This document shows positions 1 through 64,000 of a stretch of 64,000 bases of DNA, one piece after another. The notes beneath the pieces are model-generated. The model did not search any database and was not told the DNA's origin. It was given only the letters and a program-made list of their open reading frames with translations. Source of the DNA: Crocinitomicaceae bacterium (GTDB lineage Bacteria > Bacteroidota > Bacteroidia > Flavobacteriales_D > Crocinitomicaceae). The position numbers and the translations under genes were made by a program. The first letter of the stretch is position 1; the number at the start of each line of letters is the position of its first letter. The stretch is from contig PAQM01000015.1 in NCBI GenBank assembly GCA_002709305.1, positions 1 through 64,000 of the forward strand. Direction: 5' to 3'.

Positions 1-331
1 ATGGAGGTATTTGTCCAGAGATAATAACACGCACATGGACTATTACAGATAATTGTGGGAATAACTCAACAGTATCTCAGACAATAACAGTAATAGACAC
101 ACAAGCACCAGTTTTTGATCCTGTTCCATTCGATACTACTGTAGAATGTATAGGTGATGTACCTATAGCTGGTAATTTAGGTTATACGGATAATTGTGAT
201 GGTTTAGGTTCGGTTTTAGGAACAGATGTATCTGATGGAGGTAGTTGTCCAGAGATAATAACACGCACATGGACTATTACAGATAATTGTGGGAATAATT
301 CAACAGTATCTCAGACAATAACAGTAATAGA
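1..331 (+). repeat. Near-identical 97-bp direct repeat, 234-bp spacing
   Basis: Bases 1-97 recur at 235-331 with only two differences (positions 10 and 64 of the copy). The spacing of 234 bases equals 78 codons, one HYR-like repeat, so the reading frame is kept. Similarity falls sharply after base 97 of each copy. The first copy is cut by the window edge, so the array probably continues upstream. Such identity inside a gene points to recent duplication or gene conversion. Confidence 0.9.
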
Positions 332-1586
332 TATAACTCCTCCAACAGCATCAAACCCACCAAATGTTTCTGTTCCAGGTTTAATAGATGTTCCACCTGT
401 AGATATATTAGTAGTTAATGATGAGATAGATAATTGTACTATTAATCCAATTGTTACATGGGTTAGTGATGTTTCAGATGGTAATGTTTGTAATGGTGAA
501 ATAATAACAAGAACTTATAGTATTGTAGATGATTGTGGAAATGAAAGTTTAGTAACTCAAGAAATAACAATATTAGCGGTATATCCGCCAATAGATGCTG
601 GATTAGATCAATTAGTGTGTGAGGGTGATACAACTGTGATTACAGCTATTAATCCAATGGGTGTTCCTATTGTATGGGATAATGGGCTAGTGGATGGTGC
701 AGATTTTATTCCGGTTGCTAATACAACTTATATTGTTACAGCTGATAACAATGGATGTATAACTACTGATACTATGTCTATTGTAATTGAAGAACTCCCT
801 TTAGTAAGTTTTAGTGCTGATGAATTATCTGGTTGTGCTCCATTGAATGTTACTTTTACCAATAATACTGTTGCTTCAAGTAATTTAGTTAATTGTATAT
901 GGAATATAGAAGGAGCAAGTCCTATTTCAGGATGTATTAATGTCAATTATTTATTTAATCTTTCAGGAACATATGATGTTTCTTTAATTACTACAACTGA
1001 GAATGGTTGTACCAATTCAGTAACATACTCTGATTATATTTTTGTAGAAGAAGTACCTTCGGCTTCATTTATCCCATCGACCACATCCATTTCTAGCTTT
1101 TCTCCAGAAATTAATTTCCAAAATACTTCTCTTGGAGCAGTTAGTTATGATTGGTCTTTTGGTGATGGAGCAAATTCTTCTGAATTTAGTCCATCACACA
1201 TTTATCCAGAGGTAGAATCGAATTATACTGTGCAGTTGATTGCTAGTTCACTGCTTGGATGTGTTGATACAGCATATGTTGATATTACTATTGAAGAGCC
1301 ATTAATATATTATGTTCCTAATACATTTACCCCTGATGGGGATCAATATAATCAGACATTTAAACCAATTTTCACTTCAGGTTATGATCCTTATAATTTT
1401 ACTATATTGATATTTAATAGATGGGGAGAAGTAATATGGGAGTCTCATGATGATAAGATTGGTTGGGATGGTACATATGGAGGTCAAGTTATGGCTGATG
1501 GTGTATATAGTTGGAAAATAACATATCAATTGTCTGCAGATGATGAACCCAGAGTTATTTCAGGTCTAGTTAATTTATTAAGATAA
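1..1586 (+). CDS. T9SS type-B sorted repeat adhesin, 3' part
   Basis: The reading frame (codons starting at base 3) is open from the window edge to the TAA at 1584-1586, so the true start lies upstream; the Met at 615 is internal. The visible 527 residues begin with at least two HYR-like beta-sandwich repeats of about 78 residues (motif TWTITDNCGN), then a Cys-containing spacer, two PKD-like domains (motif WSFGDG), and a final domain of about 90 residues with NTFTPDGD, NRWGEVIWES and GWDGTY. That last domain is the gliding-motility-associated / T9SS type-B sorting domain, which directs export across the outer membrane and surface attachment. Inference: a large cell-surface adhesin or matrix protein. 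The C-terminal 260 or so residues are related to those of the gene at 2076-5402. No catalytic motif is visible. Confidence 0.85.
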   Translation, partial: GGICPEIITRTWTITDNCGNNSTVSQTITVIDTQAPVFDPVPFDTTVECIGDVPIAGNLGYTDNCDGLGSVLGTDVSDGGSCPEIITRTWTITDNCGNNSTVSQTITVIDITPPTASNPPNVSVPGLIDVPPVDILVVNDEIDNCTINPIVTWVSDVSDGNVCNGEIITRTYSIVDDCGNESLVTQEITILAVYPPIDAGLDQLVCEGDTTVITAINPMGVPIVWDNGLVDGADFIPVANTTYIVTADNNGCITTDTMSIVIEELPLVSFSADELSGCAPLNVTFTNNTVASSNLVNCIWNIEGASPISGCINVNYLFNLSGTYDVSLITTTENGCTNSVTYSDYIFVEEVPSASFIPSTTSISSFSPEINFQNTSLGAVSYDWSFGDGANSSEFSPSHIYPEVESNYTVQLIASSLLGCVDTAYVDITIEEPLIYYVPNTFTPDGDQYNQTFKPIFTSGYDPYNFTILIFNRWGEVIWESHDDKIGWDGTYGGQVMADGVYSWKITYQLSADDEPRVISGLVNLLR

Positions 1587-1620
1587 ATAGAGTATATTAG
1601 TTATTATTCAAAACAAAAAA

Positions 1621-2079
1621 ATGAATAGAGTAGTATTTTCTTTAATATTAGTATTTTTTTTATCAAGTTTTTGTTTTTCTTCTTCATTAGATATAGATCC
1701 TGTATCAAATTGGACTGAATATAAAACGATAGAAGGTGTTAAAATAGAATATATTTTCAAGGAGTGTAATTCAGAATTAGTTTATAATCAAACTCTTGTT
1801 CTATTTCGTTTTACTAATACAACAGACAAATCCTTAAATGTAAATTGGAAATTAAAGATTTATAGAGATGGTACTTGTTATAATTGTAATACATTATATC
1901 GACAGGAGTCACTAAAAGAATTACATCTTAATGCAGGAGAAGTTTTTGTAGGAGATTGTTCTTCAAAGATTGATAAGAGAGGTTATATTTTTTCACATTT
2001 TAATGTCAAATCACCAGGGATGTCAGATTCAATTTTAACAGACTTTGAATTTTTGGAATTCAATGTTATTAATTTATGA
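1621..2079 (+). CDS. Small exported protein, coupled to adhesin gene
   Basis: A 152-residue protein with a clear signal peptide (hydrophobic to about residue 20, then SSSLDID). The mature part is rich in beta-strand-type sequence and has five Cys, including CYNC near residue 90, suggesting a disulphide-bonded extracytoplasmic beta-sandwich; no family is recognised. It has no T9SS tail, so it probably stays in the periplasm or at the outer membrane. Its TGA stop overlaps the ATG of the next gene (ATGA at 2076-2079), a sign of translational coupling to the 1108-residue adhesin. Inference: an accessory factor for that adhesin. The gene starts 34 bases after the upstream adhesin gene and is probably in the same transcript. 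Confidence 0.75.
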   Translation: MNRVVFSLILVFFLSSFCFSSSLDIDPVSNWTEYKTIEGVKIEYIFKECNSELVYNQTLVLFRFTNTTDKSLNVNWKLKIYRDGTCYNCNTLYRQESLKELHLNAGEVFVGDCSSKIDKRGYIFSHFNVKSPGMSDSILTDFEFLEFNVINL

Positions 2080-5000
2080 TGAAAAGTATAATAAACATAT
2101 TCACTATAATAATTTTAGCATTTTCTACTTGTGTTTACTCTCAATGTAACGTTAGTATTTCTCCAAATCCAATTACAATAAATTGTGGTTCATTTGTTGA
2201 ATTAACTGCAATTGGTATGGCAGGATCACCAGTATTATCTACAAGTTTTGATAGTGGTTCAATTGGTGCTGGATGGGCCTCTTCTAGCACAGTATTGTAT
2301 ACAAATCCATGTGGCCCAACTTTAGATGGAACACCTAGTGCTTGGTTTGGTGATGTACCTTTCCCAAGAACTCTAACAACTAATGGTTTTGATGTCAGTT
2401 GTGGAGGTCAAGTTTGTTTTGATTTTGATTATGGAGATGATAATCCTTGTGGTGGTTGCGATGATTGTGATGATCCCGATTTAATTGATGAAGGAGTTTA
2501 TTTTCAATATTCTATTGATGGTGGTGCATCATGGGTTGATATATTTTATTTTCAACCAACAAATAATAGTACTGGTCCTTATTATAATTGGGCTAATTAT
2601 TGTTATTCTATTCCAGCAGCAGCATGGACTACTAATACAATGTTTCAATGGACTCAACCTAATGCAACAAATACTGAATTTGATCATTGGGGACTTGATA
2701 ATGTTGAAATCATTCCAAACGATTGTGGTTATTACTATGATTGGCATAATGTTTCAGGAACAAACAATCCAAATTCACAGTTGGTATCTCCTTTAACAGA
2801 TACATATTATACAGTTACTTATACTGATGGAATCCATTCATGTATAGATAGTGTAGAAGTTATTGTTCAAGAATTACAGATTGATGCTATAACTAGTATG
2901 AATAATATTAATTGTAATGATTGTGCAAATTTAGATGTGGTTTTGGTTAATAATAATGCAGGTTCAATAATTGATGATTTTGATCCAGATTTAGATATGA
3001 CAATGTGGGATATAATTGAATCAGGTACTGTTGGAGGTGGTTGTGGAAGTGTGTCTGGAAACGCATTGTATTTTGATGGTACTGGTGCAGAACGCCATGC
3101 AACTACAGCTGCAGTAAATACTACAAATTGTGGAGTGATGAGCTTTTCTTTATTTATGGGTAATTCAAGTACTTTTGCACCTTGTGGAAATTCAGGTATA
3201 GGTGAAGATATTGTATTTGAATATTCTACAGATGGGGGATTAACTTATACAGTAATATCAACTTATTTACAGTCCTTATGGGATGCTAATAATAATTGGC
3301 AGACAATGGCGGTTTTTCTTCCTCCTCCTGCTCAAACGCTTAGTACAAAGTTTAGATGGAGACAAACCTCCTTTACATCCTGTGTAGGTTGTGATAATTG
3401 GAGCCTTGATAATGTTTCTTTTATATGCGCTCCTCCTCCATATGATTATTCATGGACACCTTCATATGGTCTATCAGATACTTTAATTCAAAACCCTGTT
3501 GCATGTCCTTTTGTTACTACAAATTATATAGCTTCAATTGTTGATCCTGCTTCTGGTTGTTCGGCAACGGATAGTGTATTAATTGATGTATCTTGCGATT
3601 GTACATTTACTAATTTAACAGCTAATTTAAGTGATTGTGAAAATGGAAATTCTTATAGTATTTCAGGTGATATTTCTTATATCGAAAATCCAGTAACTGG
3701 AACATTAATTATTGAAGCTACGAATTCTTCAGGTACATATTCTCAAACATTAAATCCTCCTTTTGTAGATGATAATTTATATAACTACACTATCTCAGGT
3801 ATTGTATCTGATGGTTCACCCGTAGTTATTACAGCATATTTTTCAGATGAGATTACTTGTTCAATAAATACTAATGATGTATCTCCAGTTTTACCTGAGG
3901 TTATATCAATTTCAGGAGGTGGTATATATTGTCTTGGAGACTCTATTAACGATATTATGGTTCAAGTTAATGGAAATGGACCATTTACCATTGATTATAC
4001 TTTAGATGGTATTCCTCAATCTTATACAGATAATGATACTTTATTGAATTTAGGATCAATACCAGGAGTTTATAATATTACAAGTATAGCTGACTCAGGA
4101 TGTGTTAATATTGCTTTTGGGGTTGACAGTATTATTACTCAGACACTGCCAACAGTTTCAAATGTTTATGGTGGAGATTCTTATTGTATAGGTGATAGTA
4201 TCAATGATATTTTTGCAGATGTTACAGGAACTGGGCCATGGAATTTAGATTATACGGTAGATGGAGTTCTTTATTCAATTTCTTCTTCTTCATCAACTAT
4301 AAGTCTAGGTAATATAGAGGGGCAATATATAATGTCTTCAATTACTGATCAAGCTTGTTCTAATGTTTCTGTTGGTTCAAGTTCAATTATTATTAATCCT
4401 TTACCTATTGTTGACGCTGGAGTTGACTACACTATATGTATTGGAGATTCAACTGCGTTAAATGCTTCAGGTGCTCAGAATTATGTTTGGAATCATGGTA
4501 TAATTGATGATATATTATTTGCGCCATTAGCTACTGAAACTTATACTGTTACAGGTACTGATGATAATGGCTGTGTTGATACTTCAGAAGTTACTATTTA
4601 TGTTGAGCCGTTGCCGGACCCATCTTTTGTTGCGGATTATCTTCAAGGTTGTGTACCTTCAGAAGTTATGTTTACAAACACTACTTCAGGCATTCTACAA
4701 GATTGTATATGGAATTTTGGTGAAGGTGCCATAGTTGGTTCATGTGATTCGATCAACTATGTTTTTCACAGTAGTGGTTTACATGATATTACATTAACAA
4801 CCTCTTCAGTTAATGGTTGTACTAATTCTGTCACATATGATGATTATATTTATATAGAAAATAATCCTGTTGCTTCTTTCACTGCTTCATCATATAGTTT
4901 ATTAAGTCTAAACACAGAGGTTGAGTTTACTAATTCTTCTCTTGGAGCGGATAATTATCTTTGGGATTTTGGCGATAATACAGATAATATTTCTGATATT

Positions 5001-5402
5001 AATCCTATTCATACTTTTCCAAATAATGAAAGTGAATCTTTTTTAGTCACCCTTTATGCATATTCTCCAATAGGTTGTGTAGATTCGGTTTCTCAAGTTA
5101 TATCAATTATTCAGGAAATTATTTTTTATATTCCAAATACATTTACACCTAATGGTGATGAGTTTAATCAAGCATTCAAACCAATTTTTACTGCTGGGAT
5201 TGATGCTTCAGATTTTGAATTATATATAAGAAATCGTTGGGGTCAGACCATATTTGAATCTCGAAATATTAATGTAGGTTGGGATGGTACATATAACGGA
5301 AAAATAGTTCAACCAGGCACATATATATGGCATCTTAAATTTAAAGATCGATTGAATGGAGCTAGGTACAATCATTCGGGGCATCTTAATTTAATAAGAT
5401 AA
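2076..5402 (+). CDS. T9SS type-B surface protein with reelin-like repeats
   Basis: An 1108-residue secreted protein. The signal peptide ends near CVYSQ (residue 23; ATG at 2076 and 2079 are both usable starts). Two reelin-subrepeat-like jelly-roll domains lie at about 57-215 and 300-455; the second shows GGGCGSVSGNALYF, then EYSTDGG, then DNWSLDN, spaced as in reelin repeats. Next come two tandem repeats of about 87 residues sharing YC(L/I)GDSIND, an Ig-like segment, two PKD-like domains (WDFGDN), and a type-B T9SS sorting domain at about 1016-1108 (NTFTPNGDEFNQ, NRWGQTIFES, GWDGTYNG). It is a probable surface adhesin or matrix protein; no enzyme motif is visible. Coupled to the small exported protein before it. 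The C-terminal 260 residues are paralogous to the preceding adhesin. Confidence 0.88.
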   Translation: MMKSIINIFTIIILAFSTCVYSQCNVSISPNPITINCGSFVELTAIGMAGSPVLSTSFDSGSIGAGWASSSTVLYTNPCGPTLDGTPSAWFGDVPFPRTLTTNGFDVSCGGQVCFDFDYGDDNPCGGCDDCDDPDLIDEGVYFQYSIDGGASWVDIFYFQPTNNSTGPYYNWANYCYSIPAAAWTTNTMFQWTQPNATNTEFDHWGLDNVEIIPNDCGYYYDWHNVSGTNNPNSQLVSPLTDTYYTVTYTDGIHSCIDSVEVIVQELQIDAITSMNNINCNDCANLDVVLVNNNAGSIIDDFDPDLDMTMWDIIESGTVGGGCGSVSGNALYFDGTGAERHATTAAVNTTNCGVMSFSLFMGNSSTFAPCGNSGIGEDIVFEYSTDGGLTYTVISTYLQSLWDANNNWQTMAVFLPPPAQTLSTKFRWRQTSFTSCVGCDNWSLDNVSFICAPPPYDYSWTPSYGLSDTLIQNPVACPFVTTNYIASIVDPASGCSATDSVLIDVSCDCTFTNLTANLSDCENGNSYSISGDISYIENPVTGTLIIEATNSSGTYSQTLNPPFVDDNLYNYTISGIVSDGSPVVITAYFSDEITCSINTNDVSPVLPEVISISGGGIYCLGDSINDIMVQVNGNGPFTIDYTLDGIPQSYTDNDTLLNLGSIPGVYNITSIADSGCVNIAFGVDSIITQTLPTVSNVYGGDSYCIGDSINDIFADVTGTGPWNLDYTVDGVLYSISSSSSTISLGNIEGQYIMSSITDQACSNVSVGSSSIIINPLPIVDAGVDYTICIGDSTALNASGAQNYVWNHGIIDDILFAPLATETYTVTGTDDNGCVDTSEVTIYVEPLPDPSFVADYLQGCVPSEVMFTNTTSGILQDCIWNFGEGAIVGSCDSINYVFHSSGLHDITLTTSSVNGCTNSVTYDDYIYIENNPVASFTASSYSLLSLNTEVEFTNSSLGADNYLWDFGDNTDNISDINPIHTFPNNESESFLVTLYAYSPIGCVDSVSQVISIIQEIIFYIPNTFTPNGDEFNQAFKPIFTAGIDASDFELYIRNRWGQTIFESRNINVGWDGTYNGKIVQPGTYIWHLKFKDRLNGARYNHSGHLNLIR

Positions 5403-5749
5403 ATAGCGTAATAGATTTTAAAAAATTTTATATAATTCAACTAAAAAATATATGAATAGGTTATTCAAAAGTTGAAGGATTTAGACTACATCCAATAATT
5501 TTTTCATAATTTCTATAATCTCCAATCCATACTTGACTAAAACTAATCAAAGGAAAAAACAGTAATAGTATTAATAGAATCTTCATTCTACAATAATAAT
5601 GAAATTTATATATAACATAATAGAAAAAAGTAAGGTACATAAATATAAAATCAGGGTATAATAATCTGTGAATAATAAAAATTAAAACTATAAGCAACCA
5701 TTTTTATTTTTTGTAGTATTATTAGTGTAATTTAATTAAGTTTTCAATT
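5403..5749. other. 347-base gap between adhesin genes
   Basis: This very AT-rich gap separates two rightward adhesin genes. It holds one small leftward ORF with a signal peptide (5461-5586). I see no convincing terminator hairpin, RNA gene or repeat, and no full promoter match in front of the gene at 5750. Confidence 0.6.
5461..5586 (-). CDS. Tiny ORF with signal peptide, possible remnant
   Basis: A 41-codon ORF whose product begins MKILLILLLFFPLISFSQ, a typical Bacteroidota signal peptide ending in SFSQ, followed by 23 residues. The frame stays open upstream to 5697, but that extension has no signal-like start and is low-complexity. It is either a very small secreted peptide or the 5' remnant of a lost exported-protein gene on the opposite strand to its neighbours. 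A hydrophobic leader can arise by chance in AT-rich DNA, so confidence is low. Confidence 0.35.
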   Translation of the reverse strand: MKILLILLLFFPLISFSQVWIGDYRNYEKIIGCSLNPSTFE

Positions 5750-8700
5750 ATGAGATTTTTTTCACTAGCATTTTTTTTAGCTTCTTTTTTATTATTTCCT
5801 ATTACCTTGTTTTCTCAATTTGCGATTGATTTTACATCACTTAATAATAATGCAACTTTCAATACCTGTAATGGATTTATAATAGATTCGGGAGGGCAAG
5901 GTGGAACAGGTTATAGTAATAATGAGAATATTACAATAACTATTTGTCCTGATACCCCTGGAGATATTATTTCTATAGTATTTAATTTATTTAGTTTAGA
6001 TCCAACAAATACTGGTACTCAAAATAATCCAAATGTTGATTATATGGCTGTATTTGACGGTAATTCAGTAGCCGCAAATACATTAGGTACATATACAACT
6101 AATCAATTACAAGGAGTTGTCATTCAGGCTACAGCATTAAATCCTACAGGTTGCATTACTCTTCAATTTTATTCAAATGGTGTTGGTACAGGTATGTTTA
6201 CAGCAAGTGCTACTTGTCAAACACCTTGTAATAATCCTCAAGCTGGAGGAATTATTGTTGGTGGTATTACACCCGATAGTATACGTGTTTGTTTAAATCA
6301 AAATATAGATTTTCAGGATCAAGGTTCTTTTGCTCAACCAGGATTTAATTTAGTAGATTATAACTGGGATTTTATGGATGGTACAACAGCTAATGGTCAA
6401 AATGTAACACACTCATATTCGATACCGGGAGAATATAAAGTACAATTATTTGTAACTGACGATAATGGTTGTAGTAATCCGAATCTAATAGATTTGACAG
6501 TATTAGTTGAAACTTTACCTGATTTTTCGACCTTTCCTGGTGATACAACAATCTGTCTTGGAGAATCCTATTCTGTTTCTGCTGACCCAGATTCATATGA
6601 GGTTGAATGGACAGGATTCGTAGGTAGTTTAACTATAGATGATGGATGTTTACCCGATACGCTTTTAGGTGTTTCTCAAGATATTCAACTTATGCAAACT
6701 GGATTTTATTCCGGAACTACTATTGCTAATGTTAATGATATTCAAGATATATGTCTTGAATTAGAGCATTCATATATGGGAGATTTAGTTATTATGATTG
6801 AATGTCCAAATGGTCAAAATGCAATTCTTCATCAACAAGGAGGTGGTGGAACTCAAATAGGTATACCGGTTCAAGCTGACAATGTTGATTGTAGTGACCC
6901 TTCAACAATGGGTGTCCCATTTACATACTGTTTTGCACCAGGAGCCACAGAAACATGGGTTGAATGGGTTGCAAATAATCCTTTTACAAATACTATTCCA
7001 GGGGGTACCTACGAATCAATAGATCCATTATCTAATTTAGTAGGTTGTCCAACGAATGGTATATGGACTTTGACAGTGATTGATAATTGGGCGTTAGATG
7101 ATGGTACATTATTTAGTTTTGGTTTAAATTTGGATCCTTCATATTATCCATCGGTTACTAATTTTACTCCAGATATTGGCGCTGGTTTAGATTCTTCGTA
7201 TTGGTTTAATCCTATTTTCCAAACTTCTTTATCTGCTGATGGTAATGATTTAGTTGTTTTACCAGACACATCAGGCTCTTTCACATATCAATATTTTGTG
7301 CATAATGATTTTGGATGTACTCATGACACAAGTTTTGTGTTAACTGTAAATGAAAACCCTGTTCCTTTTGCGGGAAATGATACGACAATTTGTGGTGGTT
7401 CAGCAATACAGCTGGATGGTCAGGTTGTTGGAGCAGTATCGGATTGTAATTATATATTAAATCTAGATGATACCTTTGGTGATGGGTGGAATGGTAATAC
7501 AATTACTATAACAATAAATGGGGTTGCGACAGATTATACAATAGCGACAGGACTCTCTAATAGTATTAATCTTACAGTTCCAGTTGGAGCGACAGTATTT
7601 TATACATTTAATGCTATTGGTTCCTTTGTAAATGAATGCTCATTTCAAGTTCTTGATGATAATGGAAATATTATTGTAAGCGAAGGACCAGGTTTAGCAG
7701 GAAGTATTAGTGGAAATTGGCTATCAAATTGTTCTCCTGATTTAGTTTATGAATGGGCTCCAACTAATGTATTTAATGATCCTTCAATACTAGACCCAAT
7801 TGCTAATATCAATTCTCAAGATACATTAACCCTTACAATTTATCCTCAAGGACATCCATTATGTACAAATTCTGATGATATAATAATTTATACCTCGGAT
7901 GTTCCAAATCCAGGAATAGATTCAACTATTCAAGTTTGTGCTAGTGGACTTCCTGTAGATTTATTTCAATTTTTAGGGCCTAATGCTTCTAGTAATGGTT
8001 CTTGGACAAATCCTTTAGGTGTTTCTTTAATAATGCCTTATGATCCTCAGACAATGCCTTTTGGTGATTATATATACGAAGTAGATAGTAATGGTTGTGT
8101 TGATCAAGCAATAATAACAGTTACAGAGTTAACTACCATGATTACTGACACCTTAATTAATCAAGTAAGCTGTTATGGATATAATGATGGATCATTTACT
8201 ATTATAGGTAATAATATTGATAGTTATTCTATTAATGGAGGTACAACAATTTTTTCTGCTAATACATTTACTGTTGATGGATTAACAGCAGGTGTATACA
8301 ATGTAATTGTATATTCTACTCAGGGATGTAGTGATAATATAGAGATTATAGTTACTGAACCTTCAGAATTAACGGCGACTTATATTCCAACTGCTGCTAG
8401 CTGTTATGGTGAGTGTGATGGTTCTGTTATAGTTATTCCTAGCGGAGGTACACCAGGATATTCGTATTCTTGGCTTGGTGGTGTTAATGGAGATCAGTTA
8501 GGAAATGGAATAATGCTCTGTGCAGGAGATTACATTATAAATGTTTTAGATTCTAATAATTGTTTGTTTGAATTAAATTATTCAATTACAGAACCTAATA
8601 ATGTTTTTCCTAGTATTATTGGAGATACATTAAGTGGTTGTTTACCTCATACAGTTAATTTTATTAATACTACACCTTCAACTAATATTTTATCAACTTC

Positions 8701-9406
8701 AGTTGATTTTGGAGATGGAGTGATTGAGGTTATAAATGGAAATGATGATTTTTCTCATACCTATCAATTTTCAGGTCTATATTCAGTAACAGTTACAATA
8801 TTAACTGATGACAGTTGTGAATATGTTATATCTTATAATGATTTAGTGCAAGTATATGATTATCCAACTGCTGATTTTATGATTAGCCCAAATAATGTCA
8901 TTTCATTTAACCCTGTTGTTTCTTTATTTGACCAAAGTTCTGTGGATGTAACTTCTTGGAATTGGGAGATTGATAGTGGAAATCCTAACTCTTCAGTTAA
9001 TGAGGATGTAAATAATGTTGTTTTTCCATTATTAGAGACTGCTGATTATCCTGTAACTTTAATTGTTTCTAATGCATATGGGTGTAATGATACAGTCACT
9101 AAATATGTTTCCGTTGTAGATGATGTTATTATTTATGCTCCTAATACCTTTACACCTGATAATGATGAGTATAATCAAGTGTGGAATATTCATATAATAG
9201 GAATTGATGTCTATCAATTTGATTTATATATATATAATCGTTGGGGAGAATTGATTTGGGAAAGTCATGATCCATCAATAGGATGGGATGGTACTTTTAA
9301 TGGTGGTATTGTTCAAGATGGAATGTATAATTGGGTGATTGATTGTAAAGATTTAGTTAACGATGAAAAATATAGATTTAATGGATATGTTACTATAATA
9401 AAGTAA
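5750..9406 (+). CDS. T9SS type-B surface protein with CUB, P-domain, SprB
   Basis: A 1218-residue secreted protein. Signal peptide 1-22 (LFSQ). A CUB-like domain spans about 38-157, a PKD domain about 170-255 (YNWDFMDG), and a proprotein-convertase P-like domain about 285-470 (LELEHSYMGDLVI, then GIWTLTVIDNWALDDGTL). Ig-like and Cys-containing segments follow, then two SprB-type repeats (SCYGYNDGSF and SCYGECDGSV), further PKD-like domains, and a type-B T9SS sorting domain (NTFTPDNDEYNQ, NRWGELIWES, GWDGTFNG). SprB repeats are named after the mobile gliding adhesin of Flavobacterium; here the gene is much shorter than sprB. P domains often accompany proteases, but no protease domain is present. 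Probably a surface adhesin. It is the third type-B protein in a row. Confidence 0.88.
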   Translation: MRFFSLAFFLASFLLFPITLFSQFAIDFTSLNNNATFNTCNGFIIDSGGQGGTGYSNNENITITICPDTPGDIISIVFNLFSLDPTNTGTQNNPNVDYMAVFDGNSVAANTLGTYTTNQLQGVVIQATALNPTGCITLQFYSNGVGTGMFTASATCQTPCNNPQAGGIIVGGITPDSIRVCLNQNIDFQDQGSFAQPGFNLVDYNWDFMDGTTANGQNVTHSYSIPGEYKVQLFVTDDNGCSNPNLIDLTVLVETLPDFSTFPGDTTICLGESYSVSADPDSYEVEWTGFVGSLTIDDGCLPDTLLGVSQDIQLMQTGFYSGTTIANVNDIQDICLELEHSYMGDLVIMIECPNGQNAILHQQGGGGTQIGIPVQADNVDCSDPSTMGVPFTYCFAPGATETWVEWVANNPFTNTIPGGTYESIDPLSNLVGCPTNGIWTLTVIDNWALDDGTLFSFGLNLDPSYYPSVTNFTPDIGAGLDSSYWFNPIFQTSLSADGNDLVVLPDTSGSFTYQYFVHNDFGCTHDTSFVLTVNENPVPFAGNDTTICGGSAIQLDGQVVGAVSDCNYILNLDDTFGDGWNGNTITITINGVATDYTIATGLSNSINLTVPVGATVFYTFNAIGSFVNECSFQVLDDNGNIIVSEGPGLAGSISGNWLSNCSPDLVYEWAPTNVFNDPSILDPIANINSQDTLTLTIYPQGHPLCTNSDDIIIYTSDVPNPGIDSTIQVCASGLPVDLFQFLGPNASSNGSWTNPLGVSLIMPYDPQTMPFGDYIYEVDSNGCVDQAIITVTELTTMITDTLINQVSCYGYNDGSFTIIGNNIDSYSINGGTTIFSANTFTVDGLTAGVYNVIVYSTQGCSDNIEIIVTEPSELTATYIPTAASCYGECDGSVIVIPSGGTPGYSYSWLGGVNGDQLGNGIMLCAGDYIINVLDSNNCLFELNYSITEPNNVFPSIIGDTLSGCLPHTVNFINTTPSTNILSTSVDFGDGVIEVINGNDDFSHTYQFSGLYSVTVTILTDDSCEYVISYNDLVQVYDYPTADFMISPNNVISFNPVVSLFDQSSVDVTSWNWEIDSGNPNSSVNEDVNNVVFPLLETADYPVTLIVSNAYGCNDTVTKYVSVVDDVIIYAPNTFTPDNDEYNQVWNIHIIGIDVYQFDLYIYNRWGELIWESHDPSIGWDGTFNGGIVQDGMYNWVIDCKDLVNDEKYRFNGYVTIIK

Positions 9407-9420
9407 TAAATTATCTTTCA

Positions 9421-10596
9421 TTATTTACTCTGTTTTTTTCTTCTTTTTATTTCTTTCCTAATTAGTGATAACTCACGTGTTGTTTGACCGGCAACTGAAG
9501 TATTTTCATCTGCTCTTCTTAATAAATAAGGCAAAACCTCTTTAACTGGACCATAGGGTATATATTTTGCTACATTATAACCATTGTGAGATAAATTATA
9601 AGAAATGTGGTCAGACATACCTAATAATTGAGCAAAATAAATTCTAGGATCATTTTTTTTAATTTTATAGGCAGACATAAGTTCAGTCAATTTAATTGAG
9701 CTTTTTTCATTGTGTGTTCCAACACATACAGCTGTAACATCTATATTTTTTAGTATAATTTCCATAGCTTTATCAAAATGCTCATCACATACTTTTTTGT
9801 TTGGTTGAATAGGAGAAGGGTATCCTTTTTTTTCTGCACGTTGTCTTTCTTTTTCCATATATGCTCCACGAACAAGCTTTAATCCTAAGAAATATTTGTT
9901 TTTTCTAGCATGTTCTATTTCATTTTTTACAAAAGATAATTTATCATGACGATATAATTGAACCGTATTAAAAATTATAGCACGATTTTTATTATACTTG
10001 ATACTCATTTCTTTCACTAAGTTGTCTATAGAATTTTGAATCCATGATTCTTCAGCATCTATAAAGACAGGAACATTTGCATTATATGCCGCTTTGCAAA
10101 TAAGATCTATTCGGGCATTTAATTTTTTGTATTCTTTGTTTATTTCTGAATCAATATTATGTGTTCCATTATTCATTTTTTTAAGTGTACTAAATGAACA
10201 AATGCCACTTATTTTAAATACAGCAAAAGGAATATCTTTATTTGATTTCCCTTCATTAATTGTTGCTATAATCTCATTAACAGTATGATTAAAGTCTTCT
10301 TCCTTTAATTTACCTTCAATACTATAATCTAGAATTGTTTTTAAGTTATACTTGGATAATTGTTTTGATAACTTTAATGATTCAAAAATAGATTCACCAC
10401 CACAGAATTGTTTAAATATAGTTCGTTTTATAATCTTTCGAATTGGTAGATTAATCTTAATAGCCATATTAGTTAGCCATTTACCAAAAAGAACAATTTT
10501 AGGATTTGCTATTATTTTAAATAGCCAATATGCTCTTTTTAAATCTTTAGATGATTTACTATGAAATGCTATTTTAGTATTTTCGAATGAGATCAT
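9421..10596 (-). CDS. Proline dehydrogenase (monofunctional)
   Basis: A 391-residue flavoprotein of the PRODH family, oxidising L-proline to pyrroline-5-carboxylate and passing electrons to quinone at the membrane. It shows the family's TIM-barrel signatures: KISGIC, VFIDAEESW (first half), GLKLVRGAYMEKER (substrate and FAD region), AQLLGMSDH, and the C-terminal LRRADEN motif, which carries the Arg pair that binds the proline carboxylate. It lacks the P5C dehydrogenase half of PutA, so that step must be encoded elsewhere. It is convergent with the adhesin gene at 5750 (14 bases apart) and divergent from aroB. A TAnnTTTG-like box lies just upstream (TAAATTTG at 10608-10601) but no properly spaced -33 TTG. 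Confidence 0.9.
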   Translation of the reverse strand: MISFENTKIAFHSKSSKDLKRAYWLFKIIANPKIVLFGKWLTNMAIKINLPIRKIIKRTIFKQFCGGESIFESLKLSKQLSKYNLKTILDYSIEGKLKEEDFNHTVNEIIATINEGKSNKDIPFAVFKISGICSFSTLKKMNNGTHNIDSEINKEYKKLNARIDLICKAAYNANVPVFIDAEESWIQNSIDNLVKEMSIKYNKNRAIIFNTVQLYRHDKLSFVKNEIEHARKNKYFLGLKLVRGAYMEKERQRAEKKGYPSPIQPNKKVCDEHFDKAMEIILKNIDVTAVCVGTHNEKSSIKLTELMSAYKIKKNDPRIYFAQLLGMSDHISYNLSHNGYNVAKYIPYGPVKEVLPYLLRRADENTSVAGQTTRELSLIRKEIKRRKKQSK

Positions 10597-10698
10597 ATAG
10601 CAAATTTAATCGCTTTTAATTATTATATATCTCTCCTTTCCATCTTTTTATTTGGAATGCTTAACAATTGATTATTTTTACTAAAAATTTATTTTTTC

Positions 10699-11760
10699 AT
10701 GTATTCTTTAGATGTTGGTAAATATAGTATCGAGATAGGAGATTTGTTAGACTCTTCTTTTGAAAAATTATTATCTCAATATTCTTCCTCTAAAAAAGTA
10801 ATAATTGTCGATGGAAATACTAATAAATATTGTTTGCATCATTTAATTAAGAAATTTAAATCGCTTAATAAAGCTAAGATTGTTGTTTTACCTGAAGGTG
10901 AGAATAATAAGCAAATAACATCCTCTATTTCTGTTTGGGAATCCTTGACAGAATATGGAATAGGTCGACATGATCTGATTATTAATCTTGGAGGAGGAGT
11001 AGTAACTGATATGGGGGGGTTTATTGCTTGCTCGTTTAAAAGAGGGTGTGATTTTATTAATATACCAACATCTTTATTAGGTATGGTCGATGCTTCTATT
11101 GGAGGTAAGACTGGAGTTAATTTAGGGAAATTTAAGAATCAAATTGGTTTTTTCTCTAATCCAAAAGCTGTTTTTATTGACACTATTTTTTTAGATACTT
11201 TACCCGAAAGTGAAATTTATAGTGGCTTAGCAGAAATGATGAAATATGGATTAATATATAATAAAGAGATTTTTAATAGAGTTGTTAAACAATATGATGA
11301 TTTTCGAAATATTGATCAAATTCTTTTAAAAGATTGTGTTGAGGTTAAAAAGAATATAGTAAACAAAGATTTTTTTGAATCTGGATTAAGAAAAATATTA
11401 AATTTTGGTCACACAATAGGTCACGTTATTGAGGGATATTATAATACTACCTTGAATTTATCTCATGGTCATTCTATAGCTATAGGTATGTTAATGGAAT
11501 CATCTTTTTCAGTTGATTATTCTTCTTTAAGTAAAGATGACTATAAGATTATCAAAAAGGTTATTACTTCAAATTATGAAATGCCATATTTTTCTAATCA
11601 AGCAATTAACGATATGGTTCAAATGCTAGAAAATGATAAGAAAAATAAGGAAGGTAAAATACTTACTTGTTTATTAAGAGAAATAGGTTATTGTAATTAT
11701 GACTTTGAGATCAGTAAAAAAGAATTTATGGAGAAATTTAAATCTTATAAAATAAGTTAA
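10699..11760 (+). CDS. aroB: 3-dehydroquinate synthase
   Basis: Converts DAHP to 3-dehydroquinate in the shikimate pathway, using NAD+ and a divalent metal. The 353 residues have the usual AroB length. Visible motifs are the NAD-binding NLGGGVVTDMGGF, NIPTSLLGMVDASIGGKTGVN, and the metal-site region GLAEMMKYG followed by FGHTIGHVIE and LSHGHSIAIGM, which supply the Glu and His ligands. The gene stands alone rather than with other aro genes. It ends in a 4-base tail overlap with the leftward MerR regulator gene, leaving no room for a conventional terminator between them. Confidence 0.95.
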   Translation: MYSLDVGKYSIEIGDLLDSSFEKLLSQYSSSKKVIIVDGNTNKYCLHHLIKKFKSLNKAKIVVLPEGENNKQITSSISVWESLTEYGIGRHDLIINLGGGVVTDMGGFIACSFKRGCDFINIPTSLLGMVDASIGGKTGVNLGKFKNQIGFFSNPKAVFIDTIFLDTLPESEIYSGLAEMMKYGLIYNKEIFNRVVKQYDDFRNIDQILLKDCVEVKKNIVNKDFFESGLRKILNFGHTIGHVIEGYYNTTLNLSHGHSIAIGMLMESSFSVDYSSLSKDDYKIIKKVITSNYEMPYFSNQAINDMVQMLENDKKNKEGKILTCLLREIGYCNYDFEISKKEFMEKFKSYKIS

Positions 11761-12104
11761 GATTTTAATGTAATTAATTTTTCTTTTATTTTTTCCAAAC
11801 GTAGAATAACCTCTTGATTTACATTTTTTGTTTCATCTGACGTTATACTAGAATTTGATTTCATTGCTTTTTTTGCGCCATCTAGAGTATATCCTAGAGT
11901 TTTTACTAAATGATAAATATCATCAATTTTTAGGATGTCTTTAGGAGTAAATAATCTATTTCCTTTTTTATTTTTTTTAAGTTTTATTGAAGAAAATTCT
12001 TTTTCCCAAAACCGTATAAGAGATGTATTGACATTAAACATCTCTGCTACTTCTCCAATAGAATAGTATAGTTTTGTTAATTCTTTTTCTTTTATTCTTT
12101 CCAA
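11757..12104 (-). CDS. MerR-family transcriptional regulator
   Basis: A 115-residue protein with an N-terminal MerR winged helix-turn-helix (YYSIGEVAEMFNVNTSLIRFWEKEF, about residues 13-37, then the wing around NRLFTPKDI) and a short C-terminal helix. It has no recognisable ligand-binding domain and few Cys, so it is not an obvious metal sensor. Short regulators of this type are common in Bacteroidota and of unknown function. It is divergent from the queuosine-precursor transporter gene, a possible but unproven target. Confidence 0.85.
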   Translation of the reverse strand: MERIKEKELTKLYYSIGEVAEMFNVNTSLIRFWEKEFSSIKLKKNKKGNRLFTPKDILKIDDIYHLVKTLGYTLDGAKKAMKSNSSITSDETKNVNQEVILRLEKIKEKLITLKS

Positions 12105-12205
12105 AAAAATTGATTTAATTATCTAATATACTTAAAATTACAGAAATTTAGTTCTTCTATTGAAGACTTGTTATTTTTTTATCCTTTTGAATAAATTTTA
12201 AAGTA

Positions 12206-13003
12206 TTGTTTAATAAAGAAGAAACTATAGAAGAAATAAAATTAGCACGTAGAAGAGAGTGGGTCTTTATAATTTTATCTGGAGTCTTCTTAGGATCTTT
12301 AACTCTTTTAAATGTTCTTGGTGTCTCTCGTTTTATCGATCTTTCAGAATATTTTGGAATTGGGTCAAATTCGGATATTCGCTTTATTGTAGCTGTAGGT
12401 GTATTACCTTACCCTATAACATTTCTTTGTACAGATATTATTTCTGAAATCTTTGGAAAAAAACGTGCAAATATGCTTGTTTGGGCAGGATTGATTTTAA
12501 ATCTTTGGGTCATTTTAGTCTTGTGGTTTGGAGGATGGCTGGAAGCACCAGATTCTTTACTCTCTAATGGTAAGCTACCAATTGATATTATTGATGGTCA
12601 GGTTGTTGTGCCTCATGGATATTCTTTTTATGAAATACGTACATTGACATTTGGTGCTACTTTTGCATCTATGATAGCATATATAATTGCTCAATTTGTA
12701 GACGTTAGAATTTTTCATTATTTTAAAAAAAAAACACGGGGACGTTTTCTTTGGTTACGTAATAATGTTTCAACAATAACTAGTCAGATGATTGATTCTA
12801 TCGCTGTTATTTTAGTAACACATTATTATGCAGATGGTATACCAATAAAATCTGGTGAAGATGTTTATTCTGTTTTAATTATGTTTATTCTTAGCAGTTA
12901 TTTGTTTAAGTTATTTTTTGCAATAATTGATACTATACCTATATATATAGCCGTAAAGTATATTAGGAGATTTTTAAAGATAGATGATGAATTACCTTTT
13001 TGA
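12206..13003 (+). CDS. yhhQ: Queuosine precursor transporter (YhhQ family)
   Basis: A 265-residue inner-membrane protein of the COG1738/YhhQ family, which imports queuosine precursors (preQ0/preQ1) used to modify tRNA. It has about six hydrophobic segments and the family signature VLPYPITFLCTDIISEIFGKKRA, followed by MIDSIAVILV. The start is TTG at 12206: an in-frame stop lies at 12188-12190 and no ATG occurs until deep inside the conserved region. An A10 tract lies at 12725-12734 within the gene. Its last 12 bases overlap the end of the convergent MFS gene. Confidence 0.9.
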   Translation: MFNKEETIEEIKLARRREWVFIILSGVFLGSLTLLNVLGVSRFIDLSEYFGIGSNSDIRFIVAVGVLPYPITFLCTDIISEIFGKKRANMLVWAGLILNLWVILVLWFGGWLEAPDSLLSNGKLPIDIIDGQVVVPHGYSFYEIRTLTFGATFASMIAYIIAQFVDVRIFHYFKKKTRGRFLWLRNNVSTITSQMIDSIAVILVTHYYADGIPIKSGEDVYSVLIMFILSSYLFKLFFAIIDTIPIYIAVKYIRRFLKIDDELPF

Positions 13004-14152
13004 AAAACGATATTTTAAGTGCCAGATTAAATATATTATACCAATCATTGCCATTATACTCCCTGCAATAAAAGAATATTTAGTTGTATATAGCGTGTTA
13101 TCATAAGTAAATATTGTTGATGCAGAGCCAAACATAATACCTAGTTCTAGTGCAATGAATAATGTGCTAGCACCAATTCCTCTTCTTTGTTTATGAGATA
13201 AGTCTGCTGTCCAAGCCATTAGTGTAGGACTTGAAATACCTGTACTTATACCAAACAGAATAGCACCAATTGTATAAAGTTTCCATTCGCTTGAAAATGT
13301 AACTAACATCATACTTATAGACATAATAAATAGTCCAAAAATTAGTGTTTTTTGCCTACCTATTCTATCTGAAAGTCCACTGACTAATATTCGAATAAAT
13401 ATAGTTGAAAATGCATAGAAGCCAAGAAACCAACCTTTATTTTCTATATTAAAAAAGTCAGACATATCTGGTGTTATTGTAAGTACAATACCTGATGAGA
13501 AAGTAGAAAGAAACATAACTATTGCTGCAGGTAAGACACTTGGTTCAATTATATCGTTCCAATTTATTTTTAAAAGTTTCCATCTAAACTTTACTTTATT
13601 TTGTAGAGTTTCTTTTAAACATAAAATTAAAATCAATGAAATTAAACCTAAAATAGAGGCAGCAATAAATAAATTTGTCATACCTAATTCTTTACGAATA
13701 ATTGATCCTATTGCTTGACCACCGCCAAAGCCAATTGAAATAAATACTCCCCAAATTCCCATTCCAGCACCTCTTTTATTTTCTGGCAATATATCTGTAA
13801 CTAGAGCTGTTGCACCTGTTGGAAGAAAACCAGCACTAAATCCATGCATTAGCCTTAATGTTAGGAATAAACTCACAGATGTGAATAAAGGATATAGTAA
13901 TGATATTATTATTGCGACGCCTATTCCTATATACATAACTTTTTTTCTACCTATTGTATCTGATAATTTACCTGAAAAAGGTCTTGATATTAATGCTGAT
14001 ATTGTAAATATGGAAATGATTAGTCCTTTTTGATCAGCTCCTCCCATCTTTGTAATAAATTCATTTAATTCAGGTAGAATTAAATTAAAACTCATCATAA
14101 AGAATAAGAGTCCAAATGATATAATCCAGAAATTTTTGGAATAATTTAACAT
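12992..14152 (-). CDS. MFS transporter, probable drug/metabolite efflux
   Basis: A 386-residue major facilitator protein with about 12 hydrophobic segments. The loop 2-3 signature SGKLSDTIGRKKVMYIG and its second-half echo SDRIGRQKTLIFG are present, as is a helix-4 Arg (LTLRLMHGFSAGFLPTGATA). This arrangement fits the DHA1-type efflux subgroup, but the substrate cannot be told from sequence. It is divergent from msrB; the shared 51-base gap carries a good promoter match for this gene and an 8-bp inverted repeat. Confidence 0.88.
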   Translation of the reverse strand: MLNYSKNFWIISFGLLFFMMSFNLILPELNEFITKMGGADQKGLIISIFTISALISRPFSGKLSDTIGRKKVMYIGIGVAIIISLLYPLFTSVSLFLTLRLMHGFSAGFLPTGATALVTDILPENKRGAGMGIWGVFISIGFGGGQAIGSIIRKELGMTNLFIAASILGLISLILILCLKETLQNKVKFRWKLLKINWNDIIEPSVLPAAIVMFLSTFSSGIVLTITPDMSDFFNIENKGWFLGFYAFSTIFIRILVSGLSDRIGRQKTLIFGLFIMSISMMLVTFSSEWKLYTIGAILFGISTGISSPTLMAWTADLSHKQRRGIGASTLFIALELGIMFGSASTIFTYDNTLYTTKYSFIAGSIMAMIGIIYLIWHLKYRFSKR

Positions 14153-14160
14153 TATTTTAC

Positions 14161-14191
14161 AAAAGTACTCCTATATTGTGTTTAATACAAT
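14161..14191 (-). promoter_or_regulatory. Bacteroidota-type promoter for MFS gene
   Basis: Read leftward, TTG at 14191-14189, a 20-base spacer, then TACTTTTG at 14168-14161 match the Bacteroidota consensus TTG-N17-23-TAnnTTTG. The start codon follows 8 bases later, so the leader would be very short. The same -7 sequence and spacer length occur in front of gldF in this window. Confidence 0.45.
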
Positions 14192-14195
14192 ATAA
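14173..14195. promoter_or_regulatory. Inverted repeat, candidate operator
   Basis: TATATTGT (14173-14180), a 7-base spacer, and ACAATATA (14188-14195) form a perfect 8-bp inverted repeat between the divergent MFS and msrB genes. The right arm overlaps the predicted -33 element of the MFS promoter, a position suited to a repressor. Confidence 0.4.
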
Positions 14196-14203
14196 TTTTT
14201 AGT

Positions 14204-14743
14204 ATGATTAAAATATTTATTTGTTTTTTTTCTTTTTTATTATTGAGCTGTCTATCAAGTATGGAAGAAAAAGAATCTTCATTAATTAGCTGTAATGGTA
14301 ATTATAATATTGTTTCAAAGGTAGATATAAAAAAATTTAATTTAGATGACTCTAGTAAGGTTAAAAAAACAGATGAAGAGTGGCGAAAAATTCTATCAAA
14401 AGAACAATTCATAGTTACTAGACAATCAGGTACTGAACCTCCTTTTTCCGGAGATTATTGGAATAATAAAGATAAGGGTAATTACTATTGTGTTTGTTGT
14501 GATAATTTACTTTTTTTATCAGAAACGAAATTTAATTCAGGAACAGGTTGGCCAAGTTTTTATGCTCCTGCATTTGAGGATAATGTAAAACAGGTTATTG
14601 ATAATTCTATTGGAATGATTCGAAATGAGGTTGTTTGTAATAAATGTGATGCTCATTTGGGCCATGTTTTTGAAGATGGTCCTCTTCCCTCAGGTTTGAG
14701 GTATTGTATTAATTCAATATCATTAAAGTTTAAAAAAGAATAA
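14204..14743 (+). CDS. msrB: Lipoprotein peptide-methionine (R)-S-oxide reductase
   Basis: Reduces the R form of methionine sulfoxide in proteins. The 179 residues start with a lipoprotein-type signal (LLLSC, Cys at about 16), placing the enzyme outside the cytoplasm. The MsrB core covers about residues 55-177: zinc-binding pairs CVCC and CNKC, substrate motif GTGWPSFYAP, AHLGHVFEDGP, and the catalytic Cys in RYCINSISL. It is followed after 22 bases by msrA, so the two are probably co-transcribed. The neighbouring MsrA has no signal peptide. Confidence 0.93.
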   Translation: MIKIFICFFSFLLLSCLSSMEEKESSLISCNGNYNIVSKVDIKKFNLDDSSKVKKTDEEWRKILSKEQFIVTRQSGTEPPFSGDYWNNKDKGNYYCVCCDNLLFLSETKFNSGTGWPSFYAPAFEDNVKQVIDNSIGMIRNEVVCNKCDAHLGHVFEDGPLPSGLRYCINSISLKFKKE

Positions 14744-14765
14744 ATGTTAATTAAGTTTATTTCAT

Positions 14766-15296
14766 ATGTTAAGTGAGGCAACATTTGGAGCAGGATGTTT
14801 TTGGTGTATTGAAGCTTGTTTTAAAGACTTAAAAGGAGTTTTAGATGTTATTCCTGGCTATATGGGTGGTAATGAAGAAACTGCAAATTATACTGATGTT
14901 TGCTCTGGAAAAACAAATCATGCAGAAGTAACTAGGATTTTATATGATTCTGATGAAATAACGTTTGATAAATTATTAGAAGTTTTTTGGTATATACATG
15001 ATCCAACACAGTTGAATAGGCAAGGGAATGATATAGGAAGTCAATATAGGTCAGTGATTTTTTATCATAATATAGAACAAAAAAAAAAGGCTGAATTCTA
15101 TAAAAAGAAACAAAATGATTCTAATATTTGGGATAAACCTATTGTTACAGAGATAACAATTTGTACTCATTTTTATCCTGCTGAAGATTATCATAAAAAT
15201 TACTTAGAGTTAAATCCTCAGAATCCATATTGTAAATCTATTGTTAGGCCAAAAGTTGATAAGTTTAGAGCAATATTTAAAGATATTATTAAGTAA
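14766..15296 (+). CDS. msrA: Peptide-methionine (S)-S-oxide reductase
   Basis: Reduces the S form of methionine sulfoxide. The 176-residue protein carries the catalytic GCFWC motif at residues 10-14 and other MsrA signatures (GYMGG, NYTDVCSGKTNHAEV, PTQLNRQGNDIGSQYRS, FYPAEDYHKNYL). An in-frame stop at 14748 rules out an upstream extension with a signal peptide, so it should be cytoplasmic. Second gene of an msrB-msrA unit ended by a strong hairpin. It contains an A10 tract (15079-15088). Confidence 0.94.
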   Translation: MLSEATFGAGCFWCIEACFKDLKGVLDVIPGYMGGNEETANYTDVCSGKTNHAEVTRILYDSDEITFDKLLEVFWYIHDPTQLNRQGNDIGSQYRSVIFYHNIEQKKKAEFYKKKQNDSNIWDKPIVTEITICTHFYPAEDYHKNYLELNPQNPYCKSIVRPKVDKFRAIFKDIIK

Positions 15297-15320
15297 AAAA
15301 GGCTTAATTAAGCCTTTTTT
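15295..15320. terminator. Bidirectional intrinsic terminator after msrA
   Basis: A6, then the perfect hairpin GGCTT-AATT-AAGCC (15301-15314), then T6. It overlaps the msrA stop and can also serve the convergent gene ending at 15340. Confidence 0.9.
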
Positions 15321-15339
15321 ATATTTTAATCTAATATTT

Positions 15340-15681
15340 CTATTTCAGATTACAATCTAGCTCCTTTTGTTTAGGGTCTAGTATACTATTTATCATTTCA
15401 ATTCTTCTTCTATTAATTCTTATAAAGTATTTTTCTTTTTCTTCTTGTGAATATTCTGCACTGTTTTTAATTCCTTCTTTCTTTTCAATAATTCCAAGCT
15501 CTATAATTTTTACACGTTCTTTTTGAGCATCAGATAGATGAAGGCATTCAGCTATTTCATTAGCAATTTTATTTGCTGTAATTTCAGCATTTTCTTTTTC
15601 TCCTTGTTCTTTGTTTTGTGCATTAATTCCAAAACTTATAGTTAATGTAATTCCGAATAATATTGATGTTATTTTTTTCAT
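15340..15681 (-). CDS. Small exported helical protein
   Basis: A 113-residue protein, starting at the ATG at 15681 because this places a normal signal peptide (MKKITSILFG, cleavage near GINAQ) at the N-terminus; the longer frame to 15732 adds an unlikely charged leader. The mature part is strongly charged and helical (repeated Glu/Lys), with a Cys near each end of the mature chain. The arrangement of ANEIAECLHLSDAQKERV, YSQEEKEKYFIRINRRR and ILDPKQKE resembles the Spy/CpxP-like small periplasmic proteins common in Bacteroidota, but this is inference. Confidence 0.65.
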   Translation of the reverse strand: MKKITSILFGITLTISFGINAQNKEQGEKENAEITANKIANEIAECLHLSDAQKERVKIIELGIIEKKEGIKNSAEYSQEEKEKYFIRINRRRIEMINSILDPKQKELDCNLK

Positions 15682-15768
15682 TTCTTTAATTATTGTATTA
15701 TAAATAGAGTTTCTTGTTTTTGAAAGATACACTTTAAAAATGAAATTATAAATAATTATTTTAGTATT

Positions 15769-16497
15769 ATGGTGATACGATATTTAAATTTATTTCTTTT
15801 AATTATTCTTTTCGGTTGCGGAGGATTAAAAGATTTTAAATCTGCTAGGGAAGGGAATAATTTAAATTTTTCGAGAAAAGGATTGACTGAATTCCCTGAA
15901 GAAGTATTTTTTAATCCTAATTTAAAAGTATTAAGATTATATGGGAATAAGATTGATTCTATTCCAGATCGAATAGGTGAACTTGTTAATTTGGAAAAAT
16001 TATATTTAGGAAGAAATAATATACATTATATTCCTAATTCGATTTCTAATTTAAAGAAATTAAAAGTATTGTCTCTTCAATATAATGATTTAGAGGAGCT
16101 TCCTAAGTCATTATGCGAATTACCTAATTTAGAACAACTTCTTTTGAATAATAATAGATTAAAAACCTTACCAAAGCGAATTGGTAATTTAAAAAAATTA
16201 GAAGTACTTCAATTAAATTTTAATGGTTTTGAGTTTCTTCCAGAAGAAATTGGACAATGTAGTGAATTACAGTTTTTGAAGTTAAATCAAAATAACATTT
16301 TTGAAATACCAAATTCATTAACAAGTTGTAGAAAATTAAGGGAATTATATTTGTCAGGTGCTGGACCCATTTTGACTTTGCCAGAAGATTTATGTTCCCT
16401 TCGTTATTTTGAGGTTTTAGAAGTTGATAGAATTGTTACAATACCTAATTGTTTGTTAGTTCAACAGACAACCAGATTGTCAATAATTGTTCGATAA
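15769..16497 (+). CDS. Leucine-rich repeat lipoprotein
   Basis: A 242-residue protein with a lipoprotein signal (LIILFGCGG, Cys about residue 17), so it is anchored in a membrane facing the periplasm or cell surface. Residues about 30-215 form some eight leucine-rich repeats of about 23 residues with the pattern LKxLxLxxNxLxxLPxxIxxL, the type common in Bacteroidota. Such horseshoe proteins bind other proteins; the ligand is unknown. It ends two bases before the convergent CPBP protease gene. No T9SS tail is present. Confidence 0.85.
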   Translation: MVIRYLNLFLLIILFGCGGLKDFKSAREGNNLNFSRKGLTEFPEEVFFNPNLKVLRLYGNKIDSIPDRIGELVNLEKLYLGRNNIHYIPNSISNLKKLKVLSLQYNDLEELPKSLCELPNLEQLLLNNNRLKTLPKRIGNLKKLEVLQLNFNGFEFLPEEIGQCSELQFLKLNQNNIFEIPNSLTSCRKLRELYLSGAGPILTLPEDLCSLRYFEVLEVDRIVTIPNCLLVQQTTRLSIIVR

Positions 16498-16499
16498 TA

Positions 16500-17045
16500 T
16501 TAATTCTTTCTAAGATTCATTAATAGAACAAAATCATATGAAAAATGTGCGCCAATGCAAAACCATAAACCAAATTCTTTATAACCATAACTTATTAAAA
16601 ATATAAATGGTAAAACAACTAATCCATATAAAGATAATTTCCAGTTTAAAGGGTTTAAATATCCATGAATTGCAACAAAAATAATTGAGGTTATGAATGG
16701 TCCGATATAAAATTGAAATCCAGATCTAAATAACAGCTCTTCTCCAAATCCTGCACAAATAGATATGAATAAGCAGTCGAATAAGTTTAGATTCATTTTT
16801 TTTATAATATTTTCAATACGATAGGGTATACCTTCAAAGATTGGTGCTTTTATTAAGAGCAATGCTATAAACGCATATACTATCCCTAGCTCTATTCCAA
16901 TAGTTAATTTTAGTATTGATAGGTTAGATAGTTGTAATATTTCTAAAGGTGAAATATTTTCAAACCAATAAAGTATAATAAAAGTTGGAATAGGAAAGAT
17001 TAATAGTGTAATTAATCCTAAAAAGTAAATAGAACGTTTACTCAC
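16500..17045 (-). CDS. CPBP-family intramembrane glutamic protease
   Basis: A 181-residue membrane protein with about six hydrophobic segments and the CPBP/Abi motifs: GEELLFRSG (EExxxR, the catalytic Glu pair) and a later FVAIHGYLNP with the conserved His. Family members cleave within membranes (Rce1-type) or affect bacteriocin immunity; the substrate here is unknown. Last gene of a leftward operon, 17 bases after the MscS channel gene. Confidence 0.85.
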   Translation of the reverse strand: MSKRSIYFLGLITLLIFPIPTFIILYWFENISPLEILQLSNLSILKLTIGIELGIVYAFIALLLIKAPIFEGIPYRIENIIKKMNLNLFDCLFISICAGFGEELLFRSGFQFYIGPFITSIIFVAIHGYLNPLNWKLSLYGLVVLPFIFLISYGYKEFGLWFCIGAHFSYDFVLLMNLRKN

Positions 17046-17062
17046 AGTATAAAGAAAATGAA

Positions 17063-18121
17063 TTAAATTTCTTTTTTCAGAATTGTTTGGGTTGGAAATG
17101 CAAATTCTAAACCAGCTTCGTTAAATCTTTTCAATATTTCTTTATTAATTATATGTTGAGAATTTAACCAATGAGACTCTGGTTTGATAAAATAAATAAA
17201 TAGTATGCCTAATGAAAAATCTCCAAAATCTTTAAATCCAACTTCACAAGTTTCATCAAGTATATCATGATTATCAGCTACAATTTGATTAAGTATATCA
17301 ATTCCTTTCTGCATACCTTTTTCATCTGTATCATATGTTAAACCTAGATTTAACTTAATTTTCAATGACGGTTGAGATGTAATATTAACAACACTTTTAT
17401 CAGTAAATGTACTATTTGGGATTGTCACAATACGACCATCTAGTGTTCTTAGTCTTGTACTTCTTAAACCCACTTCTTCAACTATTCCATCATATCCCTC
17501 AATTTGAATTCTATCTTGAATTTTAAATGGTTTGTCTAAAAAAATCATAATACCTGCAAAAATATTTTTCACAGAATCTTGAGCTGCTAATGCTAAAGCT
17601 AGACCACCAATTCCTAGTCCAGCAATCATAGCTGTAATATCAAGGCCAATATTATCAAGTCCTATAATTACACCAAATATCCATATGGCAGATCTTAAAG
17701 TTTTTCTGATAACAGGTAAAAGAAAGTTATTTTGACCTCTTTCTGTTTTTTCAGCATAAGGTAATATTATCTCTGTTACAAATGCATCAACTATTCTTGA
17801 GATTATTGATGTCAGTATAATAATTGTTGCAAAAAAACCTATACTTTCTAGAGATGTAAGAATACTCTTATCACTAAAATGAAGATCATGAATAGCAATC
17901 CAATAACCTAATAGAATAATAGAGTAAACAATTGGCTTCTCTAATTTATCTATTAATATATCATCAAGCTTTGTTTTTGTTTTTTTTGTTATTTTTTTTA
18001 TTACATTAGATATAATCCAATACACTATTTTAACTGCTATAAATGATCCTACAATATAGCCTAAAGCAATTAACCACTCTAGAATAGTATTATCTAAAAA
18101 AACTTTATTTAAATATTCCAT
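17063..18121 (-). CDS. MscS-family mechanosensitive channel
   Basis: A 352-residue small-conductance mechanosensitive channel that releases solutes on osmotic downshock. There are about four hydrophobic segments; the pore helix is the Gly/Ala-rich MIAGLGIGGLALALAAQ, followed by DSVKNIFAGIMIFLDKPF and the MscS beta domain (IEGYDGIVEEVGLRSTRLRTLDG, IPNSTF). The C-terminal cytoplasmic domain is complete. It lies 42 bases after nth in a leftward operon. Confidence 0.92.
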   Translation of the reverse strand: MEYLNKVFLDNTILEWLIALGYIVGSFIAVKIVYWIISNVIKKITKKTKTKLDDILIDKLEKPIVYSIILLGYWIAIHDLHFSDKSILTSLESIGFFATIIILTSIISRIVDAFVTEIILPYAEKTERGQNNFLLPVIRKTLRSAIWIFGVIIGLDNIGLDITAMIAGLGIGGLALALAAQDSVKNIFAGIMIFLDKPFKIQDRIQIEGYDGIVEEVGLRSTRLRTLDGRIVTIPNSTFTDKSVVNITSQPSLKIKLNLGLTYDTDEKGMQKGIDILNQIVADNHDILDETCEVGFKDFGDFSLGILFIYFIKPESHWLNSQHIINKEILKRFNEAGLEFAFPTQTILKKEI

Positions 18122-18163
18122 TGTTGTTTTATTTATTCTAAAAATAGGAAATCTTTGTAATAA

Positions 18164-18811
18164 TTAAGGTCTTAATTCTTTTTTCGCTTTTATAGTACCT
18201 ATATTCATTGTAATAAAATCTATATTTACTTTTGGTGATCTTGATGGTGAATACTCTCTACCATAAAAGATTATTTGTAGATGAATTTTATTCCATAGTT
18301 CTTTAGGAAATAGTTTTTTTGCGTCTTTCTCTGTTTGTTTTACATTTTTACCATTAGTAATCCCCCAACGAGTTAGTAATCGATGAATATGAGTGTCAAC
18401 TGGGAATGCTGGTACACCAAAAGCTTGAGCCATCACTACTGAAGCTGTTTTATGACCTACTCCTGGAAGTTCTTCTAATAGTTTAAAGCTTTTAGGTACC
18501 TTTCCATTATGCTTTTTAATAATTATTTCGGATAGAGTAAAGATTGCTTGAGACTTTTTGGGAGAAAGTCCACAAGGGCGAATTATTTGACGAATTTCAT
18601 CAACTGTCAATTTTACCATATCGTAAGGATTGTCTGCTAATTTAAATAAGTTTGGTGTTACTTTATTCACTCTTTTGTCTGTGCACTGTGCAGATAATAA
18701 TACGGCGATTAAAAGCGTATATGAATCTTTATGGTTTAGTGGTATAGGTGTATTAGGATATAATTTCTCCAGAGATTTAATGATATATTTTATTTTTTCT
18801 TTTTTGTTCAT
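18164..18811 (-). CDS. nth: Endonuclease III without iron-sulfur ligands
   Basis: A 215-residue DNA glycosylase/AP lyase that removes oxidised pyrimidines in base-excision repair. The helix-hairpin-helix LPGVGHKTA carries the catalytic Lys, and the catalytic Asp is in PVDTHIHRL; LLSAQCTDKRVN is also conserved. The four C-terminal Cys that hold the [4Fe-4S] cluster in E. coli Nth are absent: after FYGREYSPSRSPK there is no Cys at all, and the protein has only two Cys overall. Its start overlaps the TPR gene by four bases (ATGA), suggesting coupling. Confidence 0.92.
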   Translation of the reverse strand: MNKKEKIKYIIKSLEKLYPNTPIPLNHKDSYTLLIAVLLSAQCTDKRVNKVTPNLFKLADNPYDMVKLTVDEIRQIIRPCGLSPKKSQAIFTLSEIIIKKHNGKVPKSFKLLEELPGVGHKTASVVMAQAFGVPAFPVDTHIHRLLTRWGITNGKNVKQTEKDAKKLFPKELWNKIHLQIIFYGREYSPSRSPKVNIDFITMNIGTIKAKKELRP

Positions 18812-19398
18812 TTAATTTTCAAACCATTTTTTAAAAACTTAATAAATTCTTGAAATTGTGTTTTTGATGTGAAAAGCTTTTTCAATTCAGATTTAGTTGA
18901 TTTTTTGTTTTTATTGATTTTGTTTTTTGATTTATTCTTATTATTAGTTTTTTCTATGTCTTCAATTACATCAAATAATTTATCCTCCATTTTTGATAAT
19001 GAATCTGCAATTTTAAAACGTTTTTCAGCTTCTTTTTGATATCCTTTTTTTTCTAATAGTATACCTAGATTATTTTGACCAATGAAATCATCCGGATCTA
19101 TTTTTATGGCTTCTTCGTAATCCATAATAGCTCCATCAATATCACCAAAATTATTTTTAGCGAATGCTCTTGCTGCGTAATGATATCCGTAATCAGGTTC
19201 AAGTTCAATAGCACGATTAAAATCAGCTAAACTTTTTTCTTTTTCTTTTGAATGAAGGTATGCAACCCCTCTATCAGAAAATATAATAGGTTCATTAGGT
19301 GATTCTTTCAATGCTTTTGAATAAAGTATTATTGATTTTTTAAGATCACCACTTTTAAATACTTCATTTGCTTTTTTATGAGTTTTATTTGCAAACAT
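18808..19398 (-). CDS. Tetratricopeptide repeat protein
   Basis: A 196-residue protein without a signal peptide. Residues about 1-125 contain three to four TPRs (for example SDRGVAYLHSKEKEKSLADF and AIELEPDYGYHYAARAFA), which form a helical scaffold for protein binding. The last 60 residues are a Lys/Asn/Ser-rich charged tail, possibly disordered. First gene of the leftward TPR-nth-mscS-CPBP unit. Its start is only 16 bases from the start of the divergent small gene, so their promoters must reach into each other's coding regions. Confidence 0.8.
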   Translation of the reverse strand: MFANKTHKKANEVFKSGDLKKSIILYSKALKESPNEPIIFSDRGVAYLHSKEKEKSLADFNRAIELEPDYGYHYAARAFAKNNFGDIDGAIMDYEEAIKIDPDDFIGQNNLGILLEKKGYQKEAEKRFKIADSLSKMEDKLFDVIEDIEKTNNKNKSKNKINKNKKSTKSELKKLFTSKTQFQEFIKFLKNGLKIK

Positions 19399-19414
19399 TA
19401 TCTAACTTAGAATT

Positions 19415-19669
19415 ATGTTAGACAAAGATATATACTTTCCTGTGTACAGAAAACTTTCCAATAACAAGGTTTTTTTTAAAATTATAAATAATACTAAATT
19501 TCATGAGATACAAATTATTGGAAAAAAAGCTCAATTAAATAAAATAGTAGCAACTAAATATCCTGAAATTTTAAAAATTCAGGATATGATTGAATATAGT
19601 TTTGAAGGAATTATAGAATCAAATGATACAGAGTATTCTAAATTATTGAATACTTATACGTTTATTTAA
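19415..19669 (+). CDS. Small conserved-looking hypothetical protein
   Basis: An 84-residue soluble protein of mixed alpha/beta composition (DIYFPVYRKLSNNKVFFKI near the start) with no signal peptide, Cys or recognisable motif. It is accepted as a gene because it fills the gap exactly between a divergent start 16 bases away and the end of the convergent esterase gene, which it overlaps by 27 bases. Codon use resembles its neighbours. Function unknown. Confidence 0.65.
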   Translation: MLDKDIYFPVYRKLSNNKVFFKIINNTKFHEIQIIGKKAQLNKIVATKYPEILKIQDMIEYSFEGIIESNDTEYSKLLNTYTFI

Positions 19670-20752
19670 TTCTCCTTTGCTACCATATTTTAAAATGTAA
19701 ACTCCACGTTTGAGAACGGATAGGTTTAAGATATTTTCCCCGCTGTAAATTAATTGTTTATGAATTAGTTGACCTGACAGATTATAAACATAAATATTAT
19801 TTGATTTTTTAGCTTTGACTTTAAATAACCCATTTGAAGGATTAGGGCTTATTGTAAATGAGTCTTTAGGTATATCGGATATATTAATTTGTTGCATATA
19901 ATGAAACCATTTTCTGAAAAACAACCAAATTTCTGCTGCTTCTGTAAAATCATTAACAGGCTCATAGAAATATGTATGTCCTCCACCATTCACACGCAAG
20001 AGTTCTAAGGATGATTCTGGAGTACAAGCTTGATATATAAATCTGTCAACAGTAAGACCATCTGCAGCATTGTTGGGTAATTGGGTTGAGTCAGCTGAGG
20101 ATAAGCATTGATGCACATTAATCCAAAAGTTCATAGTCTCCCCAACTAAACTTAATGAAGGAAGAGGTGAGCTATAGTAGGGTACAGTAGCATCTGCTGT
20201 TCCATGGACATGTATTACAGGAGTTTTATATGTAGGAACACAATTAGCAATGTCATCGGTTGCCATAGTTCCCGACATTGCTCCAATTGCTGCAAATCTT
20301 TCATTTAATTCACAAGCTAAATGATAGCTCATAATACCTCCCATAGATATTCCAGTACAATATATTCTTGTTTGATCAATATTATAATTCTGAATTAAAT
20401 GGTCAATCATATTATTAAAAAATGTTACATCATCAGCTATAGGAGCTAACAAAGTACCATTATCCCATGAGCTTTGTCCAAATGCATTAATAATTCCTTG
20501 TGGATATATAGAAATAACTCTTGCTGAATCCCCAATTTGCTTAAATCCTATATTAGTCATCGTGGAATTTGATCCACCTAATCCATGTAATACAAATACT
20601 ACAGGGAGAGATTCTGTATTTTGATTAAAACCAACAGGAAGGTATTGAATATATTCTCTATTAATACCTCCGACATCAATGCTTTCGTTAGTTTGTTGAG
20701 CTAGTGTTAAGTTTACAAAAGAAAAAATGAAAAGTATGTATATGTATCGCAT
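19643..20752 (-). CDS. Secreted PHB-depolymerase-like esterase, T9SS type A
   Basis: A 369-residue secreted alpha/beta hydrolase of the polyhydroxybutyrate depolymerase / feruloyl esterase (LpqC) group. Signal peptide to about LTLAQ. Key motifs are the oxyanion region VLHGLGG, the nucleophile elbow GISMGG (Ser), HVHGTADATVPY with a likely Asp, and GGGHTYF with the likely catalytic His. The last 75 or so residues (ISPNPSNG, then YNLSGQL, then GVYILKYG) are a type-A T9SS sorting domain. The substrate is uncertain: short polyesters or plant phenolic esters are possible. Last of the leftward run that begins at the cyclophilin gene. Confidence 0.88.
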   Translation of the reverse strand: MRYIYILFIFSFVNLTLAQQTNESIDVGGINREYIQYLPVGFNQNTESLPVVFVLHGLGGSNSTMTNIGFKQIGDSARVISIYPQGIINAFGQSSWDNGTLLAPIADDVTFFNNMIDHLIQNYNIDQTRIYCTGISMGGIMSYHLACELNERFAAIGAMSGTMATDDIANCVPTYKTPVIHVHGTADATVPYYSSPLPSLSLVGETMNFWINVHQCLSSADSTQLPNNAADGLTVDRFIYQACTPESSLELLRVNGGGHTYFYEPVNDFTEAAEIWLFFRKWFHYMQQINISDIPKDSFTISPNPSNGLFKVKAKKSNNIYVYNLSGQLIHKQLIYSGENILNLSVLKRGVYILKYGSKGELNKRISIQ

Positions 20753-20773
20753 AATATATTTTGTTTTTTAAAA

Positions 20774-21520
20774 TTAATAATTCCGATTATTTTTTCTTCT
20801 AATATAGATTAATTTAGCTCTTCCTTTATGGCTTTCTCTTTGATCTATTTCAAATTTTCCAGTTGATTTAATTAGTGGAGTTAATTTTTCAAAACCATAA
20901 ATTCTGGAATCAAAATTTGGTTGTTTTTTTTGTATTAATCCACCAACATCTCCCAAAAAAGCCCAACCATCTTCATCTGCGGTATCATTTACAGTCTGAG
21001 TAATTAATCTAATTACTTTTGGAGTTATAACTTCTATCTTCTCTATTTTTCGTTTGCTTTCTAAATCGTCTTTATCTTCATCTATTTTTTGAAGAATTTC
21101 AAGATAAATGAACTTATCACAAGATACAATAAAAGGGTCTGGAGTTTTCTTTTCGCCAATTCCAATTACAGTAAGTCCGGTTTCACGAATTCGAGTTGCT
21201 AATCGTGTAAAGTCACTATCGCTAGATGCGATACAAAAACCATCAACTTTACCGGAGTAAAGGATATCCATTGCATCTATAATCATTGCTGAATCAGTTG
21301 CATTTTTACCCAATGTGTAACTGTATTGTTGAATTGGAGTAATTGCATTATCAAGTAGTATTTTTTTCCATTTAGAAAGTTGTGGCTTTGTCCAATCTCC
21401 ATAAATACGTTTTATTGTTGGATTTCCATATTTGGTAATCTCTTCAATCATTTCATTAATGTATTTTGAAGGTATATTATCACCGTCTATCAATACGGCC
21501 ATATTCTTATCTTTTTCCAT
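20774..21520 (-). CDS. NYN-domain (LabA-like) nuclease-fold protein
   Basis: A 248-residue cytoplasmic protein. The N-terminal 150 residues are a NYN/PIN-like domain with the acidic residues of a metal-dependent ribonuclease site: LIDGDN (about 11-16), DSAMIIDAMD and SSDSDF. The C-terminal region (about 170-245, with DEDGWAFLGDVGGLIQKKQPNFDSRIYG) matches an OST-HTH/LOTUS-type winged helix, which binds RNA or proteins in its family. Inference: an RNA-processing or RNA-regulatory nuclease. It lies 45 bases after dnaX. Confidence 0.85.
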   Translation of the reverse strand: MEKDKNMAVLIDGDNIPSKYINEMIEEITKYGNPTIKRIYGDWTKPQLSKWKKILLDNAITPIQQYSYTLGKNATDSAMIIDAMDILYSGKVDGFCIASSDSDFTRLATRIRETGLTVIGIGEKKTPDPFIVSCDKFIYLEILQKIDEDKDDLESKRKIEKIEVITPKVIRLITQTVNDTADEDGWAFLGDVGGLIQKKQPNFDSRIYGFEKLTPLIKSTGKFEIDQRESHKGRAKLIYIRRKNNRNY

Positions 21521-21565
21521 TTTTATATTGTTATATGTATATCTAAAATACTAGATAACAGGAAA

Positions 21566-23296
21566 TTAATATTCAATTTCTAAATTAAGTCTTTCTTTTA
21601 ATTTATGTAAGTTAGGGTTTTTTTTCGCTAATGACATAAATTTTTCTTTTCCTGTTTGAAATTGGATATCGATTTTTTGATTTTGAGAAATTTCCATTTT
21701 AAAGGTTATAAGGTAGTTGTTTAATTCAGATCTTATAAAACTTGTTAGTTCTTCAAATAATGGATTGATGTAATCGATTTGAATTTGATTATCTACTTCT
21801 AAAATATATTCATTTTCAGATTTTTTTTTGGGAGCTCTTTTAATTAATGCATTATAGATGGTCTCTTTTCGTTGTTTTTTCATTTTGAAAGCGAATTTTT
21901 CCCATGCTATTTTAAGTTCTTCAAGTGTATATTCATTTTTAGGTATATTTTCTTCGAGTAGTTTTTTTTCTTCGTTAACTTCTTCGTTTTTCTGAAGCAT
22001 TTCCTTTATTGATAATATTTTCACTTTGGAATTTTTATCTTCTTTTTTATCCGTAGGTATATTATCTTTTTTTCTTGAAATATTTTGATGTTCTTTTTCA
22101 GGAGTATTATTTGTAGTATTTTCTTTTGTTATGAAGTCTTTGATTTCTTCATTTTCAAATGGAATTATCTCTACTATATCAGTTAAGGATTTTTTTTTTT
22201 CTAGTTCTTGTTTAATAGAACATAATTGCATAATTGCCATTTCAACTAATAGCCTCTGGTTTTTTGATATCTTATATTCGACATCTGTTTTACTTAATAC
22301 ACCAAGTGCACGCACTAAGTTATTTGGATTAAGTTCTTGTGATTGTGCAATATATTTTTTTTTGATTGATTCACTTACTTCAAGTAGTTCCGCTGTTCTT
22401 TGATCTTTACAAACAAGTAAGTTTCTATAATGATTTGCTAAACCTACGATAAAATTATGTGGATCAAAGCCTTTTTCGATAATTTCATTCAAGATTATTA
22501 AACCACTTGGAATGTCTTCTTTTAATGTACTTTCAACAATACTAAAATAATAGTCATAATCAAGTATATTTAAATTTGAAATAACATTTTCGTAGGTAAT
22601 ATTATCTTCAGAATAAGTTACGATTTGATCAAAAATAGATAGTGCATCCCTTAATGCTCCGTCTGCTTTTTGGGCAATAATATGTAATGCTTCAGGCTCA
22701 GCAGAAATTTTTTCTCTATCTGCAATTAATGCTAAATGGTCTGCAATATCTTTTACTTTAATTCTAGCAAAATCAAATATTTGACACCGTGATAGAATAG
22801 TAGGTATTATTTTGTGTTTTTCTGTAGTTGCAAGAATAAAAATAGCATGTTTAGGAGGTTCTTCTAATGTTTTTAAGAATGCATTAAAAGCACTTTGAGA
22901 GAGCATATGAACTTCATCAATGATGTAAACTTTATATTCTCCTAATTGTGGTGCAATTCTAACTTGGTCTATTAGGTTACGGATTTCATCGACTCCATTA
23001 TTTGATGCAGCATCTAACTCATATACATTTAGGGATGATCCAGAGTTAAAGGATAAACACGAATCACATTTTTCGCAGGCTTCAATTTTTTCAGATTTGT
23101 TAGAACAGTTAATTGTTTTAGCTAGAATCCTAGCGGTAGATGTTTTACCAACACCACGAGATCCACAAAATAGAAAAGCCTGTGCTAGATGTTCATTTTT
23201 TATTGCATTTCGTAAAGTTGATGTAATTGAATTTTGACCTACAACTGTATCGAAGGTATTGGGACGATATTTTCTGGCTGATACTACAAAATCCAT
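21566..23296 (-). CDS. dnaX: DNA polymerase III subunits tau/gamma
   Basis: The 576-residue clamp-loader ATPase. Domain I-II shows Walker A GSRGVGKTST, the zinc-binding Cys set (NCSN, CEKCDSC), Walker B VYIIDEVHML, TTEKHKIIPTILSRCQIFDF (sensor/SRC motif), then the domain III collar ending near MAIMQLCSIKQELE (about residue 365). Beyond this is a Lys/Glu-rich linker and the tau-specific C-terminus that contacts the helicase and polymerase. An A11 tract falls exactly at the end of domain III (see separate entry), suggesting a short gamma form is made as well. Upstream is a carotenoid desaturase; a TAnnTTTG-like box (TAAATTTG, 23309-23302) lies close to the start but without a spaced TTG. Confidence 0.96.
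   Translation of the reverse strand: MDFVVSARKYRPNTFDTVVGQNSITSTLRNAIKNEHLAQAFLFCGSRGVGKTSTARILAKTINCSNKSEKIEACEKCDSCLSFNSGSSLNVYELDAASNNGVDEIRNLIDQVRIAPQLGEYKVYIIDEVHMLSQSAFNAFLKTLEEPPKHAIFILATTEKHKIIPTILSRCQIFDFARIKVKDIADHLALIADREKISAEPEALHIIAQKADGALRDALSIFDQIVTYSEDNITYENVISNLNILDYDYYFSIVESTLKEDIPSGLIILNEIIEKGFDPHNFIVGLANHYRNLLVCKDQRTAELLEVSESIKKKYIAQSQELNPNNLVRALGVLSKTDVEYKISKNQRLLVEMAIMQLCSIKQELEKKKSLTDIVEIIPFENEEIKDFITKENTTNNTPEKEHQNISRKKDNIPTDKKEDKNSKVKILSIKEMLQKNEEVNEEKKLLEENIPKNEYTLEELKIAWEKFAFKMKKQRKETIYNALIKRAPKKKSENEYILEVDNQIQIDYINPLFEELTSFIRSELNNYLITFKMEISQNQKIDIQFQTGKEKFMSLAKKNPNLHKLKERLNLEIEY
22190..22200 (-). promoter_or_regulatory. dnaX: A11 slippage/frameshift tract in dnaX
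   Basis: On the coding strand G-A11-TCC encodes Glu366-Lys-Lys-Lys-Ser370. One extra A gives Ile-Leu-Asn then TGA (372 residues); one A fewer gives Asn-Pro then TAA (370 residues). Both products would end right after the clamp-loader collar, like gamma subunits made by programmed slippage or frameshifting in Thermus and E. coli. It is the longest coding homopolymer I noticed in the window. Confidence 0.6.
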
Positions 23297-23351
23297 AAAA
23301 ACAAATTTACTCTTTTTTTGATTGTTGATTTAATTTATTTTTCAACAATAA

Positions 23352-24827
23352 TTATAGATTGTAATCTTCCACAATACATTCAGTAGCAATTTTGGCACTA
23401 CATAATGCTAAAGGTATTCCACCTCCAGGATGAACAGAAACTCCAACAAAATATAATCCTTTTATTTTTTTACTATAATTAGGATGTCTATTGAATGCAG
23501 AAAAACGACTATTTGATGCGTTACCATAAATAGAACCAAATTTACTATTGTGTATATTTTCAATTTTTCTTGGGTCAAGGATTTCTTCAAATTTAATGTT
23601 AGTTCTAATATCGCTTTTAAGTAATTTGTTCATTTTTTGAATTATAAATTCACGTTTCACTTTAATTTCATCATCCCAATTTTGTCCATTATTAATAGGT
23701 GCATTTATTAATACAAACCAATTTTCACAGCCATCAGGGGCATCATTTTTTACAATTTTAGAAGAGATATAAATATATATAGATGGTTTTTCAAATATTT
23801 TTTTCTTGTAGAATACAGAGTCAAATTCTTCTTTGTCTTCATCGGAAAAAATCATATTATGAACATCTAATTTATCAAAAGACCGATCTATTCCCCAATA
23901 GAAAACAATTGCAGAGCTTGATCGTTCTTGTGCTAATGTTTTTTTTGGATGTTTAGAATTTGGGAGTAATTTTTCATAGGTTAAAGAAACATCCATATTA
24001 CTAATAACAAAATCAGAATAGTATTCGTTTTTTTCAGTTGAAATCCCTATGATTTTATTTTTGTTTACATTAATTTTTTTTACTTTTTCATTAAAGTGAA
24101 ATTTTACACCTTGTTTTTTAGCTAGATCTACAAGTGATTCTATTAATTGAATCATACCTCCTTTTGGAAGGTATGGACCAATATTAATTTCTAAATGAGA
24201 TATCATATTTAGCATTGCTGGAGCGTGGTATGGATGGCTTCCATTATAGATTGCGAAACGATTAAATACTTGTGCTGTTCTTTTATTTTTGAAAAATGAC
24301 GTGTTTTCTTGATGCATTGTTTTAAACAACCTATACTTAGGTATATTAATTAATGCCTTTATTAGTTTTTTACCTATTAGTTTTTTCCATCTATGTAATG
24401 ATTTTTCAATAAATAAAGGAGCGATAAGTTTATAATTAGATTCAGCTTTATCGAGATATTTTTCGATTTGTTTTGGATTTTCATCAAGTTTTGTTGAGAT
24501 TTCTTTAACAATTGATTCACGGTCATGTTTTAATAGTACTTCCAATCCATCATCAAAGAAATATTTAAAAGAGGATTTTAGTTTAGCCATTTTGAATGTC
24601 CCAAAATCTTCTCCACATAATTTATACAATTCTTCAATATATTCAGGACAAGTTAATATTGATGGACCTTGGTCAAATCGATACCCGTCTTTAGATTTAC
24701 TATTGATTTTTCCTCCAGGAAAAGCGTTAGATTCAAAAATATGGGTTTCTATACCTTTGTTTGCAAGACGAATACTTGTAGCAATTCCAGCTAGACCAGA
24801 ACCAATTATAATAGCTTTTTTTTTCAC
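23352..24827 (-). CDS. CrtI/CrtD-family carotenoid desaturase
   Basis: A 491-residue FAD-dependent phytoene-desaturase-family protein acting on membrane carotenoids. The N-terminal dinucleotide-binding motif is IIIGSGLAGIATSIRLANKG, followed by FPGGKINS and GYRFDQGPS; the C-terminal family motif is LYFVGVSVHPGGGIPLAL. The wording of the N-terminal region is closer, from memory, to 1-hydroxycarotenoid 3,4-desaturase (CrtD) of flavobacteria than to their CrtI, and it is not beside crtB/crtZ/crtY, as expected of crtD. It begins 7 bases after the cyclophilin gene, so they are probably co-transcribed. Confidence 0.82.
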   Translation of the reverse strand: MKKKAIIIGSGLAGIATSIRLANKGIETHIFESNAFPGGKINSKSKDGYRFDQGPSILTCPEYIEELYKLCGEDFGTFKMAKLKSSFKYFFDDGLEVLLKHDRESIVKEISTKLDENPKQIEKYLDKAESNYKLIAPLFIEKSLHRWKKLIGKKLIKALINIPKYRLFKTMHQENTSFFKNKRTAQVFNRFAIYNGSHPYHAPAMLNMISHLEINIGPYLPKGGMIQLIESLVDLAKKQGVKFHFNEKVKKINVNKNKIIGISTEKNEYYSDFVISNMDVSLTYEKLLPNSKHPKKTLAQERSSSAIVFYWGIDRSFDKLDVHNMIFSDEDKEEFDSVFYKKKIFEKPSIYIYISSKIVKNDAPDGCENWFVLINAPINNGQNWDDEIKVKREFIIQKMNKLLKSDIRTNIKFEEILDPRKIENIHNSKFGSIYGNASNSRFSAFNRHPNYSKKIKGLYFVGVSVHPGGGIPLALCSAKIATECIVEDYNL

Positions 24828-24834
24828 AGAAATG

Positions 24835-25287
24835 CTATTCTATAATTTCAATTGTATCAATACTATCGCCCTCTCTAATTTCATCGATTATATCAACTCC
24901 CTCAGAAACCTTAGCAAAGCAGGTATGGTTTCCATCTAGGTGAGCTGTATTATCTCTTGAGTGACATATGAAGAATTGAGAGCCCCCTGTATTTCTTCCT
25001 GCATGAGCCATAGAAAGAATACCTCTTTCATGATATTGATTTTCACCATCTAATTCACAATCGATTGTATATCCTGGTCCACCAGCACCTACGTGTCCAT
25101 TAGATCCAGTTTTAGAATTAGGACAACCACCTTGGATTACAAAATTAGGTATGACTCTATGCCATTTTAAGTCATTATAGTAACCTTCTTTCGCTAGCTT
25201 GATAAAATTTTCTACTGTTTTTGGTGCATCTTTTTCAAAAAAATCCACTTTCATATTTCCTTTATTCGTTTTGATTATTGCTTCCAT
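24835..25287 (-). CDS. Cyclophilin-type peptidylprolyl isomerase
   Basis: A 150-residue single-domain cyclophilin that speeds cis-trans isomerisation of X-Pro bonds. Family motifs are NFIKLAKEGYYNDLKWHRVIPNFVIQGG, the active-site Arg and Phe within FVIQGG and the region SMAHAGRNTGGSQFFICHS, and HLDGNHTCFAKV. No signal peptide, so cytoplasmic. It heads the leftward run; CAAATATA at 25305-25312 reads TATATTTG on this strand, a -7-like box, but no spaced TTG is seen. Confidence 0.93.
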   Translation of the reverse strand: MEAIIKTNKGNMKVDFFEKDAPKTVENFIKLAKEGYYNDLKWHRVIPNFVIQGGCPNSKTGSNGHVGAGGPGYTIDCELDGENQYHERGILSMAHAGRNTGGSQFFICHSRDNTAHLDGNHTCFAKVSEGVDIIDEIREGDSIDTIEIIE

Positions 25288-25364
25288 AAAATTTTGAATT
25301 TTGTCAAATATAGTTTCTCGAAATTATTTTTCCCATTTTTCATTAGCTTAATTAAATTTGTCAT

Positions 25365-26954
25365 ATGCATTTTTTCCATTTTAGTAAAAAAGATATAAAT
25401 CTATTTAATTCTCAACATATTAATTTGATTAATAATCAAGGCTTATATAAGTCATATATAAATCGTGATTTTAGAATTACAAATTTTAAAGATCAAGCTT
25501 TTGATAAAAAAAGAAATTATGCAGCATCGCATCGTTCAGTTTTAGTTTCAGAATTAGAAAAAAAATATTTTGGGGTTAATAATAAGGACAAGGTAATGTC
25601 AAATATTGAATCGTTAAAGTTGAATAATACATATACTGTGACTACAGGTCATCAGCTATCATTATTTACTGGTCCTTTGTACTTTTTAGTTAAAATTATT
25701 AACGTAATTAAATTAGCTGATAGGTTAAATCAAGAAAATAAAGAGATTAATATTGTTCCTGTATTTTGGATGGCAACAGAAGATCATGATTTTCAAGAAA
25801 TACAATCCATTAATTTATATGGTAAAAAGATTACTTGGGACTCAAAACAAAAAGGTCCTGTAGGAAGATTTAATTTAGATGGATTTAGTGAAATTAAAGA
25901 ACAAATCCTTGATTTTTTTGGTAATAATAATGATGCCCAGATACATGATTTAATGAAGATTTATGATGGTGAAGATTTAGCCGAAGCCACTTTTAATTTA
26001 GTTCATGAGTTATTTAAAGACTATGGTTTGGTTATTATTGATGGAGACAACAAGAATTTAAAAAAAATGTTTGTTTCAACTATTGAAAGGGAATTGAAAG
26101 ATCAGTTTTCATATAAGGCAGTTTCTAAAACGAATAAAGATTTAGAAATTGATGGGTTTAAGATTCAAGCATTTGCTCGAGAAATTAATTTGTTTTACAT
26201 TGAAAATGGATTCCGTCAACGTATAGAGAAGACAGATGAAGGATTTGAAATTAAAGGTTTAGGAGTTTATTCTGAATCAGAAATATTAAAAAAAGTACAG
26301 TTGAATCCGGAATGTTTTTCTCCTAATGTTGTTCTAAGACCTTTATATCAAGAAACAATATTACCAAATCTAGCTTATATAGGAGGTGGAAGTGAAATTT
26401 CTTATTGGCTACAGTTGAAGGGTATTTTTGATTCAACTAATATTACTTATCCAATTATTGGAATTCGGACTTCTATTATGTGGATTGATAAATTAGTTTC
26501 TAAAAAGATTGACCAAATTGATTTAGTTTTAGAGGATCTTTTTAAAGAAAAAGATACTGTTAAGCGTCAGTTTATTGAGTATCATTCTAGTAAAGAGTTA
26601 AATTTTGATGAAATAGATTTAATAGAGTCTCAACTTGTTAAAAAACTTGAAAAGTCCATTTTATCCATTGATTCAACTATGGAAAGGTATAAAAACTCTG
26701 AGATAGTTAAGTTAAATAAGCAGATTGAAGGAATTAAATCAAAGTTGGTTAAGCTATCAAAAGAAAATCATACAAAATCTATGAAATATATTGATCAAAT
26801 ATATGATAAGTTATTTCCTAATGGTCAAATGCAAGAACGATATTTAAATATTTTTTCTTTTTGTCCTGACGGAAATATTTCAAAGCGAATTGATATGTTA
26901 TATAAGGTTATTAATCCTGAAGAAAAAGATTTTTTAGTTATTAGAGAAAATTGA
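25365..26954 (+). CDS. bshC: Bacillithiol biosynthesis cysteine-adding enzyme
   Basis: A 529-residue BshC-family protein, proposed to add cysteine to glucosaminyl-malate in the last step of bacillithiol synthesis. Motifs are TVTTGHQLSLFTGPLYFLVK (nucleotide-site HxGH-like region), VPVFWMATEDHDFQEI, and NVVLRPLYQETILPNLAYIGGGSEISYW; a coiled-coil arm lies at about residues 425-480. Length is typical. BshA and BshB are not in this window. Bacillithiol is a redox buffer, in keeping with nearby msr genes, though these are not linked. Confidence 0.93.
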   Translation: MHFFHFSKKDINLFNSQHINLINNQGLYKSYINRDFRITNFKDQAFDKKRNYAASHRSVLVSELEKKYFGVNNKDKVMSNIESLKLNNTYTVTTGHQLSLFTGPLYFLVKIINVIKLADRLNQENKEINIVPVFWMATEDHDFQEIQSINLYGKKITWDSKQKGPVGRFNLDGFSEIKEQILDFFGNNNDAQIHDLMKIYDGEDLAEATFNLVHELFKDYGLVIIDGDNKNLKKMFVSTIERELKDQFSYKAVSKTNKDLEIDGFKIQAFAREINLFYIENGFRQRIEKTDEGFEIKGLGVYSESEILKKVQLNPECFSPNVVLRPLYQETILPNLAYIGGGSEISYWLQLKGIFDSTNITYPIIGIRTSIMWIDKLVSKKIDQIDLVLEDLFKEKDTVKRQFIEYHSSKELNFDEIDLIESQLVKKLEKSILSIDSTMERYKNSEIVKLNKQIEGIKSKLVKLSKENHTKSMKYIDQIYDKLFPNGQMQERYLNIFSFCPDGNISKRIDMLYKVINPEEKDFLVIREN

Positions 26955-27005
26955 TCTATTGAAATAAACTATTTAATTACTCGTTTCTAAACGTACTATT
27001 GTAAA

Positions 27006-29648
27006 ATGTATAGAATATTAATATTTCTTGTTTTTTTAATAACGAGCCATTCTTTTTCTCAAGAGATTAGTGTAGTTGGTGTATGCACTGATAAAAAAGG
27101 TATTCCAATTGATAATGTTAAAGTTATAGCTAAAAAAGCAATAAATAATATCATATATACTGATAAGAATGGCTTATTTGAATTAGAATTTTACGCTATT
27201 GATTCTGTTCAAATTGAATTTAGATTATCTAATTTACAGAAAAGTAAAAATATATTACTCAAACCAGGAATTAATAACTTGGGAGAAATAAGATTTCAAT
27301 TCTTACAGCAGGATGAGGTTGATGTTCAAGCAAGACAAGTCGATCCTTTTGATATACCGGAATTAAAGGTTATAGATTGGCAGAATATTCCAATGGGAAA
27401 TACAGAGAGGTATCTCGTATATACCACTGCTGCAACTTCTAACAATGAATTAACAACTAATTATAATGTTCGTGGTGGAAATTACGATGAGAATTTAGTA
27501 TATGTTAATGGTTTTAATATATATCGACCATTTCTAACACGTACTGGACAGCAAGAGGGAATGAGTTTTATTAATTCTGCTTTGGTAGAATCGTTAAGTT
27601 TTTCAGGTGGTGGATTTGATTCTCAATATGGAGATAAATTGAGTTCAGTTTTAGATATTAAGTATAAAACGCCTACAAAATTAAAGGGTTCTTTAATGGC
27701 TTCGTTACTTGGCGTTGAATCACATGTAGAGCATTCGGTTAATTCTAGATTTAATTATTTAGTAGGGGCAAGATATCGATCAATTGGTTATTTATTAAAT
27801 GCTCTTCCAACAAAAGGGTCATATAATCCTGTTTTTTGGGATGCACAATTTTTAACTAATTATTCTATTACAGAGGATTTAACTTGGTCTATAATAGGAC
27901 ATTTTTCTTCCAATAATTTTCGTTTTACACCTGTCTCATCAGAGACAGATTTTGGTACAGCGAATGAAGCATATTCATTTCGAGTATATTTTGAAGGGCA
28001 GGAAAAAACGGAGTTTACAACAATGATGGGAGGGACATCATTAAAGTGGGAATTGAATGATAAAACAAATCTTGATTTTTATGCTACTATCTTTAGTTCT
28101 ATAGAGTCTGAAAATTTTGACATTCTTGCAGAGTATTATATAAATGAATTAGAAACAGATCCTGCTCAAGAAGAGTTTGGTGATTCGATTGCTGTTTTAG
28201 GTATTGGCTCATATCTTTCACATGCTCGCAATAGATTAAATTCTAAAATTATAAACGTTTATCATGATGGTTCTCATACCTTTAAAAAAGGGTATAATGA
28301 TGAAGAAAAAATAAGATTTCAGCAGCATCAGTTAAAGTGGGGTATTAATTTTCAATTAGATCAATTTGATGATAAATTAAGCGAGTGGAAGTTAGTTGAT
28401 TCTGCTGGTTATTCTATCCCTCAATCTGGAACAAATGAAATCAATTTATTTGAATCTTTAAAGAGTGATTTAAGCCTTCAATCAAATAGATATACAGGTT
28501 ATATTCAATTTAATTCAATTTGGTCAAGAAATCAAAGAAATAAATTTATTTCGTTAACTAAAAAATATAGAGTCAAAGAAGGTGGAATAAAAAGAAAATT
28601 TGAGAAAACATTTACCGATACTATTACAGAATCACCAAGTAAGCTTGCTTTTCGTATTGGTACAAGAAGTGGTTATACAACAGCAAATGGCGAATATTTT
28701 TTAACCCCAAGATTATCATTGAAATATTTCCCAAGGTCTTATATGATAAAAGATCAAAAGGTAGTACGTAGAGATATGAGTATTTATTTTTCATCAGGCA
28801 TGTATTATCAACCACCTTTTTATAGAGAATTTAGGACTCTTGATGGTAATTTAAATTTAGATGTTAAGGCACAAAAGTCAGCTCATTTTGTCTTAGGTTC
28901 TGATGTTTATTTTGGTATGTGGGAAAGAGAAACACCGTTTAAATTTACTGCAGAAGCATATTATAAATATTTGTGGGATGTAAATCCATATGAAATTGAT
29001 AATGTTAGAACAAGATATTATGCAAATAATAATGCTGTAGCATATGCATATGGAATAGATTTAAATCTTCATGGTCAATTTGTGGAGGGAATAGAGTCTT
29101 TTTTTAAACTAGGATTACTCTCTACAAAAGAAGATATAAGGGGGGATTTTTATGATGAGTATTATAATGCTTCTGGAGATAAGATAATATTTGGGTATAG
29201 TGAAGATCAAACAGTAGTTGATACTGTTCGTGTTTATCCCGGTCATATTCCTAGGCCAACTGATCAATGGTTTAATTTTGGTGCATTAATTCAAGATAGA
29301 ATGCCTGTTTATGAGAATGTAACAGTTCAAATGGGAATGCAATTTGGTGCTCCTCTTCCATATGGCCCACCTGATTTTGAGCGTTATAAGGATACTTTAA
29401 GGCTTCGTTCCTATTTTCGTGTAGATATTGGTACATCTTATGATTTTCTTTATAATAAAGGAAATAAGGAGTCTTTTTGGACTAAAAATTTCAGCGATCT
29501 CATAATTTCGTTTGAAGTATTTAATTTACTTGGTATAAATAATATGTTATCTAAACAATGGGTCCAAGATACTGAAGGTAGATTTTATGCAATCCCAAAT
29601 AATTTGACTGCACGTCGATTTAATTTAAAATTAATCGCTAGATTTTAA
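27006..29648 (+). CDS. TonB-dependent receptor with CarboxypepD-like domain
   Basis: An 880-residue outer membrane receptor. Signal peptide to about SHSFSQ; a carboxypeptidase-regulatory-like domain (about 22-95, VVGVCTDKKGIPIDNVKV); a plug domain (about 130-225, NYNVRGGNYDENLVYVNG, then GGFDSQYGDKLSSVLDI); then a beta-barrel ending in Phe (LKLIARF). It imports an unknown ligand using TonB energy. No SusD partner lies next to it; the downstream gene, 70 bases on, encodes a secreted T9SS protein and may share its transcript. The small barrel and absent SusD argue against a polysaccharide locus. Confidence 0.9.
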   Translation: MYRILIFLVFLITSHSFSQEISVVGVCTDKKGIPIDNVKVIAKKAINNIIYTDKNGLFELEFYAIDSVQIEFRLSNLQKSKNILLKPGINNLGEIRFQFLQQDEVDVQARQVDPFDIPELKVIDWQNIPMGNTERYLVYTTAATSNNELTTNYNVRGGNYDENLVYVNGFNIYRPFLTRTGQQEGMSFINSALVESLSFSGGGFDSQYGDKLSSVLDIKYKTPTKLKGSLMASLLGVESHVEHSVNSRFNYLVGARYRSIGYLLNALPTKGSYNPVFWDAQFLTNYSITEDLTWSIIGHFSSNNFRFTPVSSETDFGTANEAYSFRVYFEGQEKTEFTTMMGGTSLKWELNDKTNLDFYATIFSSIESENFDILAEYYINELETDPAQEEFGDSIAVLGIGSYLSHARNRLNSKIINVYHDGSHTFKKGYNDEEKIRFQQHQLKWGINFQLDQFDDKLSEWKLVDSAGYSIPQSGTNEINLFESLKSDLSLQSNRYTGYIQFNSIWSRNQRNKFISLTKKYRVKEGGIKRKFEKTFTDTITESPSKLAFRIGTRSGYTTANGEYFLTPRLSLKYFPRSYMIKDQKVVRRDMSIYFSSGMYYQPPFYREFRTLDGNLNLDVKAQKSAHFVLGSDVYFGMWERETPFKFTAEAYYKYLWDVNPYEIDNVRTRYYANNNAVAYAYGIDLNLHGQFVEGIESFFKLGLLSTKEDIRGDFYDEYYNASGDKIIFGYSEDQTVVDTVRVYPGHIPRPTDQWFNFGALIQDRMPVYENVTVQMGMQFGAPLPYGPPDFERYKDTLRLRSYFRVDIGTSYDFLYNKGNKESFWTKNFSDLIISFEVFNLLGINNMLSKQWVQDTEGRFYAIPNNLTARRFNLKLIARF

Positions 29649-29718
29649 TTTTATCATTTTAGATATTATTATTTGTTCTAATTAAGTATTAATTTTAGAA
29701 AATTATTATCAAACAAAA

Positions 29719-31584
29719 ATGAGAAATATGAACGTAAATACAATTACACTAATCTTTTTATCAATATCTAGTTTTGTTATATCTCAGACTTCGAATTTAG
29801 AAGAAGGGATGAGCTATAAATCAGTTGAGACGAATAATTATGGTCAGCAAGTAACAACTTTCCAGCCTTCTTCTTTTATTCATACTATTCCAGCTAGAGA
29901 TTTACCTCAAGTAGAAGAGGGAGATATTTCTTCTCAAGCTAAGGTTAAAATTCGTAATAATTTTGAACGTGATGGATATTTAGAAGCACAAAATGCTGTA
30001 GAGAATGATCCTGTGGTTCAAAATGTTGCTGGTACAAAATCTGGTATAGCACCTATTGTAAATATGAATGGACAGAGTGGAAGTGGATTGCCACCAGACC
30101 CTACTGGAGCGGCAAGCGCAAATTATTATGTTCAAGGTGTTAACACTAGTATACGTTGTTATACAAGTTCTGGTAATGTAGTACCTGGTGGATCATTTAG
30201 TTTAAGCGCATTATGGTCGGGTAGTAATAATGCAGGTGATCCAATTGTTATGTATGATAGACATGCTGATCGTTGGTTTATTTCTCAGTTCAATTCTAAT
30301 CCAAATAGAATTTTAATAGCTATTTCACAAACCAATGACCCAACGGGATCTTATTACGCTTATAGCTACACTTTTTCACAATTTCCTGATTATCCAAAAT
30401 TTTCGATTTGGTGGGATGGTTATTATATGACCTCTAATTCTACTCATACTGCTGTTGTTTTTCAAAGAGACAAAATGTTAGTTGGAGACCCAACAGCGCA
30501 AATGGTTTCTTTAAGTCTTCCTAGTCTAGCAAGCGGAGGGTTTAGAAGTCCATTACCAGCAGACGCAGATGGTCCTTTACCTCCAAACGGTACTCCTTGT
30601 TACTTTTTTAACTTAGCAGATAATGGTTTTTGGGGTGTATCTCAAGATCGAATTCATGTGTATGAGATGAATACAAATTGGACTAATACTGGAAATACTT
30701 CGGTATCACTTTCTCAACAAATACCGGTAGCATCATTTGATGCCGTTTTTACGGGTGGCTTTGCAAATATTGTTCAACCAAACACTTCACAAAGAATTGA
30801 TGCAATTCAAGGTGTTTTAATGTATCGTGCTCAACATATGAGATGGACAGGATACAATACGGTAGTTTTAACTCATGCTGTCGATTTAGGATCTAATAGA
30901 TCTGGTGTTAGGTGGTATGAATTAAGAGACGCAAATAATGGAAATTGGTCAGTTTATCAATCTGGAACTTACGCTCCAACAACTGATAGTAGATTTATGA
31001 GTAGTGCAGCGATGGATAATTATGGAAATATTGCTCTAGGATATAGTATTTCTTCTAGTTCAATTTATCCAGGTATTAGATATACAGGAAGATTAAGTAC
31101 TGATCCACTTGGACAAATGACGTTTGCTGAACAAACTGCAATTGATGGATTAGGTTCACAGACTTTTGCAGATCGTTATGGAGATTATAGTCATATGTCT
31201 TTAGCTCCGGATGGAGGAACTTTTTGGTATACAGGAGAATATTTGGGTTCTAGTGGTTCTTCTAGAACAAGAATATTTTCATTTAGATTAGCTGGAAGTG
31301 CTGGTATTGATATCGATAATCCATATTACTCAAATTTAGAGATGAATGTACATCAATCTGATGCTAATTTAAATATTAATGTAGATGGTATTTATGGAGA
31401 TGCTAGTGTTGTTATGGAATTAATAGCAATGAATGGTCAAGTTGTTAAGACTTTAGGTTCAAAACAACCTGAAAATAAAAAGGTTTCAGGTGTTATTGAT
31501 GTTAGCTCATTAGAGACAGGTATTTATTTTGTTAGAGTAGGGAATTTAAGTTTCCAAACAACGGAAAGAATATTTATTAAATAA
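29719..31584 (+). CDS. Secreted T9SS type-A protein, unknown function
   Basis: A 621-residue secreted protein. Two nearby Met codons at 29719 and 29728 can serve as start; signal peptide ends near VISQT. Residues about 60-130 look like a pro-region, followed by a 400-residue domain rich in Trp, Gly and Asp with sequences such as DPIVMYDRHADRWFISQF and GDYSHMSLAPDGGTFWYTGEY, which suggests a beta-propeller, but no catalytic signature is recognised. The last 80 residues (NVDGIYGDASVVMEL, then LETGIYFVRVG) are a type-A T9SS sorting domain. The tail ends in IFIK. Similar proteins of unknown role occur in other Bacteroidota (from memory). Confidence 0.82.
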   Translation: MRNMNVNTITLIFLSISSFVISQTSNLEEGMSYKSVETNNYGQQVTTFQPSSFIHTIPARDLPQVEEGDISSQAKVKIRNNFERDGYLEAQNAVENDPVVQNVAGTKSGIAPIVNMNGQSGSGLPPDPTGAASANYYVQGVNTSIRCYTSSGNVVPGGSFSLSALWSGSNNAGDPIVMYDRHADRWFISQFNSNPNRILIAISQTNDPTGSYYAYSYTFSQFPDYPKFSIWWDGYYMTSNSTHTAVVFQRDKMLVGDPTAQMVSLSLPSLASGGFRSPLPADADGPLPPNGTPCYFFNLADNGFWGVSQDRIHVYEMNTNWTNTGNTSVSLSQQIPVASFDAVFTGGFANIVQPNTSQRIDAIQGVLMYRAQHMRWTGYNTVVLTHAVDLGSNRSGVRWYELRDANNGNWSVYQSGTYAPTTDSRFMSSAAMDNYGNIALGYSISSSSIYPGIRYTGRLSTDPLGQMTFAEQTAIDGLGSQTFADRYGDYSHMSLAPDGGTFWYTGEYLGSSGSSRTRIFSFRLAGSAGIDIDNPYYSNLEMNVHQSDANLNINVDGIYGDASVVMELIAMNGQVVKTLGSKQPENKKVSGVIDVSSLETGIYFVRVGNLSFQTTERIFIK

Positions 31585-31599
31585 GAATTTATCTTATTT
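31579..31599. terminator. AT-rich hairpin between convergent genes
   Basis: AAATAAGA-ATTTA-TCTTATTT is a perfect 8-bp stem spanning both convergent stop codons. It has only one G-C pair per arm, so it may be a weak bidirectional terminator or chance. Confidence 0.35.
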
Positions 31600-32598
31600 A
31601 TTGATTATTATTTTTCTCTCGATTGTATTATTATCATAAATGTATATAAGTGGAGTGTTTGGTTTTGATGATGTTTCTCTACCTAATAAATCGGTTATTT
31701 TAATTAATTTCTTTTTTTGAGGATTTAGTTCCTCGGATATGCTTGTAGTATTATTGTTTATTTGGTTAAAGAAGTTCCATATCTCTTCACTTGCCCAAAA
31801 ATCATCACTACCCCATGGTGCAATATCAAACCATTCATGAAGACCATTATTTACCTTGTATAACCAAACTTGATTTCCTGTAATAGCATTTTTATATTTT
31901 CTCACTTCAGTAAGATTATTATCATTATTAATATCAGGTAGAGTATAGGTAGTTTCAAAGCTACAAGAATTATGATTTTTCCAATAGGAAACAGTTGAAT
32001 CAACAGGTAGATAATATCCAACACCTGGATAATATCCACCATTGTAATTAAATTCATTATCATTGGTACCATTTAGTATAAATACAGGGATATTTGTTGT
32101 CGTAATACAATTAATAGTCATAAAGTCCCACATAGCTCCACCAAGAGGTGCGATAGCAGCAAATATATTTGATTGTTGACAGGTTGCTATATGGTAACAC
32201 ATTTCTCCTCCCCACGAAAATCCTGTTGCAAAAACTTTGTTTATATCTAGTTGGTGTGTAAGAGATAAAGAGTCATTTAATTCTTTTAGGAAGTTTAAAT
32301 CGGATAATCCATAAACATCCCATTCTGTCAAGCCAGAACTACCATTTAGTGCCGTGGGGTAGCAAACTGCAAAATTATTTTGGTCTGCTAAAATATTAAA
32401 AGCTGATGTTGACATTATACTGTAACCATTCCCTCCCCATCCATGAAGGACATATACAATAGGAGAATTTGCTGGTAAATTATTTGGAATGTGTAAATAA
32501 TACTCTCTTTGAATATTATTATGGGTAAAATAAAATGGGCCATTTTGACTAATCCCAATAGTTGGAATAAAGATTAGAATAAAGATTAATTTTTTCAT
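31594..32598 (-). CDS. Secreted esterase, short variant sorting tail
   Basis: A 334-residue secreted alpha/beta hydrolase of the PHB-depolymerase-like group, distantly related to the one at 19643-20752. Signal peptide to about GISQ; VLHGWGGNG (oxyanion region), GFSWGG (nucleophile Ser elbow), LNGTNDNEF, and a His in NNGLHEWF. The C-terminal 40 residues (LIKITDLLGRETSSKPNTPL, then YIYDNNTIERKIIINK) do not match the usual type-A tail but resemble a short terminal motif I recall on other marine Bacteroidota secreted proteins. Its ATG overlaps the stop of the upstream coiled-coil gene (ATGA), so the two are likely translated together. Confidence 0.82.
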   Translation of the reverse strand: MKKLIFILIFIPTIGISQNGPFYFTHNNIQREYYLHIPNNLPANSPIVYVLHGWGGNGYSIMSTSAFNILADQNNFAVCYPTALNGSSGLTEWDVYGLSDLNFLKELNDSLSLTHQLDINKVFATGFSWGGEMCYHIATCQQSNIFAAIAPLGGAMWDFMTINCITTTNIPVFILNGTNDNEFNYNGGYYPGVGYYLPVDSTVSYWKNHNSCSFETTYTLPDINNDNNLTEVRKYKNAITGNQVWLYKVNNGLHEWFDIAPWGSDDFWASEEIWNFFNQINNNTTSISEELNPQKKKLIKITDLLGRETSSKPNTPLIYIYDNNTIERKIIINK

Positions 32599-33719
32599 TT
32601 TAAAAATCCCATTAATCCATAATCGTCAGTAAAATTTTTATAATCGCCATATTCTACGCCTTTAATTCTCAAGTCTTGAAAATCCTCTAACGAATAATCA
32701 AATAGACCTACTAAGTTTCTATATTCGTATGTATAATAGTAAGAAGAGTTATATTTTGAAATATTTATATAAAACTCATTTTTGTCAGTATTTATATATT
32801 TTATCGAATAACATCCAGGGCCTTTCTGCTCTCCTATTTTGTTGTTAACTAATTCATAAATTGTTGTTATAGTTTCTCCACTAATTAATTCAATAGTACA
32901 AATATTGGGTTTTATAAATGATAGTTTATTAATAAAGAATTTTTTTTGTTCTTTTTTTTGCATCTGTTTCTGGATATATTCTTGCCTATAATTTTTATCC
33001 GAATCGCTCCAAACTTTTCGATTTGACAAATTTGAAGGATTTATAAAAAACATATTAGAAGAATTATTATCATAATGACCATAAGTATAACTGTTGTTCG
33101 TTACAATTGTTCGATTGGAATTTAAATCCCAGGTTCCATTAATGTTAGATTTAGAAAATTTTGAGTTTGAAGCTGAATTATTTGATTTAGCAAATATTGG
33201 AATATCATTATTGTCTGAATTATTAGACGTTTGTTTATTTTGGTTTTTTGTTTTTTCAATATGAATATCAAAAGCGTGTTTTGCTTTTTTTTGCCGTACA
33301 TTTTCTTCATTTTCATTTGATTCTTTTTGATTAAGAAGTAATTGATATTGTTCTTCTTGAGCAGTTAAAGAATCTTTATATTGAGAAATTTCTTCTTGTA
33401 GAAGGTTAATTTCTTTGATATTATCTTGTTTATTTTTTTCTAATTTATTAAGATCTTCAGATAATATTTTCATATTATTTGATATTCTATTTTTATCTTT
33501 TGTTAAAGATTCATTTTCTGTTTTACTATTCTCAAGTTCTAGTTTAATTTTAGATATTTCTTTATTCAGAATATCTTCCTGCACGTTTCGTACTTGAATA
33601 TCATTTTTTAAGTTAAATACACTGTCTTGGTATTTAATTATTGTTTCTTGTAGGTCTTTTTTCTTCTGAGCGATACTTAATAGAGGTGTCAGAAATAATA
33701 TAAAAAGATATTTTTTCAT
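32595..33719 (-). CDS. Exported coiled-coil protein, unknown
   Basis: A 374-residue protein, starting at ATG 33719 because this gives a proper signal peptide (MKKYLFILFLTPLLSIAQ). Residues about 20-140 are a long heptad-type coiled coil rich in Glu, Lys and Leu, followed by an Asn/Ser-rich linker and a C-terminal domain of about 180 residues rich in Tyr and Asn with no known signature. No T9SS tail is seen. It is the first gene of a two-gene unit with the secreted esterase, overlapping it by four bases. Confidence 0.7.
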   Translation of the reverse strand: MKKYLFILFLTPLLSIAQKKKDLQETIIKYQDSVFNLKNDIQVRNVQEDILNKEISKIKLELENSKTENESLTKDKNRISNNMKILSEDLNKLEKNKQDNIKEINLLQEEISQYKDSLTAQEEQYQLLLNQKESNENEENVRQKKAKHAFDIHIEKTKNQNKQTSNNSDNNDIPIFAKSNNSASNSKFSKSNINGTWDLNSNRTIVTNNSYTYGHYDNNSSNMFFINPSNLSNRKVWSDSDKNYRQEYIQKQMQKKEQKKFFINKLSFIKPNICTIELISGETITTIYELVNNKIGEQKGPGCYSIKYINTDKNEFYINISKYNSSYYYTYEYRNLVGLFDYSLEDFQDLRIKGVEYGDYKNFTDDYGLMGFLK

Positions 33720-33835
33720 TTTATGAGCTTTTTTCAAATATAAAAATAATAGTCTAAGATTTTTGTGTAATTGAGCAAGAGATAAGTTCTTATATTTTAA
33801 AATTAGAAATCATTTTTAATTATCTTCACAACAGA

Positions 33836-34777
33836 ATGAGTTCGATGTTAGAAGTCAAAAATATTAGTAAGTCCTTTTTTCGTAAGGAAGCATTGAATGA
33901 TATCTCTTTAACTATTAATGAAGGAGAAATTTTTGGTTTACTAGGCCAGAATGGTGCAGGTAAAACAACCTTAATTCGTATTATTAATAGAATAATTGAA
34001 CAGGATTCGGGTTCTATAGTATTTTATGGAAGTTTAATAACAAAAAATCATTTATCCCAAATTGGATATTTACCAGAAGAAAGAGGACTATATAAAAATA
34101 TGACGGTTGAATCTCATGCGATTTTTTTAGGTCGATTAAGAGGTCTATCAAAAAAAGATCTTAATTATAAGATTAATTCTTTATTTGAACGTTTTGGTAT
34201 TAATGATTGGCGCAAAAAGCGAATAGAAGAATTATCAAAAGGAATGGCTCAGAAGGTTCAATTTGTTTGTGCTATTTTACATGAGCCTAAATTTTTAATT
34301 CTAGATGAACCATTTAGTGGTTTTGACCCTGTAAATGTTGATTTAATTAAGCAAGAGTTGATTGAAATGAAATCTACTGGTAAAGCCGTAATGATTTCTA
34401 CACATAATATGAAAAGTGTTGAAGAGATTTGTGACCGAGCAGTTCTAATACATAATTCAAAAAATATAAAAGAGGGGACAATTCATGAGTTGCAAACTGA
34501 ACGAAATTCTGGATTGTATGCGGTTCGTTTTCAGGGAAACATGATTGCTTTTGTTAACGCATTATGGACTGGTTTTGAAGTTCAGGATAAAGAGGTGTTA
34601 GGAGAAAATAGATTCATAGTACGTTTAAAAATGAGAGGTGATAGCTCTTTTGAAGATTTACTTAAAGTAATAATTGGACAGGTGAAAATTGAGGCTGCAT
34701 GGGAAGTTTTACCATCAATGGAAGATATATTTATTGATTTAGTTAACTCAAATAAATTAGAATCAAATGAAGAATAG
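33836..34777 (+). CDS. ABC transporter ATP-binding protein (NatA-like)
   Basis: A 313-residue cytoplasmic ATPase: Walker A GQNGAGKTT (about 37-45), signature LSKGMAQKVQF, Walker B FLILDEPFSGFDP, H-loop STHNM, and a C-terminal extension of the DUF4162 type common in NatA/EcsA-like exporters. It works with the membrane protein encoded next, whose ATG lies 11 bases before its end. The sequence is closer to the NatA type than to GldA of the gliding machinery, though GldF and GldG are in this window. Confidence 0.92.
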   Translation: MSSMLEVKNISKSFFRKEALNDISLTINEGEIFGLLGQNGAGKTTLIRIINRIIEQDSGSIVFYGSLITKNHLSQIGYLPEERGLYKNMTVESHAIFLGRLRGLSKKDLNYKINSLFERFGINDWRKKRIEELSKGMAQKVQFVCAILHEPKFLILDEPFSGFDPVNVDLIKQELIEMKSTGKAVMISTHNMKSVEEICDRAVLIHNSKNIKEGTIHELQTERNSGLYAVRFQGNMIAFVNALWTGFEVQDKEVLGENRFIVRLKMRGDSSFEDLLKVIIGQVKIEAAWEVLPSMEDIFIDLVNSNKLESNEE

Positions 34778-36107
34778 TATTTTGATTGCCATAAGGGAAT
34801 GGAAAGAACGTATGGGATCAAGGTCTTTTATTTTACTTTCATTACTTGGGCCATGTATAATTTTATGTTTCATTTATTTATTATTCGCTTTTGGTGGTAG
34901 CTCTAAGCAACATTGGAATGTTTTAATTGTTGATCCTACGGGAATAATGCAAAATAGAATTATTTCTAGCGAAGATAAATCTATATCCTATTCATTTGCC
35001 GATGGATATATTGAGATGAATGAATTTGCTAATGGAAAAAAATATCAATCATTTGATGCTTTGCTTGAGGTTAATGAAAAGGTTTTGTCGAATAAAATGG
35101 GATTTGTTTTTTATCGTGATAGTCCATCTATTCGGATGCAAACAAGATTACGATATCATTTTGAGCGTAGATTGGAAGAGGTTATGGTTAAGGAATTTAC
35201 TTCGCTGTCTTTGAAAGATTTCAGAAAGATAAAACAGCCTATGTCTGTATACTTTAGAGATGTATATGATCCTAAGAATGAGTCGTCTGATATAGGATCA
35301 TGGGTTGGGTTTTTCTATGGAGCTATTATTTTTATTTTCATTTTTTTATTTGGCATGACAATCATGCGTTCTATTTCTAGAGAAAAAAGTAATCGTATTG
35401 TTGAGGTTATTTTAGCTTCTGTATCACCAAATCAATTGATGATTGGAAAAATTATTGGAGTGGGGCTTTCTGCCTTAGTTCAATTTATTATATGGATTTT
35501 GATTATAGGTTTAGGCTTATATCTTATGCGAGAAAATATTTTTCCAGATATGTTAGATGCTGCTAATGTTAATATTGATGATTTAAAAATACAATCAGAA
35601 AATCAGTCATATCAAGAAACGATTTTTGCATCACGTGAATACAATCAATTTATTGAATTAATATATAACCGTGTTCAATTTTTTAATATGACAGCCTTTT
35701 TTATTTTATTTTTTATTTCTGGTTATATTTTTTATGGTGCTTTATTTGCTTCTATAGGAGCAACTATGGGGTCTGAAAGTGATGGTCAACAGTTTATTAT
35801 ACCTTTGATCTTTTTATTATTATTTGCTTTGTTTTCAGGTTACTATATATTGAATTATCCAGAAAGTCCATTAGGAGATATTCTTCATTATCTTCCTTTT
35901 ACTTCACCTGTTGTGGTGATGGTTAAATTATCTCAAGGTTATTATGGTCCTGGACATGTTTATGAAATATATTTAACATTAATTGTATTAATTATTTCTT
36001 CAATCATAATGTTAGCTATTGCTTCACGTTTATATAAAAATGGGATATTACAATTTGGTCATCGTGTACGTTTGAAACACCTTTTTAAATGGTTGGCTAA
36101 ATCCTAA
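34767..36107 (+). CDS. ABC-2 type permease (NatB-like)
   Basis: A 446-residue membrane protein with an N-terminal hydrophobic segment (about residues 20-40), a large periplasmic loop (about 45-175), and about five more hydrophobic segments from residue 178. Motifs such as SISREKSNRIVEVILASVSPNQLMIGKIIGVG are typical of ABC-2 permeases of the Na+/drug exporter group. It overlaps its ATPase partner by 11 bases. Substrate unknown. The exopolyphosphatase-family gene follows 5 bases later, so all three may form one operon. Confidence 0.9.
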   Translation: MKNSILIAIREWKERMGSRSFILLSLLGPCIILCFIYLLFAFGGSSKQHWNVLIVDPTGIMQNRIISSEDKSISYSFADGYIEMNEFANGKKYQSFDALLEVNEKVLSNKMGFVFYRDSPSIRMQTRLRYHFERRLEEVMVKEFTSLSLKDFRKIKQPMSVYFRDVYDPKNESSDIGSWVGFFYGAIIFIFIFLFGMTIMRSISREKSNRIVEVILASVSPNQLMIGKIIGVGLSALVQFIIWILIIGLGLYLMRENIFPDMLDAANVNIDDLKIQSENQSYQETIFASREYNQFIELIYNRVQFFNMTAFFILFFISGYIFYGALFASIGATMGSESDGQQFIIPLIFLLLFALFSGYYILNYPESPLGDILHYLPFTSPVVVMVKLSQGYYGPGHVYEIYLTLIVLIISSIIMLAIASRLYKNGILQFGHRVRLKHLFKWLAKS

Positions 36108-36112
36108 AATTT

Positions 36113-37003
36113 ATGCGAATAGCTGTTATCGATCTTGGCACAAACACTTTCAATTTACTTATTTCACAAGTTAACGGCGGAAAATTGCACTTGATTCATA
36201 CTGAAAAAGAGTCTGTTTTATTGGGAATGGGAGGTATTAATCAAAGTATAATTACAGTTGATGCCTTAAATAGGGCAAAAGAGACATTAAATTTATTTAA
36301 ATCTAAATGTGAAATTTTTCATGTAAAATCTATACAAGCAATAGGAACTAGCGCATTAAGATCTTCAAAAAACAACTATGAATTAGTTGATTATGCAAAG
36401 GATATACTTGATATAGACATTAATATTATTGATGGATTTAAAGAAGCGGAATATATTTATAGAGGAGTAAAGTGGGGATATGATTTTTTTCAACCAGCTA
36501 TAGTTATGGATATTGGTGGAGGTAGTACAGAATTTATTTTTGCAGATAAAAAAGGTATAAATGAAATGACTAGTTTGGATATTGGTGTTTCTCGAATTTT
36601 CCAATTATTTAATGAGCCTGAACAATGTACACAGGATATTATTAAATTGATATATAAATTTTTGAATGATAAAAAGTCTACTTTTTTCACTAAAGTAGAT
36701 GCAGATATATTAATTGGATCTTCGGGTAGTTTTGAAACTATATATGAAATGATTTATATGAAGTCATTTACTGAATATTCTAGTTCTATTGAAATACCTT
36801 TAGAAAAAGTGAAATTAACTTTAGATTGGATTATTACATCAACATTAAAACAGAGGCTTGATAATAATTGGATTGTTGATTTTAGAAAGAGAATGCTTCC
36901 AATTGCAGCGTTAAAAATTTTATGGGTAATCAATCATTTTAGTATTAAAAAAATAATGATTTCACCTTTTTCATTAAAAGAGGGTGTCTTAATGACTAAT
37001 TAA
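36113..37003 (+). CDS. Ppx/GppA-family phosphatase
   Basis: A 296-residue exopolyphosphatase / pppGpp phosphatase-family protein with the ASKHA fold: phosphate-1 motif VIDLGTNTFNLLIS at the start, IQAIGTSALRSSKN, phosphate-2 motif VMDIGGGSTEF, and a late GSSGSFETI. It corresponds to the short (about 300-residue) catalytic core form common in Bacteroidota, without the extra HD-like domain of E. coli Ppx. It degrades polyphosphate or the alarmone pppGpp; which one cannot be told. Five bases after the permease gene. Confidence 0.88.
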   Translation: MRIAVIDLGTNTFNLLISQVNGGKLHLIHTEKESVLLGMGGINQSIITVDALNRAKETLNLFKSKCEIFHVKSIQAIGTSALRSSKNNYELVDYAKDILDIDINIIDGFKEAEYIYRGVKWGYDFFQPAIVMDIGGGSTEFIFADKKGINEMTSLDIGVSRIFQLFNEPEQCTQDIIKLIYKFLNDKKSTFFTKVDADILIGSSGSFETIYEMIYMKSFTEYSSSIEIPLEKVKLTLDWIITSTLKQRLDNNWIVDFRKRMLPIAALKILWVINHFSIKKIMISPFSLKEGVLMTN

Positions 37004-37066
37004 TCTCTTATTATATTCTAGTGTGGTTTTTTATCAATTAATTATATTTAACAAAAATAGAATTCG

Positions 37067-38242
37067 ATGAGTAAAATATTAATAGTAGACGATGAACAAT
37101 CCATACGTAGAGCACTACGTGAAATTCTTGAATTTGAAGAGTTTGAAGTAGATGAAGCGGATAATGGAAAAGTAGCATTAGAAAAAGCTAAATCTGAAGT
37201 TTATGATATTATATTTTGCGATATAAAAATGCCTGAAATTGATGGTATGGAAGTTTTAGATGAGCTGCAAAGATTGAAGGTTGAATCTCCTGTTATTATG
37301 ATTAGTGGACACGGGAATATTGAGACGGCAGTTCAAGCAATAAAAAAAGGTGCTTTTGACTTTATAGAGAAGCCATTAGACCTTAATCGTATTTTAGTTA
37401 CTATTAGAAATGCTAGAGATAAGAGCGTCTTAATTGAAGAGAAAAAAATATTACGTAAGACAGTAAAGAAATTTAAAGGTTCTTCTATTATTGGTGAAAC
37501 AGAAGCAATAAATGATATTAAGGATATGATTATGAAAGTTGCTCCTTCAGATGCTCGTGTTCTTGTTACAGGTGGTAATGGTACGGGAAAAGAGCTAGTA
37601 GCTCGTTCATTACATGATTTAAGTAATCGTAAGGGACAATCTTTTATTGAAGTTAATTGCGCTGCAATTCCTTCAGAGCTTATAGAAAGTGAATTATTTG
37701 GTCATGAAAAAGGTTCGTTTACTTCAGCTGTTAAGCAAAAGAAAGGTAAGTTTGAATTAGCTTCAGGCGGCACTTTATTTTTAGATGAAGTAGGAGATAT
37801 GTCTCCTAGTGCTCAGGCGAAGGTTTTAAGAGCATTGCAAGAAAATGTAATTCAACGTGTAGGAGGGGAGAAAGACATTAAAGTTAATGTACGTGTTATT
37901 GCAGCAACAAATAAGGATTTAAAAAAAGAAATAGATGAAGGTAATTTTCGCGAAGATCTATATCATCGGTTAGCTGTCATACCAATTCATGTACCTTCTT
38001 TAAATCAACGTAGAGAAGATATACCACTCTTAACAAATCATTTTTTAAGTATGATTTGTGCAGAGCATGGTATACCAAAAAAATCTATCCATGATGAAGC
38101 GTTAACAGCTCTTAAAAAAATAGATTGGTCTGGAAACATACGTGAACTTAGAAATGTGATAGAACGTTTGATAATTCTTGGGGGAGATGTTATATCTTCA
38201 GAAGATGTATTAATATTTGCAAATGCAACAAGAAAAGATTGA
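37067..38242 (+). CDS. NtrC-type response regulator lacking HTH
   Basis: A 391-residue two-component regulator. The receiver domain (1-120) has the acidic pair DDE near residue 8 and the phospho-acceptor Asp52 (FCDIKMP). The AAA+ sigma-54 interaction domain (about 140-370) has Walker A GGNGTGKE, a GSFTSA sequence where the sigma-54 contact loop is normally GAFTGA, Walker [11 protein letters not shown], and SGNIRELRN. It ends about 20 residues after the AAA+ domain, so the usual Fis-type DNA-binding domain is missing. Related flavobacterial regulators also have GxFTSA forms (from memory). No histidine kinase gene is adjacent. Confidence 0.9.
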
Positions 38243-38259
38243 TTTTAGATCAATTGTTT
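38238..38259. terminator. Hairpin at end of response regulator gene
   Basis: ATTGAT-TTTAG-ATCAAT (38238-38254) overlaps the TGA stop and is followed by TGTTTT, between two convergent genes. The stem is short, so the terminator call is moderate. Confidence 0.45.
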
Positions 38260-38747
38260 TATTCCTTAAAAGGTATTTGGATTATTTCACCAACACTAGT
38301 TTTAGTAGGAATTTCATCTATATACCATTCTAAACATGTAGTATCGTTAAATAATGAAGCTTCTATAGTATAATCTATATCCATTTCATTAATGCTTAAT
38401 GCACGGTATGCGTATACTCTAACAATTGGAGAGTTATGTTTTAATAATGTGTTTAATTCTTTTTCTGTAGCTAAAGATTTTAATTTTTGGTAGGCATTAA
38501 ATTCATTTGTGATACTATCATTGGAGCCTAAGTACATTTCTTTTATTCCTTGTGCTTGAGTTAATTCAAAAACAATGCTATCAACTTCATTATTGAAAGT
38601 TAAGGGAATAATTTGAGGAGAATATGGATTTGGTGGAATAGCGCGTACCAATACCCTTAATTTATGATAATCTTTAGCTGATATTTCAATACTTTTAATT
38701 GAAATAGCAAGGATAATTGAGAATAGGGAGAGCATTCTATATTTCAT
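38259..38747 (-). CDS. Exported hypothetical protein
   Basis: A 162-residue protein starting at ATG 38747, which gives a signal peptide (LFSIILAISIKSIEISA); the longer frame to 38789 is unlikely. The mature part contains a helical stretch, KHNSPIVRVYAYRALSINE, that resembles a single HEAT-like repeat, and two Cys-poor flanks. No T9SS tail. Function unknown. Convergent with the response regulator and downstream of the glycosyltransferase by 95 bases. Confidence 0.6.
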   Translation of the reverse strand: MKYRMLSLFSIILAISIKSIEISAKDYHKLRVLVRAIPPNPYSPQIIPLTFNNEVDSIVFELTQAQGIKEMYLGSNDSITNEFNAYQKLKSLATEKELNTLLKHNSPIVRVYAYRALSINEMDIDYTIEASLFNDTTCLEWYIDEIPTKTSVGEIIQIPFKE

Positions 38748-38842
38748 AATACTATTCTTCTTAAATATATGATATACAATCGGTTGCAAGGTATATAAAA
38801 ATCCTACTATTTACAAATAGTTGAATCAATTTATACTATATA

Positions 38843-40117
38843 TTAAATTAATTTTATAAAATCTTTTGCTAAACTTTCTGAGTGAAATTGTTCAATATTA
38901 ATTGCTGTATTAAATAGTTTGTTTTGTTGGTATAAATGGAAGCTATTTAGTATAAATTTTTTTGTGCTTTCTTTATCTTGAAAGTCTGAAAAATGACCTG
39001 CTTGTGTAGTTTTGAATATTTTCTCTAAATCACTTCCTTCTTTACCGATACCAATAATAGGTCTTTTTGCTCCAAGATACTCAAAAAATTTACCAGTAAT
39101 TATACCTTTAATATTTCCTGTATTATTAACTGAAAGTAGTAGTAATTGAGATTTACGTTGCATTTTTAAACTTTCAGAATGTTTTATTGTCGATATTAAA
39201 TTAAGGTAGGGTTTAAGTCCAGCTTTTTTTATTGAATCAATTACTTGATAATCTGTTGTACCTATCAAATTGATTTTTAATTTAGATGCAAATGTATCTT
39301 CTTTTTTAATTAATTCAGAAAGAGCATCCCAAAGAACTTTTGGGTTTCGGGCAAAAGGCATTGAACCAAAATGTACAATTGTAAAATCTTTGTCAAGTTT
39401 TATTTCAGAACTATCAAATGTTGGGAAGTCATATCCATTTGTAATGACATGAATTTTTCTAGAGCTAATTTTTTCCAAACCTAAGCCACAAGATTCACTT
39501 ACAGTTATTACTTCGTCTGCCTCAATTAGACACATTTTTTCTAATTTTTTTTGTTTAGTATTTGCATACTTACTGGGTAATAAATCTTCATAGAAATCAA
39601 TTTGTGTCCATGGATCTCTAAAGTCTGCTAACCATTTCAAGCCAAATTTTCTTTTAAGATTTCGCGCAATCAAATGTGTTGAGTGAGGTGGTCCTGTAGA
39701 GATAATTGTATTTATCTCTGGATGGTTTTTTAAATATTTAGATAAGAATTTTGTTGAAGGTTTTATCCAAAACATTCGTGCATCTGGTATAAATAGATTT
39801 CCTCGAATCCATATTATTAATGTTTGAATTACCCCAGCTTTTTTAGATTGGCTAAAACCAATTCCTTTAGAATTTTTTTTATTTAAATATTTGTGAGGCT
39901 CAAATATTTTTCTTCGAATAACTTTTATTTCCTTAGGTATTTGTTCAGTTAGTTCATTATCTATTATTGGCCAATTAGCATTTTCGGGACAATATACAGT
40001 AAGATTATAGCCATTTTTTTTAAAGTATTTTGAAAACCTTAGCCATCTATATACACCTGCACCACCAGCAGGTGGCCAATAAAACGTAATTAGTAAAATA
40101 TTTTTTGGAATTTTCAA
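38843..40117 (-). CDS. Family 4-type glycosyltransferase
   Basis: A 424-residue GT-B glycosyltransferase. N-terminal domain: ITFYWPPAGGAGVYRWLRFSKYF (Gly-rich acceptor-side loop) and STGPPHSTHLIARNLKRKFGLKWLADFRDPW, typical of GT4 proteins acting on surface polysaccharides. C-terminal nucleotide-sugar domain: VITNGYDF, FGSMPFARNPK and a GKFFEYLGAKRPIIGIGKEGSD motif with the conserved Glu. No membrane span. It begins two bases after alaS, so the two are co-transcribed although functionally unrelated. Sugar and acceptor unknown. Confidence 0.88.
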   Translation of the reverse strand: MKIPKNILLITFYWPPAGGAGVYRWLRFSKYFKKNGYNLTVYCPENANWPIIDNELTEQIPKEIKVIRRKIFEPHKYLNKKNSKGIGFSQSKKAGVIQTLIIWIRGNLFIPDARMFWIKPSTKFLSKYLKNHPEINTIISTGPPHSTHLIARNLKRKFGLKWLADFRDPWTQIDFYEDLLPSKYANTKQKKLEKMCLIEADEVITVSESCGLGLEKISSRKIHVITNGYDFPTFDSSEIKLDKDFTIVHFGSMPFARNPKVLWDALSELIKKEDTFASKLKINLIGTTDYQVIDSIKKAGLKPYLNLISTIKHSESLKMQRKSQLLLLSVNNTGNIKGIITGKFFEYLGAKRPIIGIGKEGSDLEKIFKTTQAGHFSDFQDKESTKKFILNSFHLYQQNKLFNTAINIEQFHSESLAKDFIKLI

Positions 40118-40119
40118 TA

Positions 40120-42732
40120 TTATAGCTTTTCAATCACTTCTTTAATAGCATTTTTTAATCCAGATGGATTTTTCCCTCCTGCTGTTCCGAAGAAAGCTTG
40201 ACCACCTCCACCTCCTTGAATATTTTTAGAAACTTCACGAATAATATCTCCAGCATGAATCTTTTTTTCTTTGATTATATTGTCAGAAGCAATAATACTT
40301 AAGGTACATTTATCATTATCTATTCCTCCTATAATACCAATAAAATTATTTGTTTCTGCTTTTAATTGGAATAATATATCTTTTATTGAACTACCGTCTA
40401 ATTCTATAATATCCGATAATAAATTAATACCATTATATTCTTTTATGGATTGCTTCAACTTAGATTTAGTAGATTTTGTTTTTTCTTTTTGAAATTGTTC
40501 AATCTTTTTTGTTAGAGAGCTGTTTTTATTTAACAGTTCATTAATTGTTTTAACTAAATCTTTTGGGTTTTTTAATAACGAATTTATTTGATTTAATTTA
40601 GAAGATTTTTCTATATAATATTTTTCAGCGGTTTTAGATGTAATAGCTTCAATTCTTCTAATGCCAGATGCAATAGAACCTTCAGAGGTAATTATAAAGA
40701 GTCCAATTTCCCCTGTTGCTTGTACATGTGTTCCACCACAAAGTTCAATTGAATCACCAAATTGTATAACTCGAACAGTATCGTCATATTTTTCACCAAA
40801 TAAAGCAATTGCTCCCATTTCTTGAGCCATTTCAATAGGGACATTTTGTTTCTCTTCTAATTTTAGATTATATCGAATATTATCTGATATAATTTCTTGA
40901 ATTTTTAATATTTCTTCATCAGTTACCTTCGAAAAGTGAGAGAAATCAAACCTTAAGTAATCAGAGTTCACTAATGATCCTTTTTGCTCAACATGCTTAC
41001 CAAGAACAGTTCTTAATGCATAATGTAACAAGTGAGTTGCAGAATGATTTTTTGTTGTTGCTTCACGCTTTTCTTTGTCAACTATTGCTGTAAATGTTGA
41101 TTTTATATCTTTTGGTAATTCGTTTGTTAAATGGACGATTAAATCATTTTCTTTTTTTGTATTAAAAATTACAATTTTAGAATTATTGGTTTCAATATAT
41201 CCTCTATCACCAACTTGTCCTCCACCTTCAGGATAGAAAGGAGTTAAGTTAAAAACAACTTGATAAAATTCTTTATTCTTTTGAGTTACCTTTCTATATT
41301 TTACAATTTTAACTTTTGTAGAAAGTAATTCATACCCTACAAATTCTTGTTTTGAGTCTTCGTATATTTCAATCCAATCATCTGTCTGTATTAATGTAGC
41401 TTCTCTAGAGCTAGATTTTTGAATTTCTAATTTTTTTTGGAAACTTATTTCGTCAATTGTTAAATTATTTTCACGAGCAATTAATGAGGTTAAATCTAAT
41501 GGAAATCCAAATGTGTCATATAATTCGAATGCTTTTTCTCCATTGATTATATTATTATTTTCTTTTTTTGTGTTCTCAATAATAATATTCATTCGTTGAA
41601 TACCTTTTTCTAATGTTCTGAAAAAACTAATTTCTTCTTCATATATTACTCTGAATATTAAATCTTTTTGTTGTTTAATCTCAGGGAAATTTTCACCCAT
41701 TAATTTAACTAAAACATGAAATAATTCTGATAAGAATGGTTCTGTTAATCCAAGTGTTTGGTATCCGTAACGAACTGCTCTCCTTAATATTCTACGAATG
41801 ACGTACCCTGCTCCAGTATTAGAAGGAATTTGACCATCGGATATAGAAAATGCTATAGCACGAATATGATCTGCAATTACGCGTAAAGCTATGTCTGTTT
41901 CCTCTTTATCTCCATATTTGACATTGGAAATGTTTTCTATTTCTTTTATAAGGCTTTGAAATAAGTCTATATCATAATTTGATTTTTTTCCTTGAAGAAC
42001 CATTGCTAGACGTTCAAGACCCATTCCTGTATCTACGTGTGTTTTTGGAAGTGCTTCTAACTTTCCATTTTTTTTTCGATTGAATTGGATGAAAACATTA
42101 TTCCAAATTTCAATTACTTGAGGATGATCTTTATTTACCATTAATTTTCCATCCGTCTTTAATCGTTCACTATTTGACCTTAAATCAACGTGTATTTCCG
42201 TACATGGTCCGCATGGACCAATTTCTCCCATTTCCCAGAAATTATCTTTTTTAGAGCCAAAAACAATTCGATCTTCTTCAATATATTTCTTCCATATTTC
42301 AAGACTTTCATCATCTTTAGGAACCCCATCATTTTTATCTCCTTCAAATACTGTTACATATATACGTTCAATTGGTATTTTATATATGTTTGTTAATAAA
42401 TCCCAGGCCCATTCTATAGCTTCTTCTTTAAAATAATCACCAAATGACCAATTTCCTAACATTTCAAACATTGTGTGATGATATGTATCAACACCAACTT
42501 CTTCTAGATCATTATGTTTTCCCGATACACGGAGACATTTTTGAGTATTAGCGATACGACGATGTTTTGGTGTTGAATTTCCTAAAAAGATATCTTTAAA
42601 TTGATTCATACCTGCATTTATAAACATTAAAGTAGGATCATTCTTTACAACCATAGGTGCACTAGGTATTATTTCATGTCCTTTTGATTCAAAGTATTTT
42701 AAAAATGCGTTTCGTATTTCTAGAATTGTCAT
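40120..42732 (-). CDS. alaS: Alanine--tRNA ligase
   Basis: An 870-residue class II aminoacyl-tRNA synthetase charging tRNA-Ala. The N-terminal catalytic domain starts EIRNAFLKYFESKGHEIIPS and contains FEMLGNWSFGDYFKEEAI; the editing domain has the zinc site HSATHLLHYAL and CGGTH; the C-terminal Gly-rich C-Ala domain ends GGGGGQAFFGTAGG. Length is normal. The start is the ATG at 42732. A TAAATTTG box (42777-42770) lies upstream on this strand without a well-spaced TTG. Confidence 0.97.
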   Translation of the reverse strand: MTILEIRNAFLKYFESKGHEIIPSAPMVVKNDPTLMFINAGMNQFKDIFLGNSTPKHRRIANTQKCLRVSGKHNDLEEVGVDTYHHTMFEMLGNWSFGDYFKEEAIEWAWDLLTNIYKIPIERIYVTVFEGDKNDGVPKDDESLEIWKKYIEEDRIVFGSKKDNFWEMGEIGPCGPCTEIHVDLRSNSERLKTDGKLMVNKDHPQVIEIWNNVFIQFNRKKNGKLEALPKTHVDTGMGLERLAMVLQGKKSNYDIDLFQSLIKEIENISNVKYGDKEETDIALRVIADHIRAIAFSISDGQIPSNTGAGYVIRRILRRAVRYGYQTLGLTEPFLSELFHVLVKLMGENFPEIKQQKDLIFRVIYEEEISFFRTLEKGIQRMNIIIENTKKENNNIINGEKAFELYDTFGFPLDLTSLIARENNLTIDEISFQKKLEIQKSSSREATLIQTDDWIEIYEDSKQEFVGYELLSTKVKIVKYRKVTQKNKEFYQVVFNLTPFYPEGGGQVGDRGYIETNNSKIVIFNTKKENDLIVHLTNELPKDIKSTFTAIVDKEKREATTKNHSATHLLHYALRTVLGKHVEQKGSLVNSDYLRFDFSHFSKVTDEEILKIQEIISDNIRYNLKLEEKQNVPIEMAQEMGAIALFGEKYDDTVRVIQFGDSIELCGGTHVQATGEIGLFIITSEGSIASGIRRIEAITSKTAEKYYIEKSSKLNQINSLLKNPKDLVKTINELLNKNSSLTKKIEQFQKEKTKSTKSKLKQSIKEYNGINLLSDIIELDGSSIKDILFQLKAETNNFIGIIGGIDNDKCTLSIIASDNIIKEKKIHAGDIIREVSKNIQGGGGGQAFFGTAGGKNPSGLKNAIKEVIEKL

Positions 42733-42890
42733 TATTAGATTGGTCTTATTTCTACTAAATGTAATTAAACAAATTTAAAGTTTTTACTTTAATTTAATAC
42801 TTCCACAATTTAAGTATTATTTGTTTTTAATAGTATATAATTTAATTCTACCATAAATTCTTTGTATAAAAAAAAAGATTCTTTGTAATT

Positions 42891-43868
42891 TTGAGTATCT
42901 CAAAGAATAAGTATAAATATAATCCTAATACTTTATCATATGAAGTAGTACATATTTCATTTGGAAAAAGGGTTTTGCTTGGTCTTTTATGGATTGCTCC
43001 TAGTATTCTTTTTGGTTTAATCTTTGCATTTTTTTTTACCCAAGGAATAACTTCGCCACGAGAGAAACAATTGCAATCTGATTTGAATGTAAATTATAAT
43101 GAATTAAAACGTATTCAAAAAGATTTGATTTTAGTAAATGAAGTTTTGGATGTAATTCAAAATCGTGATGAAGATCTATATCGTGTAGCTCTATATGCTG
43201 AGAAATTCCCAGAAGAACTTAGAAATATGGGTACAGGGGGTAGTGATAGATATTCTTATTTGTCTAATATGACAAATGGTGAATTAATTAAAGAAACTTC
43301 TATACAAATAGATAAGTTAGAAAAGAGATTGAATGCTCAAAGTATATCTTTTAGAGAATTATTGAACCTTGCGAAGGGTAAGGAAGAATTATTGGCATGC
43401 GTACCTGCTATTCAGCCAGTTCGTAATTCTGAATTAAAAAGACCTGTTTCAGGTTTTGGATATAGAATTGATCCTATTTATAAGACTAGACAGATGCATT
43501 CCGGTATGGATTTTACCGCAAACACAGGAACTGAAGTTTATGCAACAGGAAATGGATTTATTGAACTCATAGAATCTAAGAGGTGGGGGTATGGTAAATC
43601 AATTGTTATTAACCATGGTTTTGGATATAAAACACGATACGCACATTTGAGTGCATTTAAAGTTAAACAGGGTCAAAAAGTTAAACGTGGAGAGTTAATT
43701 GGGCTTATTGGCTCAACTGGTAGATCAACAGGTCCACACTTGCATTATGAAGTTGTTAAAAATGGTAAAAAAGTAAATCCAATAGGATATTATCATTCTG
43801 ATCTTTCTCCAGAGCAGTATGAAATGTTATTGGAAATGACAGAGAATTCATATAAATCTCTTGATTAA
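42891..43868 (+). CDS. M23 (LytM) peptidoglycan endopeptidase
   Basis: A 325-residue membrane-anchored metallopeptidase. A short cytoplasmic N-terminus (KYKYNPNTLSYEVV) is followed by one transmembrane segment (about 28-50), a coiled-coil region (about 55-160), and a C-terminal M23 domain with zinc ligands in HSGMDF and HLHYE and a central YAHLS. It cuts peptidoglycan cross-links or regulates such enzymes. The start is TTG at 42891, as no ATG precedes the conserved N-terminus. Divergent from alaS. Confidence 0.88.
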   Translation: MSISKNKYKYNPNTLSYEVVHISFGKRVLLGLLWIAPSILFGLIFAFFFTQGITSPREKQLQSDLNVNYNELKRIQKDLILVNEVLDVIQNRDEDLYRVALYAEKFPEELRNMGTGGSDRYSYLSNMTNGELIKETSIQIDKLEKRLNAQSISFRELLNLAKGKEELLACVPAIQPVRNSELKRPVSGFGYRIDPIYKTRQMHSGMDFTANTGTEVYATGNGFIELIESKRWGYGKSIVINHGFGYKTRYAHLSAFKVKQGQKVKRGELIGLIGSTGRSTGPHLHYEVVKNGKKVNPIGYYHSDLSPEQYEMLLEMTENSYKSLD

Positions 43869-43891
43869 TAATCATTTTTATAACATTTTAC

Positions 43892-43994
43892 TGTCAAATC
43901 GGCATGAAATTTCATTCATTTTCTTCTTATAATGACACAAATGTCATATAAATTGTCAAAAAATTCATTAAAATTTTAATGGCATAGAGATTGA
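43892..43994. promoter_or_regulatory. Symmetric TGTCA elements upstream of dnaK
   Basis: The 177-base gap before dnaK contains a perfect inverted repeat ATGACA-N4-TGTCAT (43932-43947), flanked by further TGTCA copies at 43892-43896 and 43954-43958. A GG-N10-GA pair (43981-43994, TGGCATAGAGATTGA) is a near match to the sigma-54 -24/-12 pattern. Together they suggest a regulated heat-shock promoter region; no CIRCE element is seen. Confidence 0.4.
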
Positions 43995-44045
43995 CTATGA
44001 TTTAGTGATTTAAAAGTTGAATTAAATTTTAATATATAAAAAGTT

Positions 44046-45947
44046 ATGGGAAAAATAATTGGAATTGATTTAGGTACTACAAATTCATGTGTTTCTGTTA
44101 TGGAAGGTAATGAGCCTGTAGTTATCTCAAATTCAGAAGGAAAAAGAACGACGCCATCTATAGTTGCATTTGTTGAGGGTGGTGAACGTAAGGTAGGTGA
44201 TCCTGCGAAACGTCAGGCAATTACTAATCCAACAAAGACTATATACTCGATTAAACGTTTTATGGGATCAACATTTGGTGATCTTAGCAAGGAGGTTAAA
44301 AGAGTACCTTACGAAGTTGTAAAAGGAGATAATAATACTCCACGTGTTTTAATAGATGATAGAAAATATACTCCGCAAGAAATTTCTGCTATGGTTCTTC
44401 AAAAAATGAAGAAAACAGCAGAGGATTATCTTGGCCAGGAAGTTTCAGAAGCTGTAGTTACAGTGCCTGCTTATTTTAATGATTCACAAAGACAGGCGAC
44501 TAAAGAAGCAGGTGAAATTGCTGGATTATCTATTAAAAGAATTATTAATGAGCCAACTGCTGCAGCATTAGCTTATGGTTTAGATAAAAAAGGTGTAGAT
44601 CAAAAAATTGTTGTATTTGACTTTGGAGGAGGAACACATGATGTATCTATTCTTGAATTAGGGGATGGAGTATTTGAAGTATTATCTACTGATGGAGATA
44701 CTCATTTAGGTGGTGATGATGTAGACCAAGCAATTATTGATTGGTTGGCTGCAGAGCTTAAAAAAGATGAAGGTTTGGATTTGAAAAAAGATCCAATGGC
44801 TCTACAAAGATTAAAAGAAGCTGCTGAAAAAGCTAAAATAGAGCTTTCTTCAACTACCTCATCTGAAATCAATTTACCATATATTATGCCTGTAGATGGT
44901 GTTCCTAAGCATCTTGTTAGAACTTTACAACGTTCTCAATTTGAGCAGTTAATATCAAAAATAGTTGAAAAAACTATTGCTCCTTGTCGATCTGCTCTTA
45001 AAAATGCAGGTTTATCTACTAGTGATATAGATGAAGTTATATTAGTAGGTGGTTCTACGAGAATACCCGTAATACAAGATGCAGTTAAGAAGTTTTTTGG
45101 AAAAGAGGCTTCTAAAGGTGTGAACCCTGATGAAGTAGTTGCAATAGGTGCTGCTATTCAAGGAGGTGTTTTAACAGGAGAAGTTAAAGATGTCCTTCTT
45201 TTAGATGTTATTCCACTTTCATTAGGAATTGAAACAATGGGTAGTGTTTTTACTAAATTAATTGAGGCTAATACAACTATTCCAACAAAAAAATCTGAAG
45301 TGTTTTCTACAGCTGCTGATAACCAGCCTTCTGTTGATATACATGTTTTACAAGGTGAAAGAGCAATGGCTAATGATAATAAGACATTAGGTAGATTTCA
45401 ATTAACTGATATTCCTCCAGCACCAAGAGGAGTACCTCAAATTGAAGTGACTTTTGATATTGATGCCAATGGTATAATGAATATTTCTGCAAAAGATAAG
45501 GGAACTGGAAAAGAACAATCTATTAAAATTGAAGCTTCTTCAGGTTTGTCAGATGAGGATATTGAAAGAATGAAAGCTGAAGCTGAGGCTAACGCCGATG
45601 CAGATGCTAAGAAGAAAGAAGAAGTTGATAAGATAAATAAAGCAGATTCTTTAATTTTTCAAACAGAAAGACAATTAAAAGAGTATGGTGATAAAATTTC
45701 TGATGATAAGAAAAAACCAATTGAAGATGCTTTAGCTGAATTGAAAAAAGAATTTGAAGCGAAGAATATTGAAAACTTAGATCCAGCAATGGAAAAATTA
45801 AATCAAGTATTTTCTGTAGCAGCTCAAGATATGTATAATGCTGCTAATGAAGGTGGAAGTACTCCTAATTCAGATGCTTCAACTGAATCTAGTAGTTCAG
45901 AAGATGAAGTAACAGATGTAGATTTTGAAGAGGTTGATGATAAATAA
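44046..45947 (+). CDS. dnaK: Chaperone protein DnaK (Hsp70)
   Basis: A 633-residue Hsp70 that binds unfolded proteins in an ATP cycle with DnaJ and GrpE. N-terminal ATPase: [43 protein letters not shown]; interdomain linker [18 protein letters not shown]; substrate-binding domain and helical lid; acidic C-terminus ending in DFEEVDDK. dnaJ and grpE are not adjacent. It has its own upstream region with inverted repeats and is followed by a strong hairpin terminator. Confidence 0.98.
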
Positions 45948-45970
45948 TATTATTTAATATTATATAAATT

Positions 45971-46003
45971 AAAGAGTCGTTCAATTTTGAGCGACTCTTT
46001 GTT
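45971..46003. terminator. Intrinsic terminator after dnaK
   Basis: AAAGAGTCG (45971-45979), a 12-base loop, and CGACTCTTT (45992-46000) form a perfect 9-bp stem with a T-rich right flank, 24 bases after the dnaK stop. Confidence 0.85.
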
Positions 46004-46046
46004 TATAATTATATTTAGTTATTATTATCATAATATTTATGTATTT

Positions 46047-47576
46047 ATGAAATCAATTTTATTAATTATACTTATTGGATTTACTTTTTTTCTGAATTCC
46101 CAAATAAATTTAGATCAAAATAATGTTTCTGCAACAATCACTGACCTTGGATTTTTTTTCAATAATCCTTTTACTGATAATCATGGCTATGAGGTTCCTA
46201 TAGGTTCAGGTTCACATACAATTTATTCTAGTGTGATTTGGTTTGGTGGTTTGGATATAAATGGTCAAATTATGCTTGCTGCGCAAGATTTATATGGTAT
46301 AAATGATGATTTATGGTCAGGCCCATTGACCGTAGATTCAGCTGTAGCAGTAACTCCAAATCCTTTATTACAGTCTATTTGGTCTATTACAAAATCAGAA
46401 ATAGATAGTCATATAGTAAATTATAACCAACCTGCGTACATTGTTCCTGCTTCAATAATGAATTGGCCTGCTCATGGTGATATTTCTCTTGGATTAAGTT
46501 ATTATTTAGCTCCTTTTGTAGATGTAAATAATGATGGTTATTATAATCCTTTAGATGGTGATTATCCTTGTATAAAGGGTGATAGAGCTATTTATAAAAT
46601 CATGAATGACAAGTATGACATTCATGGGTCAGGTGGTTTGCCTCTTGGTATAGAAGTTCATTTTATGTTTTATCAATTTAATTCGAATAATTATTTAGAT
46701 AATACAACATTTATAGATGTTGATATATTTAATCGTAGTTCAGAACCAATATATGATTTCAAAACATCTTTTGTTTGTGATAGTGATATTGGTAATCCTT
46801 TTGACGATTATTTTGGTTGTGATTCGTCTCGTAATAATATGTATTGTTATAATGGAGATGATTTTGATGAAAATTATAGTGGAATTTTAGGTTATGGAAA
46901 TAATCCACCTAGCTCTGGGATTGTATCTTTGAGTCATGATTTAGAAAGTGTTATAGGATTTGGTAATTTCCCTACAGGAGTTTTTGAAATATGGAATATT
47001 ATGAATGGTTTTTTGCCTGATGGTTCAATTATTTATAATAATTTTGGGCAGCCAACATCTTTTTATTATTCAGGTAATCCTAATAACCTTGGTAGTTGGT
47101 CAGAGATGACAGCATTAAATAGTCCTGGAGATCGTAGAATTATAATGACTATTACTGAAGATACTTTAGAATATCAAGGACATGAAAAATATACTTTTGC
47201 TGTGTTATATGATCGAAGTGGAACAACAGCAATAGAGAACGTTAATGGTTTATTAGCTATTTCAGACTCTGTACAATCTTTTTTTAATTCAAATCTAATT
47301 GATGTTTGTCCATTTTTAACAATGGAGCTAGATGATATGAATATGAATAAGTTTTTAATTTATCCTAATCCTTGTAATGGTAGTTTTAATTTAAATATAG
47401 AATTTAATAAAGAATATAATTTAATTATTTCTGATTTATCTGGAAGAGTAGTTTATAAATCATTAAATCTTACACAAGAAGAAATTGTAGTTAACCCAAA
47501 AATTCCATCAGGTATTTATATTGTAAATATTCATACAAAAGGTGTAGTATATAAAAAAAGATTAGTTGTTGAATAA
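46047..47576 (+). CDS. Secreted T9SS type-A protein, unknown function
   Basis: A 509-residue protein starting at ATG 46047, which yields a signal peptide (MKSILLIILIGFTFFLNSQ); the longer frame to 45987 would begin inside the dnaK terminator. The body contains a domain with WFGGLDINGQIMLAAQDLYG and DVNNDGYYNPLDGDYPCIKGD, the latter resembling an EF-hand or dockerin-like calcium loop (DVNNDGYYNPLDGD). The last 80 residues (IYPNPCNGSFNLNIEF, SDLSGRVVY, SGIYIVNIHTKG) are a type-A T9SS sorting domain. No enzyme is recognised. Confidence 0.82.
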   Translation: MKSILLIILIGFTFFLNSQINLDQNNVSATITDLGFFFNNPFTDNHGYEVPIGSGSHTIYSSVIWFGGLDINGQIMLAAQDLYGINDDLWSGPLTVDSAVAVTPNPLLQSIWSITKSEIDSHIVNYNQPAYIVPASIMNWPAHGDISLGLSYYLAPFVDVNNDGYYNPLDGDYPCIKGDRAIYKIMNDKYDIHGSGGLPLGIEVHFMFYQFNSNNYLDNTTFIDVDIFNRSSEPIYDFKTSFVCDSDIGNPFDDYFGCDSSRNNMYCYNGDDFDENYSGILGYGNNPPSSGIVSLSHDLESVIGFGNFPTGVFEIWNIMNGFLPDGSIIYNNFGQPTSFYYSGNPNNLGSWSEMTALNSPGDRRIIMTITEDTLEYQGHEKYTFAVLYDRSGTTAIENVNGLLAISDSVQSFFNSNLIDVCPFLTMELDDMNMNKFLIYPNPCNGSFNLNIEFNKEYNLIISDLSGRVVYKSLNLTQEEIVVNPKIPSGIYIVNIHTKGVVYKKRLVVE

Positions 47577-47607
47577 AAAAAAGGGTATCAAATTGATACC
47601 CTTTTTT
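47575..47607. terminator. Bidirectional intrinsic terminator
   Basis: A8, the perfect hairpin GGGTATCA-AAT-TGATACCC (47583-47601), then T6, lying between two convergent genes and serving both. Confidence 0.92.
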
Positions 47608-47625
47608 ATTAATTTTCAGATTAAA

Positions 47626-48456
47626 TTATTTAATCTGTATTGATGATGTCATTGATGTATTTTCATCTGAAATACGAACAATATATTGTCCGGCATTTAA
47701 AGAAGAAAGATTAAGTTTTATATTGTTATCTCCTTCAACTAAATCATTTTCAGAAGTATAGACTACTTGTCCAAGTAAGTTACTTATTTCAATTCTTGCA
47801 GAATTTCCATTTTTTGAATTAACTGAGATAGTTATATTACCACTTGAGGGATTAGGAAATATTTCACTTTTGTTAAGACTTGATTCATTTAATGAAGATA
47901 TACCAGAACAATTCATAACATTAGGTGAAAATCCAGCACTTGACATTGCTGTCTCAAAATCACCAATTCCTGTAACAGGCCATATATCTGCATTTTTCAG
48001 CTTCATATCTGGACCAACTAAACAGTATGTTGGATATCCAGCTGGTAGAAAAGATGCTATAACTGCATCACCACCCCCTTCATTTCCTGAAGCAGCCGGT
48101 GCTGGGCTGTGTCCTGAAGAAATAGAATATTGATTTTCAAATGCTAGAACTTGTGCATCACTATCTCCAGTAGCTATAGAGATACAGAATAGATCACCTT
48201 CATTACATCCATATTTTTGATGGAGTTCACTAAAGAATGGAACTGTTGATTGACAAGGTGGACATGTAACGAAAAAGAAGTCAATTAGTACCCATTGACC
48301 AGAAGCTGTTATACTACTTAAAGTGTGAGTGTTTCCATGAACATCAGTTACTGTGAAGTCACTTACAGTTTGACCAACTGAAAAACCTCCAACTTGACTA
48401 AATGATAATTGAATAAACATCAAAAGTGATGCTAAAAGTGTAATTGTTTTTTTCAT
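47626..48456 (-). CDS. Surface redoxin with T9SS type-A tail
   Basis: A 276-residue protein: signal peptide (to about LSFSQ), then a thioredoxin-fold redoxin/TlpA-like domain (about 25-185) with the active-site CPPC motif after DFFFVT (about residue 65), then a type-A T9SS sorting domain (IFPNPSSGNITISV, ISNLLGQVVY, LNAGQYIVRISDE). CPPC redoxins usually act in the periplasm as thiol reductants or oxidants, for example in cytochrome c maturation; the sorting tail instead implies secretion through the outer membrane. The redox partner outside the cell is unknown. Convergent with the T9SS protein gene at 46047. Confidence 0.88.
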   Translation of the reverse strand: MKKTITLLASLLMFIQLSFSQVGGFSVGQTVSDFTVTDVHGNTHTLSSITASGQWVLIDFFFVTCPPCQSTVPFFSELHQKYGCNEGDLFCISIATGDSDAQVLAFENQYSISSGHSPAPAASGNEGGGDAVIASFLPAGYPTYCLVGPDMKLKNADIWPVTGIGDFETAMSSAGFSPNVMNCSGISSLNESSLNKSEIFPNPSSGNITISVNSKNGNSARIEISNLLGQVVYTSENDLVEGDNNIKLNLSSLNAGQYIVRISDENTSMTSSIQIK

Positions 48457-48536
48457 AATTTTTTGATTAGTTATTATTTAATATTGCTAATATATCTAAT
48501 AATGGTATTAAAATCATATTTTTTTTTAATAGATAT

Positions 48537-48566
48537 AAAAAAAAGCGCTCATATGAGCGCTTTTTT
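48537..48566. terminator. Bidirectional terminator after rplT
   Basis: A8, the 16-base palindrome GCGCTCATATGAGCGC (48545-48560), then T6. On the minus strand it lies 16 bases past the rplT stop and ends the translation operon. Confidence 0.92.
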
Positions 48567-48582
48567 AAATTTTGTCAAGCAA

Positions 48583-48930
48583 TTATTTTTTTACTTTATC
48601 AATAACTGCTTTAAAAGCATCAGGATGGTTCATAGCTAAATCTGCAAGTACTTTACGATTAAGTTCAATTTTACTTTTGTTAACTAGCCCCATAAATTGA
48701 GAATAACTCATTCCATGTTGACGAGCACCTGCATTGATACGCATAATCCATAGTGAACGGAAATTTCTTTTCTTTTGTTTTCGTCCAGTGTATGCATAAA
48801 GCATACCCTTTTCTACTGCATTTTTAGCAACTGTCCAAACATTTTTTCTTCTTCCAAAGTAACCTTTGGCGTGCTTCATTACTTTTTTTCGTCTTGCTTT
48901 TGACGCAACGTGATTAACTGATCTAGGCAT
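48583..48930 (-). CDS. rplT: 50S ribosomal protein L20
   Basis: A 115-residue basic protein needed early in 50S assembly, binding 23S rRNA. It begins [19 protein letters not shown] and contains GYFGRRKN and [11 protein letters not shown]-like sequence ([14 protein letters not shown]), all family signatures. Last gene of the leftward thrS-infC-rpmI-rplT operon, which is conserved across bacteria. A hairpin in the unusual 91-base gap before it may be an L20 autoregulatory site. Confidence 0.97.
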
Positions 48931-48944
48931 AATTTTAGTTTTTT

Positions 48945-48990
48945 GACAAAGAGTGCATCAATACTTAAGATGTCTTAGTTACTCGTTGTC
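48945..48990 (-). promoter_or_regulatory. Hairpin between rpmI and rplT
   Basis: In the RNA sense, GACAACGAGT (48990-48981) pairs with ACTCTTTGTC (48954-48945), ten positions with one mismatch, enclosing a small CATC/GATG stem (48972-48956). The outer stem ends 14 bases before the rplT start. L20 represses its own operon through RNA structures in other bacteria, so this is a candidate leader of that sort. Confidence 0.4.
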
Positions 48991-49021
48991 GGGTTAACAT
49001 TTTTAATAAACCTGTATGAAA

Positions 49022-49219
49022 CTATTTCATACATAATTGTTGTTTGACATTCGCTTCATCGGCTTTATGAACTAAGCCAGAGTGTGTCAAATTACGTTTT
49101 TGCTTTTTAGTCTTTTTTGTTAGAATGTGACTTTTAAAAGCATGTTTTCTTTTAATTTTACCAGTGCCAGTTACTTGGAATCTCTTTTTAGCACTGGATT
49201 TAGTTTTCATTTTTGGCAT
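49022..49219 (-). CDS. rpmI: 50S ribosomal protein L35
   Basis: A 65-residue, highly basic ribosomal protein with the family start [20 protein letters not shown] and the later RNLTHSGLV. It sits between infC and rplT as in most bacteria; the 34-base gap from infC and shared strand indicate co-transcription. Confidence 0.97.
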
Positions 49220-49253
49220 TTTACTTAATTTTAATTACCTATTTTTTTAGTTT

Positions 49254-49805
49254 TTATTTTTTCTTAGAATTAATCATCATAATCATTCTTTTTCCCTCTA
49301 ATTTAGGCATTTGTTCAATTATACCATAATCTTCAAGTTCTTGAGCTAATCTAAGTAGAAGTATTTCTCCTCTATCTTTAAACACAATTGTACGTCCTCT
49401 AAAAAAAACATATGCTTTAACTTTATTTCCTTCTTTTAAGAACTTTTTTGCGTGAGCTAATTTGAATTCAAAGTCATGATCATCCGTATTAGGCCCAAAT
49501 CTAATTTCTTTTAAAACAACTTTGCTCTGTTTTGATTTTAGTTCTTTTGCCTTCTTTTTTTTATTATATAAGAATTTTTTATAGTCTAAAATTTTACATA
49601 CTGGTGGATCAGCTTTGGGAGAAATTTCAACTAAATCAAGTTCTGCTTCTTCAGCTTTTTTAATAGCTTCTGATGTTGCTATAATAATAGGTTCAGCTCC
49701 TTCTCGAATTAATCGAATCGTTTTTGCATAAATCTTTTCATTAATCCTATGCTCTGGTTCTTCTTCTCTTCTTGTAAACCTTCTTCTGTTGTTAGGTCTT
49801 CTCAT
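49254..49805 (-). CDS. infC: Translation initiation factor IF-3
   Basis: A 183-residue IF-3, which binds the 30S subunit and proofreads initiation. It has an Arg-rich N-terminal extension ([15 protein letters not shown]), the N-terminal domain ([34 protein letters not shown]) and the C-terminal domain ([34 protein letters not shown]). The start is a normal ATG rather than the rare AUU used for autoregulation in E. coli. It starts 8 bases after thrS. Confidence 0.97.
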
Positions 49806-49813
49806 TAATTAAT

Positions 49814-51757
49814 TTAATTATTTAAAGCTAATTCACTTTCAATTTTATCGTTAATAATTTTTACAAAATTTTCGAGGCTCATAGCACCTAAGTCCCCATC
49901 TCCTCTTTTACGCACAGCTAACTCATTGTTTTTTGCTTCTTTCTCACCAATTATTAGCATGAAAGGAATTTTATTTAATTCCGATTCACGTATTTTTTTG
50001 CCAATTTTCTCATTACGATCATCAACGAATCCGCGAATATCGTAATTATTTAGTAATTGTAAAAGATTTTTGCAGTAATCATTATATTTCTCACTAATTG
50101 GTAGTATTGTAATTTGATTTGTTGTTAGCCATAATGGGAAATCTCCTGCACAATGTTCTAATAATACTGCTACAAATCTTTCCATAGAGCCAAATGGAGC
50201 ACGGTGAATCATTATTGGCCTATGTTTTTGATTGTCAGTTCCAGTATATTCTAATTCAAAACGTTCAGGTAAGTTATAGTCTACTTGGATTGTACCTAGT
50301 TGCCATTCTCTTCCTAAAGCATCTTCTACCATAAAGTCTAGTTTTGGTCCATAAAATGCTGCTTCACCATATTCGATTACAGTTTTAAGATCTTTTTCAT
50401 TACTTGCATTAATAATAGCTTTTTCAGCTTTATCCCAATTCTTATCAGAACCGATATATTTTCCTGGTTTTTCAGGATCTCTTAATGAAATTTGGGCTTT
50501 GAAATTTTCAAATTTTAGAGTTTTAAAAATATATAACACTAAATCAATTACTTTTTTAAATTCATCCTCTACTTGATCTTGAGTACAGAAAATATGAGCA
50601 TCATCTTGCGTAAACCCTCTAACACGAGTTAATCCATGAAGCTCCCCTGATTGTTCGTATCGGTAGACTGTACCAAATTCTGCGTATCTTACTGGTAAAT
50701 CTTTATATGATTTTGGTTTCGCTTTATATATTTCACAATGATGGGGACAATTCATAGGTTTTAGAAGAAATTCTTCATTTTCATCAGGTGTGTTTATTGG
50801 TTGGAAAGAATCTTTTCCATATTTACTATAATGACCAGAACAAGTATATAATTCTTTGCTTCCAATATGTGGAGTGATTACTTGATCGTAGCCATGTTTT
50901 TTTTGAGCTTTTTTTAAAAAGTTTTCTAGACGCTCTCTTAATGAAGCTCCTTTTGGAAGCCAAAGCGGTAGACCTTGACCGACACGTTGTGAAAAAGTGA
51001 ATAAATCAAGCTCTTTACCTAACTTTCTATGATCTCTCTCTTTCGCAAGTTGAATTTTTTCAAGATAATCATTTAGTTCTGCGTTTTTAGGAAAGGTAAT
51101 TCCATAAATACGCGTTAGTTGTTTTCTTGTCTCATCTCCTCTCCAATATGCACCAGCAATTGATGTTAATTTAATTGCTTTAATGAAACCTGTATTTGGT
51201 ATATGAGGACCACGACATAAATCTGTGAAATTTCCTTGAGTATAGAATGTGATATTCCCATCTTCCAAGTCATCTATTAATTCTAACTTATATTCATCTT
51301 TTTTATCTTTGAAATAATTGATTGCTTCAATTTTTGAAATAGTTTTTCGAATAAAGGGATTTTTTTCTTTTGCTAACTCCTTCATCTTTTTTTCAATTTT
51401 TTCCAAATCAGCTTCAGTAATAGTATAATCCATAAAATCTACATCATAGTAGAATCCATTTTTAATTGGTGGGCCAATAGCTAATTTAATTCCAGGAAAA
51501 TAGAATTCTAATGCTTCTGCCATTAGGTGTGCTGAAGAGTGCCACATAGTTGATTTTCCTTCATTATCATTCCAAGTTAATAATTGTAATTTTGAATCAA
51601 TTGTTATAGGTCTATTGGCATCAATAACTTCATTATTCACTTTTGCCGCAAGAACATTTCTAGCGAGGCCTTCTGATATACTTTTTGCAATATCCATTGG
51701 AGATGTACCATTTTCAACTTTTTTAATGGAACCGTCTGGTAATGTTATATTGATCAT
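49814..51757 (-). CDS. thrS: Threonine--tRNA ligase
   Basis: A 647-residue class II synthetase charging tRNA-Thr. Domains in order: TGS (1-60), editing domain with [11 protein letters not shown] and [10 protein letters not shown], catalytic domain with [45 protein letters not shown] and [11 protein letters not shown], and the anticodon-binding domain (about 545-640). First gene of the thrS-infC-rpmI-rplT operon. A TATCTTTG box (51788-51781) 24 bases before the start fits a Bacteroidota -7 element. Confidence 0.97.
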
Positions 51758-51780
51758 TTTGTGAAAATAAAATTAGAGAG

Positions 51781-51788
51781 CAAAGATA
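51781..51788 (-). promoter_or_regulatory. Candidate -7 box for the thrS operon
   Basis: TATCTTTG on the minus strand matches TAnnTTTG and lies 23 bases upstream of the thrS ATG. The nearest upstream TTG is 29 bases away, outside the usual 17-23, so only half of the promoter consensus is met. Confidence 0.35.
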
Positions 51789-51925
51789 GTGAATTCTATT
51801 TAGTAAATTATATTATTCAATAGCATCAAATTAATTATGTAGATTCTTTTTAATAAAATTTTGTTTCAATCTATCTGATAAAATTTTTAAGTCTATTATT
51901 TTTGTAATTTAATTTATACAATTCT

Positions 51926-54394
51926 ATGAGCTTAGTATATGCTCAAATATTTTTTTATTTATTTTTATTTTGTTCATTTAGTTCGGCTCAAAAGCAATAT
52001 TTTATAAAATTTAATGATAAGGAAATAAAATTAGATGGAGAATTAAATGAAAAACATTGGCAAGATGCTGAAATTGCTTCAGGATTTATTGTGAATTCAC
52101 CTATATATGGAAGTCCATCGAAATTTAGTTCAGAAGTAAGGTTGTATTATGATTCTGAGGCAATATATGTAGGTGGTATTCTGAAAGATCCTTTCCCAGA
52201 TTCTATTAGTTATTCATTATCACAAAGAGATCAAACAGGTAATGCTGATTGGGTAGGTGTTTCAATTGATCCTTATGGTAATAATGTTAATGCATTTAGA
52301 TTTGTTGTTACATCTGCAGGGGTCGAAATTGATGGTTTAGAATCTATAAATGATATTGATTATTTATGGAATTCGGTATGGAGAAGTGCTACAGCAAGGC
52401 GTAATGATGGTTGGTCTTTTGAAATGAAAATACCTTTTTCAGCTATACGATTTCCTAATAAGGATGTTCAAGAATGGAATTTTAATATTTGGCGACAAGT
52501 TAGGCGTGTAAGAGAAATTTCAACTTGGAACGCTGTAGATCCTAACTTATTTGGAAAGATAACACAATCAGGTAAGTTAATAGGTGTACAGGGTGTTAAA
52601 TCTCCAATCAGATTATCTTTTTCACCATACGCTACTAGTTATTTGGTTAATACTTATGATAATTTGGAAGAGAGTCAAATATGGAATACTCGTTTAACAG
52701 GTGGGATCGATTTGAAGTATGGTTTAAATGATGCTTTTACACTAGACATGATATTAATTCCGGATTTTGGTCAAACTTTATCAGATAATGAAATTCTTAA
52801 TTTAGGTCCTTTTGAAGTTTATTACAATGAAAATCGTCCTTTTTTTTTAGAAGGTACAGATTTATTTAATATTGGTGGAGTTTTTTATTCTCGACGTATA
52901 GGTGGTCAACCATATAGATCAGCTTACAATAACTTAGATTATGATAAAGGTGAAAGAGTTGTTAGAAACTTACAACAAGTTCCATTAATTAATGGAAGTA
53001 AAGTTTCTGGAAGAACAAAAAAAGGTTTGGGAGTTGCTGTTTTTAATGCATTAGAGTCTAGATTAGATGCAACAATTGAGGATAGTAATGGAGTTCAAAG
53101 ACAGTATGAAACGAATCCTTTGACTAACTATAATGTTTTTGTTTTATCGCAAAATTTGAAGAATAATAGTACAATTTCTTTAGTTAATACTAATGTTATG
53201 AGAAATGGTGTTGCGCATGATGCAAATGTAACTGTAGGATCAGCCGAATTATATACATCAAATGGTAAGTATAAAATTTCATCAGATTTAAAATTTTCAT
53301 CTATTTTTAATGATAAACCAGAATATGGGTATGCATTATCTTCCTCTATTAGGAAGATTTCTGGTATATGGAGATATAGATTTGGATATAGCGAGGAAAG
53401 TGACCGATTTAATCCAAATGATTTAGGTTTTTTATATAATAATAATGCTCGAATCTATGATGCAGCTATTAGTTGGAATAGTTTTGAGTCAAGTAAGTTT
53501 TTTTATAGAAGATCAGCATCTATTGCTTTAAAATATGAAGAGTTGTATAAGCCACAACTTTTCAATTATTTTCATGTTAAAGTGCATTTAGGAGGGTTAC
53601 ATAAGAAGCAATTATATACTCGTATTACAGCAAACATTTATCCTTTTGGTATTATTGATCATTTTGAGTCGCGTAAGTTTGGAAAAGAGGTTAGATTTAA
53701 TCCAAATGCAATGTTAAAATGGATGTATTCTTCAGATTATAGTAAAAGGTTAGCCTTAGATGGTGATTTTTGGTTTAAACAATTTTTTGGAAGAGATCAA
53801 TATGGTTTTGGAATGTATATAAGTCCAAGGTTACGTGTTTCTGATAGAATGTTTCTTATTTGGAATACAAAACTTGAATTTATAAGAGGAGATTATGGTT
53901 TTGTTACTTCAAAAGAGTCTTCTTACGAAGATTTTATATTACTAGGTTTTCGCGATCGTGAATTAGTAGTCAATAAAATATCTACAGAGTTTTTATTTAC
54001 TAATAGAATGAGTATTGATTTACAGTTTAGACATTATTGGCAGCAAGTAAGATATATCAATTTTGCAACCTTAGAAGATGATGCTATTATGTCATCAACT
54101 ACTTATAATCCATTGCAAGATAATGGCGAATCTGTTCATAATACTAGTTATAATGCTTTTACATTAGATTTAAATTATCGTTGGGTGTTTATTCCTGGGA
54201 GTGAACTTAGAATTGTATATAAGAATAATATTTTTTATTCTAAGACAGAACTAGATGAAAGTTATTTTAGAACTTTTGATTCGCTTTTCAACCAACCTCA
54301 AATTAATAGTATATCTATGAAATTATTGTTTTTTATAGATGTTCTTTATTTTCGTTCAAATAGAGTAAAGAAAAGTTTAAAAAATAAAATCTAA
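51926..54394 (+). CDS. CBM9-like / DUF5916 outer membrane protein
   Basis: An 822-residue protein with signal peptide (to about SFSSAQ), a carbohydrate-binding family 9-like domain (about 28-225, KLDGELNEKHWQDA, then RLYYDSEAIYVGGIL), and a large C-terminal DUF5916 region (about 235-822) that looks like an outer-membrane beta-barrel (FFLEGTDLFNIGGVFYSRRIG, alternating aromatic strands). CBM9-like domains bind sugars in some enzymes, but the ligand here is unknown and no hydrolase motif is present. The protein type is common and poorly studied in Bacteroidota. Divergent from thrS. Confidence 0.88.
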   Translation: MSLVYAQIFFYLFLFCSFSSAQKQYFIKFNDKEIKLDGELNEKHWQDAEIASGFIVNSPIYGSPSKFSSEVRLYYDSEAIYVGGILKDPFPDSISYSLSQRDQTGNADWVGVSIDPYGNNVNAFRFVVTSAGVEIDGLESINDIDYLWNSVWRSATARRNDGWSFEMKIPFSAIRFPNKDVQEWNFNIWRQVRRVREISTWNAVDPNLFGKITQSGKLIGVQGVKSPIRLSFSPYATSYLVNTYDNLEESQIWNTRLTGGIDLKYGLNDAFTLDMILIPDFGQTLSDNEILNLGPFEVYYNENRPFFLEGTDLFNIGGVFYSRRIGGQPYRSAYNNLDYDKGERVVRNLQQVPLINGSKVSGRTKKGLGVAVFNALESRLDATIEDSNGVQRQYETNPLTNYNVFVLSQNLKNNSTISLVNTNVMRNGVAHDANVTVGSAELYTSNGKYKISSDLKFSSIFNDKPEYGYALSSSIRKISGIWRYRFGYSEESDRFNPNDLGFLYNNNARIYDAAISWNSFESSKFFYRRSASIALKYEELYKPQLFNYFHVKVHLGGLHKKQLYTRITANIYPFGIIDHFESRKFGKEVRFNPNAMLKWMYSSDYSKRLALDGDFWFKQFFGRDQYGFGMYISPRLRVSDRMFLIWNTKLEFIRGDYGFVTSKESSYEDFILLGFRDRELVVNKISTEFLFTNRMSIDLQFRHYWQQVRYINFATLEDDAIMSSTTYNPLQDNGESVHNTSYNAFTLDLNYRWVFIPGSELRIVYKNNIFYSKTELDESYFRTFDSLFNQPQINSISMKLLFFIDVLYFRSNRVKKSLKNKI

Positions 54395-54429
54395 AACTTC
54401 ATAAGCAGAAAGTGTTAGATAAAATATAT

Positions 54430-55545
54430 TTATCTATTTAGCATAACTGGCATAACAAGCATTAATATATCTTCATCCTTGTTTTTCTCAGATGGAGTTA
54501 ATAAACCAGCTCTACTAGGTTCACTCATTTCTAAACAAACTTCTGAAGTATCAAGGTTATTTAACATTTCCATTAAAAATCGAGAATTAAAACCAATTTC
54601 CATATCCTCACCTGAATAATTACAAGTTAAACGTTCATTTGCTTCATTCGAAAAATCAATATCTTCAGCTGATAAGGAAAGTTCAGATCCAGCTAGTTTT
54701 AATTTTATTTGGTGTGTCGTTTTGTTTGAAAAAATAGAAACTCTTTTAATTGAACTTAAAAATTGTAATCTATCAATTTTAAGAACATTAGGATTCTCTT
54801 TAGGAATTACTGCTTCATAATTCGGATATTTACCATCAATTAGACGACATATTAATACATTTTCATTAAATGTAAATACAGCATTTGAATCATTGTATTC
54901 TAATTTAACATCTTCATCACCTTTTAAGTTAAGTTTTAAAAGGTTTAGAGGTTTCTTTGGTAAAATAAAAGAAGAGCTTCCAGAAGCTTGAGAATCAGTT
55001 CTTGAATAACGAACAAGTTTGTGCGCATCTGTAGCTACAAATGTTATGTTATCTGGAGAAAATTCACAGAAAACTCCACTCATTACAGGTCTCAAGTCAT
55101 CTATACCTGTAGCAAATAATGTTTTATTAATTGCATTTGAAATAATTTCTCCAGAAATATTAATTGAGCTAGGTGAACCTAATTCTGGTGTACGAGGAAA
55201 ATCTTCACCATTATATCCAACCATTTTAGATTTACCATTATCGTATGCTATTTCAACTGAAAAAGTGTTTTTATTAACTAAAAAAGTACATGGCTGATCA
55301 GGAAGATTTTTTAATACATCTAATAACAATTTTGCAGGGATCGCAATTTTACCTTCTTCTTTTGCTTCTACTTTCATTGAAGTACGCATTGTTGTTTCTA
55401 AGTCAGACGCAGATATAGTAAGTTTGCCATCTATAATTTCAAATAGAAAATTATCTAAGATAGGTAAGGTGTTGTTAGTACTTAAAACTCCTGAAATTCT
55501 TTGAAGTTGTTTTAATAAAGATGCACTTGATATTACGAAATTCAT
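54430..55545 (-). CDS. dnaN: DNA polymerase III beta sliding clamp
   Basis: A 371-residue ring protein that tethers DNA polymerase to DNA, loaded by the clamp loader that includes DnaX. It starts MNFVISSASLLKQLQRISGVL, with three similar domains and family motifs such as LPILDNFLF, ATDAHKLVRYSR and a C-terminal LMLVMPVMLNR. It is not next to dnaA; instead it is downstream of the gliding genes. TAGTTTTG (55580-55573) is a -7-like box upstream but no spaced TTG is found. Confidence 0.97.
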   Translation of the reverse strand: MNFVISSASLLKQLQRISGVLSTNNTLPILDNFLFEIIDGKLTISASDLETTMRTSMKVEAKEEGKIAIPAKLLLDVLKNLPDQPCTFLVNKNTFSVEIAYDNGKSKMVGYNGEDFPRTPELGSPSSINISGEIISNAINKTLFATGIDDLRPVMSGVFCEFSPDNITFVATDAHKLVRYSRTDSQASGSSSFILPKKPLNLLKLNLKGDEDVKLEYNDSNAVFTFNENVLICRLIDGKYPNYEAVIPKENPNVLKIDRLQFLSSIKRVSIFSNKTTHQIKLKLAGSELSLSAEDIDFSNEANERLTCNYSGEDMEIGFNSRFLMEMLNNLDTSEVCLEMSEPSRAGLLTPSEKNKDEDILMLVMPVMLNR

Positions 55546-55648
55546 TTAAAATATATTATTATTTAATACACTCAAAACTATTAATTAATTAGTAATTATT
55601 TATATTATATTTTGTTCTTTTACGTGTTAGTTATTAACAAAATGTTAG

Positions 55649-56686
55649 CTATTTTTTTTGCTTATCAAGCATAGAAATATCCATAGGAAAATAAATATGT
55701 CCTAATAATAGTGGGTTGAAAACAAAATATTGACATTTCACAATCTCTCCAGTTGGTAATTCCATCCAAAAACGGTCTTTATCTGTGTCTCTATATTCTA
55801 TTTGCTCTGTATTTGTGTATTCATTTATTTTAATTCTAAAACATTTAAGTTTTGTTGTTGAATTATTTGTTTCAGTTAAAGATAAAACGCAAAAAGGACT
55901 AGTTTTTTTTAGACTATCTATTTGTTTTTCATTTAGTTCAAAATTAGCTTGTTCATAATGTATTTTTTGATAATTATTGAGATATCTAAAAATCATACTT
56001 GTGTCTACATATTCTAATGGTTTTCCTTGTTGAAAAACACTCATATTGGTTCCATTTTTCCTTACTGTAAAACTTCTTTCAGGTTCATCAAAGAATTTTA
56101 GATCTACCTCTTTAATATCTTCTATTTTTAAAGTAAATATATCTGTACATAACCATTTTCTATAATCAGCGAAAAAGCGAGGTTCAATAATTCCATTTAC
56201 ACCTTTTATTTTCATAATTACAGGATTGTCACTTTTTCCATATTTTTTAGAGTCCAGTAACATTATTTGACCATAATGATCTTGAGCACTTGGACCTATA
56301 TACCATGATTTTATCCATTCACCATTTTCATATATATCCACTTTTGAATGTTGGCTAGACATAAGTTTTTTATACTTTTCGTGTGAACTTTCAGGTAAAT
56401 ATCCTTTGAACTCTATATTTCTAAATGTTTCTAAAATGAATTCTACGTTTGTTTGTTGTATACAATTTCCATTTTTGTCTGTCCAATCTTCTTCATTTCG
56501 TATAATTTCAAAACTTCTATTAAAGGCGTCGTTGATAATTATTTTATCAATGTTTTCAGTGTTTTTAATTGCAAACTCAATTAGTTCTAAATCTGATTTA
56601 CCTTTGTTTTTATAAAGAATATTAACATAATATGTCAACCCTAAAATAATAACCAATGCGAATATTAGTTTAATTAATTTTTTCAT
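55649..56686 (-). CDS. DUF4340-like membrane-anchored protein
   Basis: A 345-residue protein with one N-terminal membrane segment (about 4-25) and a long extracytoplasmic part. NENWTD-type wording (IRNEEDWTDKNGNC), a WYIGPSAQDHYGQIMLL segment and RKWLCTDIFTLK are in keeping with the DUF4340 group found beside ABC-2 gliding-type transporter genes, but the match is from memory and moderate. It lies 11 bases after gldG, so it probably works with the GldF/GldG complex. Length and folding look complete. Confidence 0.65.
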   Translation of the reverse strand: MKKLIKLIFALVIILGLTYYVNILYKNKGKSDLELIEFAIKNTENIDKIIINDAFNRSFEIIRNEEDWTDKNGNCIQQTNVEFILETFRNIEFKGYLPESSHEKYKKLMSSQHSKVDIYENGEWIKSWYIGPSAQDHYGQIMLLDSKKYGKSDNPVIMKIKGVNGIIEPRFFADYRKWLCTDIFTLKIEDIKEVDLKFFDEPERSFTVRKNGTNMSVFQQGKPLEYVDTSMIFRYLNNYQKIHYEQANFELNEKQIDSLKKTSPFCVLSLTETNNSTTKLKCFRIKINEYTNTEQIEYRDTDKDRFWMELPTGEIVKCQYFVFNPLLLGHIYFPMDISMLDKQKK

Positions 56687-56697
56687 TTCATTAAATT

Positions 56698-58461
56698 TTA
56701 GGTGTATTTATTTTTGCGAATTAATCCAAATGATAGGGCAATTATTAAAATTATTCCAATAGGAAGAATCAAATTTAAAATTTTGTAATAATTAGCACTT
56801 GATTTAATTTCTTCTGTGTTGATTTTGTGAATATCAATTTGACGACTACGAATATCTAACACTGAGTTGTCATCTAACATATAATCTACCATGTTTTGAA
56901 AGAAATCTTGGTTGCCAAAGAAGTGCGATATATTCATATTTATTAGCTCTTCACTAAATTGTAAGTTATTTATTTTTTTCGGTCTATATTGGTATCCAGT
57001 TCCGAATTTATTAGGTATAGAATCGTATTCATTTGCAATAAATCTTCCATTTCCAACAAGTAAAACTTTTCCTTCTTTTTTACTTTTTCTGTATAGTGTA
57101 TCTTTGTAACCTTCAACAATACGATTTCTGTAGTGAGATTTAAAAATACCTTCAGCTAACCCTGCTAAACATTTTTTATTTGATTCGTTTTCTGGGTTTG
57201 CAACTAATTGAGGGTTCTTGCCATAATTTAATGGTAATGCTAAGCTAATCATAGGTGCTAATCCTGTTGGTATTGAATTTGAACTTGATGTTAATATTGG
57301 TTTTAATACAATATTAGGATCTTCCCCTACAAATTGAATTTCATTCGCATATTCAAGATTTACAGGCTCAACATTTCTAGCAATTGGATGAGAAGTAGGG
57401 GAAGCTATTATATTAAAGAACCACGGTATAATAGATTGGTTATTTAATGATACTCGTTTTGGAAGACAGCGTCCATCCATTATATAATTATCATTTATTT
57501 TTAAGCCGTAATCAAAAAGCATTTTATCAATTCTAAGATTTGAATATCTTGTTGTATGAGCTCTACCTATTGATTCTAATGTGTCTGTATTTATTTTTAA
57601 TTTATCTAGAAAACACATTAATCTTCCTCCACGCATTAAAAATTGATCTATTAATAAAAGATCTTTATCGCTAAATTTTAATCTTGGTCGAGCAATAATT
57701 AATCCATCTAAATTATTTAATACCTGTATAGTATCATTGATAGTTACATCAGCAATATTAAAGTAAGGGGATATCAAGGCTCTAATTCGTTGTGTTTCTG
57801 GCCAAGTTAATTCTCCATGTCCATGAAGAAAACCTATACGTGGCTTTTTTTCCTGTGTAGCTCTTCTTATAGAACTGATTAAAATATATTCCAGATTATT
57901 AATAGAGTTTTGTATGATTTGAGAAATATTATTTAATTGATAAGGTCTTCCAGTTTTAGATCCCGGTAAAAACTGAATACTTTGAACTGTTGACCCTCCA
58001 TATTCAATTATTGCACCTGGCCAGATCATCATTTGACTTTGAGAACCATCTTTATTATAAACTATATCCATGGGTAGAATACCCTTTCCTTTTGCCCAAA
58101 TATTATCAAATAATTCTTGTTTTTCTATATCTGTACCAATGTTTGGATTAATAAACTGATATTCAATTTTGTTTCCGGTATATTGTTTGAATTCTTTTAA
58201 TTTATCTTCTATTGCATTTCTGAAATGCTTTATTTCTGCAGGAAGTTTGCCTTCTAAATAAATTTTTAAGTTTAGGCGAGTTTTAAAATTATCTACATTT
58301 TTTAAATATGAAATTGTTCCATTTGCTAGGGAGTAACGTTGGTCATTAGTCATATCATAACGACTATTAATGAATGAAGATATTACATTGACTAAAATGA
58401 TACTGACAATAATAATGGTTAAAAATGTCCAATTATATATTTTTTGTATACTCTTTGACAT
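56698..58461 (-). CDS. gldG: Gliding-associated ABC component GldG
   Basis: A 587-residue protein of the GldG family: an N-terminal membrane segment (about 13-33), a large periplasmic part with NSRYDMTNDQRYSLANGTISYLK, GFLHGHGELTWPETQRI and LIIARPRLKFSDKDLLLIDQFLMRGG (DUF4350/ABC-type_uncharacterised domain), and a C-terminal membrane segment followed by RKNKYT. In Flavobacterium, GldA (ATPase), GldF and GldG make an ABC complex needed for gliding. It starts two bases after gldF ends. No gldA is in this window. Confidence 0.9.
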   Translation of the reverse strand: MSKSIQKIYNWTFLTIIIVSIILVNVISSFINSRYDMTNDQRYSLANGTISYLKNVDNFKTRLNLKIYLEGKLPAEIKHFRNAIEDKLKEFKQYTGNKIEYQFINPNIGTDIEKQELFDNIWAKGKGILPMDIVYNKDGSQSQMMIWPGAIIEYGGSTVQSIQFLPGSKTGRPYQLNNISQIIQNSINNLEYILISSIRRATQEKKPRIGFLHGHGELTWPETQRIRALISPYFNIADVTINDTIQVLNNLDGLIIARPRLKFSDKDLLLIDQFLMRGGRLMCFLDKLKINTDTLESIGRAHTTRYSNLRIDKMLFDYGLKINDNYIMDGRCLPKRVSLNNQSIIPWFFNIIASPTSHPIARNVEPVNLEYANEIQFVGEDPNIVLKPILTSSSNSIPTGLAPMISLALPLNYGKNPQLVANPENESNKKCLAGLAEGIFKSHYRNRIVEGYKDTLYRKSKKEGKVLLVGNGRFIANEYDSIPNKFGTGYQYRPKKINNLQFSEELINMNISHFFGNQDFFQNMVDYMLDDNSVLDIRSRQIDIHKINTEEIKSSANYYKILNLILPIGIILIIALSFGLIRKNKYT

Positions 58462-58463
58462 AA

Positions 58464-59204
58464 TTATTTTTTTGTTGATTTAATAACTGTTAAAGCAGCG
58501 TAGATAAAACCATATATTAATGATAAAAAATAGATAATATTTTTTGTATCAATAACTCCTTTTTTTATTCCTTCATAATGAAATGTCATTCCAAAGTATT
58601 GAACTATAGAATCAAAGCTGCCCATTAAGTTATATGAACCTAATAGTGCAATCCCACCAATATTAGGTACAAAAATCCAGCAAAAGAAAAGAGCTAGAAT
58701 AAAGGCAACGATTTGACTATTTGTTAATGCTGAGGTAAAGATACCTATTGCAACAAAGCATGAGCCTAATAGAATTAATCCTATGTATGATGTTATTGTT
58801 GCTCCATGGTCAAATTTACTAGGGTCTTCAGATAATTGAATCATTGAATAGTAGTAGATTAATGTTGGTAGTATTGCTATTAACATTAAGGTTACACTTG
58901 CGAAATATTTAGCTAAAAGTATTTTTAGATCAGAAATTGGTCGTGTAAATAATAGTTCTATGGTTCCTGTTCTTCGCTCTTCGGCAATAGAGCGCATAGT
59001 GATTGCAGGTATTAAGATGAGAAAAATTATTGGTGATGAGTTAAAGAATGGTATTAAGTCAGCTTCTGTTCCTTCTAATAGATTTGCTTCAGTTGGTGCA
59101 ATCCAGTGCATTATACCTGATGATATTAAGTAAATTAAGATAAATACATAGCCAATGATTGAGCTTAAGAACCCTTTAATTTCTCTTAGGTACAATGATC
59201 TCAT
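58464..59204 (-). CDS. gldF: Gliding-associated ABC permease GldF
   Basis: A 246-residue ABC-2 permease with about six hydrophobic segments. LREIKGFLSSIIGYVFILIYL at the start, then SIAEERRTGTIELLFTRPISDLKILLAKY and TSALTNSQIVAFILALFFCW, match the GldF family. It acts in the inner membrane with GldG (next gene, two bases away) and a GldA ATPase. A full promoter match (TTG-N20-TACTTTTG) lies 24-54 bases upstream, overlapping the end of the previous gene. Confidence 0.92.
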   Translation of the reverse strand: MRSLYLREIKGFLSSIIGYVFILIYLISSGIMHWIAPTEANLLEGTEADLIPFFNSSPIIFLILIPAITMRSIAEERRTGTIELLFTRPISDLKILLAKYFASVTLMLIAILPTLIYYYSMIQLSEDPSKFDHGATITSYIGLILLGSCFVAIGIFTSALTNSQIVAFILALFFCWIFVPNIGGIALLGSYNLMGSFDSIVQYFGMTFHYEGIKKGVIDTKNIIYFLSLIYGFIYAALTVIKSTKK

Positions 59205-59227
59205 TATTTATTTAATTAAGTTATTAT

Positions 59228-59258
59228 CAAAAGTAAGATTTCTAATTCAAATGTTCAA
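59228..59258 (-). promoter_or_regulatory. Bacteroidota-type promoter for gldF-gldG
   Basis: Leftward, TTG at 59258-59256, a 20-base spacer, then TACTTTTG at 59235-59228 match TTG-N17-23-TAnnTTTG. The TTG overlaps the stop of the preceding gene and the -7 box ends 23 bases before the gldF ATG, a normal leader. The element would let gldF-gldG be transcribed apart from the upstream genes. Confidence 0.55.
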
Positions 59259-59566
59259 TTACTCTTCTTTTTAAAACCATTAAAGTGTTCATGCATACTC
59301 CAAGCCAAAGGTTTTTCTTTGAACCAAGGTTTTATTTTTATCCAAGTTTCCTTGAATTTTTTTGAATTTCTGTATTTATTTAAGCTCTCTTCAGATGTCC
59401 AACAGCTATGTGTTATTATAACACTAGGATTATTAATGCTATGGTATAATTTCATCCCTAAACAACCAGGAAATTCATTGACGAAATTTTTGATTTGATC
59501 AAATAACGATAAGAAATCTGAAATTTTATCTTCTTTAAATTCTAATTTTACTATACGGTTAATCAT
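59255..59566 (-). CDS. ABM-like dimeric alpha-beta barrel protein
   Basis: A 103-residue small protein of the antibiotic-biosynthesis-monooxygenase (ABM) fold: MINRIVKLEFKEDKISDFLSLFDQIKNFVNEFPGC, HSINNPSVIITHSCWTSEESLNKYRNSKKFKETW. The fold usually forms dimers and includes quinol or heme monooxygenases; the activity here is unknown. Its start overlaps the end of the SAM hydrolase gene by four bases (ATGA), and the gldF promoter overlaps its stop. Confidence 0.82.
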   Translation of the reverse strand: MINRIVKLEFKEDKISDFLSLFDQIKNFVNEFPGCLGMKLYHSINNPSVIITHSCWTSEESLNKYRNSKKFKETWIKIKPWFKEKPLAWSMHEHFNGFKKKSN

Positions 59567-60423
59567 GTGAAAAATGAATCGATTGTTTCTCTAGATCCTT
59601 GAGGTGTAAATTCTATTCGAATTATATCGTTAATATTTAATCCAAATAATTTTTCAGCACCTCCTCCGTTTTCATTTGCACCTCTATTAATAGCTATTTC
59701 CAAGTAATTATTTTCATTAAATAAGGCCACTTTTTCACCTTGTGGAACTTCATTATATGAATTTGATATTTTATTTATAAAGTAATCTTTTTTCTTAAAA
59801 TATATAGTGAATGAAGTTTCTTCTCCGAATCTTTCAAAAAATGATTTGTGAATATTTGTTATTGCATTTCCATAGTTATCAATATGTATAATATATCCTT
59901 TAATAAGATTTTTTTCTATAATTGCGATAGGAGAGAATGCTTTTTTATAGACTTTAAATGGTGAGGCTATAGTTTCAATTTTGTTTCCTTTTATTAAAGA
60001 TATACCGGCAGTTAAAAGTAAATTTTTTGTTGGAAATTTAAATAGTTTTTGATTTGATAATATATCTTCAATTCGCCAAAAAGAATCAGCTTCTTCTTCT
60101 TTTAAGAATGATCCAAAAAAACCATTATCATTGGATATAAAGTATTGTTTTTTATAGATTAAAATAGATGGAAAACTTCCATCTGATCCGCTAAAATTAA
60201 CGATTGGTTCACTATCAACACCTATAATATGTACTGTGTTTTCTGGGAACTCTTTAAAACAGGATGCTAAAAGATATGCAGCTTCATTAATATCAAATGG
60301 TTTTACGTTGTGGGATATATCAACTATATGTATATCTTTAATTGATTTTAAGATAGATCCTTTTAGTGAAGCGACATAGTGGTCGTTCAATCCCATGTCA
60401 GTAGTTAATGTTATTATTGCCAT
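59563..60423 (-). CDS. SAM hydroxide adenosyltransferase (DUF62)
   Basis: A 286-residue protein of the SAM hydrolase / SAM-dependent halogenase family (DUF62), which converts S-adenosylmethionine and water to adenosine and methionine. The start at 60423 is chosen because relatives begin MAIITLTTDMG; the frame remains open to 60477. Motifs are LTTDMGLNDHYVASLKG, VHIIGVDSEP, FISNDNGFFGSFL, IDNYGNAITN and VALFNENNYLEIAINRGAN. It is coupled to the ABM-like gene. The position before gldF is, from memory, conserved in flavobacteria. Role in the cell is unclear. Confidence 0.88.
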   Translation of the reverse strand: MAIITLTTDMGLNDHYVASLKGSILKSIKDIHIVDISHNVKPFDINEAAYLLASCFKEFPENTVHIIGVDSEPIVNFSGSDGSFPSILIYKKQYFISNDNGFFGSFLKEEEADSFWRIEDILSNQKLFKFPTKNLLLTAGISLIKGNKIETIASPFKVYKKAFSPIAIIEKNLIKGYIIHIDNYGNAITNIHKSFFERFGEETSFTIYFKKKDYFINKISNSYNEVPQGEKVALFNENNYLEIAINRGANENGGGAEKLFGLNINDIIRIEFTPQGSRETIDSFFT

Positions 60424-60570
60424 TTTCAGTGAAAAATCAAAAGCACCGAGCCTAATTATTTTATAAATTTGATTCAAAAATAAGAAAAAGCTTTTCTTTA
60501 TACTTATATAATTAGATCTAAATTAAAAGTGTAATGAGTTTAATATTAAAAAATTATAATCGTATTTTAG

Positions 60571-61512
60571 TTGGAAAGAAAAATAGAAATTAAGGGTATA
60601 AGCCCATTGGAATTCTTCGGTGTTAATAATGCCAAATTAAAGCAAATAAGGACTTATTTTCCAAAACTTAAGATTATTGCAAGAGGCAATATTATAAGCA
60701 TAAAAGGTGATGAAGAAGTGATGGAACAATTTGAATCGAAATTTGATCTATTGGTTCGTCATTTTAATAAGTTTAATCTATTGACTGATCGTAATATTGA
60801 AGAAATAATAAAAGAAGATGGTATTAAACTATTAGACAACAAAAAAGCTTTTAATGTTATAGTTCATGGTAATCATGGTTCTAAGATTACTGCAAAAACT
60901 ATTAATCAACATAGAATGGTTGATTTGATTGAAAGCAATGATATGGTTTTTGCTGTTGGGCCTGCAGGTACAGGGAAAACTTATACAGCTGTTGCTTTGG
61001 CTGTTCGTGCTTTGAAAGCTAAAGAGGTAAAGCGTATAATTTTAACGCGACCTGCAGTTGAATCAGGAGAACATTTAGGTTTTCTTCCAGGTGATTTAAA
61101 AGAGAAGTTAGATCCTTACTTAATGCCTTTATATGATGCTTTACGTGATATGATACCTCCTGAGAAACTAGCAGATATGATAGAGTATGGTATAGTTGAA
61201 ATAGCTCCTTTGGCTTTCATGAGAGGGAGGACTCTAGATAAGGCGTTTGTTATATTAGATGAAGCACAGAATACAACTACTATGCAAATGAAGATGTTTT
61301 TAACAAGAATGGGGAAGTCTGCAAAATTTGTTGTCACAGGAGATATGTCACAAGTTGATTTGCCACGTCAACAAAAATCGGGTTTGATGTTTGCAATAGA
61401 AAAGCTTCAAAAACTTGAAGGTATTGGGATTATTAAAATGGGTTCAATTGATGTTATGCGTAATGTTTTAGTTAATAAGATTATTAATGCGTTTGAAACA
61501 GAAGAAAATTAA
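60571..61512 (+). CDS. phoH: PhoH-family ATPase
   Basis: A 313-residue PhoH-like protein, a P-loop ATPase of the helicase-1-like group. An N-terminal KH-like segment (ERKIEIKGISPLEFFGVNN) precedes the ATPase domain: Walker A VGPAGTGKTYTA, LTRPAVESGEHLGFLPGDLKEKLDPYLMPLYDAL, Walker B FVILDEAQNTT, and TGDMSQVDLP. The start is TTG at 60571, directly after an in-frame TAG (60568-60570), and no other start fits the conserved N-terminus. Many PhoH proteins sit near RNA-maturation genes; here the neighbour is purC. Confidence 0.93.
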   Translation: MERKIEIKGISPLEFFGVNNAKLKQIRTYFPKLKIIARGNIISIKGDEEVMEQFESKFDLLVRHFNKFNLLTDRNIEEIIKEDGIKLLDNKKAFNVIVHGNHGSKITAKTINQHRMVDLIESNDMVFAVGPAGTGKTYTAVALAVRALKAKEVKRIILTRPAVESGEHLGFLPGDLKEKLDPYLMPLYDALRDMIPPEKLADMIEYGIVEIAPLAFMRGRTLDKAFVILDEAQNTTTMQMKMFLTRMGKSAKFVVTGDMSQVDLPRQQKSGLMFAIEKLQKLEGIGIIKMGSIDVMRNVLVNKIINAFETEEN

Positions 61513-61583
61513 GATATTTCTATTAAATCAATTAGAAAGATATAAATGATTAGTTAATTTTATATGAAATAAAAAAGTAAGAA

Positions 61584-62531
61584 ATGACTAATGTTATTAC
61601 TGATTCTAAATTTAATTTTAAAGGTCAAATTAAATCTTATAAGGGCAAAGTTCGAGATGTTTATACGTTAGATAATGGTCTTTTGATTATGGTTGCTTCT
61701 GATAGAATTTCAGCATTTGATCATATACTCCCTAAAGGTATCCCATTTAAGGGTCAAGTTTTAAATCAAATTGCAACTATGTTTTTGAATGCAACTGAAG
61801 ATATTGTTCCTAATTGGTTAATAGGGACACCCGACCCATCAGTATCTATTGGTTATGCTTGTGAACCCATTCGCGTTGAAATGGTCATTCGAGGATATAT
61901 GTCTGGGCATGCTGCACGAGAATATAAATCAGGTAAACGAGTTTTATGTGGTGTACCATTGCCAGAAGGTATGAAAGAGAATGATAAGTTTCCTAATCCA
62001 ATCATTACTCCTGCTACAAAAGCTGAGGAAGGACATGATGAAGATATTTCTCGTGAAGAAATTATAAATCAAGGAATTGTTGCAGAAGAAATATATATAA
62101 AATTAGAAGAATATACTAGAGCATTGTTTCAAAGAGGGACCGAAATAGCAGCAGATAAAGGTTTAATTTTAGTTGATACTAAATATGAGTTTGGGATGAA
62201 GGACGGTGAGATTGTTCTTATAGATGAAATTCACACTCCCGATTCTTCAAGATATTTTTATGCTGATGGTTATGAACACCGTCAAGAAAAAGGTGAAGTA
62301 CAAAAACAATTATCAAAAGAGTTTGTTCGTGAATGGTTGATAGAGAAAGGTTTTCAGGGATTAGAAGGTCAGAGAATGCCTAATATGCCAAATTCTTTTG
62401 TGGATGTTGTTACAAATCGTTATATAGAGTTATATGAGGTTATTACAGGAAAAAAATTTAAAAAACATGATACATTAAATATTACAGATCGTATTCAAGA
62501 AAATGTAGATAATTATATTAAATCATTATAA
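61584..62531 (+). CDS. purC: SAICAR synthetase
   Basis: A 315-residue phosphoribosylaminoimidazole-succinocarboxamide synthase, joining CAIR and aspartate with ATP in purine synthesis. Motifs are [60 protein letters not shown], and [30 protein letters not shown]. Length is typical of the longer bacterial form. It stands outside a pur cluster, 71 bases after phoH. Confidence 0.95.
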
Positions 62532-62564
62532 AATATATTTTTTTTAGATTCTAGACTTTAAATT

Positions 62565-64000
62565 ATGGATAAAATTGCAAGTAAACTTTTTTCAATGAGT
62601 ATGATGGCTTTGGGAATGTTCATATTTCTTTTTGCTATTGGAATTGCAACTTTATTAGAGTCTAAATATGATGTACAAACTGCTAAAATATTAGTATACA
62701 ATGCTACTTGGTTTGAGATATTATTGGCTTATTTATGTATTAATCTAATTTCAAATATTTTTCGTTACAAAATGTTACAACGTCAAAAAATAGCGATGTT
62801 GGTGTTCCATTTATCTTTTATTATAATGATTATTGGAGCTGGAGTAACACGTTTTTTTAGTTTTGAAGGTTTGATGTTGATTCGTGAAAATGAACAGACA
62901 AATTTTATTTATTCCTCAGATCCATATATATGGTTTAAAATAAATGATGGGAAGCTACAGTATACTGATTATATAAAGAAATATATGTCAGAACAAACTA
63001 ATAATAACTTTAGTTTTGATGTAGAGTTCCCAAATCATCAAAATACTATTAAAATTGAATATGTTGATTTTAATAAAAAAATGGTTGATTCATTAGTTAT
63101 AAATGATACAATATTATCTTCCTCAATAGAAATTATTAATGATGGAATGACTTCTAATTATATTTCAGAGGGTGATTACGTAATGATAGGTAAAATACCA
63201 TTTTCTTTCAATCTTGAAGAAGAAATACCTGGAGTTCAAGTTTTTCAAAGAGGTTTGAAAGTTTTTATTAAGTCTCAATACCCGATTCGTTATTTGCCCA
63301 TGTCAGAAATGCAGAAAGTTAGGCAAGATGGACTGCAAATAGTGGATTCTATGTATAAAACTATTCCAATTGATACATTATCTCTTCTTCAAACAGCAAC
63401 ACTTTATCAAGTTGGAGATGAACAATTTGTTTTTAAAGGTATTATTCCAAATTCAAAGCGTATGAAAGTTTCTTCAGGTAGTCGTAAATCTGGATCAGAT
63501 TATTTGACTTTACGTTTAACTGATGGAAAAAAAACACATAAAGTAGTATTAGAAGGGGGGCAAGGTGTAATTCCTAGTCATGAAGTTTTTTCCTTTAATG
63601 GATTGACTTACGAGATGGAGTATGGTTCTATGACTATACCTGTTCCGTTCTCAGTTAAATGCAGAGACTTTCAATTAGAACGTTATCCTGGTTCAAATTC
63701 ACCTTCTTCTTTTGCTAGCGAACTTACTATAATTGATGAAGAAAGAAATTATACAAGAGATCAAAGGGTTTTCATGAACAATGTAATGGATTATAGAGGT
63801 TATAGATTTTTTCAATCTAGTTATGATTCGGATGAGGGTGGGACTAGACTTAGTGTAAGTCATGACTGGTGGGGTACAAATATTTCTTATTTAGGTTATT
63901 TACTGATGGGAATTGGAATGATCTTATCATTGATATCACCAAATGGTCGTTTTAGAGAACTAAATAATAAAATCAAACAGATTCGAAATAAACGTAATAA
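62565..64000 (+). CDS. ResB-like cytochrome c maturation protein, 5' part
   Basis: The frame starts at ATG 62565 and stays open to the window edge (478 residues visible). Three hydrophobic segments (about residues 10-30, 46-62, 73-93) are followed by a long periplasmic part and a fourth segment (about 443-462, ISYLGYLLMGIGMILSLI). The periplasmic part ends in MDYRGYRFFQSSYDSDEGG and SVSHDWWG, ResB/Ccs1 signatures, and this N-terminal plan fits the ResB half of CcsBA, which delivers heme to apocytochrome c. In many Bacteroidota ResB is fused to CcsA; the fusion cannot be seen here because of the cut. Confidence 0.85.
   Translation, partial: MDKIASKLFSMSMMALGMFIFLFAIGIATLLESKYDVQTAKILVYNATWFEILLAYLCINLISNIFRYKMLQRQKIAMLVFHLSFIIMIIGAGVTRFFSFEGLMLIRENEQTNFIYSSDPYIWFKINDGKLQYTDYIKKYMSEQTNNNFSFDVEFPNHQNTIKIEYVDFNKKMVDSLVINDTILSSSIEIINDGMTSNYISEGDYVMIGKIPFSFNLEEEIPGVQVFQRGLKVFIKSQYPIRYLPMSEMQKVRQDGLQIVDSMYKTIPIDTLSLLQTATLYQVGDEQFVFKGIIPNSKRMKVSSGSRKSGSDYLTLRLTDGKKTHKVVLEGGQGVIPSHEVFSFNGLTYEMEYGSMTIPVPFSVKCRDFQLERYPGSNSPSSFASELTIIDEERNYTRDQRVFMNNVMDYRGYRFFQSSYDSDEGGTRLSVSHDWWGTNISYLGYLLMGIGMILSLISPNGRFRELNNKIKQIRNKRN

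Follow-up and report, generated by a model that had tools for sequence, protein, structure and literature searches.

The dnaX gene and its A11 run

Tau, the subunit that couples the clamp loader to the polymerases, is encoded by a dnaX gene on the minus strand of the window, the whole stretch of 64,000 nucleotides that was analysed (Table 1). The identity of the gene is supported by a profile search, in which it matched NF011531 with 722.8 bits (cut-off 685) and also TIGR02397, PF13177, PF22608 and PF12169, and by a comparison with PDB sequences, in which residues 1-288 matched solved E. coli-type tau/gamma chains. In the window's genome this dnaX is the sole full-length match. The original prediction had placed an uninterrupted run of 11 A's at the end of domain III, the collar of the clamp loader, and both the sequence and Pfam confirm it: the run starts at the second base of codon 366, reading GAA AAA AAA AAA TCC, and since the Pfam match to domain III (DNA_pol3_gamma3) spans residues 244-371, the A11 lies at the end of the collar domain. 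In silico edits likewise agreed with the claim that one A more or less would lead to a gamma-like protein, because removal of one A gave a product of 370 aa ending at the TAA and addition of one A a product of 372 aa ending at the TGA (both in Table 1).

Table 1. Features of the dnaX locus, in window coordinates
Feature	Position	Strand	Description
dnaX (DNA polymerase III tau/gamma)	21566..23296	minus	576 aa, tau in the templated frame
Predicted RNA hairpin	22204..22221	minus	Stem of 5 bp and loop of 8 nt, separated from the tract by 3 nt
Candidate A11 slippage tract	22190..22200	minus	Codons 366-369; T11 on the plus strand
TAA stop	22183..22185	minus	Reached on loss of one A; in most relatives a stop at the same codon closes the templated frame
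TGA stop	22179..22181	minus	Reached on gain of one A or by a -1 ribosomal shift
Tau-specific C-terminal part	21569..22189	minus	In frame here; in the -1 frame in 102/104 family loci

Within the window's frames of at least 120 codons, the A11 is the longest A/T run of at least 9, and it alone among such runs has both alternative frames closed within 3 codons. The A10 runs elsewhere, said in the prediction to lack twin stops, do lack them, with stops at 14 and 9 codons for the run at 12725-12734 and at 22 and 1 codons for that at 15079-15088. By itself, an A11 is not extraordinary in this genome, and the idea that it was unique there was rejected, as a hand count over the 2.3 Mb gave 23 distinct runs of at least 11 A's, some of them in long frames. 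Two other loci of the same genome, L247 (C6:305775-307185) and L255 (C22:55030-56440), hold an A11 well inside a stop-to-stop frame, of 248 codons in the former and at least 414 in the latter; these are possible further slippage sites, or possibly chance.

Conservation of the run across dnaX loci

We searched 200 genomes of the window's family (194 with a match, 24 genera) and read the dnaX junction in 108 loci, of which 104 are non-identical. Named records were the source of L034-L038, L040 and L042; four of these are the same genes as family loci, and the membership of L038, L040 and L042 was assigned by similarity only. A wider survey comprised 80 named loci (best matches), the best 30 from a phylum sample of 158 genomes and 29 chosen stretches, which together with the family amounted to 238 loci, 234 of them non-identical. 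A run of A9-A13 was found between codons 335 and 405, a zone chosen after the first tables had been examined, in 211 of these 234 loci, related dnaX sequences not being independent of one another. A run of at least 9 A's is present in the zone in 104/104 family loci and 107/130 outside the family. The family runs are A10 (90/104) or A11 (14/104); outside, A10 also dominates (77 loci, with 19 A9, 9 A11, 1 A12 and 1 A13), and the runs occupy all codon phases (0 in 18, 1 in 53 and 2 in 36).

Runs of at least 9 A's are 361-fold enriched in the zone in the family (105 vs 2 elsewhere in the genes) and 734-fold outside it (107 vs 1). The outside case is L045, and both family cases lie in the window's own gene, in which two A9 runs accompany the A11, at 22355-22363 and 21821-21829; in the stretches checked, 0/103 other family loci had such a run outside codons 335-405. 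In three genomes larger than 5 Mb, with dnaX at 57-66% GC, A10 matches numbered only 3-5 each, one of them at dnaX. The 23 outside loci lacking a run have a mean GC content of 0.52 vs 0.43 for those with one. The expectation that the tract and both stops would be conserved even though the codons could vary was clearly borne out by the comparison.

Reversed layout in the window's family

The genus is represented by 34 genomes, that of the window among them, and most of their dnaX matches are broken near residue 370. All 29 loci fetched from the 33 genus-mates (L005-L033) have a run of A10 or A11 at codon 366, their templated frame is closed at 370 aa by a TAA or TGA, and their tau tail runs on in the -1 frame. 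In the 200 family genomes a full-length match free of internal stops was given, among the matches listed, only by the window and by genome G082. In L017 the tau frame is itself broken about 71 codons past the A10 run, by an assembly error or a true mutation. The same two-ORF layout extends through the family, where tau lies in the -1 frame in 102/104 loci and is in frame only in the window and in L034 (the latter from the same genome as L114), with the frame less certain where it exceeds the stored stretch (L026, L162 and L172 in the family, L095 and L102 outside). The stop in the templated frame comes 1-2 codons past the run in 100 family loci and 5-6 codons past it in L180 and L194. As three of the two-ORF genomes are single-contig assemblies (G089, G099 and G122), faulty assembly does not account for the layout as such. 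With its flipped frame the window, like L034, is an exception in the family. The prediction that gamma arises by slippage suits the layout of the window; in the rest of the family (102/104), as read from the sequence, the roles are reversed, gamma being templated while tau would need slippage.

Outside the family tau is in frame in 74 loci, in the -1 frame in 31 and in the +1 frame in 2, bringing the non-identical loci at this site to 135 recoded and 76 in frame. The two with the tail in the +1 frame, L103 and L150, would need one A fewer or two more to make tau, which is the rare direction. A FastTree phylogeny built from the N-terminal part calls for at least 18 changes of the tau frame over 215 labelled tips and 11 changes in whether the run is present over 238 tips, counts that had no shuffle control and that assembly errors would inflate.

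The substitution pattern indicates that the tau tail is under purifying selection in the shifted frame. Over 22 distinct family pairs, substitutions at codon positions 1/2/3 numbered 370/196/1482 in 4391 codons of the tail, and 233/54/1401 in 4400 codons of the N-terminal part of the same pairs; the repeat pair L153/L182 (= L036/L037) was dropped from the initial 23, and L034, with its tail in frame, is a member of one pair.

Stop codons and structure around the run

A -1 ribosomal shift reaches a single alternative frame, whereas slippage of the polymerase gives access to the two of them. Stops close both non-tau frames within 6 codons in 103/104 family loci and 86/107 outside, compared with 16.4% and 13.3% at control codon positions elsewhere in the genes; as the family stops overlap a Leu-Thr-Asp stretch conserved through shared ancestry, the family count does not represent many independent events. 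The +1 frame, used by neither layout, is closed within 6 codons in 101/102 two-ORF loci of the family (control 34.6%), in 24/31 two-ORF loci outside it (29.8%) and in 60/74 one-ORF loci outside it (34.3%). In these one-ORF loci the -1 frame is closed in 74/74, at a median of 1 codon, and the +1 frame at a median of 5; the 21 outside loci without twin stops all have the +1 as their open frame. This asymmetry of the stops, together with the nearly uniform -1 direction of tau, fits either a ribosomal -1 shift or slippage that would mostly add one A.

On the 3' side, structure was not enriched in the 45 nt that begin 5 nt past the run, either outside the family (88 representatives, p 0.89) or within it (67 representatives, p 0.9). 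The corresponding stretch of the window folds at only -0.5 kcal/mol (rank 0.87 among segments of the gene), compared with -5.4 kcal/mol (rank 0.20) on the 5' side. A downstream frameshift stimulator, found neither in the group as a whole nor in the window, was rejected; none of the six sub-threshold Rfam matches obtained at E <= 10 was relevant, and the window's tract contains no A_AAA_AAG.

On the 5' side, structure was enriched in the 45 nt before the run, both in 89 outside representatives (Wilcoxon p 3e-8) and in 67 from the family (p 1.6e-12). Restricting the measure to hairpins that end 0-3 nt before the run gave a mean of -3.78 vs -1.16 kcal/mol outside (Wilcoxon 4e-6; median rank 0.167; 39/89 with no hairpin) and of -4.64 vs -0.81 kcal/mol in the family (2e-12; median rank 0.049; 5/67 with no hairpin). 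The strength of the stem varies: L069 has 10 bp abutting its A10 (-16.1 kcal/mol) and L152 has 8 bp ending one nt before the run (-8.8 kcal/mol), while the predicted hairpin of the window has a weak stem (-3.8 kcal/mol, z -2.23, equalled by 8/200 shuffles). This stem, GUUCU...AGAAC, differs from the GUUCC...GGAGC of near relatives by a compensated change. Across 90 distinct family sequences the 5-bp stem, which RNAalifold also gives, is 93.3% paired, a level reached by 0/500 shuffles (87.0%), and pairing falls to 27-50% when the partner is slid. Its covariation score is 0.304 vs 0.199, with the two-sided changes coming from one pair only, unpaired in 23/90, and two of the five pairs invariant.

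An 8-bp hairpin was also predicted in a group that we take to be Flavobacteriaceae-like (25 distinct sequences with the run at codon 352-357, phase 1, register fixed), its pairing being reached by 6/1000 shuffles. Covariation in this group was not significant, as 106/1000 shuffles reached the score and one slide (+3, 5 pairs) exceeded it, and it was dropped as support for the hairpin. The predictions taken together indicate that the 5' hairpin is a real local tendency, not a universal one, and a role as a slippage stimulator is plausible by analogy.

Probable transcriptional slippage and alternative explanations

The explanation we favour, with good though not full confidence, slightly reduced on account of the asymmetry of the stops, is that the A11 is a programmed transcriptional-slippage site giving both tau and gamma. 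Programmed production of two dnaX products at the site appears close to certain, and transcriptional slippage is the likely means, its occurrence and efficiency being what we infer from comparing sequences. RNA polymerase would realign on the run and produce mRNAs with varying numbers of A's, of which those with 11 (or 11 plus or minus 3) would encode full-length tau, while the others would stop within 2-3 codons of the run and give a gamma of about 370-372 aa, comprising the clamp-loader ATPase and collar but lacking the tau tail. Just behind the run, a small hairpin formed by the nascent RNA at the RNA exit would probably promote slippage, as described for a Roseiflexus IS element. In most family relatives, which have A10, gamma would be templated and tau made by one extra A; which product is templated would matter little, because the polymerase mixes the frames.

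A more specific proposal, which we advance tentatively and do not hold to be the probable case, is that hairpin and A10 form an element of long standing in Bacteroidota, which Chlorobi-like relatives may share, similar to an intrinsic terminator in which an A-run replaces the U-run, with the polymerase setting the ratio and the layouts flipping. The length of the A-run would about equal the 9-10 bp RNA:DNA hybrid, and a hairpin in the exit channel would loosen the all-rA:dT hybrid, leading to re-registering and not to release. Because the polymerase, and not the DNA frame, would set the tau:gamma ratio in such an element, one-base indels would be nearly neutral and the templated product would flip, the window being a recent flip.

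The nearest competitor as to mechanism is ribosomal -1 frameshifting at A_AAA_AAA, which, with the polymerase not slipping, would make gamma here and tau in the relatives in an E. coli-like way. Any run of at least 9 A's does hold an in-frame A_AAA_AAA, tau lies in the -1 frame in 133/135 recoded loci, the +1 frame of one-ORF loci is closed less often and later than the -1 frame, and potential E. coli-like stimulators are described for the two-ORF gene of Chlorobium phaeobacteroides in the accessible text of PMC5009743. Seven A's would suffice for such a shift, yet the modal run has 10, and the +1 frame, which a -1 shift cannot reach, is closed above control in all three groups of loci. Structure is enriched 5' and not 3' of the run, the downstream stretch of the window folding only weakly, and according to the accessible part of PMC6321510 a hairpin immediately 5' of the site dampens -1 shifting, by 70S ribosomes too. 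L103 and L150 would moreover need the opposite direction, and the window's tract is not of the A_AAA_AAG type. Since the stops close both frames and structure is found 5' but not 3', polymerase slippage is favoured and ribosomal frameshifting appears improbable; the Thermus-like reading in the original prediction thus gains support, fitting somewhat better than an E. coli-like one.

The frame of the window invites a different doubt, namely that its eleventh A is a mistake of sequencing or assembly, or else represents a minor variant, and that the real gene has A10 and templates a gamma of 370 aa. This would concern the frame of the window only and is compatible with slippage. The rarity of the window's layout in the family speaks for it, as does the product predicted after removal of one A, which at 370 aa matches that of the relatives exactly; the genome is moreover a 29-contig assembly, and the 33 genus-mates searched include no second genome of the species. 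However, in L034 too the run is A11, against A10 in its relative L118, which has identical adjacent flanks and 85% identity over the 900 nt before the run, and the 12 A11 family loci other than these two exceptions all keep the two-ORF layout, so that A11 is not generally a frame-breaking misread. The A11 of the window may be a true flip or an error, and we regard the error as the less probable, though by no means a negligible, case. Far less credible is that the tau tail of the relatives is a separate protein, made from an internal start or by coupling to the gamma stop, with no need of a frameshift. If every frame is counted, 16 of the 138 recoded loci (duplicates included) do have an ATG no more than about 10 nt from the stop, but in the tau frame the first ATG, GTG or TTG comes at a median of 43 codons past the tract and in none of the 138 within 5 codons of the run, for which reason an internal start was rejected; tau is, besides, a single ORF in the window and 75 other loci. 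Least credible of all is that the run merely reflects an AT-rich genome, by chance or as ordinary poly-lysine codons. The 29% GC of the window and the many other long A runs of the genome, some within long frames, would lend it colour, but the dnaX run is conserved across loci in position, length and flanking stops, at up to 66% GC, and its conservation in all three codon phases rules out chance poly-lysine, leaving this reading with practically no weight.

If slippage is the means, an essential replication gene leaves the choice of its product to errors of RNA polymerase across a common bacterial class, tau in nearly all members of the window's family would depend wholly on recoding, and programmed slippage would be a stable way of setting subunit ratios. 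Many dnaX genes have the appearance of broken genes although they are intact, and so risk annotation as pseudogenes or as split genes. The natural A10/A11 flips offer a ready test of ribosome against polymerase.

Relation to known systems

In Thermus thermophilus, dnaX uses transcriptional slippage on an A run (PMC1088944, PMC5009743), reported in the accessible part of the latter as adding A's. The window resembles it in having at least 9 A's on the sense strand, tau as one ORF (576 aa) and stops in both other frames, so that slipped mRNAs would give gamma. It differs in having A11 instead of A9, a run directly at the end of domain III and a predicted hairpin 3 nt upstream, and in belonging to a family that usually templates gamma. 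In E. coli, the same gene yields the same two products by a ribosomal frameshift at A_AAA_AAG with a Shine-Dalgarno-like stimulator on the 5' side and a stem-loop on the 3' side (accessible text of PMC5009743 and PMC3711429); there gamma comes from a -1 shift only, whereas the window has neither A_AAA_AAG nor a 3' stem-loop.

The two-ORF layout is itself known: as far as the accessible text of Antonov et al. 2013 (PMC3711429) goes, 17 such dnaX genes in 12 genera, nine of them with A10, led to a proposal of transcriptional realignment. The 102/104 family loci are like these genes, with gamma templated and tau needing -1 (one extra A), and the window is unlike them in having tau in frame. Relative to what that text reports, the present loci add 135 recoded and 76 in-frame cases at one site, flips of layout, closed third frames and the predicted 5' hairpin. 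It has also been noted, in the accessible part of PMC5009743, that with shifting near 50% a change of one base is enough to exchange the roles. The same part recounts stem-loop-stimulated slippage in a Roseiflexus IS630 element (Penno et al. 2015), where an inverted repeat lies directly 5' of the slippage motif, an arrangement that the dnaX site may share through its predicted hairpin; the Roseiflexus motif is T5C5, with a one-base deletion, in a mobile element, and the one here an A homopolymer in a replication gene. Literature searches, which covered few subscription journals, listed neither a paper describing a hairpin 5' of dnaX slippage sites nor a Bacteroidota-wide survey of the dnaX switch. 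The 5' hairpin, the family-wide reversal and the repeated frame flips appear to be new beyond the two-ORF A10 dnaX genes of 2013.

Among more distant members of the phylum, L213-L219, possibly Chlorobi-like, have templated frames of 396-408 aa and A9-A10, with the tail in the -1 frame. In L093, judged by eye, the A10 apparently lies in the loop between the pairable arms GTGATTTTAG ... CTAAAATCAC, an arrangement unlike that of the others.
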